64,000 bases of DNA from Amnibacterium kyonggiense (lineage in GTDB: Bacteria; Actinomycetota; Actinomycetes; Actinomycetales; Microbacteriaceae): contig NZ_SOAM01000001.1 of NCBI RefSeq assembly GCF_004364555.1, positions 1,426,001-1,490,000 of the forward strand, given 5' to 3'. Shown piece by piece: positions 1-64,000 of the stretch. A model generated the notes under the pieces. The model saw only the letters and a list, made by a program, of their open reading frames with translations. It searched no databases and was not told the origin of the DNA. The first letter of the stretch is position 1. Every line of letters starts with the position of its first letter. The position numbers were made by a program, and so were the translations under genes.

Positions 1-5
1 TGACC

Positions 6-27
6 GGCGCGGGCGGCCGCCCGCGCC
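6..27. terminator. Perfect GC palindrome after the first operon
   Basis: An 11+11 base perfect inverted repeat (arm ggcgcgggcgg) without spacer lies 12 bases beyond the stop codon of the minus-strand gene ending at 40. The position fits a factor-independent-like hairpin terminator, but there is no U tract, as is usual in such GC-rich genomes. The TGA at positions 1-3 could end a plus-strand gene outside the window; that cannot be tested here. Confidence 0.45.
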
Positions 28-39
28 GATCCCGGCCGC

Positions 40-786
40 TCACCGGCGCTCCGCCGCCAGCCAGTCGTCGAACGTCACCGTCCCGCGCGTCGCGCCCGCG
101 TCCCCGCGGAGTACGCCGGACGCGAGTCCGCGCCAGTACCGGCCGGGCAGCGCGAGCTCGACGACCCGCGAGCGGTCGCCCCGGGACGCGAGCAGCCGGC
201 GGACCATGCTCGCGAGCACCTCGTCGCGCGGGCCGACCAGGTCGGGCGCTCGGCCCTGCGGGGCGGCGGTCGCGAGCTCGACCAGTCGGGCGCCGACCTC
301 CGCGGCGGCCACGGGCCGCACCAGCCCGCGCGGCACCGCGGTCCACCGCCCGACGTGGACGAGGCCCGCGACCTGCCCCGCGAACTCGTGGAACTGCGCC
401 GCCCGCAGCACGGTGCCGGACCGGTCGGACGCGGCGATGAGCGCCTCCTGGCGAAGCTTCCCCGCGTAGTAGCCGGCGTCGATGCCGTCGATCCCGACGA
501 TGGACAGCGCGACGTGGTGCGGGACGTGCGCGATCCGCTCGGCGCGCAGCAGCGTCTCCGTCACCCGGGTGAAGAACGCGACCGATCCGCGACGGCCGAG
601 CGCGGCCGTGCTCGTCACGTCGACGACGGCGTCCGCGCCCTCGAGCGCGGCGGCGACGCCGACGTCCGCGAGCAGGTCCGTCCCGGTGCGCCGCGACAGC
701 GGGACGACGACGTGGCCCGCCCGCTCCGCCGCCGCGACCACGTGCCGGCCGACGGTGCCCGTCGCGCCCGCGACCGCGAGCCTCAT
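40..786 (-). CDS. NmrA-like NAD(P)-binding oxidoreductase/epimerase (distal gene of sigma operon)
   Basis: A 248-residue atypical short-chain dehydrogenase of the NmrA/SDR type. The N-terminus MRLAVAGATGTVGRHVV carries the GxxGxxG dinucleotide-binding turn at residues 7-13, and there is a YYAGK segment in the middle. It closely resembles the gene at 1193-1942 in plan and in phrases such as LSIVG, YYAGKL and VLRAAQFHEF, so the two are probably paralogues. The ATG is shared with the stop of the upstream membrane-protein gene (ATGA overlap), which decides the start and indicates translational coupling. ECF41 sigma factors are typically next to carboxymuconolactone decarboxylases, oxidoreductases or epimerases, so this is a likely target of the sigma factor at 2014-2943. 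The substrate is unknown. Confidence 0.85.
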   Translation of the reverse strand: MRLAVAGATGTVGRHVVAAAERAGHVVVPLSRRTGTDLLADVGVAAALEGADAVVDVTSTAALGRRGSVAFFTRVTETLLRAERIAHVPHHVALSIVGIDGIDAGYYAGKLRQEALIAASDRSGTVLRAAQFHEFAGQVAGLVHVGRWTAVPRGLVRPVAAAEVGARLVELATAAPQGRAPDLVGPRDEVLASMVRRLLASRGDRSRVVELALPGRYWRGLASGVLRGDAGATRGTVTFDDWLAAERR

Positions 787-1196
787 CGGGCCACCGCCTC
801 GGCCGGGCGCCGGGTCGGCACGAGCAGCACGATCCCGAGCGCGAGACTCACCGCGAGCGACACGATCGCGCCGACGGCGTCGACCGTCGGGAAGCCCCCG
901 AGGTGCGTCGCGTGGTAAGCGAGGTGCAGCACCCCGAACACCGTCCACGCGGCGCCGAGCGGCGCCCAGGCGCTGCGCCGGACGAGCACGACGACGCTCG
1001 CCGCGGCGAGCGCGAGGTAGAGGCCGCCGACGTCCCGGATGAGGTGCTCGTTGAAGGGGCCGTCGAGGTCGATCCAGTGCCCGAGCACGCCCGGGAACGC
1101 GTCGTAGAAGCCGCGCGGCGAGACGGTCGCCCAGCCGCCGACGAAGAGGCCGAGGGCCGCGGACAGCGCGAGCGCGACCCGCTTCACCGCGGTCAT
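783..1196 (-). CDS. Small four-helix integral membrane protein, function unknown
   Basis: A 137-residue protein with about four hydrophobic segments (roughly residues 6-26, 53-72, 77-95 and 105-127). A conserved-looking polar loop, FYDAFPG...GPFNEHLIRDVGGLY, sits between the first two helices. It resembles a widespread unnamed actinobacterial membrane family (DUF4345-like), but I cannot assign a function. It overlaps both neighbours by 4 bases (ATGA at each end), so the three genes 1942 to 40 are translated as one coupled unit. That context suggests a membrane partner of the two NmrA-like reductases. Confidence 0.8.
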   Translation of the reverse strand: MTAVKRVALALSAALGLFVGGWATVSPRGFYDAFPGVLGHWIDLDGPFNEHLIRDVGGLYLALAAASVVVLVRRSAWAPLGAAWTVFGVLHLAYHATHLGGFPTVDAVGAIVSLAVSLALGIVLLVPTRRPAEAVAR

Positions 1197-1942
1197 GCGC
1201 GCACCGGCGGGATGTCGTCGGCGCCCGGGAAGCGGCGGGCTCCGGTCCGGTGCGCGCCGAGCGGGACGAGCGAGCGGGCGTCGTCGGCGCCGAGCGCGTT
1301 CCCCTCCCCGGTCCGCACGCCCCGCGGATCGCCGCGCTGTGCGAGCGCCGCGCGGATCAGGTCGTCGAGGTGGAACCGGTCGGGCCCGGCGATGTCGACG
1401 ACGTCGCCGAGCGCGTCGCCCGTCGCGATCTCGGCGAGGAGGTCGACGACGTCCTCGACGTCCACGGGCTGCAGCAGCGTCCGCGACGCCTGCACGACCC
1501 CGAGGACCGTCAGCCGGTCGGCGATCGCCGGCACGAAGTCGTGGAACTGCGTCGCGCGGATGACGGTGAAGGGCACCTCCTGGTCCCGGAGGGCGTCCTC
1601 CTGCGCCACCTTGCCGGCGTAGTAGCCGTTCCCGTGCGCGCGATCGGCTCCGACGATCGACAGCAGCACGTGGTGCCGCACCCCCGTGGTCAGCTCCGCG
1701 GCGAGCAGGCGCAGGGTGGTGCCGCGGAAGAACTCGACGGAGGCCTCCGCCTCCTGCACCGGCGCGTTCAGCACGTCGACCACCGCGTCGACGCCGGCGA
1801 GCGCGGCGCCGAGCCCCTCGCCGGTGACGACGTCGACCCCGGTCGTGCGGGAGCCGACCACCACCTCGTGCCCGTCCCGGCGGAGCCGATCGGCGAGCCG
1901 CGCGCCGACGTGCCCGCGCCCTCCCGCGATGAAGATCCTCAT
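1193..1942 (-). CDS. NmrA-like NAD(P)-binding oxidoreductase/epimerase (proximal to sigma factor)
   Basis: A 249-residue SDR/NmrA-type protein. MRIFIAGGRGHVGARLA gives the nucleotide-binding motif at residues 7-13, and the centre carries LSIVGAD...GYYAGKVAQE and VIRATQFHDFV. The pattern is that of UDP-epimerase-like reductases that bind NAD(P)H but need not be catalytic. It is the first gene after the sigma factor (71-base gap) and overlaps the next gene by 4 bases. In characterised ECF41 loci the sigma factor drives exactly this type of neighbour; that role is inferred here. It is paralogous to the gene at 40-786. Confidence 0.85.
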   Translation of the reverse strand: MRIFIAGGRGHVGARLADRLRRDGHEVVVGSRTTGVDVVTGEGLGAALAGVDAVVDVLNAPVQEAEASVEFFRGTTLRLLAAELTTGVRHHVLLSIVGADRAHGNGYYAGKVAQEDALRDQEVPFTVIRATQFHDFVPAIADRLTVLGVVQASRTLLQPVDVEDVVDLLAEIATGDALGDVVDIAGPDRFHLDDLIRAALAQRGDPRGVRTGEGNALGADDARSLVPLGAHRTGARRFPGADDIPPVRA

Positions 1943-2013
1943 GATCCGGTCGTCCTTCCCGGCCGCGGAGCGGCCTCGAGGGAGATGACGACGCGGGAGG
2001 CCGTTCCGTGAGG

Positions 2014-2943
2014 TCAGGCCGGGGCGACGCCCCAGGCGCCGAGCTTCTGCGGGTTCACCTGCAGCCACACGTCCGTGACCCGACCGTTGCGCACGGCGAG
2101 GTTGACGAGCGACCGGGCCGTCCCGTCGGGCGCGAGGGCGGTGAAGGCGAGGCCGTCGCCGGTGCGGCTCGCGTGGAGGCGCAGCGTCGGCTGCTTCGCC
2201 ATGATCCCGAGCATGAAGCGCGCGACGTTGGAGACGCCGAGCACCGGGCGACGCGCAGCGCTGACGATCCCGCCGCCGTCGGAGACGAGGGTGACGGACG
2301 GGTCGAGCAGCGCCGTCAGCGCGTCGAGGTCGCCGGTGGCGCAGGCGCGGGCGAAGGCCGCGGCGACGGCGTCGTGCTCGGTCCGGTCCGACGGCCGCAG
2401 GTCGTGGTCGCGCACGCGCCGGCGGGCGGAGGTCGCGAGCTGCCGCACCGCCGCCGCGCTGCGCCCCACGATGGTGCCGATCTCCTCGAACGGCAGGGCG
2501 AACACGTCGTGCAGGACGAACGCGACCCGCTCGGCCGGGGTCATCGACTCCATCACGATGAGGAGGGCCGTGCTCACCTCGTCGTCGATGGTGACGCGGT
2601 CGAGGGGGTCGGCGCCGATCGCGGCGGGCTGCGGCGCGGTCCCGGCGAAGAGGTCGGCGGGCACCGGCTCCGGCAGCCACTCGCCGACGTAGCGCTCACG
2701 ACGCCGGCGGGCGGAGCCGAGCACGTCGAGGCAGATCCGGCTCATGGTGCGGGTGAGCCAGCCCTGCGGGTTGCGCACGGCCGCCTGCTCCGCGTCGGTC
2801 ATCCGGTACCAGCGGGCGTAGGCCTCCTGCACGGCGTCCTCCGCCTCGGCCAGGGTGCCGAGCATGCGGTACCCGAGCGCGACGAGGCGCCGTCGCTCGT
2901 GCATCAGCTCGTCGACCGTCCCGACGACCGGCTCCTGGTCCAT
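2014..2943 (-). CDS. sigJ: ECF41-type (SigJ-like) RNA polymerase sigma factor with SnoaL-like C-terminus
   Basis: A 309-residue extracytoplasmic-function sigma factor. Sigma-70 region 2 is at about residues 14-80 (ALGYRMLGTLAEAEDAVQEAY), and region 4 is at about 115-165 (MTPAERVAFVLHDVFALPFEEIG). A C-terminal NTF2/SnoaL-like domain of about 130 residues follows. The C-terminal domain carries DGGG and NPQKL, matching the DGGG and NPDKL signatures of ECF41, a group without a classical anti-sigma factor in which the fused domain regulates activity. The ATG at 2943 follows a GGGAGGGACGGAGG ribosome site. Downstream lie two NmrA-like reductases and a membrane protein, the usual type of partner for this group. 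The signal sensed is unknown. Confidence 0.92.
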   Translation of the reverse strand: MDQEPVVGTVDELMHERRRLVALGYRMLGTLAEAEDAVQEAYARWYRMTDAEQAAVRNPQGWLTRTMSRICLDVLGSARRRRERYVGEWLPEPVPADLFAGTAPQPAAIGADPLDRVTIDDEVSTALLIVMESMTPAERVAFVLHDVFALPFEEIGTIVGRSAAAVRQLATSARRRVRDHDLRPSDRTEHDAVAAAFARACATGDLDALTALLDPSVTLVSDGGGIVSAARRPVLGVSNVARFMLGIMAKQPTLRLHASRTGDGLAFTALAPDGTARSLVNLAVRNGRVTDVWLQVNPQKLGAWGVAPA

Positions 2944-3008
2944 GCGTCCTCCGTCCCTCCCACTCTGGCGTGCCGCCGGACGCGCCGCGACGCGGACCGG
3001 CCGCGGCG

Positions 3009-4331
3009 TCACCGCCGGCCCGCCGCCTCGCCGCTGACGAAGGCGCGGCGGGGCTCCGCGAGGGCGGCGAGCGAGACGATGTCCCGCCCGCCGACCACGG
3101 CGCTCGCCCAGACCAGGAGCACGCGCAGCTTCCGCTCCCACGTCGGGACGGCGAGCACGTGGTACCCGCGGTGCATGAGCCACGCGAGCGGCCCGGTGAT
3201 CACGAGCCGCCCGTACTGGAAGACGCCGTGGCCGAGCCCGAGCGTCGCGACGACCCCGAGGCCGTGGTGCACGTAGGGGCGGGGCGCGCCGCCGCGGAGG
3301 ACCGCGACGAGGTTCGCGGCCAGCCGCCTGCCCTGCCGGACCGCGTGCTGCGCGTTCGGCACCGTCGTCGCACCGGCCCGCGATGCCGTCAGGTCCGGCA
3401 CCGCGGCGTCGTCGCCGGCCGCCCACGCGCCCGGCACCACCTCGTCGTCGCCCTCCACCTGCAGCGTCGCCGCCACCCGCACGAACCCGTTCGCGGTGAG
3501 CGGCAGGTCCGTGTGCGACGTCACGACCGGGTTCGCGGCGTTGCCGGCGGTCCAGACCAGGAGGCCGGTGTCGAACTCCTCGCCGGAGGACAGGACGAGG
3601 TGCCCGTCGACCGCGGAGCGCAGCTGCGTGTCGAGGTGCACGCGGCCGCCGCGCCGCTCGAGGTGCCGCACGACCCAGCGGCCCGGCCCGTCGCTCACCT
3701 CCGGCAGGATGCGGCCGCGCGCCTCGACGAGGTGGAACGCGAGCTCGTCCCGCGCGATCTCGGGGTAGGAGCGGAGGAGCGCGGTGGCGAGCGAGAGCGT
3801 CTCGCCGAAGCCCTCGACGCCGGAGAACCCGCCGCCGACGAACGTGACGGTGAGCAGCCTCCGCCGCTCGGGTCCCGGCGGCAGCACGGATGCGCGGTCG
3901 AAGGCGGTGAGGATCGCGTCGCGGATCGCGACCGCCTCCTCGACGTGCTTCATGCCGATCGCCTGCTCGTCCAGGCCGGGCACGGGGAACTTCCGGGTGA
4001 CCGCGCCCGCGGTGACCACGACGACGTCGTAGGGGAGCGGGAACGCCGGCCCGTCCTCCGGCGCGACGGTCACCCGTCGCTGCGCGTGGTCGATGCGGGT
4101 GACGGCGCCGGTGACGAACCGGGTGCGCCGCAGGTGCCGGCGGTGCGACACGGCGGCGTGCCGCGCCTCGACGGATCCCGCCGCGACCTCGGGGAGGAAC
4201 GGCTGGTACGTCATGTACGGGCGGGGGTCGACCACCGTGACGTGCGCCTCACCCGGCCGGAGCCGCCGCTCGAGCCCCCAGGCGGCGTAGAACCCGGCGT
4301 ACCCGCCGCCCACGATCAGGATCTCCTGCAT
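3009..4331 (-). CDS. NDH-2-like FAD/NAD(P)H oxidoreductase
   Basis: A 440-residue pyridine nucleotide-disulfide oxidoreductase of the type II NADH dehydrogenase family. The FAD-binding motif ILIVGGGYAGFYAAWGLE is at residues 4-21, the NAD(P)H motif TVTFVGGGFSGVEGF is in the middle, and a second FAD contact AWAAGDDAAVP lies near residue 330. The C-terminus has hydrophobic helices (around GPLAWLMHRGYH and LLVWASAVVGG) suited to peripheral membrane attachment. Such enzymes move electrons from NADH to quinone. The ATG has an AGGAGCGAGG ribosome site. It lies 65 bases before the sigma-factor gene on the same strand, so co-transcription is possible. Housekeeping Ndh and related reductases cannot be separated from sequence alone. 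Confidence 0.85.
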   Translation of the reverse strand: MQEILIVGGGYAGFYAAWGLERRLRPGEAHVTVVDPRPYMTYQPFLPEVAAGSVEARHAAVSHRRHLRRTRFVTGAVTRIDHAQRRVTVAPEDGPAFPLPYDVVVVTAGAVTRKFPVPGLDEQAIGMKHVEEAVAIRDAILTAFDRASVLPPGPERRRLLTVTFVGGGFSGVEGFGETLSLATALLRSYPEIARDELAFHLVEARGRILPEVSDGPGRWVVRHLERRGGRVHLDTQLRSAVDGHLVLSSGEEFDTGLLVWTAGNAANPVVTSHTDLPLTANGFVRVAATLQVEGDDEVVPGAWAAGDDAAVPDLTASRAGATTVPNAQHAVRQGRRLAANLVAVLRGGAPRPYVHHGLGVVATLGLGHGVFQYGRLVITGPLAWLMHRGYHVLAVPTWERKLRVLLVWASAVVGGRDIVSLAALAEPRRAFVSGEAAGRR

Positions 4332-4353
4332 CCGGCACCTCGCTCCTCGTCCC

Positions 4354-4367
4354 GTCACTCCTGTGAC
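4354..4367. promoter_or_regulatory. Candidate operator upstream of the NDH-2-like gene
   Basis: A GTCAC-tcct-GTGAC inverted repeat is centred about 30 bases before the ATG at 4331 and overlaps the region expected for the ribosome site or promoter. It could be a small regulator site. It is short, so chance occurrence is a real possibility. Confidence 0.25.
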
Positions 4368-4431
4368 GAGACGCGCGGGTGGGATGTGAGGTCGACCGCG
4401 CTCGCGGCGGGTCGCCGACGGCTCGGACGGC

Positions 4432-5064
4432 TCAGACCTCCCAGACGGACGGCGCGGCGCTGTGCGACCAGCCGTCGCGGAGCCGCGCGACCGCGCGGTC
4501 GAAGGCGGCGACGACATCCATGTGCGGACGCACCATCGACTGAAGCTGCAGGCCCTCGTAGATCGCGATGAGCTGCTCGGCGCCCCGCGCCGGCTCCATC
4601 GTGCTCGGCTCCCGGCCGACCGCGATGTCCTGGGTCAGCGCGCGCTGGACGATCGCGTGGAAGTGGATCCACGCGCTCTGCAGCACCTCCGCCGCGGGCA
4701 GGTCGGACGCGGCGATGGCAGCGGCCGAGGTGAGCAGGCGCATGAGAGCCGGGTCGGCGGCGTTCGCGAGCACGATCGCCCGGAGGAACGCGACCGCGCC
4801 GTGGCGCTCCGCGATCGGGATGAGCGGCCCGGTCCGCTGGGCGTTCCACGCCTTCACGACGGCGAGGACGAGGTCGTCGATCGTGGGGAACCGGCTCGTC
4901 ACGGCCGCCGTCGTCGTGCCCGCCGCGGCGGCGACGAGCTCGAGCGTGACGTGGTGCAGCGGCTTGAGCCGCAGCAGGCCGATGGCCGCCTCGACGAGCT
5001 GCTCGTCGGTCCGGTGCGCGTCTCCTGCGGCGCCGTGCGTCTCCTCGACGAGCAGATCGGTCAT
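4432..5064 (-). CDS. TetR-family transcriptional regulator
   Basis: A 210-residue one-component regulator. The N-terminal helix-turn-helix spans about residues 20-65 (RTDEQLVEAAIGLLRL...VAAAAGTTTAAVTSRFPTID), with the recognition helix around TTAAVTSRF. A helical ligand domain fills the remainder. TetR proteins usually repress an adjacent operon until a ligand binds. It is divergent from the VanZ-like gene at 5251, separated by 186 bases containing a GGTTGC/GCAACC palindrome that may be its operator. It lies 100 bases upstream of the NDH-2-like gene on the same strand, which is the other possible target. The ligand cannot be predicted. Confidence 0.88.
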   Translation of the reverse strand: MTDLLVEETHGAAGDAHRTDEQLVEAAIGLLRLKPLHHVTLELVAAAAGTTTAAVTSRFPTIDDLVLAVVKAWNAQRTGPLIPIAERHGAVAFLRAIVLANAADPALMRLLTSAAAIAASDLPAAEVLQSAWIHFHAIVQRALTQDIAVGREPSTMEPARGAEQLIAIYEGLQLQSMVRPHMDVVAAFDRAVARLRDGWSHSAAPSVWEV

Positions 5065-5136
5065 CTTCGGTCGGCCGTTCGGTTCGGTGCTGCGGGCGGT
5101 CGCCCGATCCGCGGCGGTTCCGGCGGATCGCGTCGA

Positions 5137-5154
5137 GGTTGCCGGAGTGCAACC
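5137..5154. promoter_or_regulatory. Candidate TetR operator in the tetR/vanZ intergenic region
   Basis: GGTTGC-cggagt-GCAACC is a perfect 6-6-6 inverted repeat in the divergent intergenic region, 73 bases upstream of the regulator's ATG. On the minus strand it contains TTGCAC, which would serve as a -35 element for the regulator gene. This would give autoregulation. No other symmetric site of this quality is visible between the two starts. Confidence 0.4.
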
Positions 5155-5250
5155 GCTCGCCGCCAGGCCCACCTCGGGTGCCCCCGCCGCGAGGGACGGC
5201 GGCACCGGCTCGGGCGGAGGCCCCGGATCCGCCTGGAAGGATCGGATCCC

Positions 5251-6315
5251 GTGCTCCGGAACGCCGTCATCGCCCTGATCCTCGGCGTCCCGCTGTCGGT
5301 CCTGCTGCTCGTGCCGGTCGCCGCCGTGCTCTACCGCCGGGAGGGCCGCCTCGCGCCGACCGCGATCGCGCAGCTGCTCGCCGGTGCGGTCTACTTCTGC
5401 GCGCTGTGGGCCTACACGCTGCTGCCGACGCCGCCCGCGCGGGAGCTGACGCGGTGCGCGGTGCCGCAGCTGCACCCGTTCGCCTTCGTCGGCGACGTGC
5501 TCCGCTTCGGCGTCGGGTCGCCGAGCGCGCTGCTGCACAACCCCGCGCTGCTGCAGGTCGTGCTGAACATCGCCCTGTTCGTGCCGTTCGGCGTCGGGGT
5601 GCGGCTGCTGCTGCACCGCGGCGTGCTCGTCGCGCTCCTGATCGGGTTCCTCGGGTCGCTCCTCATCGAGGTGACGCAGCTGACCGGCATCTACGGCATC
5701 TACTCGTGCGCGTATCGCCTGTTCGACGTCGACGACCTCATCGCCAATACGACCGGCGCCGTGCTCGGCTCCCTGGCCGTCGTCGGTCTCGCCCGGCCGC
5801 GCCGGGCGCAGCGGACCGCGCTCGATCCGGTGCCGGTGCGGCTGGGCCGCCGGCTGCTGGGGATGTTCGCGGACGTCGTGGTCATCGGCTTCGTCCAGTT
5901 CGTGCTGTCCGCGCTGTGGGCCGTGTGCACGACGTTCGGCGGCGGACCGGCTGCGGCCGACCTGCCGGTCGTGCAGCAGCTGGCGACGTGGGGCGTCCCC
6001 GCCGCGCTCGAACTGGTCCTGGTGCTCCGCACGGGCAGGACCGCGGGGGAGGCGCTCGTCCTCATCACCCCGGGTGCGCCGGAGGGCGGCCGCTGGCGCC
6101 AGGCCCTGTTCGGCGTGGTCGGGTACTGCCTCCTCGGCCCGGTCGGCGCGCTGCAGGGCATGTTCGTCGTCGTCACCCTCATCGCCGCGATCGCGACGAA
6201 GGACCGTCGTGGGCTCAGTCGCGCCGTGTCCGGCGGCCGGATCGTCGCGCTCGCCGGTCGTCGCCGCGGGACGCCCTCGGCCGACCTCGCCGAGGTGGCG
6301 GGGCGCTCGCACTGA
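5251..6315 (+). CDS. VanZ-like / RDD-like integral membrane fusion protein
   Basis: A 354-residue membrane protein starting at a GTG 10 bases after CTGGAAGG. The first half is a VanZ-like domain: about four to five helices, with the family pattern around VVLNIALFVPFGVGVRLLL and LIEVTQLTGIYG...FDVDDLIANTTGAVLG (roughly residues 108-180). The second half, from about residue 200, reads like an RDD-type membrane domain (RLLGMFADVVVIGFVQF, then a basic loop and two helices). VanZ proteins can raise teicoplanin resistance, but most members are of unknown function in the envelope. The fusion of the two domains in one chain is common in actinobacteria. The divergent TetR gene may control it. Confidence 0.82.
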   Translation: MLRNAVIALILGVPLSVLLLVPVAAVLYRREGRLAPTAIAQLLAGAVYFCALWAYTLLPTPPARELTRCAVPQLHPFAFVGDVLRFGVGSPSALLHNPALLQVVLNIALFVPFGVGVRLLLHRGVLVALLIGFLGSLLIEVTQLTGIYGIYSCAYRLFDVDDLIANTTGAVLGSLAVVGLARPRRAQRTALDPVPVRLGRRLLGMFADVVVIGFVQFVLSALWAVCTTFGGGPAAADLPVVQQLATWGVPAALELVLVLRTGRTAGEALVLITPGAPEGGRWRQALFGVVGYCLLGPVGALQGMFVVVTLIAAIATKDRRGLSRAVSGGRIVALAGRRRGTPSADLAEVAGRSH

Positions 6316-6400
6316 GCTCTGCGCGCCGCCCGCTTCCTGCGGGGTGGACCGCCGGCGGGTTCGACGGCGTCCGGCGGGTCCGGCAGCGCCTGGAGCGCGG

Positions 6401-6877
6401 CTAGCCCCCCTGGGCGAGCACGCCGATCGTGAGGCCGTGCTGCGCGCACGCCTGATGCAGGCGGTCCTGTGCGGATTCGACGGTCTTCGACCCCAGGTCG
6501 ATCCGCGGGTGCTCCAGGTCGCCCGCGGCATCCCGGAGCCGCGTGACGTCCTGCTGCACCGCGTCCGGCAGGGCACGTCCGTCGAACTCGAGGTACTGCA
6601 CGGCGATCGCCTGCAGCACGGCGGCCGACTGGGCGGAGGAGAGGCGGCCGGCCTTCGTCTGCTGCTCGCGCCAGACGATCAGCGTCTGCGCCTCCGACTC
6701 CGCCGCGCAGACGGCGTGCAGGTCCCACGGCGCCGAGTCGCCGGCCTTCACGGGGGCCGCCGTCGGCGTCACGGTGACCGTCACGGTCGGTGCCGGCGTC
6801 GCCGCGTGCGCCGTGGCGCAGCCGGTGAGCAGCAGGGGCAGCAGGAGCAGGCCGAGGGCACGGGCGCGCGACGTCAC
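6401..6877 (-). CDS. Small secreted lipoprotein, function unknown
   Basis: A 158-residue protein with a type II signal peptide: charged MTSRAR, a leucine-rich core, and the lipobox LLTGC, with lipidated Cys19. A threonine/proline-rich linker follows (about residues 24-45), then a helical domain with two cysteines (VCAAE near residue 56 and QACAQ near residue 143) that could form a disulfide. The GTG start at 6877 follows GGGGAG and is the only start that keeps the signal peptide intact. It is convergent with the VanZ-like gene. I do not recognise the domain family. Confidence 0.75.
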   Translation of the reverse strand: MTSRARALGLLLLPLLLTGCATAHAATPAPTVTVTVTPTAAPVKAGDSAPWDLHAVCAAESEAQTLIVWREQQTKAGRLSSAQSAAVLQAIAVQYLEFDGRALPDAVQQDVTRLRDAAGDLEHPRIDLGSKTVESAQDRLHQACAQHGLTIGVLAQGG

Positions 6878-7056
6878 CGCGGCAGTCTCCCCGTCGGGGC
6901 GTCCGCCCGGGGCCGCCTGCCCGGGATTCTCGTGGCACGGCCCTGCCGGAACCGACGTGCGCCCCTCCGCGGCTGACGCGCCTGCCCGCGCGGGCGGATC
7001 AGCCGCTCCGGGGCGGGCGAGCGAAGACGTCCATCCGGCTCACCGAGACCCGTGGG

Positions 7057-7062
7057 TAGCGT
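7057..7062 (+). promoter_or_regulatory. -10 box (TAGCGT) of a leaderless promoter
   Basis: TAGCGT ends 7 bases before the ATG at 7070, so transcription should begin at or next to the start codon. This explains the absence of a ribosome-binding site there. Confidence 0.5.
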
Positions 7063-7069
7063 CCAGCGC

Positions 7070-7810
7070 ATGGCGGAGCGGTTCGAGTACGGCGACGGTC
7101 CCATGCAGTACGCGGTCCTCCGCACGGCGAGCGGTGACCCGCGCGGGACGGTCGTGCTGATCCACGGCGGATTCTGGCGCGGGACGCCCGATTACTTCGA
7201 CGGGCCCACGCCGCTTGCGGAGGCCCTCGTCGATCGGGGTTGGCACGTCTGGCAGGTGGAGTACCGGCAGCTGCCGAACGGAGGAGGCTGGCCGCACACG
7301 CTCGACGACCTCGCCGCGGGCGTCGAGCTGCTCGGCCGGACGGCGGAAGAGAAGGGCCTCGAGCTCGGTCGGGTCGTGACCGTCGGGCACAGCGCCGGCG
7401 GGCACCTCGCCGTGTGGGCCCTCTCGCGGCCGGCCGCGGTGCTGCCGCTCGCCGGGGCGATCAGCCTCGCGGGCGTGCTGAACCTGCGGCTCGGCGACGA
7501 GGAGGGCATCGGTCGCGGCGCCGTCACGGACTTCCTCGGCGGCCACGTCGCCGAGCATCCGGACCGCTACGCGGCCGCCGACCCCATCGCACGGATCGAC
7601 CCGGCCCTGCCCGTCCGGATCGTGCACGGCGACCAGGACGACGTGGTGCCGATGAACCAGTCCGACACCTACGTCGTCGCGGCGCGCGAAGCGGGGCAGG
7701 ATGTCGCGCTCTCGGTCGTGGAGGGCGACCACATGATCGTCATCGACCCCGTGCATCCCGCCTTCGCCGCGCTCGTCGCAGCGCTCGAGGAGATCCGCGC
7801 GCTCGGCTGA
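7070..7810 (+). CDS. Alpha/beta hydrolase of the kynurenine formamidase/esterase type
   Basis: A 246-residue alpha/beta-hydrolase with the oxyanion-hole strand VLIHGGFWRG near residue 30, nucleophile elbow GHSAGG near residue 107, and an Asp in HGDQDDVVP plus a His in EGDHMIV, which complete the catalytic triad. The HGGFW and VTVGHSAGGHLA pattern is that of small esterases and arylformamidase-like hydrolases. The ATG at 7070 is preferred over a GTG at 7052 because a TAGCGT -10 box sits 7 bases upstream, implying a leaderless transcript. It stands alone between convergent genes. The substrate is not predictable. Confidence 0.85.
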   Translation: MAERFEYGDGPMQYAVLRTASGDPRGTVVLIHGGFWRGTPDYFDGPTPLAEALVDRGWHVWQVEYRQLPNGGGWPHTLDDLAAGVELLGRTAEEKGLELGRVVTVGHSAGGHLAVWALSRPAAVLPLAGAISLAGVLNLRLGDEEGIGRGAVTDFLGGHVAEHPDRYAAADPIARIDPALPVRIVHGDQDDVVPMNQSDTYVVAAREAGQDVALSVVEGDHMIVIDPVHPAFAALVAALEEIRALG

Positions 7811-7814
7811 GCCG

Positions 7815-8348
7815 CTACTCGTCGCGCTCGGCGCGACGCGTGAGCACCAGCAGGCCCGCGATCAGCACGAGGAGCGCGCCGCCGATGGTCGAGGCGGTCG
7901 GCAGCACCTGCAGCACACCCTGCGCCGCGAGGACCAGGGCGACGAGCACCTGCGCCACGACCTGCACGAGCCCGGTCGTGAGCGCGGCGGGGCCGAGCGC
8001 CGCCAGCTGCAGCCGCGATCGCACCGGCACGGCCCGCGCCAGCAGCACGAGGACCACGAGCAGGTGCAGCGCGAGGACGACGCCCGCGAGCGACGCGTCG
8101 AGGCCTGCCGGATCGCGCAGCAGCTGCCCGACCACGAGCAGCGCCACGAGCAGCCACGGCGCCGGGGTGCGGACGCGGACGGCGGTGAACACCGAGAACG
8201 CGACGCCGACCGCGATGAGCGCGTCCTGCAGCACGAGCAGCGACGTGAGGATCCCGGCCAGGCCGACGCCGATGGGGAGGACGACGCCCGGCACCCAGGG
8301 GCCGATCGGGAAGCCCGCCCGCATCCTCGGGCGGGTCGCGGCGCTCAC
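7815..8348 (-). CDS. Integral membrane protein, last gene of the MoxR/DUF58 operon
   Basis: A 177-residue, strongly hydrophobic protein with about six membrane segments and a short basic tail (LVLTRRAERDE). It starts at a GTG overlapping the DUF58 stop (GTGA), which fixes the start and shows translational coupling. There is no recognisable domain. Its fixed position after DUF58 suggests it assists the envelope function of the operon; this is inference from context only. Confidence 0.78.
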   Translation of the reverse strand: MSAATRPRMRAGFPIGPWVPGVVLPIGVGLAGILTSLLVLQDALIAVGVAFSVFTAVRVRTPAPWLLVALLVVGQLLRDPAGLDASLAGVVLALHLLVVLVLLARAVPVRSRLQLAALGPAALTTGLVQVVAQVLVALVLAAQGVLQVLPTASTIGGALLVLIAGLLVLTRRAERDE

Positions 8349-9607
8349 CGCGGGCCCCGGGAGCGGGCGGCCTGGCGCAGGAGTGCGTCGTGGTCCTCGT
8401 CCTGCCACGGCACGACGGTGACGTCGACGCGGCGGAGGCGGTCGAGGCGATCCGCGCGCTCCAGCTGCAGGATGCGGTGCGCGAGCCGGTGCGCCTCGTC
8501 GGCGCCCTCGAGGGTCGGCGTCGGCAGCACGTCGATCGCGACGACCCGGTGGCCCGCGTTCCGCCAGAGCACCGCGAGGCCGGCCACGTCCTCGTCGAGG
8601 AACGTCGACACCAGGAAGACGACCGCGGCGGTCGGCAGCACCGGCGCCTTGATCGTGCCGCTCGGGCGCGCGACCGTCTGCGTCACGACGGCGCGGATCT
8701 GCTCGAGCTTGCGCCTCCCGCCGCCGCTGCGGGCGCTCGCGCCGGTGCGGACGAGGTCGTGGAAGGCGACGCGGTCGCCCGCCTCCAGGTAGCTCGCGGC
8801 GATCGCCGCGACGGCCGGCCGGGCGAGGTCGAGCGACGCCGTGCCCTTGCGGGCCGGGCGGTCGCTGCCCCACTCGACGACCGCTGCGCCGACGTCGTCG
8901 CGGCTGTCGAGCACGATCACCGCGGCGGCCTCCGCGGTCGCGTCCATCCGCCGCACGATCAGCTCCGACTCCGGGCGCGGGGAGCGGGCGGTCGCGCGCC
9001 AGTCGATGCGGCGCAGCCGGTCGCCGGGCGTGAACGGGGCGAGGTCGCGGAAGTCGAGGCCGTCGCCGAGCCGCCTCGCCGCGTGCCCGCCGGGACGGTT
9101 CGTCAGGCGGTGCGGCAGGAGGAGGGAGGTCACCCGCTCCCGCTTCGGCGCGATCGTCGCGCGGGCGACCTGCGGGTCGAGGTGCTGCACCAGGTCGGCT
9201 CCGGCCGCGAACAGCTGACCGCCGACGCGGAGCACCTCCTGCGGGCCGCTGTGCAGGACGGGGAGGCGCGCCTCGAGGGAGGCGGCGGTCCTCGAGCTGA
9301 CGACCACGGTGGTGGTCGGCTCCTCGTAGGCGCCGGCGGCGAGCACGGCGAAGTCCGCGCCCGCGGCGCCCTCCACCCGCACCCGCACGACGACGTCGTC
9401 GTCCTCCACGGCGACGGCGACGGCGACCGACGCGGTGCCGACGGGGCGGCGGAGGGCGACCGCCGCGGTCGCCGCGAGCGGCAGGCCGAGCAGGGCGACG
9501 TCCGCGCGACCGAAGCCCAGCCCGACGCCGAGGACGACGATCGCGAGCATCCCGAGCGCGGCCCCGCCGCCGCGGCGGTACCAGCGCTCCTGCGTCGGCG
9601 CGCTCAC
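8345..9607 (-). CDS. DUF58 domain protein
   Basis: A 420-residue protein with an N-terminal membrane hairpin (about residues 15-55), a beta-rich region, and the DUF58 signature LAPFTPGDRLRRIDWRATAR at residues 189-208. After it, a von Willebrand A-like fold begins with VIVLDSRDD (near 225) and ends near residue 360. DUF58 proteins are the usual partners of MoxR AAA ATPases and are thought to help assemble or modify other proteins at the membrane. GTGA overlaps with the genes on both sides show one coupled operon. Confidence 0.9.
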   Translation of the reverse strand: MSAPTQERWYRRGGGAALGMLAIVVLGVGLGFGRADVALLGLPLAATAAVALRRPVGTASVAVAVAVEDDDVVVRVRVEGAAGADFAVLAAGAYEEPTTTVVVSSRTAASLEARLPVLHSGPQEVLRVGGQLFAAGADLVQHLDPQVARATIAPKRERVTSLLLPHRLTNRPGGHAARRLGDGLDFRDLAPFTPGDRLRRIDWRATARSPRPESELIVRRMDATAEAAAVIVLDSRDDVGAAVVEWGSDRPARKGTASLDLARPAVAAIAASYLEAGDRVAFHDLVRTGASARSGGGRRKLEQIRAVVTQTVARPSGTIKAPVLPTAAVVFLVSTFLDEDVAGLAVLWRNAGHRVVAIDVLPTPTLEGADEAHRLAHRILQLERADRLDRLRRVDVTVVPWQDEDHDALLRQAARSRGPR

Positions 9608-10590
9608 CGGACGCCGACGCGGCCGACGACCGGCGGCCCGGCGACCTCCGCGACCGCGTGCCGTACGACGTCCGCCGGGTCGAGGCCCGACGCCCACGCC
9701 TGCGCGGTGAGGGTCAGCCGGTGCGCGAGCACGGGGACGGCGCAGCGCTTCACGTCCTCCGGGGTCACGAACTCGCGGCCGTCGAGCACAGCGAGCGCCC
9801 GCCCGAGCAGCAGCAGCCCCTGCGAGCCGCGCGGGGAGGCGCCGACCTGCACCTGCGCGACGGTCCGCGTCGCCGCGGCGAGGTCGACGCAGTAGGTGAT
9901 CACGTCGTCGTCGACGAACACGGCCTCGACCGCGGCCTGCATCGCGAGCAGCGTGCGGGCGTCGATGACCGGTGCGATCGGCGCCGCCTCGTGCCGCCGC
10001 TGCACGCGGTTCCGCAGCACCTGCGACTCGCCGCCGCGGTCCGGGTAGCCGACGGACAGCCGGACGAGGAACCGGTCGAGCTGCGCCTCCGGGAGCGCGT
10101 AGGTGCCCTCGTACTCGATCGGGTTCGAGGTCGCGACGACGTGGAAGGGGCGGGGGAGCGGGAGGCTGCGGCCCTCGATCGTGACCTGCCCCTCCGCCAT
10201 CGCCTCGAGCAGCGCGGACTGCGTCTTCGGCGAGGTGCGGTTGATCTCGTCCGCGAGGAACAGCCCGGTGAAGACGGGGCCGGGGCGGAACTCGAACTCG
10301 CGGGTCGCGGGCGCGTAGACGAACGAGCCGGTGATGTCGGAGGGCAGCAGGTCCGGCGTGCACTGGAGGCGGCGGAAGTCGAGCCCGAGCGCGGTCGCGA
10401 GGCTGCGCGCCGCGAGCGTCTTGCCGAGTCCCGGTGCGTCCTCGAACAGCACGTGCCCGCCCGCGAGCACGGTGCCGAGCGCGAGCTCGAGGGGGTCGCG
10501 CATCCCGACGACGACGGTGCCGACGCGGTCGAGGACCTCCCGGCCGATCGCGGCGACGTCGGGGATGGAGAGCTGCGGGTCAGTCGGCAC
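9604..10590 (-). CDS. MoxR-family AAA+ ATPase
   Basis: A 328-residue AAA+ ATPase. Walker A APGLGKT is at residues 52-58 (preceded by HVLFED), Walker B LFLADEINR is at about 110-118, the sensor-1 region is VVATSNPIEYEGTYALPEAQLDRF, and there is a C-terminal lid domain (FVTPEDVKRCAVPVLAHRL). MoxR proteins act as chaperones that activate or assemble metal or cofactor enzymes and envelope complexes. The GTG at 10590 lies inside the end of the preceding gene (11-base overlap). The partner is the DUF58 gene directly downstream. Confidence 0.95.
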   Translation of the reverse strand: MPTDPQLSIPDVAAIGREVLDRVGTVVVGMRDPLELALGTVLAGGHVLFEDAPGLGKTLAARSLATALGLDFRRLQCTPDLLPSDITGSFVYAPATREFEFRPGPVFTGLFLADEINRTSPKTQSALLEAMAEGQVTIEGRSLPLPRPFHVVATSNPIEYEGTYALPEAQLDRFLVRLSVGYPDRGGESQVLRNRVQRRHEAAPIAPVIDARTLLAMQAAVEAVFVDDDVITYCVDLAAATRTVAQVQVGASPRGSQGLLLLGRALAVLDGREFVTPEDVKRCAVPVLAHRLTLTAQAWASGLDPADVVRHAVAEVAGPPVVGRVGVR

Positions 10591-11113
10591 GGGACGTCCT
10601 GTCTTCGGGGATCGCGCGGGCGGGGCCGAGCGGTTCGGGCGGCGGGAGGCGCTCGACGGCGCGGAGGGCCGCGTCGAAGGCGCGCGGGGTGACGGGCTTC
10701 TCACGGTCGGGGCGGAGGACCGCCCACGCGTCGGCGCCGAGGAGGGCGGCGATGGCCCTGTCGTCCTCCGGGCGCTCGACGTCGAGGCCGTGCTCCGCGA
10801 GGCGGCGGGCGGCGACCGTGCGGACCCGGGCGATCGCGATGCCACGGATGTGGTCGCGGTGCTCGACCATCGACCAGGCGAGCTGCTCGAGGTCGCGGCG
10901 GCCGCCGGTCGGCGGGTCGACGTCGGGCGGCTCGAGGTCGGCGGGCGGCACGACGCTGCGCTGCGTGAGCAGGATGAACGCGACCGCGAAGACGCCGCAG
11001 CCGACCGTGATCGCGTGCGGGCCGTCGAGGCCGAGCACCCGCGCGGCGCCCCCGACGAGGCCGGCGACGAACGCCGCGACAACCGCGACGCGGACGATCA
11101 GGCCGACGGTCAT
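10580..11113 (-). CDS. Membrane-anchored protein of the MoxR/DUF58/DUF4129 operon, function unknown
   Basis: A 177-residue protein with two N-terminal membrane helices (about residues 4-25 and 33-50) and then a cytoplasmic helical part (RDLEQLAWSMVEHRDHIRG onwards) ending in a proline-rich tail. I do not recognise a named domain. Similar unnamed genes occur between DUF4129 and MoxR genes in actinobacteria. The ATG at 11113 overlaps the DUF4129 stop by 4 bases and was chosen over an upstream in-frame start for that reason. Probably a structural partner of the operon. Confidence 0.78.
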   Translation of the reverse strand: MTVGLIVRVAVVAAFVAGLVGGAARVLGLDGPHAITVGCGVFAVAFILLTQRSVVPPADLEPPDVDPPTGGRRDLEQLAWSMVEHRDHIRGIAIARVRTVAARRLAEHGLDVERPEDDRAIAALLGADAWAVLRPDREKPVTPRAFDAALRAVERLPPPEPLGPARAIPEDRTSRAD

Positions 11114-11847
11114 GCGTCCACCCGCTCCCACGACGTCTCGAGCACCCGGAGGGCCTGCTGCGCGGCGGACGCGTCGGCGGCGGCGACCACCCCGTCGCCG
11201 AACCGGGCGCGGAGGTAGAGCCCGAGCAGCGTCCGGGACGCCGCCCGGTCCGCGCCGGTGCGGCTCAGCACGCGGCCGGTGAACTCGGTCGGGGTCTCCG
11301 CAGGGGAGCGGGCGAGGCCGGCGTCCTCCGCCGCCTGCTGCAGGCCGAGCCAGGCGCGGATGACGGCGTCGCTCGGCTCCCGGTCCTCGTCGAAGGCGGC
11401 CAACGCGGCGGCGATGCCGCGGAGGACCGTCGGGGCGTCGGCGACCTGCGGCTCGGCGTCGAGCGCCGCGGTGCCGCGCAGGCCGATCCGCTTCCGGCGG
11501 CCGCGGACGGCGGAGAGGATCAGGCGGATCAGGAGGAACGCGATCGCCAGCCCGACCAGGGCGGCGAGCACCAGGATGATCGTGCCGATCGTGGAGTTCA
11601 CGTCGATGCGGGGCATCCCCTGGCCCTGCGGCGGCAGCGTCGCGACCGGCTGCACCGGCGTCGGCGGCTCGACCGGCTGACCGCCGCCGTTCGAGCCGAA
11701 GAGCGGCACGACCAGCGCGGGGCCCTCGAGGGCCGTGCTCAGGACGACGACCGCGGCGCCCGCGACGACGAGCGGCAGCAGCCAGCGGCCGGTCGCTCCG
11801 CGGCGGACCGGGGCCGCGCCGTCGGGCTCCCCGTCCTGTCGGCGCAC
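11110..11847 (-). CDS. DUF4129 domain membrane protein
   Basis: A 245-residue protein with one N-terminal membrane helix (about residues 21-42), an extracytoplasmic proline-rich stretch, a second helix (about 85-110), then a cytoplasmic DUF4129 domain (about 135-235) ending in TEFTGRVLSR...LLGLYLRARFG. DUF4129 proteins often travel with transglutaminase-like, DUF58 and MoxR genes; no transglutaminase is present here. The GTG start has a TAGCCT -10 box 6 bases upstream, so the whole operon from 11847 to 7815 is likely transcribed leaderless from this point. Confidence 0.85.
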   Translation of the reverse strand: MRRQDGEPDGAAPVRRGATGRWLLPLVVAGAAVVVLSTALEGPALVVPLFGSNGGGQPVEPPTPVQPVATLPPQGQGMPRIDVNSTIGTIILVLAALVGLAIAFLLIRLILSAVRGRRKRIGLRGTAALDAEPQVADAPTVLRGIAAALAAFDEDREPSDAVIRAWLGLQQAAEDAGLARSPAETPTEFTGRVLSRTGADRAASRTLLGLYLRARFGDGVVAAADASAAQQALRVLETSWERVDA

Positions 11848-11853
11848 CAGCCG

Positions 11854-11859
11854 AGGCTA
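11854..11859 (-). promoter_or_regulatory. -10 box (TAGCCT) of the DUF4129-MoxR-DUF58 operon
   Basis: Read on the minus strand, TAGCCT is followed by 6 bases and then the GTG at 11847. This is the spacing of a leaderless promoter, and no other promoter-like box lies in the 58-base gap. Confidence 0.5.
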
Positions 11860-11905
11860 GTTGCCGATCCGCATCGATCCGGCCCGCGACCCCCGACTGC
11901 CGGGG

Positions 11906-12127
11906 TCAGCCCGCCGACGCGCTCGCGATCGGTCCCTCCGCCGAGCGCCACAGGTCGATCCGGTCGCGGCGCTGCTCCTGCGTCATCCACCCCGGGCCGG
12001 GCGCGATCACCCGCGCGTGGAGTCCCGCGCCCTCGACGAGCGCGACCGCGTCCGCCTCCTCGAGGCCGATCAGGTCGGCCTCGTGCTCCTCGAGCCAGGC
12101 CTCGGCTCGGATCGGCGGGCATTCCAT
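11906..12127 (-). CDS. I78-like peptidase inhibitor family protein
   Basis: A 73-residue small protein. The segment LIGLEEADAVALVEGAGLHARVIAPG followed by RRDRIDLW matches the layout of the I78 (potato inhibitor I-like) family: a helix starting with a glycine-leucine turn, a strand with arginine and valine, then DRI(D/N)L. No signal peptide is visible, so it would act in the cytoplasm. The ATG is in good context only by elimination; no strong ribosome site is visible. It stands alone between the DUF4129 operon and the amidohydrolase. Confidence 0.65.
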   Translation of the reverse strand: MECPPIRAEAWLEEHEADLIGLEEADAVALVEGAGLHARVIAPGPGWMTQEQRRDRIDLWRSAEGPIASASAG

Positions 12128-12156
12128 CCATCGAGTATGCGGTGCCGGCGTGCGGG

Positions 12157-12232
12157 GGTCAGGACCGCGTGGCCGGTTCAGGACGGATCCGACAGGTCGG
12201 TCCTGAACGCGGCGCACGGTCCTGATCGCGGT
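12157..12232. repeat. Nested inverted repeat with TCAGGAC arms
   Basis: An inner pair GTTCAGGAC (12176-12184) and GTCCTGAAC (12200-12208) lies within an outer imperfect pair (GGTCAGGACC near 12157, GGTCCTGATC at 12218). It sits just upstream of the inhibitor gene and about 100 bases past the amidohydrolase 3' end. Arms with the same ATCAGGAC word recur in the hairpin at 45339-45411. Confidence 0.6.
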
Positions 12233-12233
12233 T

Positions 12234-12279
12234 CGGGGTGATCTCGAGGCCCGCTTCGCTCGCACCTCGATCAGCGGGG
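12234..12279. repeat. REP-like dispersed element, copy 1
   Basis: The stretch contains TCTCGAGGCCCGCTTCGCTC followed by GCACCTCGATCAGCGGGG. It matches the element at 15508-15543 apart from a few bases. This word is, to my knowledge, a common intergenic element in Microbacteriaceae. Confidence 0.6.
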
Positions 12280-12333
12280 TCGGCGCGCGTGCAGTGCGCG
12301 TGCGGCGCGAGTGCCGAGCGGGGGCGGAGGCCC

Positions 12334-13962
12334 TCAGCCCTCCGCGACGACCTCGCCGCCGACGGCGGTCGCGACGACGCGGGCCGCGCCGATCTCGTTC
12401 ACCGGGGCTGCCGTGATGTCGCGGTCCAGGACCGCGAGGTCGCCCGCGAGGCCCGGCACGAGGCGGCCTGCGCGCTGCTCGTCGTGGTTCACGTACGCGG
12501 TTCCGGCGGTGTACGCCGTCAGGGCGTCGCCGAGGGAGAGCGCCTGCTCGCCGTAGAGCGGGTCCTGCCGCGGAGCGCCGTGGGCCGCGCGGTTCACCGC
12601 GACGTGGAGGATCTCGAGCGGGTTCGCCGTCGTCACCGACCAGTCGCTGCCGAACGCGATCCGCGCGCCGGCCCGGGCGAGGGAGCCGAAGGGGTACTGC
12701 CAGCGGGCGGCCTCCGGGCCGAGGAACGGGATCGCCAGCTCGTCCATCTGCGGCTCGTGCGCGGCCCAGAGCGGCTGGGCGTTCGCGATCGCACCGAGCG
12801 CCGCGAAGCGCGGCACGTCGTCCGGGTGCACGACCTGCAGGTGCGCGAGGTGATGCCGGGCGTCGCGCACGCCGTTCGCGGCGCGGGCCGCCTCGATCGC
12901 GTCCAACGCCTCCCGCACCGCCCGGTCGCCGAGCGTGTGGAGGTGGACCTGGAAGCCCTCCGCGTCGAGCGCCGTCACCGCCCGGGTCAGCAGCTCGGGA
13001 TCGACGAAGCTCTTGCCCGCGTTGCCGGAGTCGTGGCCGTCGTGGTCGAGGTAGTTGCGGAGCATCGCGGCGGTGAAGTTCTCCGCGACGCCGTCCTGCA
13101 TGATCTTCACGCTCGTCGCGCGGAAGCGCTCCCGACCGGCGGCGAGTGCGCGGCGCTCGACGAGCTCCGGCACCTGCTCGAGCCCGCGGTCCCGCTCCCA
13201 CCAGAGCGCACCGACCACGTGCGCGACGATCTCGCCGCGGTCCGCGAGGCGGAGCGAGGACGCGAGCAGGTCGGGCAGGCCGTGGACGACGCCGATCATC
13301 GCGTCCTGCCAGCCCGTGATGCCCCAGGCGAGCAGGCGGCGCTGCGCGATCCGGAACGCCTCGTCGATCTCGTCCTCGGTCGTCGGCGGGAGGAGGTCGG
13401 AGACGAGGTCCATCGCCCCCTCCTGCAGCATGCCGATCGGCGCGCCGGACGCGTCGCGCTCGATGCGGCCGTCCGCCGGATCCGACGTCGACGCGGTGAC
13501 GCCGGCGCGCTCGAGGGCCGCGGTGCTGACCCACGCGCCGTGGCCGTCGCGGTTCGCGAGGTAGGCGGGACGGCCCCCGGTCACCGCGTCGAGTGCGGCC
13601 GCGGTCGGGACGCCGCCCGGGAACAGCTCGAGCGACCAGCCGCCGCCGCGGATCCACTCGAGGTCCGGGTTCGCCGCGCTGTACGCGGCGATGCGGGCGA
13701 GCGCGTCCTCCGCGGTGCGCGCCTCGGAGAGGTCGAGCCGGAGGAGGTCGATGCCCGCGTGGTACGGGTGGACGTGGCTGTCCTGGAACCCGGGCACGAC
13801 GAGCCCGCCGCGGGCGTCGAGCTCCGCGGTGCCGGGCTTCGCGCGCTCGAGGGCGTCCGCGCCGATCGCGGCGATCACCCCCTCCTGCACGAGCAGGGGC
13901 GCCTCGACGACGCCGGTCGGGGTGAAGAGGCGGCCGTCGGCCACGAGCAGGTCTCCGGTCAC
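12334..13962 (-). CDS. Amidohydrolase of the YtcJ type
   Basis: A 542-residue metal-dependent amidohydrolase: an N-terminal beta sandwich, then GGLVVPGFQDSHVHP with metal ligands His63 and His65. Further candidate ligands lie in FQVHLHTLGDRA and ARHHLAHLQ, and an Asp in RIAFGSDWSV near residue 445 closes the site. YtcJ-like enzymes hydrolyse amides or formamide-like substrates; the exact substrate is unknown. The GTG overlaps the stop of the upstream amine-oxidase-like gene (GTGA), so the two are coupled and probably act on the same compound. Confidence 0.88.
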   Translation of the reverse strand: MTGDLLVADGRLFTPTGVVEAPLLVQEGVIAAIGADALERAKPGTAELDARGGLVVPGFQDSHVHPYHAGIDLLRLDLSEARTAEDALARIAAYSAANPDLEWIRGGGWSLELFPGGVPTAAALDAVTGGRPAYLANRDGHGAWVSTAALERAGVTASTSDPADGRIERDASGAPIGMLQEGAMDLVSDLLPPTTEDEIDEAFRIAQRRLLAWGITGWQDAMIGVVHGLPDLLASSLRLADRGEIVAHVVGALWWERDRGLEQVPELVERRALAAGRERFRATSVKIMQDGVAENFTAAMLRNYLDHDGHDSGNAGKSFVDPELLTRAVTALDAEGFQVHLHTLGDRAVREALDAIEAARAANGVRDARHHLAHLQVVHPDDVPRFAALGAIANAQPLWAAHEPQMDELAIPFLGPEAARWQYPFGSLARAGARIAFGSDWSVTTANPLEILHVAVNRAAHGAPRQDPLYGEQALSLGDALTAYTAGTAYVNHDEQRAGRLVPGLAGDLAVLDRDITAAPVNEIGAARVVATAVGGEVVAEG

Positions 13963-15371
13963 GAGTCGAACCCCAGTCCCACGGCGTCGAGCGTGCGGAG
14001 GAACGCGCCGCGACGCCCCTCCCGGTGGTCGGCGCGGTTCAGCGCGAAGCGGGTCGCCTGCACCGCGGGCCAGGTCGCGGGCTCGGGCGGGAAGGGCAGC
14101 GGCGTGGAGCGGACCATCTCGTTCGTCGTCCGTCGCGTCTGAATCCCCTCGAGCAGGTCGAGCATCACGTCCGCCGCGTAGTGGGTCGCTCCGACGCCGA
14201 GCCCGGTGAAGCCGAGCGCGTAGCTCACGCGGTCGCCCCAAGCGGTGCCGAAGAAGGCGCAGAACCGGCTGCAGGTGTCGATCGCGCCCGCCCAGCGGTG
14301 CTCGAAGCGGACGTGCTCGAGCTGCGGGAAGGTCGTGAAGAAGTGCTGCGCGAGCTTGCGGAAGGTCTCCGGCCGCTCCTCGTACTCCCGTCGGATCCGG
14401 CCGCCGTAGTGGTAGATCGCGTCGTAGCCGCCCCAGAGGATCCGGTCGTCGTCCGTGAGCCGGTAGTAGTGGAACTGGTTCGCGCTGTCGCCGATGCCCT
14501 GCCGGCCGCTCCAGCCGATGGCGGCCCGGTCGGCCGCTGAGAGGGGCTCAGTCATCAGCACGTAGTCGTAGACGGGGACCGTGAAGAGGCGGAGGCGCTT
14601 CAGCAGCGTCGGGAACGCGTTCGTGGCGAGCGCGACCCGGTCCGCGACGACCTGCGCCCGCGCGGTCGTGGCGATGACGCCGGTGACGCTGCGCTCGATG
14701 CCGCGGACCGGGGAGTCCTCGAACAGCTCGACCCCCTCCGACGCGCAGGCGTGGGCGAGCGCGTCGACGAGGCGTGCCGGGTCGACGAGCGCGGCGTCGC
14801 GCGGCATGAGCACGCCGCCGAGGTAGGTGGGGGAGGCGACCTCCTGCCGCATCGCCGGCCCGTCGAAGAACACGGCGCGCTCGCCGTCGACGTCCTCCTG
14901 CAGCCACGGGACCTGGTGCGGCTCGGTCGCGACGCCGTACACGCCGCTGCGCTCCCAGTCGGCGTTCCGCTCGAAGCCGAGCACCGCCGACTCCATCGCG
15001 TCGAGGTTCTCGAGCCCGTCGGCGTCGAGGGCGTCGTAGTCCGTGGCGAAGCGGGTGCGGCCGTTGCTCTCGCCGTGGGTGAGGCTCGCCTCCACGAATC
15101 CGCCGTTGCGGCCCGAGGCCGCCCAGCCGTTCGTGCGCGCCTCGAGCACCACGACGCGGGCGCCCGGGTTCCGGCGCTTCGCCTTCAGGGCCGTCCAGAG
15201 GCCGGTGTAGCCGCCGCCGATGACGAGCAGGTCGCAGGCGAGGTCCGCGGTCAGCGCGGGGCGCCGGTCGCCCGGGGTGCGGTCGAGCCAGAAGCTGCCC
15301 TGGCGGCTGGCGGCGAGTGCGGTGTCGACGAGCCGGTCGTCGATCGGGCGGTCGAACACCGTCTGCGTCAT
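13959..15371 (-). CDS. FAD-dependent amine oxidase, gamma-glutamylputrescine oxidase-like (DAO family)
   Basis: A 470-residue flavoprotein of the D-amino-acid oxidase fold. The FAD motif VIGGGYTGLWTALKAKRRNP is at about residues 50-69, followed by ASGRNGGFVEASLTHG, characteristic of PuuB-type gamma-glutamylputrescine or amine oxidases. The C-terminal flavin contact is ALGFTGLGVGATHYAADV. It would oxidise an amine to an aldehyde with peroxide release. Coupled by a 4-base overlap to the downstream amidohydrolase. No puuA/C/D genes are near, so a polyamine role is only a family-level guess. Confidence 0.88.
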   Translation of the reverse strand: MTQTVFDRPIDDRLVDTALAASRQGSFWLDRTPGDRRPALTADLACDLLVIGGGYTGLWTALKAKRRNPGARVVVLEARTNGWAASGRNGGFVEASLTHGESNGRTRFATDYDALDADGLENLDAMESAVLGFERNADWERSGVYGVATEPHQVPWLQEDVDGERAVFFDGPAMRQEVASPTYLGGVLMPRDAALVDPARLVDALAHACASEGVELFEDSPVRGIERSVTGVIATTARAQVVADRVALATNAFPTLLKRLRLFTVPVYDYVLMTEPLSAADRAAIGWSGRQGIGDSANQFHYYRLTDDDRILWGGYDAIYHYGGRIRREYEERPETFRKLAQHFFTTFPQLEHVRFEHRWAGAIDTCSRFCAFFGTAWGDRVSYALGFTGLGVGATHYAADVMLDLLEGIQTRRTTNEMVRSTPLPFPPEPATWPAVQATRFALNRADHREGRRGAFLRTLDAVGLGFDS

Positions 15372-15455
15372 GCGGATCCCGTCGTGATCGGAGGCGTCCA
15401 CTGAGCGTATCGACGGTCGTGTTTCGCCCGCGCTACGGATTCCGTGTGTTCGCGG

Positions 15456-15539
15456 CTGGTTGAGCCGGGCGCCCCGCGCCCGTGTCGAGACCATGTGCGG
15501 CAGTGGTCTCGCGGCTCGCTGCGCTCGCACCTCGACCAG
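15456..15539. repeat. REP/BIME-like element, copy 2
   Basis: Outer arms CTGGTTGAG and CTCGACCAG enclose an inner GTCGAGACC/GGTCTCGCGG pair, and the right half contains GCTCGCTGCGCTCGCACCTC, the same word family as 12234-12279. It fills most of the 182-base gap upstream of the oxidase gene, beyond the 3' end of the BenE-type transporter. Confidence 0.65.
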
Positions 15540-15553
15540 CGGGACGGTCGACC

Positions 15554-16702
15554 TCAGCGGCGGACGGTGAACACCGCGAGGGCGACGGCGCCCGCCAGGA
15601 GGCCCCAGAACGCGCTGCCGACCCCGGCGACCGCGATGCCCGAGCCGACGACGAGGAACGTGATCGCCGCGGGCACGCGGGTGTCCGGCCGGGCGATCGC
15701 GGAGGAGATCGCGCCGATGAACGCGCCGAGCAGGGCGAGCCCGGCGGCGGCCTCGACGAGGGCCGGCGGCCGGTCGCCGATCAGCCCCGCGACGACGCCG
15801 GCGATCGCGGCGAGCACCAGGTAGGTGCAGCCGGAGGCGACGCCGGAGATCCACCGCCGCGAGCGGTCCTCGCCCGCGTCCGGGCCGATCATGATCGCCC
15901 CGGTGATCGCGGCGAGGTTCAGCTGCACCCCGCCGAACGGCGCGGCGACCGCGCTGCCGATGCCCGACGCGACGAGCGCGAAGCGGGTGGGCGGCACGTA
16001 CTCGTTCGCGCGGAGGACGGCGAGCCCGGGCAGCTGCTGGCCCGCCATCGTCACGAGGTAGAGCGGCACCCCGAGCGCGACGATCCCGAGCGGGTCGGGC
16101 GCGGGTGCGGTCAGGACCGGCGCCGGCGGCAGCACCTGCCCCGCCGACCCCTGCAGGACGGTGATCACGATCGCGGCCACGATCACCGCGGGCCCGGCGG
16201 CCCGCGGCGCGAGCCGGGACAGGACGAGCCAGCCCGCGACGAGCGGCAGCACGGTGACCGGCGACACGACGGCCTCCCGGACCGGCGCCAGGCAGAACGG
16301 CAGCAGCACCCCGGCGAGCAGCCCGCCCGTGAGCGCGGACGGGATCCGGTCGATCGCGCGCGTCAGCACCGGGATCGCGCCGGTCGCGATGCCGAGCGCC
16401 GCCGCGAGCAGGAACGCGCCGACCGCGGTGCCGAAGGATCCGGGGTGGGCGGCCACGAGCAGTGCGGCGCCGGGCGTCGACCACGCGAGGCAGAGCGGGA
16501 TCCGGAGGCGCAGCGACGCCGCGATCGACAGCACGCCGATCACGACGCAGAGCGCCGCGAGCCCCGACGCGGCCTGCGCCGCGCTCGCCCCGGCGGCGGT
16601 CAGGCCCGCGAGCAGGACGGCGACCGAGCCGAAGAACCCGGTGACGGTGCCGACGACGCCGGCGAGCGCCGGCTGCGCGACGGCGCCGCGCGCCGCGGTC
16701 AC
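15554..16702 (-). CDS. BenE-family (benzoate/H+ symporter-like) membrane transporter
   Basis: A 382-residue protein with about ten to twelve hydrophobic helices and few charged loops. Phrases such as PALAGVVGTVTGFFGSVAVL, SAASLRLRIPLCLAWSTPGAALL and PFGGVQLNLAAITGAI are typical of the BenE family, related to aromatic-acid and purine transporters. The GTG overlaps the cofD stop (GTGA), so transporter and cofD are coupled, an unexpected pairing. No aromatic degradation genes are nearby, so the substrate is open. Confidence 0.85.
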   Translation of the reverse strand: MTAARGAVAQPALAGVVGTVTGFFGSVAVLLAGLTAAGASAAQAASGLAALCVVIGVLSIAASLRLRIPLCLAWSTPGAALLVAAHPGSFGTAVGAFLLAAALGIATGAIPVLTRAIDRIPSALTGGLLAGVLLPFCLAPVREAVVSPVTVLPLVAGWLVLSRLAPRAAGPAVIVAAIVITVLQGSAGQVLPPAPVLTAPAPDPLGIVALGVPLYLVTMAGQQLPGLAVLRANEYVPPTRFALVASGIGSAVAAPFGGVQLNLAAITGAIMIGPDAGEDRSRRWISGVASGCTYLVLAAIAGVVAGLIGDRPPALVEAAAGLALLGAFIGAISSAIARPDTRVPAAITFLVVGSGIAVAGVGSAFWGLLAGAVALAVFTVRR

Positions 16703-17667
16703 CGCCGGGCCAGCCTGAGGGCCGCGTCCGCCATCGCCGCGGTCGCGTCGTCGTCCGTCATCCACAGCGGCACCGCCCGAGCGGCGATGCCCGCGGCCCG
16801 GAGGGGGTCGACGGCCGCCGCGTCCGTCTCATCGACGAGCCAGCCGTCGAGCAGGCCGCCCGCCGAGCGCGCGCCGTAGTGCCGGGCGATCGCGGCGGCA
16901 TCCGTCTCGACGCCGATCGCGGTCAGGCACGCGTCCGCCATCCCGCGCACGACGCTGCCGCCGATGACGGGGGAGAGGCCGACGACGGGCGCCGCGGTGT
17001 CGCGGAGCGCCTCGCGGATCCCCGGGATGCCGAGAATCGTGCCGATCGAGACGACCGGGTTCGAGGGGGCGAGGAGGACGACGTCCGCCGCCGCGATCGC
17101 CTCCCGGACGCCGGGCGCGGCGGTCGCCGACTCGACGCCGCGCTGCACGAACCCGAGCGCGGGGAGGGCGGCGCGCGTGCGCACCCACCACTCCTCGAAG
17201 TGCAGCTCGCCCTCGGCGGTCACGACGTGGGTCTCGACCTCCGCGTCCGTCGCGGGCAGGAGCCGCACGCCGAGCGGCCAGCGCGCGCTCAGCCGCTCCA
17301 CGACCGCGGAGAGGGGCAGGCCCTCCCGCAGCAGCGCGGTGCGAGCGATGTGGGTGCCGATGTCGAGGTCGCCGAGCGTGAACCACGGCCAGCCGACGCC
17401 GTACGCGGCGAGCTCCGCGCTCACCCGCTCCGACTCCCCGGCGCGGCCCCAGCCGCGGACGTCGTCGTTCACGCCCGCGAGCGCGTACATGAGCGAGTCC
17501 AGGTCGGGCGTCACGCGCAGGCCGGCGAGCCAGAGGTCGTCGCCGGTGTTCGCGACGACGGTGATCGCGGCGGGGGAGGCGGTACGGCGGACGAGGGCGC
17601 GCAGGCCGCGGACGAACTTCGCACCGCCCACGCCTCCCGCCAGGACGACGATGCGGGCGGGATCCAT
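16699..17667 (-). CDS. cofD: 2-phospho-L-lactate (phosphoenolpyruvate) transferase, F420 biosynthesis
   Basis: A 322-residue CofD/FbiA protein that joins the lactyl- or enolpyruvyl-diphospho-guanosine unit to the deazaflavin Fo to make F420-0. Visible marks are RIVVLAGGVGGAKFVRGL at residues 5-22, VVANTGDDLWLAGLRVTPDL, and PSNPVVSIGTILGIPGIREAL in the second half. Start ATG 17667 has a TAGGCT -10 box 7 bases before it. F420 consumers in the window are the PPOX-type protein (49477) and the luciferase-like protein (60367); the rest of the pathway is not here. Confidence 0.95.
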   Translation of the reverse strand: MDPARIVVLAGGVGGAKFVRGLRALVRRTASPAAITVVANTGDDLWLAGLRVTPDLDSLMYALAGVNDDVRGWGRAGESERVSAELAAYGVGWPWFTLGDLDIGTHIARTALLREGLPLSAVVERLSARWPLGVRLLPATDAEVETHVVTAEGELHFEEWWVRTRAALPALGFVQRGVESATAAPGVREAIAAADVVLLAPSNPVVSIGTILGIPGIREALRDTAAPVVGLSPVIGGSVVRGMADACLTAIGVETDAAAIARHYGARSAGGLLDGWLVDETDAAAVDPLRAAGIAARAVPLWMTDDDATAAMADAALRLARR

Positions 17668-17674
17668 CGCGAGC

Positions 17675-17680
17675 AGCCTA
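17675..17680 (-). promoter_or_regulatory. -10 box (TAGGCT) of the cofD-benE leaderless promoter
   Basis: TAGGCT on the minus strand, 7 bases before the cofD ATG and in a 63-base divergent gap with the glycosyltransferase gene. Confidence 0.5.
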
Positions 17681-17730
17681 GGAGACCCGGGGAGCCCGAC
17701 CCGGAGGCGCCGCTGCGGGATACTCGCGGG

Positions 17731-19218
17731 GTGCGCGTGAGCGTGGTGGTCGCCGTCTTCGACCCGGGCCCCCACCTGTCCGCGCTGCTCGACTCGCTGC
17801 GCGCGCAGACCCTCGACCCGGCCGAGTTCGAGGCCGTCCTCGTCGACGACGGCTCGACCGACGGCACCGCCGCGGTCCTCGACGCCGCGGCGGAGGAGGA
17901 CTCGCGCTTCCGCGTGATCCACACGCCGAACTCGGGCTGGCCCGGGCGGCCCCGCAACATCGGCATCGACGCGGCCCGCGGCGACTTCGTGTTCATCGCG
18001 GACCACGACGACCACCTCCACCCGGAGGCGCTGCAGCGGCTGACGGACTTCGCGATCGAGCACGGCTCCGACGTCGTCGCGGGCAGGGTCGTCGGCGTCG
18101 GCCGGAACGCGCCGACCCGGATCTTCGAGCGGACGCTCATCGACGCGCAGGAGGACCCCGCGCTGCTCATGACGTCGTTGACGCCGCAGAAGCTGTACCG
18201 GCGCGCGTTCCTCGTCGAGGAGCGCATCCGGTTCCCGGAGGGGCCGCGCCGGCTCGAGGACCACCTCTTCGTCACGAAGGCCTACCTGCGGGCCCGCCGC
18301 GTCAGCGTCTACGCGGACGCGCCGATCTACTACTTCGTGCTCCGGGACGACGGCCGGAACGCATCGCGGCGGCCCGTCGAGTGGCGCGGCTACTTCGCGA
18401 ACGCCGCCGAGGCGATCGCCGTCGTCGACGCGGAGGCGCCCGACGAGGCCACCCGGGTCGCGATGCGCGCCCGGTGGCTCCGGGTCGAGGCCATCGGCCG
18501 GCTCCGCGGCGCCCGGTTCCTGGGCCAGGCCGACCGCGCGGGCCTGCTCGCAGCGACCGGATGGCTGCTCCGCGAGCACTACCCCGGCGCGGAGGTCGAC
18601 CGCCTCGGGCCGGTCGACCGCCTCATCGGGCGGCTGCTCCTCGACGGGCGCGCGGAGGACGTCGTCGCGGTCGCGACCTGGGAGACCTCCGTCCGGCTCG
18701 CGGCGGCGGTGGAGGCCGTGGAGGCCGCCGGCGGCGCGCTCCGCGTGCGCATCCGACTCGAGCAGGTCGCGGATCCGTTCCCGCTCACGGACCTCCCGGA
18801 CGGCGGGCCGGACCGCGGCGAGCTCGAGCGGACGCTGCGACTGCCCGAGGACGCGACCGCGGAGGCGGAGCTGCGGCGCTCCGGCGGTGCACCGGTCGCG
18901 CTCCGCGTCGAGCAGCGCATCGTCGGCGGCGTGCTCGAGGCCGCCGCCGTGCTCGATCCGGCGCGGGCCGCGGAGGTCGCCGAGGGGCGCTGGCTCCTCC
19001 GCGCGCGGGTGCCGGAGGCGGCCGTGCGCGCGCCGGGGACGCTCGGCGCTCCCGCCGAGCTGCCGGGGCCGACGCGCGTCGGCCCGCGTCGCATCACGCC
19101 CTCCGTCGATCGCAGCGGGCGCCTCGTGCTCGCGGTGGAGCGCGCCGGGCTCGGACCGGCGCTGCGCCGCGTCGCCCGTCGGGTGCGGTCAGGCCTCCGA
19201 CGGCACCGGCGCCGCTGA
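17731..19218 (+). CDS. Family 2 glycosyltransferase with extra C-terminal domain
   Basis: A 495-residue protein whose first 240 residues are a GT2 (GT-A fold) domain: VSVVVAVFDPGPHLSALLDS, the nucleotide-binding VLVDDGSTDGT near residue 40, and the metal/sugar motif FIADHDDHLHPEAL near residue 90. The remaining 250 residues hold a helical segment and a beta-rich stretch that I do not recognise, ending in a basic tail (RVRSGLRRHRRR). It probably transfers a sugar to a wall or extracellular polymer. The GTG at 17731 lies 6 bases after GATACT, a possible leaderless -10. Its last 30 bases overlap the convergent gene at 19189. Confidence 0.88.
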   Translation: MRVSVVVAVFDPGPHLSALLDSLRAQTLDPAEFEAVLVDDGSTDGTAAVLDAAAEEDSRFRVIHTPNSGWPGRPRNIGIDAARGDFVFIADHDDHLHPEALQRLTDFAIEHGSDVVAGRVVGVGRNAPTRIFERTLIDAQEDPALLMTSLTPQKLYRRAFLVEERIRFPEGPRRLEDHLFVTKAYLRARRVSVYADAPIYYFVLRDDGRNASRRPVEWRGYFANAAEAIAVVDAEAPDEATRVAMRARWLRVEAIGRLRGARFLGQADRAGLLAATGWLLREHYPGAEVDRLGPVDRLIGRLLLDGRAEDVVAVATWETSVRLAAAVEAVEAAGGALRVRIRLEQVADPFPLTDLPDGGPDRGELERTLRLPEDATAEAELRRSGGAPVALRVEQRIVGGVLEAAAVLDPARAAEVAEGRWLLRARVPEAAVRAPGTLGAPAELPGPTRVGPRRITPSVDRSGRLVLAVERAGLGPALRRVARRVRSGLRRHRRR

Positions 19219-20406
19219 CGGCTCGGTGCGGAGGCGGGCCCGCACGCGGTCGCCGATGCGGCCGGCCGTGTACGACATCAGGCGGCGGGTGCCGACCGTG
19301 TCGAGGTCGGCGGGCGGGGGAGGCGGCGGCTTCGGCGCAGCGCGGAAGCTGTCGAAGGTCGGCACCCCGCGGCCCTGCGTCAGCATCATCCCGACCAGCA
19401 GCGCGGCGGCCGCCTCGGTCGGGAGGGCGGGCGGCGGCTGCAGCGCGGCGACCGGGCGGCGGCTGGGGACGGCGAGCGCGTCGAGGTTCCCGATCGTCCG
19501 CACCCCGAGCTCGCGGATGCCGTGGACCATCTCGCGGACGAGCTCCGCGGCGCGGTCGGCGGCCCACTGCGGCACCTCGATCGGGCCGCCGGCGCGCAGC
19601 AGCTCCGGTTGCTCGCGCAGCCGCCGGATCGCGCCGAACTCGACGAGCGCTGCCTGCACGTCGGCCGTGGCGCCGTCGAGCTCGGCGAAGCGCGCGTTGA
19701 AGTGGCGGATCGTCTCGGCGACGGCGTAGCCGGGGGAGGCGTTCTCGGCCCTCGGGTCCGGCACGAGCACGCCCTCCGGCAGCCCGGTGAAGGCTTCGAA
19801 GGTGCGGAGCGGGAAGTCGCGGGCGGCGCCGGCGAGCGACAGCACGACGACGTTGTCGCGCCCGACGAGGCGGCTCCACCGGCGGGCCAGCGCGTCGATG
19901 CGGGTCTTCTGCCAGAACTCCGGCTGCGGCGCGGTCAGTGTGTCCTCGGTCCGCAGCATCGCGTCGAGCCAGTCCGGCCACGACGTCCGCGATCCGGTCT
20001 GCACCCACTGCTGCCACGACGAGGGGAGCATGTCGGCGAGGGGGCGCATGGTGATGACGACCGTGGTGCGGTCGGCGCCGAGGGCCTCGATCACCGTCGC
20101 CGCCCGCTCGTCGTCCGCGCGGGCGAACGTCTCGCTCGAGATGACGATCCGCTTCGCGGTCGACTCGTCGATCTCGCGGACGAGCCGCGGCCACGCCTCC
20201 AGCCCGTCGCGGTGCCCCGCGATCCGCCGGCCGAGCGCGACCGCGCCGGCCGCCGCCCGCGGCTGGCTGTTCCGGCCGGCGTAGTGGACGCCGTACGCCG
20301 CGATCGCCGCGCGATTGGTGTGGAAGGCGCTCTGCAGCGACGTCGTCCCGGTCTTGGCGGGACCGATGTGGAGCAGGCGGGAGCCCTCCGGCAGCAGCAA
20401 CGACAT
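19189..20406 (-). CDS. Sulfotransferase-like P-loop protein
   Basis: A 405-residue protein with LLHIGPAKTGTTSLQSAFH at residues 11-29, the 5'-phosphosulfate-binding loop of PAPS sulfotransferases. The second PAPS site is RIVISSETFARA near residue 90, followed by VVITMRPLADMLPSSWQQ. The last 100 residues hold a proline-rich linker with PPPPPP and are not part of the fold. The activated-sulfate donor and an unknown wall or small-molecule acceptor are inferred from the family. It converges on and overlaps a glycosyltransferase gene by 30 bases, a pairing seen in surface-polysaccharide loci. Confidence 0.82.
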   Translation of the reverse strand: MSLLLPEGSRLLHIGPAKTGTTSLQSAFHTNRAAIAAYGVHYAGRNSQPRAAAGAVALGRRIAGHRDGLEAWPRLVREIDESTAKRIVISSETFARADDERAATVIEALGADRTTVVITMRPLADMLPSSWQQWVQTGSRTSWPDWLDAMLRTEDTLTAPQPEFWQKTRIDALARRWSRLVGRDNVVVLSLAGAARDFPLRTFEAFTGLPEGVLVPDPRAENASPGYAVAETIRHFNARFAELDGATADVQAALVEFGAIRRLREQPELLRAGGPIEVPQWAADRAAELVREMVHGIRELGVRTIGNLDALAVPSRRPVAALQPPPALPTEAAAALLVGMMLTQGRGVPTFDSFRAAPKPPPPPPADLDTVGTRRLMSYTAGRIGDRVRARLRTEPSAAPVPSEA

Positions 20407-20509
20407 CGGTCCTCCTCGGGGTCGGGGCCGAGTATCCCCAGAACGGGGGCCACGGCGGCGTCGCCTCGCGGGGGAACGCCGATTCCCGCTCCGGTGCGCC
20501 GACCACCCC

Positions 20510-20617
20510 GTCGGTTCCGGCACACCTCGTCGGTTCCGGCAGTGCGTCGAGGCGCGGATCGCTGCCGGAGCCGACCGATGCTGCCGGAACCGACGGCTCA
20601 TGCGGCCAGCGCGGCGA
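20510..20617. repeat. 108-bp repeat, copy 1 (at the 3' end of the DUF559-like gene)
   Basis: About 92% identical by eye to 21581-21688 (8 differences in 108). It contains a doubled GTCGGTTCCGGCA word and an opposing TGCCGGAACCGAC, so it folds into a hairpin, and it includes the last 20 bases of the adjacent minus-strand gene with its stop codon. Confidence 0.85.
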
Positions 20618-21473
20618 GGACGGCCGCCTCGACGAGCGGCCATTCGAACAGCACGCGCCGCCAGGTGAACCGCAGCGAGCGGTAGCGGGTCGTCGCAGCG
20701 ACCAGGTCGCGGTGCCGGTCCCGCTCGAACGCCGCGGGATCGTCGTGCCATTCCTTCCCGTCGAGCTCGACGATGAGCCGGCCCTCGACGAGGAGGTCGA
20801 CCTCCCCGATCCCGGGCAGGTCGGGATGGACTTCGACGCGGAGCCCGAGGAGGCGGAGCAGGTACCGGGTGATCGTCTCGATCCCCGAGTCCGCCCGACC
20901 GTCCGCCGCGAGGACCACCGGGCGCAGGCGGGCGGGGAGCCGGGCGGCGAGCGCGGGCAGGTCCGCGTCGCGGACGAAGCGGAGGTGCAGGGCCGAGTCC
21001 AGGATGGCGAGCGCGTGCTCGGGCGGCAGTGCGCGGAACGCGTGCTCGAGCATCGTGAGCGGCGGCGCGATGCCCGAGGCGACGGCCCCGGCGACGACGT
21101 CCGCGGGCGTGCGATGGAGGACCACGGCCGGGGTCGGTCGCAGCGGTCGGGAGCCGTCGTCCGGGTCGTGGAACCGGGTGGTCGTGCGGCGGAACGCCAC
21201 GTGGAGGCGGTTCGACTCGGTTCGGTGCGGCCGCACGCGCGGCGCGTCGGGCGGCGGGTCCGGCGGAGTCCAGAGCCCCAGCGCCGCCGCTCCGGTCACC
21301 GCGGTGGCGACGCCGCCGACCCGGGCGGCGCGGAGCAGCAGGTCGGGCGTGCCGGGCAGCGCGAGGACGCCGCGCCGCACCACGGTGAGGCGTCCCTGCT
21401 CGATCGCCCGGCGGATCTCCCGCTCGGACTTGCCGCGGGCCAGCAGGTCGGCCGTCGTCCAGAAGCTGCGCAC
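20598..21473 (-). CDS. AbiEi-like antitoxin / DUF559 endonuclease-fold protein
   Basis: About 291 residues. The N-terminus (FWTTADLLARGKSEREIRRAIEQGRLTVVRRGVLALPG) is the winged-helix AbiEi antitoxin-type domain common in actinobacteria. The C-terminus (GEVDLLVEGRLIVELDGKEWH) is a DUF559-type restriction-endonuclease-like fold with Glu-Val-Asp and Glu-Leu-Asp-Gly-Lys catalytic-type residues. Such proteins are usually single genes of unknown role, without the AbiEii toxin; none is here. The GTG at 21473 is a weak choice: an AAGGAGG lies about 35 bases further upstream, with no in-frame start codon beyond it until a GTG inside the repeat. The gene is bracketed by direct repeats. Confidence 0.75.
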   Translation of the reverse strand: MRSFWTTADLLARGKSEREIRRAIEQGRLTVVRRGVLALPGTPDLLLRAARVGGVATAVTGAAALGLWTPPDPPPDAPRVRPHRTESNRLHVAFRRTTTRFHDPDDGSRPLRPTPAVVLHRTPADVVAGAVASGIAPPLTMLEHAFRALPPEHALAILDSALHLRFVRDADLPALAARLPARLRPVVLAADGRADSGIETITRYLLRLLGLRVEVHPDLPGIGEVDLLVEGRLIVELDGKEWHDDPAAFERDRHRDLVAATTRYRSLRFTWRRVLFEWPLVEAAVLAALAA

Positions 21474-21580
21474 CGCGGCATGGTGGTCGGGGTGGGCCCC
21501 GCCGCTCCGCCTCCTTAGCTCGTCGCGGCCGGAATCGCGGCTGTGGAGGAGCGGACGGGTGGCTCCGACGCCCGGCCTCC

Positions 21581-21688
21581 GTCGGTTCCGGCACACCTCG
21601 TCGGTTCCGGCAGCTCCTCGAGGCGCGAATCGCTGCCGGAGCCGGCGGATGCTGCCGGAGCCGACGGCTCACGCGGCCGGCGCGGCGA
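21581..21688. repeat. 108-bp repeat, copy 2 (orphan, with remnant gene tail)
   Basis: The second copy lies in the 330-base gene-free stretch 21474-21803. Read on the minus strand it encodes IAAPAA and a stop, matching the AALAA-stop end of the neighbouring gene, but just upstream the frame is closed by a TGA. It therefore looks like the tail of a lost second gene copy. The rest of that stretch holds only the ppsR promoter region. Confidence 0.8.
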
Positions 21689-21737
21689 TCGGCGGGTCCT
21701 CTCAGAACTGGCGGTTCCCCTCCGGGGCCCGCGGGGT

Positions 21738-21743
21738 TAGAGT
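21738..21743 (+). promoter_or_regulatory. -10 box (TAGAGT) of ppsR-ppsA
   Basis: TTAGAGT lies 60 bases before the chosen ppsR ATG, giving a 5' leader of about 55 bases with an AGGAG ribosome site, unlike the leaderless genes nearby. Confidence 0.4.
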
Positions 21744-21803
21744 CGCGATCGTCCGGGGTTGACTCGGACAACCTCGGACGACGACGACGCGTCAGGAGCG
21801 GCC

Positions 21804-22655
21804 ATGGCGGCTGACCCGGTCCCCTCGGGAGCCGCTGACGCGACCCTGCCGCCGCCCGTCCCCGTCTACTTCGTCGCCGAGCAGACGGGCATCAGCGCCG
21901 AGGCGATGGGCAACGCCCTCCTCGTCCAGTTCCCGGACGTCCGGTTCGAGCGGCACCGCATCCCGTTCATCACCTCGATCGCGGAGGCGCGGAAGGCCGT
22001 CGAGATCCTCGACGCCGCGATGAAGGGCCCGCGGCAGCCGCTCGTGTTCACGACGATCGCGGACGACACGATCAGCGGGGTGCTCCGTTCGAGCCGGGCG
22101 CCGATCATCGACTTCGTCTCGTCCCACCTCGGGCAGCTCGAGCGGATCCTGGGCTCCCGCGCGCTGCACCTCGCCGTGCGGGTGCACGGCGTCCAGGACC
22201 AGGAGCGCTACGACCGCCGGATGCAGGCCGTCGAGTACGCGATCGAGCACGACGACGGCGAGAGCCTCCGCCACTACGACGACGCCGACGTGATCCTGCT
22301 CGCCCCGTCCCGCTGCGGGAAGACGCCCACGACCATGTACCTGGCGCTGCAGCACAGCGTCTTCGTCGCGAACTACCCGCTCGTGCCGGAGGACCTCGAG
22401 ACCATCGACCTGCCGGACCCCGTGCGGAAGCTGCGCACCCGCTGCTTCGGCATCCTCACGACGCCCGAGCGGCTCAGCGAGGTCCGGAACGAGCGCCGCC
22501 CCGACTCCGTCTACGCGTCGATCGAGCAGTGCCGGTGGGAGCTGAAGCGCGCGGAGATCATGTTCCGCGCCCACCGCATCCCGACCGTGAACTCCTCCGC
22601 CAAGAGCGTCGAGGAGATGTCGACCGTGATCCTCCAGCACCTCGCGAAGGCCTGA
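21804..22655 (+). CDS. ppsR: Phosphoenolpyruvate synthase regulatory protein (bifunctional kinase/pyrophosphorylase)
   Basis: A 283-residue PSRP/DUF299 protein that inactivates phosphoenolpyruvate synthase by ADP-dependent threonine phosphorylation and reactivates it by phosphate-dependent removal. Marks are [20 protein letters not shown] near the start, [12 protein letters not shown], the P-loop-like [17 protein letters not shown] near residue 175, and [18 protein letters not shown] at the end. The ATG at 21804 follows AGGAG by 5 bases and is preferred over a TTG at 21759. It is the first gene of a pair with its target ppsA, 34 bases downstream. Confidence 0.95.
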
Positions 22656-22689
22656 TCCGCACCACCACCGACGCAAGGGAGTCTCGACG

Positions 22690-25137
22690 ATGAGCACCAC
22701 CGTCCCCACCAGCACCGCCACGGGCCACCGGACGCCGAGCGGCGACAACGTCCGCTGGTTCGCGGACCTGGGCCTCGCGGACCTCGAGGAGGTCGGCGGC
22801 AAGAACTCGTCGCTGGGGGAGATGATCTCCTCCCTTTCGGACCTCGGCGTCCGCGTCCCCGACGGGTTCGCGACGACCGCCGGCGCGTACCGCCGGTTCG
22901 TCCGTGGCGGGCTCGCCGAGCGGATCGACGGGCTGCTCACCGGGCTCGACATCGACGACGTCGAGACGCTGGCCCGGGTCGGGAAGCAGATCCGGGAGGC
23001 CGTGCTGCAGCAGCCGTTCCCGGAGGACCTCGAGGCGGACATCCGCCGCGCCTACGCGGAGCTCACCCACGGGGACGACGACGCGTCGTTCGCGGTCCGG
23101 TCGAGCGCGACGGCGGAGGACCTCCCGGACGCGTCGTTCGCCGGGCAGCAGGAGACGTTCCTGAACGTGCGGGGGATCGACGCGATCCTGACCGCGATCC
23201 ACGAGGTGTTCGCGTCCCTCTACAACGACCGGGCGATCGCGTACCGGGTGCACCACGCCTTCGCCCACGACGTCGTCGCGCTGTCCGCCGGGGTGCAGCG
23301 GATGGTGCGCTCGGACGTGGGCGCCTCCGGGGTCATGTTCACGATGGACACCGAGTCCGGGTTCACGGACGCGGTGTTCGTGACCGCCTCCTACGGGCTC
23401 GGCGAGGCAGTGGTGCAGGGCGCGGTGAACCCGGACGAGTTCTACGTCTACAAGCCGGCGCTGGCCGCGGGTCGCCCGGCGATCCTGAAGCGGCAGGTCG
23501 GCGGCAAGGCGATCAAGATGATCTACACCGAGGACCGCACGGTCGGGAGGACGACGGAGTTCGTCGACGTCCCGGAGGCGGACCGCGGGCTGCTGTCGCT
23601 CACCGACGACGAGGTCCTCGAGCTGGCCCGGCACGCGGTAACGATCGAGGAGCACTACGGCCGCCCGATGGACGTCGAGTGGGGCAAGGACGGGATCGAC
23701 GGGCGGCTCTACATCCTCCAGGCCCGCCCCGAGACGGTGCAGTCGCGCCGGTCGACCACGACGAGCAGCCGGTACCGGCTCGCCGGGAAGCCGTCCGAGC
23801 GGTCGCTGCTCGTGGACGGGCGGGCGATCGGGCAGCGGATCGGCGCCGGCGCCGTGCGGGTGCTGACGGACGTGTCGCAGATGAGCGCGTTCCGGCAGGG
23901 CGAGGTGCTCGTCGCGGACATGACCGACCCGGACTGGGAGCCGATCATGAAGCGCGCCTCCGCGATCGTCACGAACCGCGGCGGCCGCACGTGCCATGCG
24001 GCGATCATCGCCCGCGAGCTCGGCATCCCCGCCGTCGTCGGCACCGGGACCGCCACGGCGGACCTCGCGGACGGCCGCGAGGTCACGGTCTCCTGCGCGG
24101 AGGGCGACACCGGCTTCGTCTACGACGGGCTCATCGACTTCCGGGTGGAGGAGACGCAGCTCGGCGGGATGCCCGAGATCCCGGTCAAGATCATGATGAA
24201 CGTCGGCACGCCCGACCAGGCGTTCGCGTTCTCCCGGCTGCCGAACCGGGGCGTCGGGCTCGCCCGGCTCGAGTTCATCATCAACCGGCAGATCGGCATC
24301 CACCCGCGGGCGCTGCTCGACCTCCAGGCCGACCCGGAGCGGCTCCCGAAGCAGGTCCGCCGCGACGTCGAGGACCGGATCAGGGCGTACGCCTCGCCGC
24401 GGGACTACTTCGTGCAGCGGGTGGCGGAGGGCGTCTCGATGATCGCGGCGGCGTTCGCGCCGGAGCCGGTCATCGTCCGGCTGTCCGACTTCAAGTCCAA
24501 CGAGTACGCGAACCTGCTCGCCGGCGAGCTGTACGAGCCGCACGAGGAGAACCCGATGATCGGGTACCGGGGCGCGTCGCGGTACCTGTCGCCGGACTTC
24601 GCGGAGTGCTTCGCGATGGAGTGCGAGGCCATGCGGTACGTCCGGGACGAGATGGGGCTGACGAACCTGAAGCTGATGATCCCGTTCGTCCGCACGCTGA
24701 CCGAGGCGGAGGGCGTGATCGCACTGCTGGCGAGGAACGGCCTCACCCGGGGCGAGAACGGGCTGCAGGTGATGATGATGTGCGAGCTGCCGTCGAACGC
24801 GGTGCTCGCGGACCGGTTCCTCGACCACTTCGACGGGTTCTCGATCGGGTCGAACGACATGACGCAGCTGACGCTCGGTCTCGACCGCGACTCCGCGCTC
24901 GTGGCGGCGGGGTTCGACGAGCGGGACCCGGCGGTGCTGCACATGCTGCAGCTCGCGATCGAGGCGGCGAAGCGGCGCGGGAAGTACGTCGGGATCTGCG
25001 GCCAGGGCCCCTCGGACCACCCCGACCTCGCCGCCTGGCTGCTGGAGCAGGGCATCGAGTCGATGTCGCTGAACCCCGACACGGTCGTCGACACCTGGCT
25101 CGCCCTCGCCGCCGGCGAGGCGGTCGCCACCTCCTGA
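22690..25137 (+). CDS. ppsA: Phosphoenolpyruvate synthase
   Basis: An 815-residue enzyme converting pyruvate + ATP + water to phosphoenolpyruvate + AMP + phosphate for gluconeogenesis. The ATP-grasp part begins [20 protein letters not shown] (residues 25-44). The swivelling phosphohistidine domain has [21 protein letters not shown] with catalytic His436. The PEP-binding barrel includes [16 protein letters not shown] and the cysteine in [14 protein letters not shown]. The length is normal. AAGGGAG precedes the ATG. The threonine next to the catalytic histidine (TCH) is the site family knowledge assigns to PpsR control, and that gene is directly upstream. Confidence 0.97.
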
Positions 25138-25147
25138 CCCTGGATCT

Positions 25148-25200
25148 TGCTCACGCTTCTTGCCGCCTCGCCGCCTCGGCGGCGGCAAGAAGCATGAGCA
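25148..25200. terminator. Long hairpin downstream of ppsA
   Basis: Arms of 20 bases (25148-25167 and 25181-25200, one mismatch, arm TGCTCACGCTTCTTGCCGCC) with a 13-base loop start 11 bases past the ppsA stop. This is a strong intrinsic-type stem without a U tract and should separate ppsA from the ribosomal-protein operon. Confidence 0.65.
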
Positions 25201-25266
25201 GAGCTCCGCCTCGATCGCCGGGGTCGGTGGACGTGGCCGCCGCACGGGCGCGGCGTGGGGGGCGCG

Positions 25267-25272
25267 TAAAAT
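25267..25272 (+). promoter_or_regulatory. -10 box (TAAAAT) of the yceD-rpmF-rnc-mutM operon
   Basis: TAAAAT is the only AT-rich hexamer in the 143-base gap and lies 8 bases before the GTG at 25281. It is the best -10 match in the window and implies a leaderless transcript. Confidence 0.6.
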
Positions 25273-25280
25273 CGTCCGCC

Positions 25281-25814
25281 GTGACCGCGCGCTCCCCGTA
25301 CATCCAGAACGTGCGCGACCTCGTGCGCCACCCCGGCGAGATGCGCGAGCGCCGTCTCGACATCACCGTCCCCGAGCACATGGGCGAGGGGCTCGTCGCC
25401 GTGCAGGAGGGCTCGCACCTCGACGTCGACCTGAAGCTCGAGTCGCTCCACGAGGGGATCCTGGCCTCCGGCACCGTCGTCGGACGGGCCGACGGGGAGT
25501 GCGCCCGCTGCCTCGCGCCGGTGTCGCTGCCGGTCGAGGTCGAGTTCGCGGAGCTCTTCGGGTATCCTGCCGATGAACCGTTCGACCACCAGCTCGATGG
25601 CGACCTGCTCGATCTCGAGCCGGTGGTGCGGGACGCGGTGGTGCTGGCACTGCCCTTCCAGCCCGAGTGCGTCGACGGTTGCGAGGACCTTGAACTCGGT
25701 CCCGGCATCAGCCTGATCACGGCGGATGCCGAGCGTGAGAAGCCTGCGGACCCCAGATGGGCCGCGCTCCAGGGCTTCAGCGCCCAGGACACGGACAGCA
25801 GAGAAGAGAAGTAG
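25281..25814 (+). CDS. YceD/DUF177 family protein (23S rRNA accumulation protein)
   Basis: A 177-residue protein with the family core [30 protein letters not shown] and a second cysteine pair [14 protein letters not shown]. YceD proteins precede rpmF in most bacteria and are tied to 23S rRNA processing or accumulation; the chemical role is not known. The four cysteines could bind zinc. Its TAG stop is followed two bases later by the rpmF ATG, and the ribosome site for rpmF (AGAGAAG) lies in its end. Confidence 0.92.
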
Positions 25815-25816
25815 TC

Positions 25817-26020
25817 ATGGCGGTTCCGAAGCGGAAGCAGTCGCGCAGCAACACCCGCTCGCGTCGTTCGCAGTGGAAGGCCGAGGTGCCGACCCTCGTC
25901 AAGACGATCGAGAACGGCAAGGTCGTCTACTCCCTGCCCCACCGCGCCAAGGTGGTCGAGGGCTCGGACGGTGTCCCCCTGTACCTGGAGTACAAGGGCC
26001 GCCGCGTCGCCGACGCGTGA
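25817..26020 (+). CDS. rpmF: 50S ribosomal protein L32
   Basis: A 67-residue protein starting [20 protein letters not shown], the standard L32 N-terminus; the rest ([21 protein letters not shown]) matches the form found in Microbacteriaceae. The zinc-ribbon cysteines of other L32 proteins are absent, as in this family's C-minus version. Component of the large ribosomal subunit. The rnc GTG follows 4 bases after its TGA. Confidence 0.98.
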
Positions 26021-26024
26021 TCCG

Positions 26025-26705
26025 GTGGGCGCGCACGACCGCGCCGACCTGGTCGCGGCGCTCGGCGTCGCGATCGATCCGCAGCTGCTGGAGACGGCGC
26101 TGACGCACCGCTCGTACGCCTACGAGCACGGCACCGCCGACAACGAGCGATTCGAGTTCCTCGGCGACAGCGTCCTCGGGCGCGCCGTCACGGCGATGCT
26201 GTTCGAGCGCTACCCGGACGACGACGAGGGCGCGCTGGCCAAGCGTCGCGCCGGCCTCGTGTCGACCGTCGCGCTCGCCTCCATCGCGCGCACCCTGCGG
26301 CTCGGCGAGCACATCCGCCTCGGCCGCGGCGAGGTCCTCACCCGAGGCGCCGAGAAGCCGTCGATCCTCGCCGACGCCGTCGAGGCGATCATCGGCGCGG
26401 CCTTCCTCTCCGTCGGGAGCGAGGAGGCGGAGGCGCTCGTCCTGCGTCTCGTCCAGCCGCTCGTCGACGATCCCGCCAGCACGGGGGCGATCACCGACCC
26501 GAAGACCGCGCTGCAGGAGGCCGCCGCGTCGCGGCACGCCCCGGCGCCGGTCTACGACGTGACGGGGGAGGGCCCCGAGCACGCGCGCATCTTCACCGCG
26601 ACCGTGACGGTCGGCGAGCTCGTCAGCGCCTCCGGCACCGGGACGAGCAAGAAGCAGGCCGAGGTCGCAGCGGCGTGGGAGGCGTTCCGGGCGCTCCATG
26701 CCTGA
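26025..26705 (+). CDS. rnc: Ribonuclease III
   Basis: A 226-residue double-strand RNA endonuclease that processes rRNA precursors. The signature [19 protein letters not shown] is near residue 40, with metal ligands further on in [16 protein letters not shown], and the C-terminal double-stranded RNA-binding domain runs from [13 protein letters not shown] to the end ([16 protein letters not shown]). The GTG at 26025 gives the expected length; a longer frame would run back into rpmF. The end overlaps mutM by 8 bases. Confidence 0.97.
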
Positions 26706-27615
26706 GCTGCCCGAGGTCGAGGTCGTCCGTGGCGGCCTCGAGCCCGCGGTCGCGGGGTCGCTCGTCACCGGGATCGAGGTCGTCGAGCCGCGCTCGCTCC
26801 GGCGCCACCTCGGCGGCGTGCTCGACTTCGAGCGTCGGCTGACCGGTCGCCGCCTGACCGGCGCGGTGCGCCGCGGCAAGTTCCTGTGGCTCCCGGTCGA
26901 GACCGCGGCCGACGAGGCGCCGTTCGCCGTGCTCGGGCACCTCGGCATGAGCGGGCAGCTGCTCCTCCGGACCGCCGATGCGGCAGCCGACCGGCAGCTG
27001 CGGGTGCGCATCGTGCTCGAGCACCCGGTGCACGGCGAGCTCGTCGTCGCGTTCGCGGATCAGCGGATCTTCGGCTCGCTCGCGCTCGACCCGCTCGTCC
27101 CGACCGAGGACGGGGCGCCCGGCGGCCTCGGCGCGTCCGCCGCGCTCGTCCCCGAGCACGTCGCGCACATCGCGCGGGATCCGCTCGACCCCGCGTTCGA
27201 CGACGTGCGGTTCGTCGAGCGGCTCCTCGCCCGCCGCACGGAGCTGAAGCGCGCGCTGCTCGACCAGACCCTCGTCTCCGGCATCGGCAACATCTACGCC
27301 GACGAGTCCCTGTGGGCGGCCCGGCTCCACCCCGCGCGCCCGACCGCGGACCTGCCGAAGCGCGCCGCGCGCCGGCTGCTCGCGGAGGTGCGCTCGGTGC
27401 TCGAGCGGGCGCTGGCCGACGGCGGCACGAGCTTCGACGCCCAGTACGTCAACGTGAACGGCGCCTCCGGCTACTTCTCGCAGCGGCTGAACGCCTACGG
27501 GCAGCAGGGGAGGCCGTGCGCCCGCTGCGGCACGCCGATCGTGCGGGAGGCGTTCATGAACCGCTCGAGCCACCTCTGCCCCCGGTGCCAGCGTCGGCCC
27601 CGACCGGCACACTGA
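26698..27615 (+). CDS. mutM: Formamidopyrimidine-DNA glycosylase
   Basis: A 305-residue Fpg/MutM base-excision repair enzyme removing 8-oxoguanine and FaPy lesions. It has the obligatory N-terminus [16 protein letters not shown] (catalytic Pro2 and Glu3), the lysine in FLWLPVE region, a helix-two-turn-helix near [20 protein letters not shown], and the C-terminal zinc finger [13 protein letters not shown]...CPRCQ near residues 274-298. Its start lies within the end of rnc, so the two are coupled. In related genomes smc usually follows at once; here 8.3 kb intervene. Confidence 0.98.
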
Positions 27616-27619
27616 TCGG

Positions 27620-27916
27620 GTGTCCTTCCAGGCGTACCTCGACGCGGTCGAGCAGAAGACCGGTCTGACCCCGCGGCAGCTCATCGCGATCGCGCACGAG
27701 AAGGGGCTCGACGCCCCTGGCACGAAGGCGGGCGCGATCCTCGCGTGGCTGAAGGAGGACTACGACCTCGGCCGCGGGCACGGCATGGCGATCGTGCACG
27801 TCGTCCAGAAGGGGCCGCGGATCAGCACGAAGCACGTCGGCACCGACGGCGTGCACCGCGACGAGACCGACACGCTGTGGCTGGACGGGGCGGCGACGAA
27901 GCCGGAGCCCGCCTAG
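27620..27916 (+). CDS. DUF4287 domain protein
   Basis: A 98-residue protein: SFQAYLDAVEQKTGLTPRQLIAIAHEKGL...AILAWLKEDYDLGRGHGMAIVHV is the DUF4287 family pattern, a small helical domain often annotated near DUF5655. The function is unknown; homologues act as stand-alone cytoplasmic proteins. The GTG at 27620 is only 5 bases after mutM. Its stop codon overlaps the -10 box of the next gene. Confidence 0.85.
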   Translation: MSFQAYLDAVEQKTGLTPRQLIAIAHEKGLDAPGTKAGAILAWLKEDYDLGRGHGMAIVHVVQKGPRISTKHVGTDGVHRDETDTLWLDGAATKPEPA

Positions 27917-27919
27917 CCT
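27914..27919 (+). promoter_or_regulatory. -10 box (TAGCCT) before the DUF1206 gene
   Basis: TAGCCT contains the TAG stop of the preceding gene. Seven bases later comes GTG at 27927, the start of a four-codon reading frame, and the DUF1206 GTG lies at 27938. Confidence 0.45.
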
Positions 27920-27926
27920 CGATCCC

Positions 27927-27941
27927 GTGATCCGGCGGTGA
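27927..27941 (+). other. Possible leaderless mini-ORF (4 codons) coupled to the DUF1206 gene
   Basis: GTG-ATC-CGG-CGG-TGA sits at leaderless spacing from TAGCCT, and its TGA overlaps the next gene's GTG (GTGA). A ribosome loading on the 5' end could terminate and restart on the main gene. Too short to support by coding statistics; reported because the same layout recurs at 58592-58654. Confidence 0.3.
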
Positions 27942-28768
27942 GCGGGCTCGAGGAGCGCGTCGACGACGCCGAGCGGTCCGTCCGTCGCGCGAGCGACAAC
28001 CCGATCGTGCGGGCCGTCGCGCGGTCCGGGTACGTGGCCTCCGCGCTGCTGCGGGGGATGATCGGCGTCCTCGCCCTGCTGCTCGCGGCGCACGTCGACG
28101 GTCCGGCGCCGGGCGCGTCCGGGGCGTTCGGCGCGATCGCCGCGGTCCCCGGAGGCGTGCTGCTGCTCGCGCTCGTCGCCGGCGGCAACGGCGCCCTCTT
28201 CCTCTGGCTGCTGATCCAGGGGGCGCTCGTCGACGATGGCGAGCTCCTCGAGCGGTGGCGGCAGCGGCTCGTCTTCTGGGGGCGCGGCGCCGTCTACGGC
28301 GTCATCGGGCTCGCGGCCGTCCGGTTCGCGCTGGGTGCCCACGCGGTCGACGCCGACGCGCGTCGCGCGGCGAGTCGGGAGCTCCTCGAGGTGCCCGGCG
28401 GTCAGGTCGCCGTCGTGCTCGTCGGGGCGGTCGTCCTGATCGTCGGCGCGAGCATGGTGTGGCTCGGCGCGTCGCGCCGGTTCGTGAAGACGATCCGGCT
28501 CCCGGACGACGCGAGGCGGCGACGGGCGGTCCTCGTCCTCGGCGCCATCGCCTACGTCGCGCAGGGCGCGACCGTCCTCCTCGTCGGCGGGACGCTGCTC
28601 GTCGCCGCCTGGACCGTCGACGCCACCCGGATCGGGGGCCTCGACGAGGCGCTCGCGGACTTCCCGAGCACCCCCTTCGGACAGGCGCTGCTCATCGCGA
28701 TCGGCGTCGGCTGGATCCTCGCCGGGCTCTACGCCCTGGTCCGCGCGCGCATCGCCCGCACCGCCTGA
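27938..28768 (+). CDS. DUF1206 family integral membrane protein
   Basis: A 276-residue protein built of three DUF1206 units of about 75 residues, each with two membrane helices (six in all). The first unit has VRAVARSGYVASALLRGMIGVLALLLAA, the second VFWGRGAVYGVIGLAAVRFAL and the third LVLGAIAYVAQGATVLLVGG. The family is frequent in actinobacteria and of unknown function. The GTG start follows a candidate leaderless mini-ORF and not a clear ribosome site. The TPP enzyme starts 83 bases downstream on the same strand. Confidence 0.85.
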   Translation: MSGLEERVDDAERSVRRASDNPIVRAVARSGYVASALLRGMIGVLALLLAAHVDGPAPGASGAFGAIAAVPGGVLLLALVAGGNGALFLWLLIQGALVDDGELLERWRQRLVFWGRGAVYGVIGLAAVRFALGAHAVDADARRAASRELLEVPGGQVAVVLVGAVVLIVGASMVWLGASRRFVKTIRLPDDARRRRAVLVLGAIAYVAQGATVLLVGGTLLVAAWTVDATRIGGLDEALADFPSTPFGQALLIAIGVGWILAGLYALVRARIARTA

Positions 28769-28851
28769 GCGTCCGAACGCCGTCCTGCTCCCTCCCGGTC
28801 GCCGGTCATACGGTCGTCAGGCGGTCATCGGGCCGCGGGAACGGGGCGGTG

Positions 28852-30678
28852 ATGGCGACGACGGTCAGCGAGTTCGTGATCCGACGGATGCGGGAGTGGG
28901 GCGTCCGACGGGTCTACGGGTACCCGGGCGACGGCATCGGGGAGTTCGACGGCGCACTCGGCAGCGCGGACCGCACGGACGAGGGGCTCGAGTACATCCG
29001 CCCGACGCACGAGGAGATGTGCGCGTTCATGGCGACCGCGCACGCGAAGTTCACCGGGGAGGTCGGCGTCTGCATCGCGACCTCCAGCCCCGGCGCCTTC
29101 CACCTCCTGAACGGGTTGTACGACGCGAAGAGCGACAACGTGCCCGTCGTCGCGATCGTCGGGCAGCAGGGCCTCGCGTCCATCGGCACCTTCACCCAGC
29201 AGGAGGACAACCTCGAGCGCGTCTTCGCCGACGTCGCCTGCTACGTGCAGACGATCACGACGCCGGAGCAGGCGCAGGCCGTGATCGACACCGCGTTCCG
29301 CACCGCGATCGCGCGGCTGCAGCCGGCGGTGATCGTGCTGCCGCACGACGTGCAGGGGATGAAAGCCGCGTCCCTCGCTCCCGAGCACTGGGTGTCGCGG
29401 TCGAGCGCGGTCGCCGCCTCCACGCGGATCACGCCGCCGGAGGACGAGCTGCGCCGCGCCGCCGCGGTGATCAACGCGGGGGAGAAGGTCACCTTCCTCG
29501 TCGGCGCGGGTGCGCGCGGCGCCACCGACGAGGTGCTCGCCGCCGCGGAGCGCGTCGGCGCCGGCATCATCACGGCGCTCCGCGGGAAGGACGTCATCCC
29601 CTCGGACGTGCCGTTCCACACGCAGCAGGTCGGGCTCCTCGGCTCGCTGCCGAGCCTGAAGCAGATGAACGAGTGCGACACGATCGTGCTGCTCGGCACG
29701 AACTACCCGTACGGCGAGTTCCTGCCGAAGTCCGGTCAGGCCCGCGGCGTGCAGGTCGACCTGAAGCCCGAGCAGCTCGGCGTGCGGTACCCGACCGAGG
29801 TGAACCTGTGGGGCGACGTGAAGTCGACGCTCACCGCCCTGCTGCCGCTCCTCGAGCGCACCGAGGACCGGTCGTGGCAGGAGGGCATCGCCGCCGGCTT
29901 CCACGACTGGGAGCAGGAGATGGAGCAGCAGGCGATGCTCACGTTCCCGGACGGCGGCAACCCGCGGCGCATCTTCCACGAGCTGAACCGGCGCCTGCCG
30001 GACGGCGCGATCGTCACCTGTGACGCGGGCACGACCGCGGACTGGTACGGCCACCACATCCGCCTCCGCCGCGGCATGCGCGGCGACATGTCCGGGCGGC
30101 TCGCGAGCATGAACGGCGCGATGCCGTATGCGATCGCCGCGAAGTTCGCGCACCCCGAGCAGACGGTCGTCTGCACCATCGGCGACGGCGCGTTCCAGAT
30201 GCTCGGCATGAACGAGCTCATCACCGTGAAGAAGTACCTCGCCTCGTGGGACGACCCGACGTTCGTCGTGATCGTCATGCACAACGACGACCTGGCGCAG
30301 GTGTCGTGGGAGATGCGCACGGAGGACGGGAACCCGGTCTGGCGCGGCTCGCAGGACGTCGAGAGCGTCGACTACGCCGGCTGGGCGCGGCTCCTCGGCT
30401 TCAACGGGATCACGGTGTCGAAGGACGAGGACGCGGCGACGGCCGTGGAGGCCGCGCTCGCCTTCCGGGGCGTCACGGTGATCGACGACCTCGTGACCCG
30501 CAACGCGCCGCCGCTGCCGCCGAAGATCACGGCGGAGTACCGGAACAACACCGCGAAGGCGTTCGCAAAGGGCGACCCGCTCGCCCCGCAGGTGCTCGTC
30601 GACTCCGCCGAGGGCCTGGTGTCGGAGGGCCTCGAGCGCGTGAAGGGCGCCCTCCACCTCGGCTCGAAGGAGGACTGA
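28852..30678 (+). CDS. Thiamine-pyrophosphate enzyme, pyruvate oxidase (PoxB)-like
   Basis: A 608-residue three-domain TPP enzyme. The N-terminal pyrimidine-binding domain has VYGYPGDGIGEF and the activating glutamate in THEEMCAFMATAHAKF; the central domain has VTFLVGAGARGATDEVL; the C-terminal diphosphate domain has TIGDGAFQMLGMNELITVKK followed by MHNDDLAQVSWE (GDG to ND motif). This is closest to pyruvate oxidase or related decarboxylases of the PoxB/acetolactate synthase superfamily, which release acetate and CO2 or pass electrons to quinone. No amphipathic C-terminal membrane helix like that of E. coli PoxB is obvious. The substrate is therefore uncertain. Confidence 0.85.
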   Translation: MATTVSEFVIRRMREWGVRRVYGYPGDGIGEFDGALGSADRTDEGLEYIRPTHEEMCAFMATAHAKFTGEVGVCIATSSPGAFHLLNGLYDAKSDNVPVVAIVGQQGLASIGTFTQQEDNLERVFADVACYVQTITTPEQAQAVIDTAFRTAIARLQPAVIVLPHDVQGMKAASLAPEHWVSRSSAVAASTRITPPEDELRRAAAVINAGEKVTFLVGAGARGATDEVLAAAERVGAGIITALRGKDVIPSDVPFHTQQVGLLGSLPSLKQMNECDTIVLLGTNYPYGEFLPKSGQARGVQVDLKPEQLGVRYPTEVNLWGDVKSTLTALLPLLERTEDRSWQEGIAAGFHDWEQEMEQQAMLTFPDGGNPRRIFHELNRRLPDGAIVTCDAGTTADWYGHHIRLRRGMRGDMSGRLASMNGAMPYAIAAKFAHPEQTVVCTIGDGAFQMLGMNELITVKKYLASWDDPTFVVIVMHNDDLAQVSWEMRTEDGNPVWRGSQDVESVDYAGWARLLGFNGITVSKDEDAATAVEAALAFRGVTVIDDLVTRNAPPLPPKITAEYRNNTAKAFAKGDPLAPQVLVDSAEGLVSEGLERVKGALHLGSKED

Positions 30679-30723
30679 CCCCGCGCGGACTGGGGGGCGG
30701 CGGGCACCGTCGGCGCCCCTGCC

Positions 30724-30729
30724 TAGGCT
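30724..30729 (+). promoter_or_regulatory. -10 box (TAGGCT) of the MFS gene
   Basis: TAGGCT lies 6 bases before the GTG at 30736, leaderless spacing. The promoter is intact although the gene behind it is frameshifted. Confidence 0.5.
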
Positions 30730-30735
30730 CGTCCG

Positions 30736-31979
30736 GTGCCAGGAACCACCACCGCGGGGACGCGCGCGTTCCGGGTGACGCTGGCGGGCACGCTCGTGTC
30801 GTCGCTCGGCGCGGGCCTGACGATGCCCTACCTCTTCGTCTACCTGCACGACGTGCTCGGGGCGCCGCTCGCGATCGCCGGCGTCGTGGTCGCCGTGGGA
30901 TCCGTGCTCGTCTCGTCTCGTCCGCGGTCGGCGGTCACCTCGGCGACCGCATCGGCCTCGGCCGGCTCGCCGGGTTCGGGCTGCTCGTGCAGGGCGGCGG
31001 GACCGGGCTGCTCGCCCTGGCCGGCTCGCCGGGGCCCGCCGCGGTCGGGGTCGCGCTGAACCTCATCGGGAACTCCGCCGTCTGGCCCTCCCTGAACGGG
31101 CTCGTCGCGGAGCAGGTGCCGCCCGAGCGTCGCTCCCGGGCGTACGCGTTGCGGTTCGGGCTGCTGAACGCCGGGATCGGGGTCGGCGGCCTGCTCTCCG
31201 GCTGGCTCGTGTCGATCGAGCGGCCGGCGAGCTTCCACCTCGTCTACGGGATCGACGCGACCACCACCGCCGCCTTCGCGCTGCTCGTGCTCATCGGGCT
31301 GCGGCGGGCCCCCGGCTACCTGCCCGGCGAGCGCCATCAGGAGGCGGGCCTCCGCGGCGGGTACCGGGAGGTGCTGCGCGACCGGGCGTTCGTCGGCTAC
31401 CTGCTCGTCGCGCTGGCCCTCGGCGTCTTCGGCTACGCGCAGCTGAACGGCCCGTGGGCGTCGTTCGTGACGAGCGTCGGCGGCAGCACGACGCAGGTCG
31501 TCGGCTTCGCGTTCGCCGCGAACACGGCCGCGATCGTGCTCGTGCAGCTGACCGTCGAGCGGGTGACCCGGCGCGTGCGGCGCAGCCGACTGCTCGCGGC
31601 GACGGCGCTCGTATGGGCGCTCGGGTGGATGCTCACCGGCCTGGCGGCGCTCCCGGGGCTGCACGGCGTCGTCGCCGGGGTCGGGTTCGTGATCGCGCTC
31701 ACCGTGTTCGGCGTGGGGGAGACGTTCTACAGCCCGGTCGGCGGCGGCGTGCCGAACGCGCTCGCACCGCCGCACCTCCGGGCCCGGTACAACGCGCTCG
31801 CCTCCGCGACGTGGCCGCTCGGCGGCTTCATCGGGCCGCCGCTCGCCGGCGTGCTGCTCGGCGGCGGCGTCCCGACCTCCTGGGTCGTCGTGATCGTGAT
31901 GGGGATGCTCGGCACGGCGGCGGCCGCCCTCCTCCTCGGCCGCCGGCTCCCGGCGCACGTGGAGCGGCCGCCGGCCTGA
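30736..31979 (+). pseudogene. Major facilitator superfamily transporter, frameshifted at a CTCGT repeat
   Basis: From GTG 30736 the first frame reads as MFS helices 1-2 (VTLAGTLVSSLGAGLTMPYLFVYL...AIAGVVVAVGSVLVSS). It then turns into a proline/arginine-rich nonsense tail, giving 107 residues. The expected continuation SSAVGGHLGDRIGLGRLAG, with the MFS loop motif GxLxDRxG, and the remaining ten helices are in another frame to 31979. The break is exactly at three tandem CTCGT units (30907-30921); with two units the frames join perfectly into a 412-residue transporter. This is either an assembly error, a recent inactivation, or reversible slippage. The drug-efflux-like substrate is unknown. Confidence 0.88.
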
Positions 31980-31983
31980 CCCC

Positions 31984-33345
31984 TCAGCCGGTCGGCAGCT
32001 CGAGCACGAAGCGGGCGCCGGGCGGCGTGCGGGCGTGCTCGGCGCGGACGCGGCCGCCCATCCGGGCCGCGAGCCGCGTCGCGATCGACAGGCCGAGCCC
32101 GGTGCCGACGGGCCGCGTCTCGCGGTAGCGCTCCCGGAGGAGCCCGCGCGTGAAGGCGTCGGCGAGGTCCTCGTCCGAGAGCCCGGGACCCGTGTCCTCG
32201 ACGGCGACGCCGCCGACGTCCGCACCGCGCACGGCCTCGAGCAGCACCGAACCGCCGCCCGGCGTCGCCCGGAGCGCGTTCTCGACGAGTCCGTCGAGCA
32301 CCTGGCGCACCCGGCGCGGGTCCGCCCGGACGGGCAGCGTCTGCTCGAAGCCCCGCGTGCTGAGCGTGATGTCAGCGGCCTCCGCCCGGGCCCGCCACGC
32401 CTCCACGGCGCTCGCCGCGATCGCGCCGAGCTCGACTTCCGCCGCGACGATCGAGAAGTCGTCCGCCTCCAGGCGGGCGAGCTCGAGCAGGTCCGCGGTG
32501 AAGCGTTCGACGCGCCCCGTCTCGGCGACGAGCACGCCGCCGACCTCCCGCACCCGGTCGCCGGTGACGAGACCGTCGGCGAGCGCCTCGCCGTAGCCGC
32601 GGAGCGCGGTGAGCGGGGTGCGGAGCTCGTGGGACACGGAGAGGAGGAATTCGCGCTGTCGGCCCTCGCTCTGCGCGAGGGCGAGGTCGAGCGCACGGAG
32701 GGCGTCGGCGACGTCGCCGACCTCGCCCGGGGCGTCCTCCGGCACCGCGACCCCGCGCTCGCCGCGGGCGAGGCGGCGCGCGGCGAGCGCGGTGGCCGTC
32801 AGCGGCCGGGCGATCCGCCGTGACAGCCAGACGGCGGCGGCCGCGGCGACCGCGAGCGCGACCACGAGCACGAGCAGGATGCGCCCGACCAGCGCCGCCG
32901 CCTCGCCGCTCAGCGCCCGCAGCGGACGGGTGAGCACGATTGCGCCGCCGTCGTCGGTCGCGCGCGCCTCGACCAGGACCGTCCGCCTCCGCACCTCCAC
33001 CTCGGTGGAGACGTCGACGCCGGTCGCGGCCCGCGCGGCGGCGGCGCGCGTGGCCGCGAGCAGGCGCGCGCGCCGCGGTGCGGTCGAGAGGACGACGGCG
33101 CCGTCCGCGTCCGTCACCGTGAGCACCGAGCCGTCGAGTCCGGGGGTGATGCGCTGCAGCGCCCTCGGCGTGACGAGCCGGGCGGACTGCAGGGTGAGCA
33201 GGGACGCCTGCGCGGCGAGCTCCGCGCGCTGCTGGGTCGAGGCGGAGGCGCGCGCGAACTGGACGGTCGCGAGCCCGGCGGCGAGCGTGGTCGCCAGCAC
33301 GAGCCCGAGCGACAGGGCGAGGATCCGCGCGGACAGCCCGCGCAT
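31984..33345 (-). CDS. Two-component sensor histidine kinase
   Basis: A 453-residue membrane kinase: transmembrane helix at about residues 8-30, an extracytoplasmic sensor region of about 115 residues, a second helix at about 150-174, then HAMP (RRIARPLTATALAARRLARG), HisKA with LLSVSHELRTPLTALRGYGE (phospho-accepting His239), and HATPase with VENALRATPGGG, EDTGPGLSDEDL and GTGLGLSIATRLA. The ATG overlaps the response-regulator stop by one base (TGATG), so both come from one mRNA. The signal is unknown; the divergent secreted protein at 34189 is the nearest candidate target or ligand. Convergent with the MFS remnant, 4 bases apart. Confidence 0.95.
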   Translation of the reverse strand: MRGLSARILALSLGLVLATTLAAGLATVQFARASASTQQRAELAAQASLLTLQSARLVTPRALQRITPGLDGSVLTVTDADGAVVLSTAPRRARLLAATRAAAARAATGVDVSTEVEVRRRTVLVEARATDDGGAIVLTRPLRALSGEAAALVGRILLVLVVALAVAAAAAVWLSRRIARPLTATALAARRLARGERGVAVPEDAPGEVGDVADALRALDLALAQSEGRQREFLLSVSHELRTPLTALRGYGEALADGLVTGDRVREVGGVLVAETGRVERFTADLLELARLEADDFSIVAAEVELGAIAASAVEAWRARAEAADITLSTRGFEQTLPVRADPRRVRQVLDGLVENALRATPGGGSVLLEAVRGADVGGVAVEDTGPGLSDEDLADAFTRGLLRERYRETRPVGTGLGLSIATRLAARMGGRVRAEHARTPPGARFVLELPTG

Positions 33346-34031
33346 CACTCGGCGACCGCGGCGTAGCCCACGCCCCGCGAGGTGCGGATCGGGCTCGCGT
33401 CCCCGAGCTTCGCGCGCACCTGCGCCACGTGGACGTCGACCGTGCGGCCGCCGCCGTAGTCCGCCTGGCCCCAGACGCTCGACAGGAGCTGCTCGCGGGT
33501 GAAGACGCGCCCGGGCGCGCTCATGAGCTTCGCGAGCAGGTCGAACTCCGTGGCCGTCAGCTCCACCGCCCGGCCGGCCGCGACGACGGTCCGCCGCGCC
33601 GGGTCGAGCTCGACGGCGCCGAGGACGATCGGCGCGCCGGTCGCGGGCAGGGCGGCGCGACGGAGGAGCCCGCGCACCCGGGCGACGAGCTCCCGCGGGG
33701 AGAACGGCTTCGTCAGGTAGTCGTCGCCGCCGAGCTCCAGGCCGAGCAGTCGATCGATCTCGTCGTCGCGGGCGGTGACGAACACGACGGGCGTCCAGTC
33801 GCCGCGGGCGCGCAGCGTCCGGCACACGTCGAGGCCGTCCCGGCCGGGCAGCCCGACGTCGAGCACGATCGCGACGGGCCGCAGGCGCTCGACCGCGGCG
33901 AGCGCGGCGTCGCCGTCCCGCTCGACGTGCACGCCGAATCCCGCGTCGGTCAGGTAGAGCCGCTCGAGGTCGGCGATCGCGCGCTCGTCCTCCGCGACGA
34001 GCACGAGCCCCTTGGCGTCCACGGCGGCCAT
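33345..34031 (-). CDS. OmpR/PhoB-family response regulator
   Basis: A 228-residue regulator. The receiver domain has acidic EDE near residue 14, phospho-accepting Asp58 in AIVLDVGLPGRDG, and Lys in LTKPFSPREL near residue 107. The C-terminal winged helix runs from ELTATEFDLLAKLMSAPGRVFTREQLL to VDVHVAQVRAKLG...RGVGY. The ATG at 34031 follows GAGGTGG. It shares a 157-base divergent promoter region with the secreted repeat protein and is the first gene of the regulator-kinase operon. Confidence 0.95.
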   Translation of the reverse strand: MAAVDAKGLVLVAEDERAIADLERLYLTDAGFGVHVERDGDAALAAVERLRPVAIVLDVGLPGRDGLDVCRTLRARGDWTPVVFVTARDDEIDRLLGLELGGDDYLTKPFSPRELVARVRGLLRRAALPATGAPIVLGAVELDPARRTVVAAGRAVELTATEFDLLAKLMSAPGRVFTREQLLSSVWGQADYGGGRTVDVHVAQVRAKLGDASPIRTSRGVGYAAVAE

Positions 34032-34188
34032 TCAACCGCCACCTCGGACGGCGCGGGCGGAGGGCGAGAGCGCGCTTTACACGGCTCGAACATTCCCCGC
34101 ACGTCGTCCGCGCACGGCGACCGCACACTCGATCCCGCTGCCGCACCGCGACGGCCCGAACCATCACCCCTCCACGAGGAGAAGCACC

Positions 34189-34740
34189 GTGCACAACCCG
34201 TTCCGCACCGCCCGTCGTCGGGCCGTTCTCATCGCCTCCGGCACCGCCGTGCTGCTCGCCGTCGGCGGCGGCGCGACCGCCGCGATGGCCGCCACCGCCG
34301 ACGGTTCGCCGACCCCCTCCGCCACGCCCGCGGCCTGCGGCGTGCACCTGCGCGCCGAGCTGCGGGGCGCGATGCCCGCGCAGCTGAAGGCCGACCTCAA
34401 GAAGCTGCGGGCGGAGCCGAAGGGCGCCGCCCGCGCGGCCGAGCGCAAGGAGATCCGCCAGAAGGCTCTCGCCGGCGGCTACGGCGCCCGCGCGGAGCAG
34501 GTCGCCCGCGTCGTCGGCGGCGGGAAGGCCGCGCGGCAGGCGCTCGCGGCCGAGCTGCCCGCCTCCCTCCGCGCCGACCTGAAAACCCTGCGGGGCGAGC
34601 CGAAGGGCGCGGCCCGGCAGGCCGAGGCGAAGTCGATCGAGCAGAAGGCCCTCGCCGGCGACTACGGCACGACCATCCAGAACAACGTCAAGACCGTACA
34701 GGCGCGTTTCCAGGCGAAGTGCGAGGCGAAGCAGGGCTGA
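34189..34740 (+). CDS. Secreted protein with two tandem helical repeats, function unknown
   Basis: A 183-residue exported protein: basic start VHNPFRTARRRAV, hydrophobic core, and a probable cleavage after AAMA. The mature part has two related units of about 50 residues: AQLKADLKKLRAEPKGAARA...IRQKALAGGYG and ASLRADLKTLRGEPKGAARQ...IEQKALAGDYG. One cysteine precedes the first unit and one follows the second, so a disulfide could clasp the pair. GAGGAG precedes the GTG. Divergent from a two-component system, so likely its target or the ligand of its sensor; this is inference. I do not recognise the family. Confidence 0.82.
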   Translation: MHNPFRTARRRAVLIASGTAVLLAVGGGATAAMAATADGSPTPSATPAACGVHLRAELRGAMPAQLKADLKKLRAEPKGAARAAERKEIRQKALAGGYGARAEQVARVVGGGKAARQALAAELPASLRADLKTLRGEPKGAARQAEAKSIEQKALAGDYGTTIQNNVKTVQARFQAKCEAKQG

Positions 34741-34776
34741 CCGCGGCTCGCCGCGGCTGACCACGGCTGCCCGAAA

Positions 34777-34836
34777 CCGCCCTGCTCCGACCGGGACCGC
34801 CCTGCTCCGCCCGGGACGGCCCTGCTCCGACCGGGA
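34777..34836. repeat. Three tandem 20-bp units
   Basis: The unit is CCGCCCTGCTCCGACCGGGA, with one or two changes between copies at 34777, 34797 and 34817. It lies between the secreted-protein stop and the palindrome at 34851, inside a 210-base non-coding gap. Confidence 0.75.
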
Positions 34837-34850
34837 CGGCCCGGGTCGCT

Positions 34851-34897
34851 GTTCACCGATACGGAGATCCGGTCGACGGATCTCCGTATCGGTGAAC
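34851..34897. terminator. Perfect 20-bp inverted repeat (dispersed copy A)
   Basis: Arm GTTCACCGATACGGAGATCC, loop ggtcgac, then the exact complement. The same arm, with one changed base, recurs in the hairpin after ftsY (42306-42362). It lies past the 3' end of the secreted-protein gene; a terminator or dispersed palindromic element. Confidence 0.7.
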
Positions 34898-34950
34898 CTG
34901 CGGAGCCGGGGCCGGTGCGGCCGCCCAGCGCCGGATGGAAGCATGGCGGC

Positions 34951-35907
34951 GTGGTGGAGCGCGTCGTCGAGGTCGCCCGGCGGCTCGCGGAGGAGGTGCT
35001 CCTTCCGGACGCCGAGGCCGTCGACGCCGCGGACCGCGTGCCGGGGGCGCACCTCGCGGCCCTCGACGCCGCGGGGATCACCGGGCTCGCCGCCCGCGGG
35101 CCGAGCCTCGAGGTGCGCGTCGACGTGACCGCGGCGCTCGCCGGTGGGTGCCTCGCCACGGCCTTCGTCTGGCTGCAGCACCAGGGCGCGCTCGGGCCGG
35201 TCGCCGCGGCCCCCGGGCCGGTCTCGGCGTTCGCACCGGACCTCGCCGCCGGTCGGATCCGGGCCGGCGTCGTCATCACCGCCGTCCACGGCCCCGACCC
35301 GCTGCGGCTGTCGGGCCCTCCCGCGGCCCGACGGCTGAACGGCAGCGCGCGCTGGGTGTCGGCGTGGGGGCTCGCGGACGTGTTCCGGATCGCCGCCGTC
35401 GACGAGGACGGGTCGGTCGTGACCCTGCTCGCCGACGTCGGTCCGGGCATGCGGGCCGAGCCCGCGGGGCTCGTCGCCGCGAACGCGTCCGGGACCGTGA
35501 CGCTCGCGTTCGACGACGTGCCGGTGGCGGAGGAGCGGATCATCGAGCGCGTGCGCCCGGAGTCGTGGGCCGCTGCGGACGCGGCCGGGCTCGCGGGCAA
35601 CGGCGCGCTGGCGCTCGGCGTCGCCGGCCGGGCGGCGGTCGCGCTGCGGTCCGACGCGCTCGTCTCGGCCGTCGCGGCGGCGCGCGGGGCGCTGCTCGCT
35701 GCCGACGTCGCAGCGCTGCCGGCCGCCCGAGCCGCCTGCTCCGCGCTCGCCGTGCGCGCGGCGTCCGCGCTCGCCGTGCACGACGGCGGGAGCGGCGTGC
35801 TCCGCGGCTCGCGCTCGGACCGCCTGCTGCGGGAGGCGCACCTGCTGCTCGGATTCGGGTCGCGGCCCGCGATCCGCGCCGCGCTCCTCGACCGCCTCGG
35901 GGCCTGA
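34951..35907 (+). CDS. Compact acyl-CoA dehydrogenase-like protein
   Basis: A 318-residue protein with the layout of acyl-CoA dehydrogenases: an N-terminal helical part (VVEVARRLAEEVLLPDAEAVD, with LAGGCLATAFVWLQHQGAL), a central beta part (LNGSARWVSAWGLADVFRIAAVDEDGS, then VTLAFDDVPVAEERII), and a C-terminal helical part ending LLREAHLLLGFGSRPAIRAAL. It is about 60 residues shorter than usual, and the catalytic glutamate region is not evident. The start could be GTG 34951, 34954 or 34915; the first is chosen because the helix begins there. It stands alone before smc; the substrate is unknown. Confidence 0.75.
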   Translation: MVERVVEVARRLAEEVLLPDAEAVDAADRVPGAHLAALDAAGITGLAARGPSLEVRVDVTAALAGGCLATAFVWLQHQGALGPVAAAPGPVSAFAPDLAAGRIRAGVVITAVHGPDPLRLSGPPAARRLNGSARWVSAWGLADVFRIAAVDEDGSVVTLLADVGPGMRAEPAGLVAANASGTVTLAFDDVPVAEERIIERVRPESWAAADAAGLAGNGALALGVAGRAAVALRSDALVSAVAAARGALLAADVAALPAARAACSALAVRAASALAVHDGGSGVLRGSRSDRLLREAHLLLGFGSRPAIRAALLDRLGA

Positions 35908-35932
35908 TCCGACGCGTGTCCCACCGGCTCGC

Positions 35933-35938
35933 TAGCCT
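35933..35938 (+). promoter_or_regulatory. -10 box (TAGCCT) of smc
   Basis: TAGCCT lies 42 bases before the smc GTG, so smc has a short leader and a GAGGGGAG ribosome site rather than a leaderless start. Confidence 0.4.
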
Positions 35939-35980
35939 CGAGCCGAGGCGCGGGGCCTCACGGCGAGGGGAGTCGCGGGC

Positions 35981-38900
35981 GTGCACCTGAAGAGCCTCAC
36001 GCTCAAGGGCTTCAAGTCGTTCGCGCAGCCCACGACGTTCCGGTTCGAGCCGGGCGTCACCTGCATCGTCGGCCCGAACGGGTCCGGCAAGTCGAACGTC
36101 GTCGACGCGCTCGCGTGGGTGATGGGGGAGCAGGGCGCGAAGAACCTCCGCGGCGGCTCGATGGCGGACGTGATCTTCGCCGGCACCTCCACCCGCGGCC
36201 CGCTCGGCCGCGCCGAGGTCGTGCTGACCATCGACAACGCCGACGGCGCGCTGCCGATCGAGTACAGCGAGGTCGCGATCAGCCGCACCCTCTTCCGCGA
36301 CGGGCGCAGCGAGTACGCGATCAACGGCGACGCGGTGCGCCTGCTCGACGTGCAGGAGCTGCTGTCCGACTCGGGCCTCGGCCGCGAGATGCACGTCATC
36401 GTCGGGCAGGGCCAGCTCGACGCCGTGCTCCGCGCGACGCCGGAGGAGCGCCGCGGCTTCATCGAGGAGGCCGCCGGCATCCTGAAGCACCGGCGGCGAC
36501 GGGAGCGGACGCTGCGGAAGCTCGAGGCGATGCAGGCGAACCTCACGCGGCTCACCGACCTGAAGGACGAGCTCCAGCGGCAGCTGAAGCCGCTCGGCGC
36601 GCAGGCGGAGATCGCGCGGGAGGCGGCCGGCATCCAGGCCGCGGTGCGGGCGTCGCGGACGGCGCTGCTCGCGCTCGACGCGGCGCGGCTCGCGGAGTCC
36701 GTCGACCGGCTGGCCGCCGAGCAGGACGAGCTCCGGACGGCGCGGCACATCGCGGAGGACGCGGAGCGCACGCTCGAGGCGCGGACCGGCGTGCTCGAGC
36801 GGGAGGCGGCCGGCGACGCGCTCGACGCGCTCCGCCGCACCGCCCTCGAGCTCGAGGGGGCGCAGGCGCGGTTCCGGGCCCTCGCGCAGACCGCGGCGAC
36901 CCGCGTCGCGCTGCTCGCTCCGGAGGACGTGCCCGCCGCGGCCGCCGGCCCGTCGTCCGCGGAGCGCCACGACGCGGTGGCCGCGATCGCCGCGCTCGAG
37001 CAGCGCGTCGTGGCGGTCGAGGCCGAGCGCGTCGAGGCGCAGGCGGCCGTCGCCGATGCGCAGCGGCGCCTCGACGAGGTGGACCGGGGCATCGCCGCCG
37101 ACGCCGCCCGGGTCGCGGCGTTCGACCGGGGGATCGCGGCGCTCGAGCGGGACGCGGCCGCCGCGGCCTCCCGGGCGACCGCGGCGGAGGCGGAGGCCTC
37201 CCGTCGAGCGGCGGCGGTCGAGGCGGCGACGGCCCGCGCCGAGCGCGCCGCCGCCGAGCTGGCGGCGCTGCCCGCGCCGGCGGAGGACGGCGCGGACGAC
37301 GGCGACGACGGGAGCGCGGCCGAGCTGACCGAGGCGACCGCCGCCGCCGACGCGGCCCGGACGGCGCTGCACGCGCTCGAGCGCGAGCAGAGCGCCGTCG
37401 ACGCCCGCCTCGCAGCGCTGCGGGCGGCGACCGCGGCGCCGCCGGCGGTCGCGGACGTGCTCGGTGCGCTGCCGGGCGCGGGCCGGCTGCAGGACCTCCT
37501 CGACATCGATCCCGCGTGGCGCACCGCGGTGGGCGCCGTGCTCGGGCCCCTGCTCGACGCCGCCGTCGTGGACGATCCGGCCGACGCGGCGGAGGCGGTT
37601 CGCGCGCTCGGCGCGGTCGACCTGGTGGCCCGCGGCCACGAGCCTCCCGTCCGCCTCGACACGCGGATCGGCGTCCCGGCCGTCGACGTCGTCCGGGCGC
37701 CCGCGGGCGTGCTCGCGCTGCTCCGAGGCGTCGTGCTCGTCCGCGACCGCGACGAGGCGGCCGCCGCGGTGGCCGGGTCCGACCTCGTCGCCGTCACCGT
37801 CGCCGGCGAGCTCGTCACCGCCGTCCGGCTCCGCACGGCGGGCTCGGCGACGAGCGGGGTCGAGCTCGCGGCGGAGCGCGACGCCGCGGCCGCCGACGCG
37901 GCGCGACTCGCGGTCGAGGTGGCCGCGGCGCGGGACCGGCTCCAGGCCGCGAAGGCGGCGCAGCAGGCCGCTCGCACCGCGCAGGAGGCGGCCGAGCGCC
38001 GGGAACGCGAGCGGACGGCTGCGGCCCGCGCCGACGAGCGGCGGCGCGCCGGCGCCCTCGCGGCCGCGGATGCGGCGTCCGCCGAGCTCGCGCGGGCGAC
38101 CGCCCAGGCCGCGGAGGCCGCGACGCGCAGGGACGAGACCGCCGCTGCGCGGGCCGTGAGCGCGGACGCGGTCGCGGCGGCGCGGGCAGGGGAGCGGCCC
38201 GCCGTCGACGGCGCCGCTCGCGTCCCGGTCGCGGAGGCGCTCGACGCGGCGCGCGAGGCCGCCGTCGCGGCGCGGTTCGAGGCGGAGACGCTGACGGAGC
38301 GCCTCCGCGCCGAGCGCGCCCGGCTGACGGCCCTCGAGGATCGGGCCCGAGCGGCCGAGCGCGCCGCCGAGCAGGCGGCCCGCCGCGCCGCCGCGCGGAC
38401 GCTCCAGCGGGAGGCGGCGGAGGCCGTGCTCGGCGAGCTGCCGGCATGGCAGGCCTCCGTCGACGCGGCGGTGACGGAGGCGCGCACCGGCCTCGCGATC
38501 GCGGAACGGGAGCGGGCCGAGCAGAGCGCCGAGCTGCGCGCGGCCCGTTCCCGGCTCGCGACCGCCCGGGCGGAGGTCGGCGACCTCGACCGCCGCGCGC
38601 GCGACCTCGACATGCGCGCCTACGAGCAGCAGGTCTCGCTGCAGACGGTCCGGGACCGGGCGCTCGGCGACCTCGGGCTCGACGCCGAGGCCCTCGCCGC
38701 CGCCGCGGCCCCGGACCTCGACCGGCAGGAGGAGGAGCGGCGCCTCGCCGCCGCGGAGCGCCGCCTCGCCCGGCTCGGCCGCGTGAACCCGCTCGCGCTC
38801 GAGGAGTTCGCGGCGCTGGAGCAGCGGCACGCGTTCCTCGGCGAGCAGCTCGCCGACCTCCACCGCACCCGCGCGGACCTGCTGAAGATCGTCGACGACC

Positions 38901-39385
38901 TCGACCGGCGGATGCACGAGATCTTCTCCGCCGCCTACGCGGACACCGAGGCCGCGTTCGAGCGCATCTTCCCGGTGCTGTTCCCCGGCGGCTCCGGACG
39001 GCTGAGCCTCACGGAGGACGGGTCCGGGCAGCGCGGCGAGGAGCCGGGCGTCGAGGTCGCCGTCCGGCCCGCCGGCAAGCGGATCGAGCGGCTGTCGCTG
39101 CTGTCGGGCGGCGAGCGGTCGCTCGCGGCCGTCGCGTTCCTGCTCGCGATCTTCACCGCTCGGCCGAGCCCGTTCTACATCCTCGACGAGGTGGAGGCGG
39201 CGCTCGACGACGCGAACCTCGGCCGGCTGCTCGAGGTCGTCTCGTCGCTCCGCGACGCGTCGCAGCTGATCCTCATCACCCACCAGAAGCGCACGATGGA
39301 GATCGCGGACGCGCTCTACGGCGTCTCGATGCGCCAGGACGGCGTCTCGACGGTCATCGGCCAGCGGCTCGCGGCCCGGTCCTGA
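35981..39385 (+). CDS. smc: Chromosome segregation ATPase SMC
   Basis: A 1134-residue SMC protein that compacts and segregates the chromosome with ScpA/ScpB. The N-terminal ATPase half has MHLKSLTLKGFKSFA and Walker A GPNGSGKS at residues 31-38. Long coiled coils flank a hinge at about residues 490-630 (starting LPGAGRLQDLLDIDPAWRTA). The C-terminal half has the ABC signature LSGGERSLAAVAFLLAIF near 1041 and Walker B FYILDEVEAALDD near 1064. The coiled coils are unusually alanine-rich, a consequence of extreme GC content. The length is slightly below the usual 1170-1190. The GTG follows GAGGGGAG. In related genomes it directly follows mutM; here it is displaced. Confidence 0.97.
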   Translation: MHLKSLTLKGFKSFAQPTTFRFEPGVTCIVGPNGSGKSNVVDALAWVMGEQGAKNLRGGSMADVIFAGTSTRGPLGRAEVVLTIDNADGALPIEYSEVAISRTLFRDGRSEYAINGDAVRLLDVQELLSDSGLGREMHVIVGQGQLDAVLRATPEERRGFIEEAAGILKHRRRRERTLRKLEAMQANLTRLTDLKDELQRQLKPLGAQAEIAREAAGIQAAVRASRTALLALDAARLAESVDRLAAEQDELRTARHIAEDAERTLEARTGVLEREAAGDALDALRRTALELEGAQARFRALAQTAATRVALLAPEDVPAAAAGPSSAERHDAVAAIAALEQRVVAVEAERVEAQAAVADAQRRLDEVDRGIAADAARVAAFDRGIAALERDAAAAASRATAAEAEASRRAAAVEAATARAERAAAELAALPAPAEDGADDGDDGSAAELTEATAAADAARTALHALEREQSAVDARLAALRAATAAPPAVADVLGALPGAGRLQDLLDIDPAWRTAVGAVLGPLLDAAVVDDPADAAEAVRALGAVDLVARGHEPPVRLDTRIGVPAVDVVRAPAGVLALLRGVVLVRDRDEAAAAVAGSDLVAVTVAGELVTAVRLRTAGSATSGVELAAERDAAAADAARLAVEVAAARDRLQAAKAAQQAARTAQEAAERRERERTAAARADERRRAGALAAADAASAELARATAQAAEAATRRDETAAARAVSADAVAAARAGERPAVDGAARVPVAEALDAAREAAVAARFEAETLTERLRAERARLTALEDRARAAERAAEQAARRAAARTLQREAAEAVLGELPAWQASVDAAVTEARTGLAIAERERAEQSAELRAARSRLATARAEVGDLDRRARDLDMRAYEQQVSLQTVRDRALGDLGLDAEALAAAAAPDLDRQEEERRLAAAERRLARLGRVNPLALEEFAALEQRHAFLGEQLADLHRTRADLLKIVDDLDRRMHEIFSAAYADTEAAFERIFPVLFPGGSGRLSLTEDGSGQRGEEPGVEVAVRPAGKRIERLSLLSGGERSLAAVAFLLAIFTARPSPFYILDEVEAALDDANLGRLLEVVSSLRDASQLILITHQKRTMEIADALYGVSMRQDGVSTVIGQRLAARS

Positions 39386-39386
39386 C

Positions 39387-39419
39387 GGGCGGGGCGGTGG
39401 AGTTCCCACCGCGCCCGCC
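39387..39419. terminator. Hairpin just downstream of smc
   Basis: GGGCGGGGCGGTGG, four-base loop region agtt, then CCCACCGCGCCCGCC, starting two bases after the smc stop. The stem is GC-rich with one bulge. It probably ends the smc transcript. Confidence 0.6.
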
Positions 39420-39641
39420 GTCTGCGCGGGGCCGATGCGGGGTGGCCCAGCGCGCTGACGGCGGCCGCGGCGAGCAGTCGTTCGAGCTGTTGCGGAACCG
39501 ACCATGCGGTCGCTCCCACTCGGGTAGCGGCTGTACGACAAATGTATTGCGACGCGCGTTAAGCGCCTATCCCCATTCCGGGTTTCATTTCCGCATGAAT
39601 TCCCCGTGATCGATTCGAGATCGACGGCGGAATCGAATGCG
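39420..39641. other. Gene-free, locally AT-richer stretch between smc and the aroE-like gene
   Basis: No gene seen. From about 39530 to 39641 the composition drops to roughly half A+T (for example acaaatgtattgcg and ttaagcgcctatccccattc), which is unique in this window. Small inverted repeats are present near the aroE-like 3' end (TCGATTC and GAATCGA). It could be a terminator region or the scar of an acquired segment. Confidence 0.5.
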
Positions 39642-40463
39642 TCAGGTGCCGCGCGCGAACGCGGCCGCCCTGGCGACCTGCGCGCGGGTGAGTCGGACCC
39701 CGGTGTAGCGCTCGAACTGCAGGGCCGCCTGGAGCGCGTGGACCTCCGCACCGGTCACGACGTGCAGCTCGGCGGCGCGGGCCGCGTGGACCAGCGGCGT
39801 GTCGACGGGGACGGCGACGACGTCGAGCACCGCGCGGGCGCCGCGGATCAGGTCGGGGTCGAAGGCCAGCACGTCCTCGTCGGCACCGGTCATGCCGAGC
39901 GGGGTCACGTTCACGAGCAGGTCGGCGGCGTCGGGTTCGACGTCGCTGAAGCGGTGCCCGTCGCGCGCGGCGATGGCGGCGCCCTCCGTGCGGTTCCGCG
40001 CCCAGATCGTCGTCCGCCGGAAGCCGGCGCGGGCGAAGGCGGAGGAGACCGCCGACGCCATGCTGCCGCTGCCGCGGATCACCGCCCGCTGGTCGGGGTC
40101 CAGGCCGTGCTGGACGAGGAGCGACGCGACCGCTTCGACATCCGTGTTCGCACCCGTCAGCCGGCCGCCGTCGTTCACCACGGTGTTGACCGCCCCGATG
40201 TCGCGGGCCGAGTCCTCCAGCCCGTCGAGGAGCGGGATGATCGCGGACTTGAACGGCATCGACACCGAGCAGCCCCGGATGCCGAGGGCGCGCACGCCGC
40301 GAACGGCGCCCTCGAGGTCGGTCGTGGTGAACGCCTTGTAGAGGAAATCGAGCCCGAGTTCCGCGTAGAGCGAATTGTGGAATCGCGTCCCGAGATCGCT
40401 CGGGCGTCCCGCGAGGGAGATGCAGACGCGGGTGTCCTTGTTCAGGTCGGGCCGCTCCGCCAT
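39642..40463 (-). CDS. Shikimate dehydrogenase-like protein (AroE family, divergent)
   Basis: A 273-residue AroE-fold protein. It has the substrate-domain lysine in GCSVSMPFKSAIIPLLDGLE, IGAVNTVVNDGGRLTGANTD (the asparagine/aspartate pair that holds shikimate), and an NADP domain with VIRGSGSMASAVSSAFARAGF in place of the usual GAGG(A/T)xR. The N-terminal SxS...SPxxHN of true AroE is replaced by VCISLAGRPSDLGTRFHN. This points to a non-canonical AroE-like enzyme, perhaps for quinate or another hydroxy acid, not the pathway enzyme. It is 4 bases after the hydroxyisobutyrate-type dehydrogenase gene and opposite in strand to smc and ftsY. Its codons are somewhat less GC-extreme. Confidence 0.82.
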   Translation of the reverse strand: MAERPDLNKDTRVCISLAGRPSDLGTRFHNSLYAELGLDFLYKAFTTTDLEGAVRGVRALGIRGCSVSMPFKSAIIPLLDGLEDSARDIGAVNTVVNDGGRLTGANTDVEAVASLLVQHGLDPDQRAVIRGSGSMASAVSSAFARAGFRRTTIWARNRTEGAAIAARDGHRFSDVEPDAADLLVNVTPLGMTGADEDVLAFDPDLIRGARAVLDVVAVPVDTPLVHAARAAELHVVTGAEVHALQAALQFERYTGVRLTRAQVARAAAFARGT

Positions 40464-40467
40464 CGGG

Positions 40468-41349
40468 CTACTCCTCGTCGTCGGGCCGGAACGCCGCGCC
40501 CACCGCGGCGATGTCGTGGCCGCCGAAGCCCTGCTCCGACGCGTCGGCGTAGAGGTCGACGAGGGCGTCGATCAGCGTGGTCGGTACGTTCGCGGCCCGG
40601 TCGGCGTCGCGGATCAGGCGGAGGTCCTTCAGCAGGCCGTCGAGCGCGAACTGCGGGTCCTCCGTGCGGTTCTCGACGATCGCGGCGCCCTTGGTCTGCA
40701 GGTAGGGGCTGTCCGCGGCGCCGCCCGAGACGGTCTCCAGGAACTGCGACGGCTGCAGCCCGAACGCGGCCGCCTGCGCGATCGCGAAGGCCGTCCCGGC
40801 CGTGATCGTCCCGACCCACGAGTTCGCGACGAGCTTCATGGCGCTCGCCGGTCCCGCCTCGTCGCCGAGCCAGACGGTCTTGCCGCCGATCGCGTCGAAC
40901 ACCGGCTGCACCACGTCGCGCGTGACCGCGGGGCCGGAGGCGAGCACGGTGAGCTTCCCGGTCTCCGCGGGCTGCTTCGTGCCGACCACCGGGGCGTCGT
41001 AGAACGGGACGCCGTGCGGCTTCGCCAGCGCCGCCAGCCGTGCGATCCCGTCCCGGCCGACGGTGCTCGACTGCACCCAGACCGTCCCGGCGTCGAAGGC
41101 CGGCAGAGCACGCTCCATCACCTCGGCGACGGACGCCTCGTCGAAGAGCATCGACACGACGACGTGCGCGCCGCGCACCGCCTCCTCGAGCGACTCGGCG
41201 ACGGTCGCGCCGTCCCCGGCGAGCGGGGCGGCCTTCTCGGGGTGGCGGTTCCAGACCGTGACGGGCAGACCGGCGCGCAGGAGGGAGTGGGCCATCCCCA
41301 CGCCCATGGTCCCGGTCCCGAGCAGGGCGACTGAGGGGGTGAACGGCAT
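40468..41349 (-). CDS. 3-hydroxyisobutyrate dehydrogenase-type NAD(P)-dependent oxidoreductase
   Basis: A 293-residue beta-hydroxyacid dehydrogenase: VALLGTGTMGVGMAHSLLRAG at residues 7-27 (nucleotide fold), substrate loop FYDAPVVGTKQPAETGKLTVLASG, and catalytic lysine in GPASAMKLVANSWVG near residue 170. It oxidises or reduces a 3-hydroxy acid; the substrate is not clear. The ATG follows GGAAGGACC, and a TAGCGT -10 lies about 32 bases upstream. First gene of a two-gene operon with the AroE-like gene. Confidence 0.88.
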   Translation of the reverse strand: MPFTPSVALLGTGTMGVGMAHSLLRAGLPVTVWNRHPEKAAPLAGDGATVAESLEEAVRGAHVVVSMLFDEASVAEVMERALPAFDAGTVWVQSSTVGRDGIARLAALAKPHGVPFYDAPVVGTKQPAETGKLTVLASGPAVTRDVVQPVFDAIGGKTVWLGDEAGPASAMKLVANSWVGTITAGTAFAIAQAAAFGLQPSQFLETVSGGAADSPYLQTKGAAIVENRTEDPQFALDGLLKDLRLIRDADRAANVPTTLIDALVDLYADASEQGFGGHDIAAVGAAFRPDDEE

Positions 41350-41423
41350 CGCAGGTCCTTCCGGTTCGGCGCGACGACGCTAGCCCCGGCATCCCGGGTG
41401 CGGGCAGGGAGGGCGCGGCCCCG

Positions 41424-41429
41424 TAGCCT
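41424..41429 (+). promoter_or_regulatory. -10 box (TAGCCT) of ftsY
   Basis: TAGCCT is 8 bases before the GTG at 41438, leaderless-type spacing; no ribosome site is visible. Confidence 0.5.
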
Positions 41430-41437
41430 TGGTCCCC

Positions 41438-42301
41438 GTGGCGGGATTCGGTGCACGGCTGCGGAACCTCTTCGGGACCGTGCGGACCATCGACGAGGAC
41501 ACCTGGGACGACCTCGAGGCGGCGATGATCGGCGCCGACTTCGGTCCGGACATCACCGAGTCGATGCTGACGGACCTCCGTGAGAAGGTCGACCGCTTCC
41601 ACACCACCGACCCGCGCGACCTGCAGCGGATGCTGCGGGAGGACGTGGAGGAGCGGCTCGCCGGGTTCGACCCGACGCTGAAGCTGTCCGCCCGGCCCGC
41701 CGTCGTGCTCATCGTCGGCGTGAACGGCGTCGGCAAGACGACGACGATCGGCAAGTTCGCGAAGTTCGTCGGCAACTACGGCCGCAGCGTCGTCGTCGGT
41801 GCGGCGGACACGTTCCGCGCCGCCGCCGTCGAGCAGGTCGCGACCTGGGCGGAGCGGGCCGGTGCCGCGGTCGTGCGGCCGCAGCACCCGGGGCAGGACC
41901 CGGCCTCCGTCGCCTACCAGACCATCGAGTACGCGCAGCGGACCGGGACCGAGATCGTCCTCATCGACACCGCCGGCCGGCTGCACACCAAGGGCGGGCT
42001 GATGGACGAGCTCGGCAAGGTGAAGCGCGTCGTCGAGAAGCTCACCCCGATCGCGGAGGTGCTGCTCGTGCTCGACGCGACCACCGGGCAGAACGGCGTC
42101 ATGCAGGCGCAGGCGTTCATCGAGTCCGCGGGGGTGACCGGCCTCGTGATCACGAAGCTCGACGGGTCGGCGAAGGGCGGCTTCGTCCTCCGGGTGCAGG
42201 ACGAGACCGGCATCCCGATCAAGCTCATCGGTCAGGGCGAGCGCATCCAGGACCTCACCGGCTTCACCCCGCACGTCTTCGCGCAGGGCCTCGTCGGCTG
42301 A
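41438..42301 (+). CDS. ftsY: Signal recognition particle receptor FtsY
   Basis: A 287-residue NG-domain GTPase that docks SRP-ribosome complexes at the membrane. The N domain is at residues 1-80. The G domain has G1 GVNGVGKTTT at 94-103, the insertion region AADTFRAAAVEQ, G3 DTAGRLHTKGGLMDEL, G4 TKLDGSAKGG, and a C-terminal closing GLVG. The acidic N-terminal A domain of E. coli FtsY is absent, as in many actinobacteria. GTG 41438 (VAGFGARL) is chosen over a TTG 9 bases upstream that overlaps the -10 box. Its partner ffh lies 5.5 kb downstream. Confidence 0.97.
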   Translation: MAGFGARLRNLFGTVRTIDEDTWDDLEAAMIGADFGPDITESMLTDLREKVDRFHTTDPRDLQRMLREDVEERLAGFDPTLKLSARPAVVLIVGVNGVGKTTTIGKFAKFVGNYGRSVVVGAADTFRAAAVEQVATWAERAGAAVVRPQHPGQDPASVAYQTIEYAQRTGTEIVLIDTAGRLHTKGGLMDELGKVKRVVEKLTPIAEVLLVLDATTGQNGVMQAQAFIESAGVTGLVITKLDGSAKGGFVLRVQDETGIPIKLIGQGERIQDLTGFTPHVFAQGLVG

Positions 42302-42305
42302 TCCC

Positions 42306-42362
42306 GTTCACGGATACGGAGATCCGCGGCGCGAAGCGTCCCGGATCTCCGTATCCGTGAAC
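42306..42362. terminator. Perfect inverted repeat between convergent ftsY and gamma-CA genes (dispersed copy B)
   Basis: Perfect complementary arms of 21 bases (42306-42326 and 42342-42362), starting GTTCACGGATACGGAGATCC, with a 15-base loop. It fills the whole 63-base gap between two convergent stop codons, so it is a natural bidirectional terminator. The arm differs by one base from the hairpin at 34851. Confidence 0.8.
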
Positions 42363-42364
42363 CG

Positions 42365-42877
42365 TCAGCCCGCGCGGTAGGCGCGGGCGAGGTCGCGGTA
42401 GGTCTGCGCGTTCCGCCGGATCCGGTCGACCTCCGCGTCCTCCAGCTCCCGCCGGACCTTCGCCGGCACCCCGGCGACGAGCGAGCGCGGCGGCACCGTC
42501 GAGCCCTCGAGCACGACCGCGCCGCCCGCGACGAGCGATCCGGCGCCGATCTCCGCGCCGTTCAGGACGGTCGCATTCATCCCGACCAGGCAGTCGTCGC
42601 CGATGACGCAGCCATGCACGACTGCGCCGTGCCCGACGCTCACGCCGGCGCCGAGCAGCGCGGGGGAGCCGGGGTCGGCGTGCACGACCACGTTGTCCTG
42701 CAGGTTGCTGCCGCGTCCCAGCACGATGCGGTCGCGGTCGGCGCGGAGGACCGCCCCGAACATCACGACCCCGTCCGCCTCCACGACCACGTCGCCGATC
42801 AGGGTCGCGGTCGGGGCGAGGTACGCGGAGGGATGGACGCGGGGGAGCACGCCTCCGAAGGGCAGGATCGTCGCCAT
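42365..42877 (-). CDS. Gamma-carbonic anhydrase family protein
   Basis: A 170-residue left-handed beta-helix protein of hexapeptide repeats (ATLIGDVVVEADGVVMFGAVLRADRD, GVSVGHGAVVHGCVIGDDCLVGMN). Three histidines in the expected places (VVHADPG, VGHGAVVHG) could hold zinc as in Cam-type carbonic anhydrases. Most bacterial members (YrdA/PaaY group) have weak or no proven anhydrase activity. The C-terminus ends in a helix (RIRRNAQTYRDLARAYRAG). Convergent with ftsY; separated from lipA by a hairpin. Confidence 0.9.
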   Translation of the reverse strand: MATILPFGGVLPRVHPSAYLAPTATLIGDVVVEADGVVMFGAVLRADRDRIVLGRGSNLQDNVVVHADPGSPALLGAGVSVGHGAVVHGCVIGDDCLVGMNATVLNGAEIGAGSLVAGGAVVLEGSTVPPRSLVAGVPAKVRRELEDAEVDRIRRNAQTYRDLARAYRAG

Positions 42878-42897
42878 GCGCCTCAGCCTCGCGCATC

Positions 42898-42957
42898 CCC
42901 GCCTCTGCGCGGCTGTTCCGCCCGCCGGTGCAGGCGGAACAGCCGCGGAGGGGCGGA
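42898..42957. terminator. Hairpin downstream of lipA
   Basis: Imperfect 25-base arms (42898-42922 and 42933-42957, core GCGGCTGTTCCGCC) around a 10-base loop, immediately past the lipA stop at 42964 (minus strand). It should end the lipB-lipA transcript before the gamma-CA gene. Confidence 0.65.
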
Positions 42958-42963
42958 GCAGGG

Positions 42964-44016
42964 TCAGCCGACCGCCTGAGCGAAGCCGAGCGTCGGGTCG
43001 GCGAGGTGCTGCAGGCCCTCCGGCAGCGCGCGGCCCTTCGCGGCCATCGACTGCGCGTAGAGCCGGCCGGCGCGGTACGACGAGCGCACGAGCGGCCCGG
43101 CGAGCACCCCGAGGAAGCCGATCTCCTCCGCCGCGACCTTGAAGTCCTCGAACTCCGCCGGCGTCACCCAGCGCGCGACCGGCAGGTGCCGGGGCGTCGG
43201 GCGCAGGTACTGCGTCAGCGTGATGATGTCGGTGCCGGCCGAGTGGAGGTCCTCCAGCGCCTGCAGCACCTCGTCGGCCGTCTCGCCCATGCCGAGGATC
43301 AGGTTCGACTTGGTGACGAGGCCCGCGTCGCGCGCCTGCGTCAGCACGCCGAGCGAGCGCTCGTAGCGGAACGCCGGGCGGATGCGCTTGAAGATGCGCG
43401 GCACGGTCTCGACGTTGTGCGCGAAGACCTCGGGGCGGGACGAGAACACCTCCCCGAGCAGGTCCGGGTTGCCGGAGAAGTCGGTCGCGAGGATCTCGAC
43501 GCCCGTGCCCGGGTTCTGGCGGTGGATCTCCCGCACGGTCTCGGCGTGCAGCCACGCGCCCTCGTCGGGCAGATCGTCGCGAGCGACGCCCGTGACGGTC
43601 GCGTAGCGGAGGCGCATCTGCGTCACCGACTCGGCGACGCGGCGCGGCTCGTCGCGGTCGTAGTCCGCGGGCTTCCCGGTGTCGATCTGGCAGAAGTCGC
43701 ACCGCCGCGTGCACTGGGAGCCGCCGATGAGGAACGTCGCCTCGCGGTCCTCCCAGCACTCGGAGATGTTCGGGCAGCCGGCCTCCTGGCACACCGTGTG
43801 CAGGCCCTCGTCCTTGACGAGGTTCCGCAGCGCCTGGAACTCCGGGCCCTGCTTCAGCGTCGTGCGGATCCACTCGGGCTTGCGCTCGATCGGGGTCGCG
43901 GCGTTGCGCGCCTCGAGGCGCAGCATCCGGCGGTGCCCGGCCTGCGCGGCCTCCTGCTCGGGGCTGAGCCCGGTGGAGGGGAGGCGGACGACCTTGGGCG
44001 TCGCGAGGTCGGTCAT
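42964..44016 (-). CDS. lipA: Lipoyl synthase (radical SAM)
   Basis: A 350-residue enzyme that inserts two sulfurs into protein-bound octanoyl groups. The auxiliary iron-sulfur cluster motif [14 protein letters not shown] has Cys76, Cys81 and Cys87. The radical-SAM cluster QCTRRCDFC has Cys102, Cys106 and Cys109. The closing RSSYRAG provides the conserved serine ligand. The ATG overlaps the lipB stop (ATGA). Works directly after LipB in the endogenous lipoate pathway for 2-oxoacid dehydrogenases. Confidence 0.98.
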
Positions 44017-44678
44017 GCGGCCACCTTCGTGCTGTCGGTGCGGTGCGCGAGGCCGAGGACGCCGTCGCGGAAGTGCTGGAGGACGATCGGCGCCGCGTCG
44101 GCGGGCGTGATCGTGCGGCCGGTGAGGGCCGACAGGGTGGTGACGCCGGCGTCGCGGATGCCGCACGCGACGATCCGGTCGTACGGCGCGAGGTCGTTGC
44201 TGCAGTTCAGGGCGAACCCGTGCATGGTGACGCCCTGCTCGACGCGGAGGCCGATGGCGCCGATCTTGTCCCAGTCGTCGCCGCTCTTGACCCAGACTCC
44301 GCTGCGGCCCTCGACGCGCTCGCCGTGCACGCCGAAGCGGGCCGCGACGTCGATCATCATCGCCTCGAGGTCGCGGACGAACGCGACGACCTCGTGCCGG
44401 TCCGGCAGCGTGAGGATCGGGTAGCCGGTCAGCTGGCCCGGCCCGTGCCACGTGATCTTGCCGCCGCGGTCCACGTCGACCACCGGCGTCCCGTCGACCG
44501 GGCGTTCGTCCGGCGCGGTCCGCTTGCCGGCCGTGAAGACTGCCTCGTGCTCGCAGAGGATCAGGGAGTCCGGTCGCGTGCCGGCGACGACCTCCGCGTG
44601 GACGCGGCGCTGCAGCGCCCACCCCTCGTGGTAGTCGAGCAGGTCCGGCGCGAGGCTCGTGAGCGCGACGTCGATCAC
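44013..44678 (-). CDS. lipB: Octanoyl-ACP:protein N-octanoyltransferase
   Basis: A 221-residue LipB that moves octanoate from ACP to lipoyl domains. Visible are [16 protein letters not shown] (residues 74-89), catalytic Lys138 in [22 protein letters not shown] and nucleophile Cys172 in [11 protein letters not shown] 44678 is chosen over an upstream start because TAGGGT lies 7 bases before it and the conserved part begins here. First gene of the lipB-lipA operon. Confidence 0.97.
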
Positions 44679-44685
44679 GAGCGCA

Positions 44686-44691
44686 ACCCTA
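44686..44691 (-). promoter_or_regulatory. -10 box (TAGGGT) of the lipB-lipA leaderless promoter
   Basis: TAGGGT on the minus strand, 7 bases before the lipB GTG. Confidence 0.5.
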
Positions 44692-44718
44692 CGTCGCGCC
44701 GGGGACGCCTCCGGCAGG

Positions 44719-45327
44719 ATGACGGAGATGCGCATCGCCGACCTCCGCCCGCCCGAGACCGCGACGGTCCGCGCGGCGCTCGATCTCGCCGTCCGCTACC
44801 TGACCCCGGCGCTCGCGGCCCACAGCATCCGCAGCTGGTACTGGGCCGCCGGCTTCGCGGAGGTACAGGGCCTGCGGCCGGACCGGGAGTTGCTCGCGGT
44901 CGCCGCGCTGCTGCACGACCTGGGGCTCGCGGAGGAGTTCGACGCGGTCCGGACGCCGTACGAGATCGGCGGCGGCCACGTCGCCGCGGTGTTCGGCGCG
45001 GGGGCGGGGTGGTCGCGCGACCTGCAGCAGCGGCTCGTCGAGGTGATCGAGCGCCACAACTGGCCCGAGGTCGACCCCGGGCTCGACGTCGAGGGGCACC
45101 TGCTCGAGATCGCGACCGGCCTCGACATCTCCGGCGCGCGGCCGGACGCGCTGCCCCGCGAGTACCTGCTCGAGGTGCTGGAGGCGTACCCGCGCGGCGC
45201 CCTCGCGACCGACTTCGGCGACCGCGTCGCCGAGCGGGCCGAGCGGAAGCCGACCTCCCAGGCCGCACGGCTGGTCGCGGGCGGGCTCCGGCAGAAGCTG
45301 GCCGCCAACCCCCTCGAGTCCCTCTAG
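44719..45327 (+). CDS. HD-domain hydrolase, cyanamide hydratase-like
   Basis: A 202-residue HD-fold metalloprotein. The first metal histidine lies in AAHSIRSWYWA (His35), the HD pair is His66-Asp67 in LLAVAALLHDLGL, and an added histidine occurs in ERHNWPEV. The HSxRSY-type start and small size resemble the Ddi2/cyanamide hydratase-like branch; other HD proteins act on nucleotides. The substrate is not predictable. The ATG at 44719 has an in-frame second ATG at 44728. It faces lipB across a 40-base divergent gap. Confidence 0.82.
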   Translation: MTEMRIADLRPPETATVRAALDLAVRYLTPALAAHSIRSWYWAAGFAEVQGLRPDRELLAVAALLHDLGLAEEFDAVRTPYEIGGGHVAAVFGAGAGWSRDLQQRLVEVIERHNWPEVDPGLDVEGHLLEIATGLDISGARPDALPREYLLEVLEAYPRGALATDFGDRVAERAERKPTSQAARLVAGGLRQKLAANPLESL

Positions 45328-45338
45328 CTCGTTTCACC

Positions 45339-45411
45339 GATCAGGACGAGTCGGCCGACACGCCGCACCTCCGAGACCGACCGGCGGCGTGTCGCTCGTT
45401 CCGTCCTGATC
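45339..45411. terminator. Double-arm hairpin between convergent genes
   Basis: Outer arms GATCAGGAC/GTCCTGATC (45339-45347, 45403-45411) and inner arms GACACGCCGC/GCGGCGTGTC (45357-45366, 45384-45393). It lies in the 93-base gap between the HD gene and the convergent AKR-like gene, a likely bidirectional terminator. The outer arm word is shared with 12157-12232. Confidence 0.65.
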
Positions 45412-45420
45412 CGTGCAACG

Positions 45421-46323
45421 TCAGGGGAGAAGGGACTCGAGCCGCTCGACCGTCTCCGCGTCGAGCGGGCGCTCGAGCGCCTCGTGCACCGGATCCCAGT
45501 CCGCCTTCGCGCGCGGCGTCGCGACCGTGGAGGCGACCGCCTCGGTCGCGAGCAGCCAGCCGAGCGCCAGGCCCTCGAGCGACAGCTCCAGGCCGCGGGC
45601 GAGGTCGCGGAGCGCGACGAGGGTCTCGAGCGCCGGGTCGACCGGGGTGTCCCGCGGGGCGCCGAAGCGGATCGCCTCGGCCGTGCGCTCCTCGGCGGCG
45701 ACGTGCCGGTCGGTGAGTCGTCCGGCGCCGAGCGGAGCACCGGCGAGCAGCGCCACGCCCTCGCCGACGGCGAGCGGTGCGAGGTCCCGGAGGGCGTCCC
45801 GCTCGAGCAGGTTCAGCCGCACCCGGACGAACGCGGGTCGGGGGAGCGCGGCCCGGTCGGCCTCGGCGAGGAGCGTCTCGAGCGCCCACGCGTCCACGTC
45901 GCCCGCGCCCCAGGCGCGCAGCCGACCGTCCTCGACCGCACCGGCGAGCGCCTGGAGGGTGTCCTCGAGCGGCGTCTCCGCGTCCGCGCCGCGCAGCCAG
46001 CCGAGGTCCACGCGGCCGAGTCGGCGCACCGCCGCGGCGACGTGCCCGTCGATGCGCGCGGGGGAGAGGTCCGTGCCGCGGCCCTGCCCGACGACGGCGC
46101 CGAGCCCGGAGAGCACGACGACGCCCTCCGGCTGCCGCTCCTCGAGCCAGCGACCGGCAGCCGACTCGGCGCCTCCGGTGCCGTCCGCGGCGTCGAGCGC
46201 GCGGATGCCGGCCTCCCACCCCTCGTCGAGCAGGTCGACCGCCCGCGCGACCGGGGTCGGCAGCGGCGCGGATCCCATGGTGAGGGCGGTCAGGTCGAGC
46301 CCGGCGACGGCGGTGGTGCGCAT
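45421..46323 (-). CDS. Aldo/keto reductase-fold protein with lost catalytic residues
   Basis: A 300-residue protein aligning by eye along the whole AKR barrel (ARAVDLLDEGWEAGIRALDAAD; LGRVDLGWLRGADAETPLEDTLQALAGAVEDGRLRAWGAGDVDAW; LALGWLLATEAVASTVATPR). The canonical tetrad Asp-Tyr-Lys-His looks broken. The aspartate is present in ALDAAD, but the Tyr-Gly that follows is absent. The lysine strand reads VVVLSGLG instead of TKxG, and the histidine position reads WLRGAD instead of LHRPD. It is probably a non-catalytic or repurposed member. It converges on the HD gene. Confidence 0.8.
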   Translation of the reverse strand: MRTTAVAGLDLTALTMGSAPLPTPVARAVDLLDEGWEAGIRALDAADGTGGAESAAGRWLEERQPEGVVVLSGLGAVVGQGRGTDLSPARIDGHVAAAVRRLGRVDLGWLRGADAETPLEDTLQALAGAVEDGRLRAWGAGDVDAWALETLLAEADRAALPRPAFVRVRLNLLERDALRDLAPLAVGEGVALLAGAPLGAGRLTDRHVAAEERTAEAIRFGAPRDTPVDPALETLVALRDLARGLELSLEGLALGWLLATEAVASTVATPRAKADWDPVHEALERPLDAETVERLESLLP

Positions 46324-46368
46324 CGCAGCGACGGTAGCGGCGTCGGCGGCCCGCGCTTCACTGGGGCC

Positions 46369-46710
46369 GTGGACCTCGCCTCGCTCCCCGACCGGCTCGA
46401 ACGGATCTCCGCGGGCTACGCCGCCCGCGAGGGCTTCGCCCGCGACGACGACTGGTTCCTGCTGAAGCTCGTCGAGGAGCTGGGCGAGCTGACGCAGGTG
46501 CAGCTCGCGCGCACCGGACGCGGCAAGGACCGCGGGTGGGACGCCGAGGAGGTCGAGCGCCGGACGGCCGAGGAGGTCGCCGACGTGCTCGGCCACGTCC
46601 TGCTGCTCGCCCGCCGGCACGGCGTCGACGTCGAGGCGGCGATGGAGGCGAAGTGGCTGCAATGGGAGCGGCTCCATCCCTCGACGACGGAGGACCCGGC
46701 GCTGCTCTGA
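46369..46710 (+). CDS. MazG-like nucleotide pyrophosphohydrolase-fold protein
   Basis: A 113-residue all-alpha protein with the NTP-PPase metal pattern: KLVEELGEL (Glu36, Glu37, Glu40) and a second set EEVADVLGHVLLLARRHG (Glu69, Asp72), as in MazG and phosphoribosyl-ATP pyrophosphatase relatives. It probably hydrolyses a nucleotide triphosphate, perhaps house-cleaning. GTG 46369 is the first start in the frame that keeps the fold. Divergent from the AKR-like gene (45 bases). Confidence 0.82.
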   Translation: MDLASLPDRLERISAGYAAREGFARDDDWFLLKLVEELGELTQVQLARTGRGKDRGWDAEEVERRTAEEVADVLGHVLLLARRHGVDVEAAMEAKWLQWERLHPSTTEDPALL

Positions 46711-46756
46711 GTGGACGATCGAGGCGACGCGGGGCGGACCGCGGCAGGATCGCGGC

Positions 46757-47740
46757 ATGCGGATCCTGGTGCTCGGCGGCACGGCGTGGCTCGGCGGCGC
46801 GACCGCGGCGGAGGCCGTCGCCCGCGGGCACGAGGTGGTCTGCCTCGCCCGCGGCGAGGCCGGCGCCGTCCCGGAGGGCGCGCGCCTGATCCGCGCCGAC
46901 CGCGACCGGCCGGACGCGTACGCCGAGGCCGGCGGGCGCTGGGACGCGGTGCTCGACGTCGCCCGGCACCCCGGCCACGTCCGCGGCGCGATCGAGGCCC
47001 TCGACGCCGGGCGGTACCTCTTCGTGTCGACCGGCAACGTCTACGTCGACACGAGCACGCGCCACGGCGACGAGTCCCTCCCGCTCCTCCCGCCGCTCGA
47101 GGGCGACCGGATGGCGTCGATGGAGGACTACGGGTCGGCGAAGGTCGCGTGCGAGGCCGCGGTGCTGGCGGCGTTCGGCGACCGGGCGCTCGTCGCGCGG
47201 GCGGGGCTGATCGGCGGACCGGGCGACACCTCCGGGCGCTCCGGCTACTGGCCCTGGCGGTTCGCGCACCCGAGCGGCGACGCGGTGCTCGTGCCCGACG
47301 CGCCGCAGCGATCGACGGAGCTGATCGACATCCGCGACCTCGCGGCCTGGCTCGTGCGGTGCGCGGAGGACGGGACGGGCGGCGTGTTCGATGCCGTCGG
47401 CCGGGAGGTGCCGCTCGCCGAGCACCTCGCGGCCGCCGGCCGGGCCGCCGACTCCGCTGCCGCGGTGGTCGCGGCGCCGGAGGCGTGGCTCGCCGAGCAG
47501 GGCGTCGTGGAGTGGGCCGGCCCGCGCAGCCTGCCGCTCTGGCTCGCGGCCCCGGACTGGCAGGGGTTCACGTCGCGCAGCGGCGAGCGGGCGCGCGCCG
47601 CCGGCCTCGTCCACCGCCCGCTCGACGAGACCCTGCGCGACGTGCTTGCCTGGGAGGAGACCCGGCCGGAGCATCCCCACGGCGCGGGCCTCGCGGACGA
47701 GGAGGAGCGCGAGCTCCTCCGCCTCCTCGCCGGCGCCTGA
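46757..47740 (+). CDS. NAD-dependent epimerase/dehydratase (extended SDR, isoflavone-reductase-like)
   Basis: A 327-residue extended SDR: MRILVLGGTAWLGGATAAEA with the nucleotide motif at residues 7-14, LFVSTGNVY, and active-site Tyr125 and Lys129 in EDYGSAKVACE. The C-terminal half is the substrate domain (VVEWAGPRSLPLWLAAPDWQGF). Family members are often annotated as reductases next to housekeeping genes; the substrate is unknown. The ATG lies 6 bases after CAGGAT, a weak leaderless -10. Next gene is ffh. Confidence 0.82.
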   Translation: MRILVLGGTAWLGGATAAEAVARGHEVVCLARGEAGAVPEGARLIRADRDRPDAYAEAGGRWDAVLDVARHPGHVRGAIEALDAGRYLFVSTGNVYVDTSTRHGDESLPLLPPLEGDRMASMEDYGSAKVACEAAVLAAFGDRALVARAGLIGGPGDTSGRSGYWPWRFAHPSGDAVLVPDAPQRSTELIDIRDLAAWLVRCAEDGTGGVFDAVGREVPLAEHLAAAGRAADSAAAVVAAPEAWLAEQGVVEWAGPRSLPLWLAAPDWQGFTSRSGERARAAGLVHRPLDETLRDVLAWEETRPEHPHGAGLADEEERELLRLLAGA

Positions 47741-47769
47741 AACGACCCGCCCGGCGTCGGCGCCGCCGG

Positions 47770-47775
47770 TAGAAT
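47770..47775 (+). promoter_or_regulatory. -10 box (TAGAAT) of ffh
   Basis: TAGAAT is a near-consensus -10, 9 bases before the ffh ATG. The transcript is leaderless or begins within a few bases of the start. Confidence 0.55.
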
Positions 47776-47784
47776 CCCGGACCT

Positions 47785-49347
47785 ATGGCCACCTTCGGAT
47801 CCCTGTCGGATCGACTCACCGCCGCGCTCGCCAACCTGCGCAGCAAGGGCGTGCTCACGGCGAGCGACGTCGACGGCACGGTCCGCGAGATCCGGCGGGC
47901 GCTCCTCGACGCCGACGTGAACCTCGACGTGGTGAAGCAGTTCACCGCGAGCGTCCGCGAGCGGGCGCTCGGCGCCGACGTCAACAAGGCGCTGAACCCG
48001 GCCCAGCAGGTCGTGCAGATCGTCAACGAGGAGCTCATCGGCATCCTCGGCGGCCAGCAGCGCCGACTCGAGTTCGCCAAGCAGCCGCCGACCGTGATCA
48101 TGCTCGCCGGCCTCCAGGGCGCGGGCAAGACGACGCTCGCGGGCAAGCTCGCGAAGTGGCTCGAGAACGACGGCCACACCCCGCTGCTCGTCGCGGCGGA
48201 CCTCCAGCGGCCGAACGCGGTGCAGCAGCTGCAGATCGTCGGCGAGCAGGCGGGCGCCACCGTCTTCGCGCCGGAGCCCGGCAACGGCGTCGGCGACCCG
48301 GTGCGCGTCGCGAAGGACGCCGTCCGCTACGCCCGCGACAAGCAGCACGACGTCGTCATCATCGACACCGCGGGCCGCACCGGCGTGGACGCGGAGCTGA
48401 TGAAGCAGGCCGCGAACGTCCGGAAGGCGACGGACCCGGACGAGGTCCTGTTCGTCATCGACGCGATGATCGGTCAGGACGCGGTCGCCACCGCGAAGGC
48501 GTTCCAGGACGGTGTCGACTTCACCGGCGTCGTGCTCACGAAGCTCGACGGCGACGCCCGCGGCGGCGCGGCGCTCTCGGTGGCCTCCGTGACCGGCCGC
48601 CCGATCGTGTTCGCGTCCACGGGTGAGAAGCTCGAGGACTTCGAGCCGTTCCACCCGGACCGCATGGCGAGCCGCATCCTCGACCTCGGCGACATCCTCA
48701 CGCTCATCGAGCAGGCGCAGGCCACGTTCGACGAGCAGGAGGCGATGGAGCTCGCGGAGAAGATCGCGACCTCCCAGTTCACGCTCGAGGACTTCCTCAA
48801 GCAGATGCAGCAGCTGCGCAACCGCGGCGGCCTGATGAAGATGATCGGCATGCTGCCGGGCGCCCGGCAGATGCGGGAGCAGCTCGACCAGTTCGACGAG
48901 CGCGAGATCGTCCGGACGGAGGCGATCATCCAGTCGATGACGCCGGCCGAGCGGAAGAACCCGAAGCTGCTGAACGGCTCCCGCCGCCTCCGCATCGCCC
49001 GCGGTTCGGGCATGACCGTGACGGACGTGAACCAGCTCGTGCAGCGGTTCGACCAGGCCGCGAAGATGATGAAGACCGTCGCGCGCGGCGGCGTCCCGCA
49101 GATCCCCGGCATGGGCCCGGTGGGCTACGGCGGCGGCCGCAAGCAGGTGGCGCAGAAGAAGAAGGGCTCGAAGTCGGGCAACCCGGCGAAGCGCGCCGCG
49201 GAGAACGCGGCGCTCGCCGAGGGCCGCTCGGTGAAGCCGCAGACCGCGGGCGGCGCGGGCTTCGGCCTCGGCGGCGGCGCGCAGGGCGGCGCCGGCCAGC
49301 CGAGCCCGGAGGACCTCGAGCAGCTCCAGAAGCTCCTCGGCCGCTGA
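47785..49347 (+). CDS. ffh: Signal recognition particle protein Ffh
   Basis: A 520-residue SRP54 GTPase. The N domain is at residues 1-95, G1 GLQGAGKTT at 109-117, then AADLQRPNAVQQLQ, G3 DTAGRTGVD and G4 TKLDGDARGG. The methionine-rich M domain from about 330 (RNRGGLMKMIGMLPGARQM, then SGMTVTDVNQLVQRFDQAAKMMK) binds 4.5S RNA and signal peptides. A low-complexity Lys/Gly/Ala tail of about 75 residues follows. The SRP RNA gene is not in the window. Works with FtsY (41438). Confidence 0.98.
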   Translation: MATFGSLSDRLTAALANLRSKGVLTASDVDGTVREIRRALLDADVNLDVVKQFTASVRERALGADVNKALNPAQQVVQIVNEELIGILGGQQRRLEFAKQPPTVIMLAGLQGAGKTTLAGKLAKWLENDGHTPLLVAADLQRPNAVQQLQIVGEQAGATVFAPEPGNGVGDPVRVAKDAVRYARDKQHDVVIIDTAGRTGVDAELMKQAANVRKATDPDEVLFVIDAMIGQDAVATAKAFQDGVDFTGVVLTKLDGDARGGAALSVASVTGRPIVFASTGEKLEDFEPFHPDRMASRILDLGDILTLIEQAQATFDEQEAMELAEKIATSQFTLEDFLKQMQQLRNRGGLMKMIGMLPGARQMREQLDQFDEREIVRTEAIIQSMTPAERKNPKLLNGSRRLRIARGSGMTVTDVNQLVQRFDQAAKMMKTVARGGVPQIPGMGPVGYGGGRKQVAQKKKGSKSGNPAKRAAENAALAEGRSVKPQTAGGAGFGLGGGAQGGAGQPSPEDLEQLQKLLGR

Positions 49348-49371
49348 CCGAGCACGTCAACAGGAAGTCCC

Positions 49372-49458
49372 GAGCACGACAGCAGGAACGAGACGCTTCG
49401 GCAGGAACCAGGCGGCTCCTCCTTCCTGCTGAAGCGACTGGTTCCTGCTCATGTGCTC
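49372..49458. terminator. Long inverted repeat downstream of ffh
   Basis: Arms 49372-49408 and 49423-49458 pair imperfectly over about 36 bases (GAGCAC...GCAGGAAC against GTTCCTGC...GTGCTC). A shorter direct copy of the left arm, GAGCACGTCAACAGGAA, precedes it at 49350. The right arm ends 6 bases before the next promoter's -10. Confidence 0.6.
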
Positions 49459-49463
49459 GCCCG

Positions 49464-49469
49464 TAGGGT
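49464..49469 (+). promoter_or_regulatory. -10 box (TAGGGT) of the PPOX-class gene
   Basis: TAGGGT, 7 bases, ATG. The 20 bases from this box to just past the start codon are identical to 58579-58598. Confidence 0.5.
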
Positions 49470-49476
49470 CGGGCCG

Positions 49477-49869
49477 ATGGAACTCATGCCGGACGTCCTC
49501 GACCTCCTCCGTTCCGCGAGCATCTGCTACCTTGCGACGACGATGCCCGACGGGTCGCCGCAGGTGACCCAGGTGTGGGTCGACACCGACGGCGAGGACG
49601 TCCTGATCAACACGGTGGAGGGGCACCAGAAGCTCCGCAACGTGCGCCGCGACCCGCGCGTCGCGCTGACCGTCTCGGATCCCGCCCGGCCCACCGACTA
49701 CGTGCAGATCCGCGGGGAGGTCCGCGAGATCACCACGGAGGGCGCTCGGGAGCACATCGACGACGTGTCCCAGAAGTACCTCGGCAAGCCGTACCCGCAC
49801 TTCGGCGGCGGCGGCCAGCGTGTGCTGCTCCGCATCGCGCCGCGCCGGGTCTCGAGCCCGCGCGGCTGA
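49477..49869 (+). CDS. PPOX-class (pyridoxamine 5'-phosphate oxidase-fold) probable F420-dependent enzyme
   Basis: A 130-residue split-barrel protein: PDVLDLLRSASICYLATTMPDGSPQVTQVWVDTDGEDVLINTVEGHQKLRN, then RDPRVALTVSDP...YVQIRGEVREITTEGAREHID and YLGKPYP. This is the layout of F420-binding members of the flavin/deazaflavin oxidoreductase group common in actinobacteria. It probably reduces an unknown small molecule with F420H2; FMN binding cannot be excluded. Leaderless start. cofD elsewhere in the window supports F420 in this organism. Confidence 0.87.
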   Translation: MELMPDVLDLLRSASICYLATTMPDGSPQVTQVWVDTDGEDVLINTVEGHQKLRNVRRDPRVALTVSDPARPTDYVQIRGEVREITTEGAREHIDDVSQKYLGKPYPHFGGGGQRVLLRIAPRRVSSPRG

Positions 49870-49906
49870 TCCCATGCCGTCACCGCGGGAGGACCGCTGA
49901 CCGCGG

Positions 49907-50599
49907 TCAGCGCACGAGCCGTCGGTCGGGCGCCGGACGCTCGCCGGCCGGGTCGCTGCGCAGGATGTCGACGCTGAGCAGCAGTACCCAGGCGGGGAAC
50001 AGCAGCTCCAACCACGGCGTCAGCCCGGCGGCGACCAGCAGGGTGGCCGCGACCGCGATGCCGAGCCACCCGACCCATCGGGAGGCGACCCGCGTCCGCA
50101 GCGCGATCGTCGCGGTGCTCATGGTGAACACCGCGGCCATGCGCATCGCGTACTCCTGCAGCAGCAGCCCGACGACCTGCCGCCCCAGGGCGAGCAGCGC
50201 GGGGCCGGGAGGGGCGCCCGATCGCAGCGACTCGTCCGCGACGAGGCCGCCCGCGACGGCCGCCGCCGTGAAGAGGATCGCGACGAACAGCAGGCCGCTG
50301 CCGAGGAACACGGAGGCGAAGAACCGGTCCTCCCGCACGCCGACCCGGTCGCGCACGACGCCGATGAACCAGAGGAACGCGATGCCCGCGAACGGGACGA
50401 GGCTCAACGCCACGGTCAGCGTGCCTCGCCGCGGGGAGTCGGTGAGCCAGGCGCCGACCGACGCGGGATCCTCCGGCGACGAGAGCGTGATCAGCGTCAG
50501 CGCGGTGGCGAGCAGCAGCGAGAACACGATGCCGGCGACGGAGGCCGCGCGCGGCGTGCGCAGTCGTCGACCGGTGATCGCCACCGTCGATGCCGGCAC
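49907..50599 (-). CDS. Six-helix integral membrane protein downstream of the alkylsulfatase gene
   Basis: A 230-residue protein with about six membrane helices (near residues 18-42, 60-82, 95-118, 130-155, 166-185 and 187-205), with a short polar loop after the first. I do not recognise a family. The GTG at 50599 follows GGAGGACGGAGG. It is 30 bases behind the sulfatase gene on the same strand, so the two form an operon, and a membrane or transport role in the same response is likely. Confidence 0.78.
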   Translation of the reverse strand: MPASTVAITGRRLRTPRAASVAGIVFSLLLATALTLITLSSPEDPASVGAWLTDSPRRGTLTVALSLVPFAGIAFLWFIGVVRDRVGVREDRFFASVFLGSGLLFVAILFTAAAVAGGLVADESLRSGAPPGPALLALGRQVVGLLLQEYAMRMAAVFTMSTATIALRTRVASRWVGWLGIAVAATLLVAAGLTPWLELLFPAWVLLLSVDILRSDPAGERPAPDRRLVR

Positions 50600-50629
50600 G
50601 GCCGCCTCCGTCCTCCGCTCCCGCGCGGA

Positions 50630-52537
50630 TCAGGGGGTGACGATGGCGAAGTCCGGATCCGGCGTGCTGAGCGCCGCCGTCAGCCGGCGGAGCGCCGACG
50701 CGTCCCCCTCGATCGCGACGCCCGCAGCGGCGAGGCCGGCGGGATCGACGGCTCCGGTGGCGAGGACCGGCAGCGCCGAGCGGGGGAGGGAGACGACGGC
50801 GTCGGCGTCCGTCGTCTGCACTGCGGACGTGACGGTGAGCGCGCCGTTGCGGAGGGTCAGCCGGTAGCGCGCGGCCGCGTCGACGAGCACGACGTCCAGC
50901 GCGAGCCGCTCGTCCCAGCAGCGCGGTCCGTCGATCCGGAACGCCAGGGTGTCGAAGAGCTGCTCCGGGGTCAGCTGCGCCAGCACGTCCGGGGACACCG
51001 GGGTGACGGGGGTGCCGAACGCGCCGTGGCGCAGCTCGTGCGCGCCGGAGAGGTACGCGCACCGCCAGGTGCCGTTCTCCGAGCCGTAGCCCAGCTGCTC
51101 GTACGTGTCGGCGAGCAGGTCCCGGGCCGCCCGATGATCGGGCTCGGCGAAGACGACGTGGTTCAGCACCTCCGCCGCCCAGCGGAGGTCCCCGGCGTCG
51201 AACGATCCGCGAGCCCTGCGGACCACGGCGTCCGCGCCGCCCATGAAGTCGACGTACCGGCGCGCCGCTTCCGTCGGCGGGTGCGGCCACAGGTGCGCCG
51301 GATTGCCGTCGTACCAGCCCATGTAGCGCTGGAAGACGGCCTTCACGTTGTGGCTGACGGAGCCGTAGTAGCCGCGCGCGTGCCAGGCACGCTCCAGCGC
51401 CGGCGGCAGCACCAGCACCTCGGCGATCTCGTCCCCGGTCAGCCCCTGGTTGAGCAGCCGCACCGTCTGGTCGTGCAGGTAGGCGTAGAGGTCGCGCTGC
51501 AGGGTCAGGAACTCGATCGCCCGGTCGCGGCCCCACGTCGGCCAGTGGTGGGACGCGAAGACGACGTCGACGTCCCCGCCGAACAGGTCGATCGCCTCCG
51601 TGAGGTAGCCGGCCCAGGCGTGCGCGTCGCGCACCTCCGCGCCGCGGATCGTGAGGATGTTGTGCAGCACGTGCGTGGCGTTCTCCGCCATGCACAGGGC
51701 GCGCCGGTCCGGGAAGGCGATGTGCATCTCGGCGGGCGCCTCGCTGCCGGGGGCCAGCTGGAAGACCATCCGGACCCCGTCGACCGTCTCCTCCTGGCCG
51801 GTCGCGGTCACCTGCAGCGTGGGCGGGATGATGCCGAACGTGCCGGTCGAGGTGGTCTGGCCGAGCCCGGCGCCGACCTGCCCCCGCGGCCCCCGGGGGA
51901 GCGCGGCCCCGTACATGTACCCGGCCCGGCGGGCCATCGCGGTTCCGGCCGAGACGTTCTCGCTGACCGCGTGCTCGATGAACCCCGCCGGCGCCAGGAT
52001 CGGGACTCGGCCCGCGTCGACGTCCTCCTGCCGGACCACGCCCCGGACGCCGCCGAAGTGGTCCGCGTGGCTGTGCGTGTAGATCACACCGGTGACCGGA
52101 CGGTCGCCCCGCACCTGCCGGTAGAGGCCGAGCGCCGCCGCCGCGGTCTCGGCGGAGATGAGCGGGTCGAGCACGACGACGCCGCGGTCGCCCTCGATGA
52201 ACGACACGTTCGACAGGTCGAGACCGCGCACCTGGAGGATGCCCGGCGCCACCTCGAACAGACCCTGGATCGCATTCAGCTCCGACTGGCGCCAGAGGCT
52301 CGGATGGACGGTCTCCGGCGCCTCGCCCTCGAGGAAGTCGTAGGCGTCGCCGTCCCACACCACCCGTTCGCCGGCGCGGACGACGCCCGGCCGCAGCGCG
52401 GCGAGGAAGCCCCGGCGGGCGTCCTCGAAGTCCTGCTGGTCCGAGAAGGGCAGCGACGCGAGGAGCCGCCGGTGCTCGGCCGCGACGGCGGCCGACGCGG
52501 GCTTCTGATCCAGTTCCGTCATGTGCGCGGTGCTCAT
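50630..52537 (-). CDS. Alkyl sulfatase (SDS hydrolase type, metallo-beta-lactamase fold)
   Basis: A 635-residue class III alkylsulfatase. The N-terminal metallo-beta-lactamase domain has VIYTHSHADHFGGVRG (zinc ligands His155, His157, Asp159, His160), MAENATHVLHN and VVFASHHWPTWG. A dimerisation domain (MGWYDGNPAHLWPHPP) and a C-terminal SCP2-like lipid-binding domain (from about 520) complete the SdsA1/BDS1 plan. It cleaves primary alkyl sulfates such as SDS to alcohol and sulfate. No signal peptide is visible from the ATG at 52537 (GGAGGGGAG before it), so it appears cytoplasmic, unlike SdsA1. Confidence 0.93.
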   Translation of the reverse strand: MSTAHMTELDQKPASAAVAAEHRRLLASLPFSDQQDFEDARRGFLAALRPGVVRAGERVVWDGDAYDFLEGEAPETVHPSLWRQSELNAIQGLFEVAPGILQVRGLDLSNVSFIEGDRGVVVLDPLISAETAAAALGLYRQVRGDRPVTGVIYTHSHADHFGGVRGVVRQEDVDAGRVPILAPAGFIEHAVSENVSAGTAMARRAGYMYGAALPRGPRGQVGAGLGQTTSTGTFGIIPPTLQVTATGQEETVDGVRMVFQLAPGSEAPAEMHIAFPDRRALCMAENATHVLHNILTIRGAEVRDAHAWAGYLTEAIDLFGGDVDVVFASHHWPTWGRDRAIEFLTLQRDLYAYLHDQTVRLLNQGLTGDEIAEVLVLPPALERAWHARGYYGSVSHNVKAVFQRYMGWYDGNPAHLWPHPPTEAARRYVDFMGGADAVVRRARGSFDAGDLRWAAEVLNHVVFAEPDHRAARDLLADTYEQLGYGSENGTWRCAYLSGAHELRHGAFGTPVTPVSPDVLAQLTPEQLFDTLAFRIDGPRCWDERLALDVVLVDAAARYRLTLRNGALTVTSAVQTTDADAVVSLPRSALPVLATGAVDPAGLAAAGVAIEGDASALRRLTAALSTPDPDFAIVTP

Positions 52538-52612
52538 CGCGCGCTCCCCTCCTCGGCGGCGACCCCCGCTCCGGGGCGCGCTCGCAGTCAAGGCGGGCGG
52601 CGGCAGGACGGG

Positions 52613-52680
52613 ATCACCCGGATCGGGTGGCTCCCGCTCGCCCTCCGCATCCGGGGCGGCGGATCACCGATTCCGGGTGA
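52613..52680. promoter_or_regulatory. Two similar palindromes in the sulfatase / membrane-gene divergent region
   Basis: ATCACCCGGATCGGGTGG (52613-52630) and ATCACCGATTCCGGGTGA (52663-52680) are related near-palindromes 50 bases apart, centre to centre. They lie between divergent genes, so a dimeric regulator bound at both could control the two directions together. No -10 of the usual TAnnnT type is clear here. Confidence 0.4.
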
Positions 52681-52736
52681 GTCGCGACGACGTGGGCCGG
52701 AGGAGTCTCGGGGCCCTCGGCAGCAGGGAGCGGGCG

Positions 52737-53168
52737 ATGAGCGGGGCGACCATCGGCGGCGACGACCACTCGGCGCGGACGGTCGATCCGCGGAAGGCCG
52801 CGGCGGTCGTCGACGTCTTCGTCTACATCGTGGTGCTGAACCTGTTCGTCGAGTACGTGCCCGCCGTGATCAGCGAGTCCTTCACGATCACCGTCGTCAC
52901 CGCGGTGCTGCTGAAGGCCGTCCTCGAGGTCGTGGTGGTCGTCAAGAACCGGGTGCGACGGCTGTTCCGCCGCGCGGCAGGGCCCGTGCGGAAGGCGGCG
53001 GCCGGCCTCCTGCTCTGGGGCGTGCTGATCGGCAGCAAGTTCCTGGTCCTCGAGCTGGTCGCTCTGGTGCTCGGCACGCGGGTGAGCCTCGGCGGCTTCC
53101 TGCCGGTGACGCTGCTGATCATCACCCTGCTGCTGTGCCGGGCCGGCGTGCGGCGCCTCCTCCGCTGA
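52737..53168 (+). CDS. Small integral membrane protein, function unknown
   Basis: A 143-residue protein with three to four helices (VVDVFVYIVVLNLFVEYVPAVI; ITVVTAVLLKAVLEVVVVV; ALLLWGVLIGSKFLVLELVALVLG; FLPVTLLIITLLLC) and a basic cytoplasmic loop (KNRVRRLFRRAAGPVRKAA). It belongs to an unnamed membrane family seen in actinobacteria and proteobacteria. The ATG follows AGGGAG. Divergent from the sulfatase and convergent with the LuxR regulator, so it belongs to this island by position. Confidence 0.8.
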   Translation: MSGATIGGDDHSARTVDPRKAAAVVDVFVYIVVLNLFVEYVPAVISESFTITVVTAVLLKAVLEVVVVVKNRVRRLFRRAAGPVRKAAAGLLLWGVLIGSKFLVLELVALVLGTRVSLGGFLPVTLLIITLLLCRAGVRRLLR

Positions 53169-53205
53169 GCAAACCCGATCGGCGAGGCGGCTCACCCCCG
53201 GAGCG

Positions 53206-55806
53206 TCAGAGCAGACCGACGCGGCTCGCCTGCTCGACCGCTTGCGCCCGCGAGCTCACCCCGAACTTCTGGTACAGCGAACGGATGTGGGTCTTGATCG
53301 TGTTCGGACTCAGCTGCAGGCGGTCGGCGATGTCGCCGACGCTCTGGTAGCGCGGGAGCTCGCGGAGGACCTCCCGCTCCTTCTCGGTGATCGGGACGTC
53401 GACGCCCGCGGGCCGCCGGCGACGGGGCAGCGCGGCGCGCTCTCGGACGAGCTCCGCCGCGAACCCGTCGAGGGGACCGAGCCGGCCGAGCCGTACCGCC
53501 ACCAGGTCGGCGCCGAACCCGCCCCGCACGACGAACGGTCGGCGGGCGTGCAGCAGCGCGGCCCGCTCCAGCGCCTGGACCACCCGGACGTCGGCCTGCG
53601 TGGAGCGCCCGCACCGGTCGGCGTGGGCCGCCAGCGTCAGGAGGACGAGCACGCCGGTCGACGGGTCCCACGCCGGCGCCCGGGCGCTCAGCGCGGCGAG
53701 CAGTCCGTGCTCCGCCTGCGCCGGGCGGCCGGACCCGTCCTGGACCAGGGCGGCCGCGAGCACGGTCTCGGCGGCCTCGCGCCCGAGCGCGCGACGGACG
53801 AGGGCCACGGCCTCCTCCGCACGGTCGCGGCCGCGGTGCACCAGCGTGGCGGCGACGAGGTGGTACGCGAAGGAGGCGACCACCCGGGGCGTCGGACGGT
53901 CGTAGGTCAGGGCGAGGTGCTCGAGCCGAGCGAAGGCCTCGCGGTCGTCGGTGCCGGCGTCGAGGAGGACCATCTCCCGCAGCGCCGCCGCCTCCACCGC
54001 GAGGTGCCGGTCGAACGCGATCGCGCGTGACCGCAGCAGCACGTCGAGGTCCGCCGTGGAGGCGCTCATCGTCTCGCGGTAGGTCTTCGCGACGGCGGCG
54101 ACCCCCGCGCGGGCGGCCGCGAGGTCCGACTCGACGCCGGCGACGGGTGCCGCCGCCATCCGGTCCGCGAGCGCCACCGCCTGCGCCCACTGCCCCTGCC
54201 GCGCCGCGAGCGTCGACGCCTCCTGCAGCACCGTCAGGTGGGCCCACGCGGTGTGCTCCGAGTCGGTGGCGTCCGCGCACTCGAGCAGGAGCCAGAACGC
54301 CTCGTCCGGGTCCCCGCACCGATCGGCGGCCCGGGCGCGGGCCCAGTCGACCACCACGTGCGCGCACCGGAGCTCGGCGGGCGGATCGGCCGTCGCGAGG
54401 CGCAGCTCGCGGTCGCGGGTCCGGAGCACCGCGAGCGCGGACGGCACGTCGTCGGGCTCGCCCTCCAGGATCTGCAGCGCGCTCAGCAGCAGGCGCAGCG
54501 GCGGAGGCAGCTCGCCCGCCGACGCCGCCGCGCACGCGAGATGGTGACGCACGATCGACCGGTTCGAGGAGCCCGGCAGCAGGACCATCGCCGCGACCAC
54601 GTGGAGCGCCGGGCTGCTCCGTCCGCGCCGTTCGAGGAGCACGAGGGCGTCGTGGACCCGTGGGGCGACGCCCCGGAACACCAGCTCCACCCCGTGCTGC
54701 TCGACGAGTCGCGCGACGCCCGGCACGTCCTCCGCCCGCAGCGCGAGCTCGAGCGCCTCGCCCGGCCGGCCCCGCGCCCGGTACCAGGCGCTCGCCCGCG
54801 TCAGCGTCCGCGCGGCCGCATCGAGGTCCCGTCGCCGACTCTCCGCTCGCAGGTGGCCGCGGAGCATCGGGTGGTAGCGGTAGACCGGTTCCCCCTCGCG
54901 GTCGTCGCAGCTGATGAGGGCGAGGCGTTCGCTCAACCGCTCCACGACGGCCGCGGCGTCCGGCCGGTCCGCGAGGTGGGCGGCGAGCCCCACCGGGAAG
55001 CGGTCGACGGCGGCGGTCGCGAGCAAGAAGTCGCGGTCGGACGCCGACAGGTCGGCGACCAGCTCCGCGACGAGCTGATCGCCGGCGCTGCGCTGGTCGG
55101 TCAGGAATCCGGGCGGCAGCTGCGACCGGGCGCCCGCGCGGGCGAGGCGGTCGGCGAGCGCGGCGAGTGCGGCGACCCAGCCGCCGGTGTGGTCGAGCAG
55201 CGCGGTGAGCGCCTCGTCGTCCAGCCCGATCCCGCGGGAGCGGAGGAGCATCGCGGCCTCGGCCGCGGTGAAGGCGAGGTCCTCGGAGCGGAGCTCGGCC
55301 GTCGGCAGGACGGCCCGCATCAGCGCCGCCGGCGGGCGGCGGCCCGCCATCACCACGTGCAGGGACGCCGGCCGCGAGGCCAGCAGACGGCGCAACCACG
55401 CGCCGTCGGCTCCGCTGGTCAGACGGTCGAGATCGTCGAGGAACAGGGTGACGGGAGCACGCCGCGCGAGCGCCGGTGCGCCGCCGGACGGGATCGGCCC
55501 GTCCGAAGCGGCGCGGTCGACGTCGTCCCAGGCGGCCGCGACCGCGCTGCTGAGCGTCGGCGCGTCCTCGCCCGACGGCGGGACCCCGACCCACGGGCAC
55601 GGGCGCCCCTCGCGCTGCAGCTGCTCCCGCCACTGCGCGAGCAGGGCGGTCTTGCCGGATCCGGCCGCGGCCCACACGGCGACGTGCGCGTCGCCGTGCC
55701 CGGGGAGTGCCAGTCGGGGCCGGGCGATCGCGCCGCGGGGCACGACGGGCGGCGCGGCGCGGCGGTGCGGACCGTCGGCGACGACGAACGGGGACTCGGT
55801 GCGCAC
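53206..55806 (-). CDS. Large ATP-binding LuxR-family (MalT/LAL-like) transcriptional regulator
   Basis: An 866-residue regulator. The STAND-type ATPase domain has Walker A AAAGSGKT at residues 46-53 and Walker B VTLFLDDLDRL near 122. A long helical, TPR-like sensor region spans about residues 330-790. The C-terminal LuxR helix-turn-helix is ITEKEREVLRELPRYQSVGDIADRLQLSPNTIKTHIRSLYQKFGV near 808-852. MalT-like proteins assemble upon ligand and ATP binding and then activate promoters. GTG 55806 follows GAAGGGGG. It sits between the sulfatase and SHOCT gene groups and is the obvious candidate controller of both; the ligand is unknown. Confidence 0.92.
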   Translation of the reverse strand: MRTESPFVVADGPHRRAAPPVVPRGAIARPRLALPGHGDAHVAVWAAAGSGKTALLAQWREQLQREGRPCPWVGVPPSGEDAPTLSSAVAAAWDDVDRAASDGPIPSGGAPALARRAPVTLFLDDLDRLTSGADGAWLRRLLASRPASLHVVMAGRRPPAALMRAVLPTAELRSEDLAFTAAEAAMLLRSRGIGLDDEALTALLDHTGGWVAALAALADRLARAGARSQLPPGFLTDQRSAGDQLVAELVADLSASDRDFLLATAAVDRFPVGLAAHLADRPDAAAVVERLSERLALISCDDREGEPVYRYHPMLRGHLRAESRRRDLDAAARTLTRASAWYRARGRPGEALELALRAEDVPGVARLVEQHGVELVFRGVAPRVHDALVLLERRGRSSPALHVVAAMVLLPGSSNRSIVRHHLACAAASAGELPPPLRLLLSALQILEGEPDDVPSALAVLRTRDRELRLATADPPAELRCAHVVVDWARARAADRCGDPDEAFWLLLECADATDSEHTAWAHLTVLQEASTLAARQGQWAQAVALADRMAAAPVAGVESDLAAARAGVAAVAKTYRETMSASTADLDVLLRSRAIAFDRHLAVEAAALREMVLLDAGTDDREAFARLEHLALTYDRPTPRVVASFAYHLVAATLVHRGRDRAEEAVALVRRALGREAAETVLAAALVQDGSGRPAQAEHGLLAALSARAPAWDPSTGVLVLLTLAAHADRCGRSTQADVRVVQALERAALLHARRPFVVRGGFGADLVAVRLGRLGPLDGFAAELVRERAALPRRRRPAGVDVPITEKEREVLRELPRYQSVGDIADRLQLSPNTIKTHIRSLYQKFGVSSRAQAVEQASRVGLL

Positions 55807-55893
55807 GGGGCCCCCTTCGGGCTCGACATCGGCTGCTGCGACCGGACCCCGCGGACGCTAGCCGCGGCGCGCGACCGCGTCGAAGGCCTTTCG

Positions 55894-55916
55894 GCCTCGC
55901 CCGAACCGGGCGAGGC
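55894..55916. promoter_or_regulatory. Perfect 10-3-10 palindrome between divergent LuxR and SHOCT operons
   Basis: GCCTCGCCCG-aac-CGGGCGAGGC, with a smaller AGGCC/GGCCT repeat just to its left. Because both neighbouring genes point away from it, it is better read as an operator or cruciform than as a terminator. Confidence 0.45.
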
Positions 55917-56027
55917 GCGCTGCCGGCGGGCGGGATGCGCGGTCACCCCGTCCGCACGAGGCGATCCCCGCGCATCGGCGCCGAGCCTGAAGCGGTCTCG
56001 TGCAGCGGGTCGGAGGAGGAGGCGGTC

Positions 56028-56474
56028 GTGGACTTCTGGGCGGGTTTCTGGAACGTGATCTGGTTCTTCGTCTGGGGGTTCGTCTTCGTCGCGTACCTGT
56101 TCGCGCTGTTCTCGGTGATCGTCGACCTCTTCCGCGACCGTGCGATGCGCGGGTGGGCGAAGGCCCTCTGGATCGTCGGTCTGGTGTTCATCCCCTTCCT
56201 CACCGTGCTGGCGTACGTCATCGCCCGCGGCGACTCGATGGCGGTGCGCAGCGCGAAGGAGCAGCGTTCCGCCCAGGCCGCCGCGGAGACCTTCATCCGC
56301 GACGTCGCGGGAACCAGCCCGGCGGAGGAGATCCGGACCGCGAAGGCGCTCCTCGACGCCGGCACGATCACGCCCGAGGAGTTCGAGACGCTGAAGACGC
56401 GGGCGCTGCTCGGGCGGGACGGCGCGGCGGCGCCGCGGCAGCACGACGGCTCACCGGTGCGGACGGCGGGCTGA
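56028..56474 (+). CDS. PLDc_N plus SHOCT domain membrane protein
   Basis: A 148-residue protein. Residues 1-65 hold two membrane helices in the pattern of the phospholipase D nuclease N-terminal (PLDc_N) domain (VFVAYLFALFSVIVDLFRDR...WAKALWIVGLVFIPFLTVLAYVI). Residues 95-130 form a SHOCT motif (AEEIRTAKALLDAGTITPEEFETLKTRAL). SHOCT is a short oligomerisation-type helix pair. GGAGGAGG precedes the GTG. First gene of a four-gene operon (to 58548) divergent from the LuxR regulator. Confidence 0.88.
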   Translation: MDFWAGFWNVIWFFVWGFVFVAYLFALFSVIVDLFRDRAMRGWAKALWIVGLVFIPFLTVLAYVIARGDSMAVRSAKEQRSAQAAAETFIRDVAGTSPAEEIRTAKALLDAGTITPEEFETLKTRALLGRDGAAAPRQHDGSPVRTAG

Positions 56475-56477
56475 CCG

Positions 56478-56900
56478 ATGCCGGGTCCCGAGTTCGGTCC
56501 GGTGGAGCTCTCCCTGGTCGCGTTCGGCGGCGAGCCGTCGCCCGCGCTGCTGGAGGCGCTGCACGACACGCTCGCCTCCGGTGCAGTCCGCCTGCTGGAC
56601 CTCGTGCTCGTCCGCCGCGAGGCCGACGGCGCCCTGGTCGTGCGGGAGGTCGAGGACGCCGCGGCCGAGGGGTTCCCCGAGGCCGACCTCCCCGGGTCGG
56701 GGCTCATGAGCGCGGAGGACGTCGAGGTCCTCGCGGAGGCGCTCCCGGCCGGCACCGCCGCCGCGGTGTTCCTGGTCGAGCACGTGTGGGCCAGGAAGCT
56801 CGCCGGCCGACTCGCGGAGATCGGCGGCTTCGTGGCCGCGACGGAACGGATCCCGGCCGCGGTCGTCAACGACCTCCTGGCCGTGGCGAAGGCGGAGTGA
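56478..56900 (+). CDS. DUF6325 family protein
   Basis: A 140-residue soluble protein with FGPVELSLVAFGGEPSPALLEALHDTLASGAVRLLDLVLVRRE and a second ferredoxin-like half ending VFLVEHVWARKLAGRL. This matches the actinobacterial DUF6325 family, which regularly lies beside SHOCT-domain genes in stress-type gene groups. The molecular role is unknown. It starts 3 bases after the previous stop. Confidence 0.82.
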   Translation: MPGPEFGPVELSLVAFGGEPSPALLEALHDTLASGAVRLLDLVLVRREADGALVVREVEDAAAEGFPEADLPGSGLMSAEDVEVLAEALPAGTAAAVFLVEHVWARKLAGRLAEIGGFVAATERIPAAVVNDLLAVAKAE

Positions 56901-56908
56901 GGAGCACC

Positions 56909-57259
56909 ATGCCCCGGATGCGCAGAGCCGGTCGACCCGGCCTCATCGGGCTCACGGCCCGGACCGCCGTCGTCGCCGGCACCGCGGCGACGGTCACCGG
57001 CGCGGTCGGCCGGGGGCGGGCCCGCCGCGAGCAGGAGGAGCAGGCGCAGCTGGACGCCGCCGCGCAGGCGGAGCAGGCGCGGATCGACCGGGCCGTCGCG
57101 GCGGCCGTGCCGCAGCGGGTTGCCCCGCAGGAGCCGGCGGCCCCGACCGTCGACGCCTCCGGTCTCGTGGCCGAGATCCAGCGGCTCGGCGCGCTCCGGG
57201 ATCAGGGGCTGCTCAGCGAGGACGAGTTCAGCGCGGCGAAGCGCAAGCTCCTCGGGTGA
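56909..57259 (+). CDS. Small SHOCT-domain protein
   Basis: A 116-residue protein: a basic, weakly hydrophobic N-terminus (GLIGLTARTAVVAGTAATVTGAV), a glutamine/alanine-rich helical linker, and a C-terminal SHOCT motif VAEIQRLGALRDQGLLSEDEFSAAKRKLLG. The pattern is the widespread short SHOCT form thought to mediate protein contacts. Its stop overlaps the next start (GTGA). Together with the PLDc_N-SHOCT protein it may build a membrane-associated complex. Confidence 0.85.
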   Translation: MPRMRRAGRPGLIGLTARTAVVAGTAATVTGAVGRGRARREQEEQAQLDAAAQAEQARIDRAVAAAVPQRVAPQEPAAPTVDASGLVAEIQRLGALRDQGLLSEDEFSAAKRKLLG

Positions 57260-58548
57260 GGGCCGTCGTGGTCACGCCGCACGACGCCGAGGGGCTGGAG
57301 CCGGCGCACGACGCACCGCCGCCGGCCGACGCGGACCGGGGGCGGGGTGGTGCGCGGCGGTGGTCGGCGGTCGTACTCCTCGCCCTGGTCGCCCTGGTGG
57401 TGCCGCCGACGATCGCCGCCGCGTGGCTCCACCAGCAGGTATCCGATCCGGACCGGTTCGTCGCCATGCTCGCCCCGCTCGCGGAGGACGCGTCGTTCCG
57501 CACCGCCGTCACGGACCGGACGAGCACCGCCGTGCTGGACGCCGCGGGGGTCGACGCGCTCGCCCGCAGGGCGTCCGACGCGCTCGCCGGGATCCCGCTC
57601 CCCGCTCCGGCCGTGACTGCCGTCGAGACGCTGAGCACCCTGGCCGCGCGGGAGGCGCGAGCGGCGGTCCACGACGTCGTCCGGGGCTTCGTGGAGTCGG
57701 ACCGGTTCCCACGGGTGTGGGAGGACGTCGTCCGAACGGCGCAGATCCAGGGGACGGGCCTGCTGACCGGGCGGACCGATCAGGCGCTCGCCGCCGATGC
57801 GTCCGGGCACGTGGTCGTGTCGCTCGCGCCCGTGATCGAGCAGCTGCGGCCGCGGCTCGAGCGGGCCGGCTTCACCGGCGCCGCGCTGATCCCGGCCGTC
57901 GACGCGACGATCCCGGTCGGCACGATCGACGGGCTGCCGGCGGCGCGGACCGGCTACCGCGCGCTGAGCACGGCGGCGCTCGTGCTGCCCTGGCTCTGCG
58001 CGGGGCTGCTCGCGCTGGCGTTCCTCGTCTCGCCGGCGCGTCGGCGGACCGTGCTGCACACGGGCGTCGCCCTGCTGACCGCGGGCGTCCTGCTGGTCGT
58101 CGCCGCGATCGTGGGGCGCGGGATGCTCCTCCCGGCGCTCAGCCCCGAGCCGCTGCCCGCCGACGTCGCCGGACCCCTGATCGCCGCGGTGCTCGGGACG
58201 CTGACCCCGTCGGTGATCGCCCTCGTGCTGGCCGGGCTGCTGACCGTGCTGCTGGGACTGGCCGTCGCGGGCCCGCGCGGTGCGGGCCCGGCCGCGCTGC
58301 AGCGCCCCGCGGTCGGAGCGGCGCGCGCGGTCGGCGCCGCCGTGCGCCGGGCACGGCCCGTGGTCGTCGTGTCGGTCGTCGCCGCGGGCGTGCTGGCGGT
58401 CGCGCTGGTCCGGCCGCTCACGGTGGCCGCCGCGCTCTGGATCCTGGTCGCCGCGCTGGCGCTCCTGCTCGCGGACGCATCCCTCGAGCGACTGGCGGAC
58501 CCGCGCTCGGCGGCCGTCGGTCCGCCCGCCCGACGGGATCCGGCCTGA
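57256..58548 (+). CDS. Multi-pass membrane protein with large extracytoplasmic domain
   Basis: A 430-residue protein: cytoplasmic start, one helix (about residues 37-58), an outside domain of about 175 residues with APLAEDASFRTAVTDRTSTAVLDAAG and later RTDQALAADASGHVVVSLAPVIEQL, then about five or six helices (239 to 420). It is the typical last gene of the SHOCT/DUF6325 group in actinobacteria and has no named domain that I recognise. GTG start coupled to the SHOCT gene by a 4-base overlap. Confidence 0.8.
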   Translation: MRAVVVTPHDAEGLEPAHDAPPPADADRGRGGARRWSAVVLLALVALVVPPTIAAAWLHQQVSDPDRFVAMLAPLAEDASFRTAVTDRTSTAVLDAAGVDALARRASDALAGIPLPAPAVTAVETLSTLAAREARAAVHDVVRGFVESDRFPRVWEDVVRTAQIQGTGLLTGRTDQALAADASGHVVVSLAPVIEQLRPRLERAGFTGAALIPAVDATIPVGTIDGLPAARTGYRALSTAALVLPWLCAGLLALAFLVSPARRRTVLHTGVALLTAGVLLVVAAIVGRGMLLPALSPEPLPADVAGPLIAAVLGTLTPSVIALVLAGLLTVLLGLAVAGPRGAGPAALQRPAVGAARAVGAAVRRARPVVVVSVVAAGVLAVALVRPLTVAAALWILVAALALLLADASLERLADPRSAAVGPPARRDPA

Positions 58549-58578
58549 CGCGCCTAACACCCGGGCACCGGTCCGCCC

Positions 58579-58584
58579 TAGGGT
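58579..58584 (+). promoter_or_regulatory. -10 box (TAGGGT) upstream of the epimerase gene
   Basis: TAGGGT, 7 bases, then ATG at 58592, the start of a 20-codon frame rather than of the main gene. Identical over 20 bases to the promoter and start at 49464. Confidence 0.5.
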
Positions 58585-58591
58585 CGGGCCG

Positions 58592-58654
58592 ATGGAACCG
58601 ACGCCGAGGTGCCTCGACCGGCCCGCCGCGGCCGATCGGCGGGCGGACCGGTGA
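58592..58654 (+). CDS. Possible leaderless 20-codon leader peptide coupled to the epimerase gene
   Basis: ATG at leaderless spacing from TAGGGT opens a frame MEPTPRCLDRPAAADRRADR, and its TGA overlaps the GTG of the next gene (GTGA). It has no recognisable domain. The likely role, if translated, is to deliver ribosomes to the downstream gene, which lacks a ribosome site. It could instead be a chance frame within a short 5' leader. Confidence 0.35.
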   Translation: MEPTPRCLDRPAAADRRADR

Positions 58655-59619
58655 CCGTCGTGATCGCGGGCGCGTCCGGCTTCATGGGGCGGCGGCTCGA
58701 CGCCGAGCGCCGTCGGGCGGGGGAGCGGGTGCTCACCGTGGGCCGGTCGGGCGCCGACGCGACCTGGGGCGACACGGCGGCCATCACCCGGCTCGTCGAC
58801 GGCGCGGACCTGCTCGTGAACCTGGCGGGGAAGAGCGTGAACTGCCGGTACACGCCGGCCAATCGGGCCGAGATCCTCCGATCCCGCGTCGAGACCACGG
58901 CCGAGCTGGGCCGCGCGGTCGCCGCCGCTGCCGCCCCGCCGCCGCTCTGGATCAACTCGAGCACGGCCACGATCTACCGGCACGCGGACGATCGGCCGCA
59001 GACGGAGGCGGACGGCGAGCTCGGCGCGGGCTTCTCGGTCGAGGTGGCGAAGGCGTGGGAGCGCGCGTTCTTCGAGCCCGAGCTGCCCGGCGTGCGCCGC
59101 ATCGCGATCCGCACCGCGATCGTGCTCGGCCGCGGCAGCGTGATGGTCCCGCTCACCCGGCTCGCGCGCTTCGGCCTCGGCGGCGCGCAGCTGGACGGCC
59201 GGTGGCCGGGCACGCCGGCGCGGATCGCCGCTGGGGTGCACCACCGCTATCGCCCGTCGTCGGCGCACGGCCGGCAGCGCTTCTCGTGGGTCCACATCGA
59301 CGACGTCGTGGCGGCGATCGCGTTCCTGCGGGACCGCGAGGACCTCGACGGGGTGATCAACCTCGTCGCACCCGAGGCGAGCGACGACCGGACGCTGATG
59401 GCGGATCTCCGCCGCGTGCTCGGCGTGCCGATCGGGCTTCCGGCGACCCGGTGGATGCTCGAGCTCGGGACGTTCGCGATCCGCACCGAGACGGAGCTCG
59501 TCCTCAAGAGCCGATGGGTCGTGCCGGACCGCCTCCTCGCCGCCGGATTCGCGTTCCGACACACGGACCTCGAGGAGACGCTGCGGGCGATCCTCGCCCG
59601 GCCGGAGCGAGCAAGCTGA
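58651..59619 (+). CDS. TIGR01777-family (SDR39U1-like) epimerase
   Basis: A 322-residue SDR: VIAGASGFMGRRLDAERRRAG at the start (nucleotide motif at residues 7-13), DLLVNLAGKSVNCRYTPANRAEILRSRVETT (the signature of the TIGR01777 family), INSSTATIYRHADD, RFSWVHIDDVVAAIAFL, and a DUF1731-like C-terminal part (GLPATRWMLELGTFAIRTETELVLKSRWVVPDRLLAAGF). Some members influence cell division; most are uncharacterised. The GTG is fixed by its overlap with the upstream mini-ORF stop. The GH16-like gene follows after 5 bases. Confidence 0.87.
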   Translation: MTVVIAGASGFMGRRLDAERRRAGERVLTVGRSGADATWGDTAAITRLVDGADLLVNLAGKSVNCRYTPANRAEILRSRVETTAELGRAVAAAAAPPPLWINSSTATIYRHADDRPQTEADGELGAGFSVEVAKAWERAFFEPELPGVRRIAIRTAIVLGRGSVMVPLTRLARFGLGGAQLDGRWPGTPARIAAGVHHRYRPSSAHGRQRFSWVHIDDVVAAIAFLRDREDLDGVINLVAPEASDDRTLMADLRRVLGVPIGLPATRWMLELGTFAIRTETELVLKSRWVVPDRLLAAGFAFRHTDLEETLRAILARPERAS

Positions 59620-59624
59620 TCCCC

Positions 59625-60362
59625 GTGTTCGAGGACCGCTTCGACGGCGCCGCGCTCGACGAGCGGGTGTGGCTGCCCGCGTATCTGCCCGCCTGGAGCT
59701 CACGGAGCGCGGCCGCGGCGAACTTCGCGCTCGACGACCGCGGCCTGCGCCTGTCGATCCCGCCCGGGCAGCCGCTCTGGTGCCCCGACACGCATCCGGA
59801 TCCTCCGCTCAACGTCTCGGCCGTCCAGTCCGGGAACTGGTCCGGGCCGGTCGGCGGCACCCGCGGGCAGCAGCCCTTCTGCGAGGGACTGCGGGTGCGG
59901 GAGGCGCAGGAGCGATTCGAGGGCTTCGTCCCCCACTTCGGCCGCATCGAGGTCGAGTGCGCGGCCGACATCGGTCCCGATGCGATGTGGTCCGCCTGGC
60001 TGATCGGGTTCGAGGACGAGCCGGAGCGCAGCGGCGAGCTGTGCCTCGTCGAGGTGTTCGGCGACGCGCCCGCGGCGGTCGGATCCGGCGTGCACGCCTT
60101 CCGCAACCCCGCGCTGCGCGAGGAGTTCGGTGTCCTCGACCTCGGGATCGACGTCCGCGAGCAGCACCTCTACGCGGTCGACTGGCGGGAGGACGGCGTC
60201 GAGTTCCTCGTCGACGGCGAGGTCGTCCGCCGATCCGCCCAGTCGCCCGGCTACCCCATGCAGCTCGAGATCGCCGTGTTCGAGTTCCCCGGCCGTGCAC
60301 CGCGCACGCGGCCGCCCGAGCTGCTCGTCCGCCGGGTGTCCGGGCGACCCGGCCTAGCCTGA
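59625..60362 (+). CDS. GH16-like glycosidase-fold protein with Asp-to-Cys change in the active-site motif
   Basis: A 245-residue beta-jelly-roll protein: FEDRFDGAALDERVWLPAYLPAW at the start, then FGRIEVECAADIGPDAMWSAWLIGF, and the active-site strand SGELCLVEVFGD. In GH16 enzymes this strand reads E-x-D-x-(x)-E. Here Glu138 and Glu143 are kept, but the middle aspartate is Cys140. No signal peptide is visible, odd for a polysaccharide hydrolase. It might be a cytoplasmic sugar-binding or altered enzyme. GTG 59625 is the first start; the frame upstream is closed by overlap with the epimerase. Confidence 0.8.
   Translation: MFEDRFDGAALDERVWLPAYLPAWSSRSAAAANFALDDRGLRLSIPPGQPLWCPDTHPDPPLNVSAVQSGNWSGPVGGTRGQQPFCEGLRVREAQERFEGFVPHFGRIEVECAADIGPDAMWSAWLIGFEDEPERSGELCLVEVFGDAPAAVGSGVHAFRNPALREEFGVLDLGIDVREQHLYAVDWREDGVEFLVDGEVVRRSAQSPGYPMQLEIAVFEFPGRAPRTRPPELLVRRVSGRPGLA
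60355..60360 (+). promoter_or_regulatory. -10 box (TAGCCT) of the luciferase-like gene
   Basis: TAGCCT lies inside the last codons of the GH16-like gene, 6 bases before the ATG at 60367. The downstream gene can therefore be transcribed leaderless on its own. Confidence 0.5.
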
Positions 60363-60366
60363 GCCC

Positions 60367-61167
60367 ATGAGCACCGCCGCCTTCCGCGCCGAGGACCGTC
60401 CCGTCCGCATCGCCGTCCAGATCGCCCCGCAGCACCTGCCGCTGAACACGCTCCGCGACGCCGCGGTGCGGGCGGAGGAGCTCGGCGCGGACCTCGTCCT
60501 CAACTGGGACCACTTCTACCCGCTGTCCGGCGACCCCGACGGGCTGCACTACGAGGCGTGGACGCAGCTCGCGCAGTGGGCGGAGGCGACCGAGCGCATC
60601 GAGCTCGGCCCGCTCGTGAACTGCAACTCGTACCGCAACCCGAACCTGCAGGCCGACATGGCCCGGACCATCGACCACATCTCCGGCGGCCGGTTCGTGT
60701 TCGGCACCGGCTCCGGCTGGGCGGAGCGGGACTACGAGGAGTACGGCTACGAGTTCGGCACCGTGGGCTCGCGCCTCGACGACCTCGCGCGGGACCTGCC
60801 GATCGTCCGCGACCGCTGGACGAAGCTGAACCCGCCGCCCGTGCGTCGCATCCCGATCCTCATCGGCGGCGCGGGCGAGCAGAAGACCCTCCGCCTCGTC
60901 GCCGAGCACGCCGACATCTGGCACAGCTTCGTGGCGCCGGAGGCGCTCCCGCACAAGCTCGAGGTGCTGCAGGGCCACGCGGAGAAGGCCGGGCGCGACG
61001 TCGCCGAGATCGAGATCGGCAACGAGCTCCGGGGTGTGGACGACGCGAAGGCGGCCGCGCTCTTCGACGCCGGCGTCCGCCTGTTCACGCTCGGCGTGAC
61101 GGGCCCGGACATCGACTTCGACGCCGTGTCCCGCTGGATCCGCTGGCGCGACGCCCGCAACGGCTGA
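60367..61167 (+). CDS. LLM-class F420-dependent oxidoreductase
   Basis: A 266-residue luciferase-like TIM-barrel protein: IAVQIAPQHLPLNTLRDAAVRAEELGADLVLNWDHFYPL, LVNCNSYRNPNLQADMARTIDHISGGRFVFGTGSGWAERDYEEYG and IPILIGGAGEQKTLRLVAEHADIWH are the standard F420-binding landmarks of the family (LLM, F420 branch). It transfers hydride between F420 and an unknown substrate. The length is short for the family but complete. Leaderless start. The cofD gene in the window supports F420 supply. Confidence 0.92.
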   Translation: MSTAAFRAEDRPVRIAVQIAPQHLPLNTLRDAAVRAEELGADLVLNWDHFYPLSGDPDGLHYEAWTQLAQWAEATERIELGPLVNCNSYRNPNLQADMARTIDHISGGRFVFGTGSGWAERDYEEYGYEFGTVGSRLDDLARDLPIVRDRWTKLNPPPVRRIPILIGGAGEQKTLRLVAEHADIWHSFVAPEALPHKLEVLQGHAEKAGRDVAEIEIGNELRGVDDAKAAALFDAGVRLFTLGVTGPDIDFDAVSRWIRWRDARNG

Positions 61168-61180
61168 GCCGCAGCGCGAA

Positions 61181-61496
61181 CTTGCCACTAAGCGCCCCAT
61201 TCCCGTTCGGGAAGGGGCGCCGAGTGGCACCCCGCGCCTCGACGCGGCTGGTGCTGCGTGGTCTTGCCGCGATGTGCCCCGTTTTCGTTCCGGGAGGGGG
61301 CGTCGAGTGGCAACCCCGCGCCTCGACGCGGCTGGTGCTGCGTGGACTTGCCGCGATGTGCCCCGTTTTCGTTCGGGGAGGGGCGTCGAGTGGCAAGTCC
61401 GCGCCTCGAGGTGGCTGGCGCTGCGTGGTCTTGCCGCGATGTGCCCCGTTTTCGTTCCGGGAGGGGCGTCGAGTGGCAAGTCCGCGCCTTCAGCAC
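61181..61496. repeat. Tandem array of 83-bp hairpin units (3.8 copies)
   Basis: Units begin at 61181, 61263, 61347 and 61430 (periods 82, 84 and 83); the last is cut off near 61496. Each unit contains a hairpin (TTGCC...GGCAA, with GCCCC/GGGGC inside), then a 30-35 base stretch starting CGCGCCTCGACGCGG. Unit 1 has the most perfect stem: TGCCACT, GCGCCCC, TTCCCG and their complements. The array fills the 360-base gene-free gap between two convergent genes. There are no protein-coding signs on either strand. Confidence 0.92.
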
Positions 61497-61527
61497 CCCA
61501 ACGAGGTCGAGCGGCGCCGTCGGCGGT

Positions 61528-62670
61528 TCATCCGGCGTGCGGCCGGCCCTCCCGCATCTCCCGGACGAGCGACGACACGACGGCCCGGAGATCGCCGCCC
61601 GCCTGCGCGGACGCGAGCGCCTGCCGCTCGTACGAGGCGCCGACGTCGATGATCGTCAGCACGTCGTGCAGCTCCGTCGCGCAGCCGAGCCGCTCCGCGA
61701 CGGGCTCGAGCCGCGTCACGAGGTCGCGGAGGTCGTCCTCCACGAGCCGCTCGCTCCCGCCTCGGTCGACGACGACCTCCGCGTCCATGCCGTAGCGCGC
61801 GGCCCGCCACTTGTTCTCGCGGACGAACCACGGCTGCAGCGTGCGGAGCTCCTCGCCGGCGTCGAGGCGCTCCGAGAAGTCGTCGACGAGGCACTGCGTG
61901 AGCGCGGAGACGGCGCCGATCTCGAGGATCGTCGGCAGGCCGTCGGACACCCGCGTCTCGACCGTGCCCCACTTCGCGGAGGGCCGCACGTCCCACCGGA
62001 TCTCGTCCCAGTGGTCGATCACGCCGATGTGGATCAGGTCCGCCACGATCGACTCGTACTGCTGCCACGACTCGAGCTGCGGCGGCAGGCCGGCGGTCGG
62101 CAGCTGCTGGAACAGCATCGCGCGGCTCGACGCGTACCCGGAGGACTCCCCGAACACGAACGGCGAGGAGGCCGACAGGGCCTGCAGGTGCGGGTAGTAC
62201 ACGAGCATCGCCTCGAGCACAGGCAGCGCCTTCGCCGGGTCGTCGACCCCGATGTGGTTGTGCACGCCCCAGATCAGCAGCTGGCGGCCGAACACCCCGG
62301 TGCGGTCGACGAGGGTGACGTACCGCTCCTTGTCCGTGACCTGCTGGTCCTGCCAGCGCGCGAACGGGTGGGTCCCGGAGCCGATCAGCTCGAGGCCCAT
62401 CGGGTCGGTGGTCCGCCGGAGCCGCTCGATGGTGTGCTCGAGGTCCGCGACGCCCTCCGCGACCGTGCGGTTGACGCCGGTGACGACCTCGACGGTGTTC
62501 GTGAGCAGCTCGCTCGTGATCCGCTCGTTCCCGTCCTCGTCGGTGAGCACGGTGTTGGCGAGCACCTCGGGCGCGGCGCCGACGAGGTCGCCCGTGTGCC
62601 GATCGACGAGGGCGAGCTCCCACTCGATGCCGAGCGTCGACCGGTCGGACCGCGCGAACTCGATCGCCAT
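61528..62670 (-). CDS. YbdK-family carboxylate-amine ligase (glutamate-cysteine ligase 2 type)
   Basis: A 380-residue ATP-dependent ligase. STLGIEWELALVDRHTGDLVG at the start and ELLTNTVEVVTG hold metal-binding glutamates. GSGTHPFARWQDQQVTDKERYVTLVDRTG and LLIWGVHNHIGVDD are hallmark YbdK/GCS2 segments, with TVETRVSDGLPTI near the end of the core. E. coli YbdK makes gamma-glutamylcysteine slowly; in actinobacteria, where mycothiol is the main thiol, the real substrates are uncertain. The ATG follows CAGGAT by 7 bases, a weak leaderless promoter. Convergent with the luciferase-like gene. Confidence 0.92.
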   Translation of the reverse strand: MAIEFARSDRSTLGIEWELALVDRHTGDLVGAAPEVLANTVLTDEDGNERITSELLTNTVEVVTGVNRTVAEGVADLEHTIERLRRTTDPMGLELIGSGTHPFARWQDQQVTDKERYVTLVDRTGVFGRQLLIWGVHNHIGVDDPAKALPVLEAMLVYYPHLQALSASSPFVFGESSGYASSRAMLFQQLPTAGLPPQLESWQQYESIVADLIHIGVIDHWDEIRWDVRPSAKWGTVETRVSDGLPTILEIGAVSALTQCLVDDFSERLDAGEELRTLQPWFVRENKWRAARYGMDAEVVVDRGGSERLVEDDLRDLVTRLEPVAERLGCATELHDVLTIIDVGASYERQALASAQAGGDLRAVVSSLVREMREGRPHAG

Positions 62671-62805
62671 GCGCGCAATCCTGACAGACCGCCATCCGGA
62701 GGCCGTGGGGTGGCGGATGCGGGCGGCGCCGCCCAGCGGGAGCAGGCAGAATGGACGTCGGCCCTCCGCGCCCCGCGGCGCGCCCTCGTCAGACCTGGAG
62801 CCCGC

Positions 62806-63831
62806 GTGAACGGCAATGCCACCTCGACGTACCGGAACGTCGCCCTGCTCTCGGTGTCGAGCGTGCTCGGCCCGCTGGTGACGACCTCGGTCGAGATCGA
62901 GCGCAGGCTCGAGCCGATCCTCAAGCGGCTCCGCCTGCCGGTCGGGCTGCTCGAGCGCGTCGCGGGTGTGATCGAGCGCCGCAACTGGGGTCCGGGGCTC
63001 TCCTCCCACGAGGCCGCCGTGCAGGCGGGTGAGCGCGCGCTGCGGGAGGCGGGCGTGCCCGCCGGGTCGATCGGCCTCCTCATCAACACGTCGATCACGA
63101 AGGAGCACCTGGAGCCGTCGGTCGCCACGCGGCTGCACCACGGCCTGGGGCTGCCGACCTCCGCGATCAACTTCGACGTCTCCAACGCGTGCCTCGGCTT
63201 CGTCAACGGGCTGAGCCTCGCCTCCGGCCTCATCGACGCCGGTCAGGTCGACTACGCGATGGTCATCGACGGCGAGGACATCGACCGCATGCAGCGGACG
63301 ACCATCGACCGGCTCGCGGCGAACGACTCCCTCGACCGCCAGGCGTTCATGAACGAGTTCGCGAGCCTGACGCTCGGCTCCGGCGCGGCCGCCGCCGTGC
63401 TCGGCCGCGCCGACCTGCACCCGGAGGGCCACCGCGTCGTCGGCGGCGTGACGCGTGCGGGCACCGAGTGGAACGACCTCTGCATCGGCTCGATGGACGG
63501 CATGACGACCGACACGAAGTCGCTGCTGAAGCGCGGCATGGAGCTCGTCACCGCCGCCTGGAACGAGGCGAAGCGCGACTGGAACTGGTCCGACATGGAT
63601 CGCTACATCATGCATCAGGTGTCCAGCGCACACACCGCCGCTTTCGTCGCCGCGGCCGACATCGACCCGCAGCGCGTCCCGGTGACCTACCCGAGCCTCG
63701 GCAACGTCGGCTCGGCGTCGATCCCGATCACGCTCGCGCAGGAGTCGGAGAAGCTGCAGAAGGGCGAGCGCGTGCTGCTCTGCGGCGTCGGCAGCGGCAT
63801 CAACACCTCGATGCTCGAACTGGCGTGGTGA
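62806..63831 (+). CDS. oleA: OleA/FabH-type thiolase-fold synthase (olefin biosynthesis)
   Basis: A 341-residue thiolase-superfamily protein with nucleophile Cys129 in INFDVSNACLGFVNGLSLASG, His270 in DRYIMHQVSSAHT, and Asn300 in VTYPSLGNVGSASIPITL. The IERRNWGPGLSSHEAA region and a glutamate after INTSITKEHLE fit OleA, which condenses two fatty acyl-CoAs head to head, better than FabH. The next gene starts as an alpha/beta hydrolase and overlaps it by 4 bases, as expected for oleB or a fused oleBC. GTG follows TGGAG. A FabH paralogue cannot be fully excluded. Confidence 0.82.
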   Translation: MNGNATSTYRNVALLSVSSVLGPLVTTSVEIERRLEPILKRLRLPVGLLERVAGVIERRNWGPGLSSHEAAVQAGERALREAGVPAGSIGLLINTSITKEHLEPSVATRLHHGLGLPTSAINFDVSNACLGFVNGLSLASGLIDAGQVDYAMVIDGEDIDRMQRTTIDRLAANDSLDRQAFMNEFASLTLGSGAAAAVLGRADLHPEGHRVVGGVTRAGTEWNDLCIGSMDGMTTDTKSLLKRGMELVTAAWNEAKRDWNWSDMDRYIMHQVSSAHTAAFVAAADIDPQRVPVTYPSLGNVGSASIPITLAQESEKLQKGERVLLCGVGSGINTSMLELAW

Positions 63832-64000
63832 GCGGGGCACCCCTCCGTCCTGAGGTGCTCGAAGGGCCGCCCGCCGGCCTCCCGGGGCTCGACCCCGCCT
63901 GGTCCCGCCTCGTCCCCGTCGACGACGCCGCGACCGGACGCCCCGTCGTGCACCACGTACTCGACACCGGCGCGGAGCTGGAGCGGCTCGGGATCGCGCC
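63828..64000 (+). CDS. Start of an OleB-type alpha/beta hydrolase (or fused OleBC), truncated by the window end
   Basis: GTG 63828 overlaps the oleA stop (GTGA). The 57 visible residues (PAGLPGLDPAWSRLVPVDDAATGRPVVHHVLDTG) match the N-terminus of the alpha/beta hydrolases that follow oleA in Micrococcus-type ole clusters: a short lead, then a strand heading for the nucleophile elbow. OleB decarboxylates the beta-lactone made by OleC to give the olefin. Whether it is fused to the OleC ligase cannot be seen. Confidence 0.65.
   Translation, partial: MSGAPLRPEVLEGPPAGLPGLDPAWSRLVPVDDAATGRPVVHHVLDTGAELERLGIA

Follow-up and report, generated by a model that had tools for sequence, protein, structure and literature searches.

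A helically spaced palindrome array in an Amnibacterium-like genome and its dispersed relatives around predicted AbiEi-VSR nuclease genes

The window, which is the whole 64,000-nucleotide stretch of DNA analysed here, corresponds to positions 1426001-1490000 of contig C1 in a 3.7-Mb Amnibacterium-like assembly. Two convergent genes in it, one for an F420-dependent LLM-class oxidoreductase (TIGR03856; 60367-61167, plus strand) and the other for a glutamate-cysteine ligase of the YbdK family (gshA; 61528-62670, minus strand), enclose the tandem hairpin array that the original prediction had placed between convergent genes. The array is real. It is composed of four palindromes, namely unit 1 (61180-61232, 53 bp), unit 2 (61262-61315, 54 bp), unit 3 (61346-61398, 53 bp) and unit 4 (61429-61481, 53 bp), with start-to-start steps of 82, 84 and 83 bp. 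The spacers between them measure 29 bp (61233-61261), 30 bp (61316-61345) and 30 bp (61399-61428), the third being a near copy of the second. Unit 1 follows the stop codon of the oxidoreductase gene after 12 bp, and its arms can be extended outward to about 61174. Tandem Repeats Finder reported the array at 61204-61489 with a period of 83, 3.4 copies and 92% matches, and its score of 472 was the highest of the 26 rows for the window. Another tandem repeat, with a 20-base unit in 3.3 copies (93% matches), is found at 34776-34842. Since sequence differences among units 2-4, and among their spacers, are slight, the array probably grew by local tandem duplication.

The long stem that had been noticed in the units was reproduced by RNA folding. 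The free energies on the plus strand were -26.6, -32.7 and -27.7 kcal/mol for units 2, 3 and 4, respectively, and -37.6 kcal/mol (z -6.1) for unit 1, in which the stem is best preserved, as had been stated. ORFs of 102-103 amino acids overlap the array on the reverse strand, consistent with the earlier remark that this strand is partly open, and nothing marks them as genes. A tRNA scan of the window found nothing, and no Rfam family was detected in it at the gathering score. A repeated small RNA or its precursor, one of three functions initially offered for the array, would suit the stem of unit 1, which is strong on both strands; given the lack of an Rfam match, together with the absence of wobble asymmetry and the helical phasing described below, we regard it as highly improbable.

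The closest relatives of gshA were found on a contig labelled Acidobacteria (84%) and in Amnibacterium setariae (83%). The products of the two genes beside the array have counterparts with 84% and 92% identity on an Acidobacteria-labelled contig of a metagenome-assembled genome (MAG; locus L061), the label of which is probably wrong. In nine other loci, the orthologous gap was occupied by a different hairpin (e.g. L062 and L070), by a possible decayed relative (L064) or by no clear relative. The strong hairpins at about 3655-3725 in L070 and about 3645-3690 in L062, the hosts of which are a Naasia MAG and A. setariae, are unrelated to the units described here.

A search for single units elsewhere in the same genome, which had been proposed with the original prediction, yielded 12 further palindromes, which span 61-62 bp when measured from one outer end to the other of the arms used in the search, and another scan added one more. 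The members share a plan of a 21-bp arm, an 11-bp gap and a second 21-bp arm, the length of which is nearly invariant while the sequence varies by genus. We scanned 398 Microbacteriaceae genomes for the end pattern ACTTGCCA plus TGGCAAGT, with the total left free between 48 and 60 bp, and found it in 11 genomes versus one for the reversed control. Among the 28 forward places listed, 22 were 53 bp and three were 54 bp long (25/28). A class-wide scan of 394 genomes with the same pattern gave matches in four of the 393 genomes beyond the host, all outside Microbacteriaceae, and the reversed control also gave four, which is the background level. The palindrome ends, too, vary among genera (AGATGCCA, ACTCGCCA, TCCCGTCA and others), and a search of genome and viral contig collections with an exact-arm pattern, which was too strict, returned no match. 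One end-pattern match is probably a coincidence. At about 1400-1660 of L145/L160 (G286:C74), a long hairpin abuts the 3' end of an apparent tRNA-Tyr gene, the end of which supplies the CTTGCCAC match; the tRNA end recurs about 150 bp further on, where it resembles an attachment site.

An alignment of 48 palindromes was almost gapless. In this alignment, 84.7% of the cells in the 21 pairs were paired versus 66.7% after shuffling, percentages that are upper values because some of the rows had been pre-selected for pairing. The covariance model built on this alignment (R1; threshold E up to 0.01) matched at least 76 of 219 Microbacteriaceae genomes and at least 43 of 85 genera, with no more than 26 candidates per genome being scored. 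In the window, it recognised units 1 (50.0 bits, E 2e-15) and 3 (41.8 bits, E 2e-12), both of which were in alignment A3, as well as units 2 (26.2 bits, E 1e-6) and 4 (32.3 bits, E 6e-9), which were outside it. Of the 173 distinct elements that a separate scan of retrieved loci identified, 139 measured 53 bp and 16 measured 54 bp, although many of these loci had been retrieved with R1, which biases the count toward 53 bp. We found no description of such palindromes in the open-access PMC literature; the family is large and apparently undescribed.

Centre-to-centre distances between neighbouring palindromes in arrays were 71-73, 82-85, 93-96 or 103-104 bp, with three exceptions in 46 (53.5, 109 and 184), so that neighbours lie about 7, 8, 9 or 10 DNA turns apart. 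At a period of 10.5 bp, R was 0.89 for the median spacing per array (n = 24), 0.80 for the first value per array (n = 24) and 0.84 for all values (n = 55), and in each case none of 20000 uniform draws reached the observed R. The best period ranged from 10.75 to 10.95 across the three summaries (10.85 for the medians). This repeat of the test omitted values above 120 bp (184 in L159, 175 in L346 and 182 in L314) and the value of 53.5 in L263. An earlier hand-typed list (n = 23), in which the repeated value 104 of L161 was placed before 109 and L223 contributed one start-to-start value, had given R 0.90 and a best period of 10.45. In G012, G386, G414 and others the spacers are unrelated in sequence, and the phasing therefore does not stem from one copied duplication. 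These observations also bear on the possibility that a single terminator was duplicated neutrally in tandem and later decayed. Such a history would account for the near-identity of units 2-4 and their spacers, but it is improbable in view of the dispersed copies, the unrelated spacers at quantised distances and the recurrence across genera. Likewise, a copy number fixed by one ancestral duplication, one part of the outcome that was to refute the original prediction, is contradicted by dispersed single copies and by arrays in several genera.

We next consider whether the palindromes are read as RNA or as DNA. A hairpin maintained as RNA should favour G-U pairs on the sense strand. In co-directional gaps we counted 40 G-U and 39 A-C combinations (20 versus 14 in an earlier, smaller count), and this lack of asymmetry points to duplex DNA rather than to an RNA-hairpin role. 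Pairing between the two arms of the same element amounted to 77.3%, versus 71.4% in shuffled combinations (94 elements from 13 genomes; none of 2000 shuffles was as high). Since rows found with R1 had been pre-selected for pairing, these percentages, too, are upper values. The excess was absent in G237, G344 and G360 and almost absent in G012. The arms mostly follow a genome-wide half-site consensus and, as pairing across elements nearly equals pairing within them, most of the symmetry reflects this shared consensus. The residual excess is significant, and a hairpin role would give the same. Hairpin covariation seemed very strong across genera, but much of it turned out to be the consensus shared within genomes. 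Taken together, the helical phasing and the absence of a wobble bias speak for duplex DNA bound by protein rather than for an RNA hairpin, and the half-site consensus common to different elements points the same way.

The placement of the elements must be explained as well. Gaps bearing an element were convergent in 48 cases, co-directional in 43 and divergent in four, versus 13, 76 and 30, respectively, for the other gaps in the same loci. The nearest element lies a median of 32 nt behind the stop codon (n = 139). Such placement also fits terminators, or insertions tolerated behind genes. Bidirectional terminators or hairpins protecting 3' ends, multiplied in tandem, would explain this bias, the stable RNA stems and the presence of other hairpins in the orthologous gaps of some other species. 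Intrinsic terminators without a U-tract occur in actinobacteria, and the elements resemble them in the position behind stop codons and in the strong stem. All four window units possess a GC-rich hairpin, but sequence inspection found no T-run after any of the stems. Unlike such terminators, moreover, the elements form a sequence family with a near-fixed length of 53 bp, whole-turn spacing and a link to one nuclease family, around which private pairs occur (see below). The length and the spacing are unexpected for terminators, and the private pairs and the equality of G-U and A-C on the sense strand also speak against them. We therefore judge termination or 3'-end protection to be unlikely. Among the functions offered originally, a protein- or nucleoid-binding array fits best, in light of the phasing, the absence of a wobble bias, the half-site consensus and the association, described below, with genes for a DNA-binding fold fused to a nuclease; an expanded terminator is retained as a weaker candidate on account of the placement behind stop codons.

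What might bind the palindromes is suggested by their neighbours. In an all-against-all comparison of 190 flanking-protein entries, in which a gene between two elements was counted twice, 18 clusters were obtained. One recurred in six genomes and was located between two elements in four of these, and the remaining clusters had at most four members, including MFS transporters and GntR-type regulators. The recurrent neighbour matched DUF559 (PF04480) and the MTES_1575 REase. A search with an alignment of six seed genes, which had been picked for adjoining elements (A5), detected homologues in 21 of 24 genomes. It gave 64 matches with E < 1e-40, and 57 loci were examined, a set that excludes seven matches in G006, G009 and G020 as well as the weaker L310. 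R1 palindromes were present on both sides of 16 of the 57 homologues, on one side of six and on neither side of 35. When 36 loci were rescanned without R1, strong palindromes beyond the reach of the model were found on both sides in 17.

To treat all genes alike, matched left-right pairs were counted by a uniform pipeline, from which L300 (contig end) and three gshA loci (short flanks) were excluded. Matched pairs flanked 28 of 56 nuclease genes and none of 77 gshA genes (Fisher 1.7e-13). As the gshA loci were drawn from named species, and thus from different genomes, the genes of the window were added as a same-genome control: none of the 57 had a matched pair, and two had unmatched palindromes on both sides. 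Leaving out the six seed genes gave 25 of 50 (Fisher 6e-13 and 8e-11 against the two controls). Twelve weak AbiEi-like loci served as unclean controls, two of them having matched pairs. The pipeline detected no such pair at the other 28 of the 56 nuclease genes; by the union of both methods, pairs occurred at 33 of the 57 genes and were missing at 24. The longest array observed is at one side of a nuclease gene (L340, G344:C2), where eight palindromes are arranged in steps of 81-83 bp at 562-1192 and one more (2235-2287) is located across the gene. G009, G020 and G060 possess nuclease genes and lack R1 elements. G009 has 15 homologue matches, some of which are fragments, and of three of its loci that were inspected, L336 bears a matched pair of a kind peculiar to it, L305 has palindromes on both sides with 68% identity and L330 has one on one side only.

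Each nuclease gene, including paralogues in the same genome, appears to have its own palindrome. The arms of the two palindromes of one gene were a median of 87% identical, versus 50% between genes; between different genes within one genome the identity was likewise 50%, with a maximum of 61% (50 comparisons). In 32 of 34 genes (L212 was added to this comparison by hand) the left palindrome found its best match in the right palindrome of the same gene, and none of 20000 permutations reached the observed sum. The host genome itself contains four nuclease genes with clearly different pairs (L290, L313, L323 and L327). The A5 search found no nuclease homologue within the window. The window units were most similar to the pair of a gene elsewhere in the genome (G000, C4:61545-62351; 0.71-0.86), with unit 1 tying at 0.71 with the pair of another gene. 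Homologues in L292, L303, L311 and L323 contain an internal stop codon, and three of these (L292, L311 and L323) retain palindromes on both sides, as expected of decaying selfish or redundant genes.

Comparison of related genomes revealed the gene and its palindromes as a unit that can be present or absent. At one site, G000, G002 and G004 carry a palindrome-gene-palindrome cassette that measures about 1.2 kb, each copy with its own matched palindromes; that of G002 has three tandem palindromes on one side and an internal stop in the gene. The cassette is absent in G001, where the two stop codons are only 12 bp apart. It is also absent in G005 and G006, and G003 has other sequence at this position. 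G000 has a solitary element near this site as well, and G002 and G004 lack it. The empty site may be the result of a deletion.

The AlphaFold2 model of the protein, made from 28 homologues (pLDDT 92.9), predicts two parts. Residues 11-197 superposed on the AbiEi antitoxin (6y8q) with Z 10.0 over 173 aligned residues, at a large rmsd of 5.5. The superposition on Rv2827c (1zel; 190 aligned, rmsd 4.5) was weaker, with a Z of 7.0, a value within the range that the structural tool calls common. The C-terminal part of the predicted structure matched I-Bth0305I (3r3p; Z 13.2, 95 aligned, rmsd 2.2), NGO0050 (Z 12.3, 92 aligned, rmsd 2.4) and Vsr (1cw0; Z 11.2, 100 aligned, rmsd 2.5). Residues E205, D238, H255 and D264 are invariant in the alignment of the 28 homologues, and we take them to be the motif named EDxHD. 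Consistent with the nuclease assignment, the MTES_1575 and DUF559 profiles matched 25 and 22 of the 28 homologues, respectively. For the AbiEi part, sequence support was weak (PADLOC profiles in 4/28; Pfam AbiEi_4 and AbiEi_1 in 1/28 each, E about 0.07), and its two-domain fold is recognised mainly by predicted structure. Among the 50 rows given by Foldseek, mitoribosome chains with poor superposition came first, and AbiEi was absent from the matches listed. The family is thus predicted to join an AbiEi-like fold to a VSR/I-Bth0305I-like nuclease. It resembles the EDxHD homing endonuclease I-Bth0305I and E. coli Vsr in the C-terminal fold and in the set of invariant acidic residues and histidine listed above, and differs from those enzymes in being joined to an AbiEi-like fold and flanked by palindromes.

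The organisation described above recalls the REPIN-RAYT system (REPtron). According to PMC3116915, that system comprises palindromic extragenic repeats in which spacer length and pairing are kept, with tandem clusters and with enzyme genes flanked by cognate repeats; PMC8266576 describes single-stranded cleavage and strand transfer, for which a tag such as GTAG serves as the guide. Our elements share inverted conserved ends, a pairing spacer of fixed length (53-54 bp in the 25 listed places mentioned above), clustering and cognate repeats at an enzyme gene. The enzyme is a different one, a predicted AbiEi-VSR nuclease in place of the Y1 HUH transposase, with pairs at 28/56 genes versus 0/77 and 0/57 in the controls. 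Further differences are that the evidence here points to helically phased duplex DNA, and that one genome contains several private palindromes. Despite the common organisation, it is scarcely credible that the elements are classical REPINs mobilised by a RAYT: at the sensitivity of the Pfam search, the Y1 transposase domain (PF01797) was detected in none of the seven genomes of the genus and in none of 25 genomes, 19 of which are rich in elements, while control genomes were positive. RAYT was accordingly rejected as the driver, and because the defining Y1 enzyme was detected in none of the 25 genomes, the palindrome-nuclease system is not a member of the REPIN-RAYT class.

A second comparison concerns the operators of type IV antitoxins. 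PMC7319586 reports that AbiEi binds two inverted repeats of 23 bp with 3 bp between them, and that Rv2827c binds two inverted-repeat pairs with 13-bp gaps. The palindromes resemble these operators, being inverted repeats of 21 bp (23 bp with the common flanking CG) with an 11-bp gap, and some of the nuclease genes have such repeats upstream (palindromes on both sides in 16/57 by R1; 28/56 with matched pairs). Unlike the operators of AbiEi and Rv2827c, the sites lie to either side of the gene and also occur scattered and in arrays; unlike those antitoxins, the protein carries a predicted nuclease domain. The AbiEi-type site plan thus appears to be used in a new setting.

Starting from the computed properties of the system (a family of near-fixed length, phasing, private flanking pairs, predicted folds and a cassette present or absent at one site), we infer binding, an operator role, cutting and mobility as follows. 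On balance we think it probable that the array in the window represents four tandem duplex-DNA sites of the AbiEi-VSR nuclease family, and that solitary sites and arrays are REPIN-like satellites of its genes. Each site would consist of a pair of inverted half-sites, each about 21 bp long and separated by an 11-bp gap, read as duplex DNA through the AbiEi-like part with one protein on each arm, and neighbours in an array would share one face of the helix and contact each other. The palindrome upstream of a nuclease gene may be its own operator, at which the protein would act as a repressor in the manner of AbiEi systems. The nuclease domain may act at or near the sites and thereby spread or homogenise the palindromes; alternatively, solitary sites may be scars of lost cassettes. 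A more tentative proposal, which we consider possible yet on the doubtful side, is that the cassettes are selfish: the AbiEi-VSR protein would read the private 53-bp palindrome at the ends of its gene, nick or cut there, and seed satellites and phased arrays. With similar reserve, such cassettes might be viewed as a convergent counterpart of REPIN-RAYT, assembled from an antitoxin-type DNA reader and a nuclease of mismatch-repair or homing type.

The predicted AbiEi-VSR genes with their matched palindrome pairs suggest a new kind of nuclease-and-repeat system. They link a DUF559/MTES_1575 nuclease family of unknown function, present in 21 of the 24 genomes, to a candidate DNA target, and since for many of the genes this target is visible in the adjoining DNA, specificity is directly testable. 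They also suggest that the driver of REPIN-type populations of palindromic repeats need not be RAYT or an enzyme related to it. The gene-specific palindromes with their helical spacing offer a natural series for the study of protein-DNA recognition. Finally, two distant AbiEi-like genes (L353 and L358, in G360 and G000) are flanked by matched, longer palindromes of 58-74 nt, and the habit of carrying a palindrome pair may extend beyond the nuclease family studied here.
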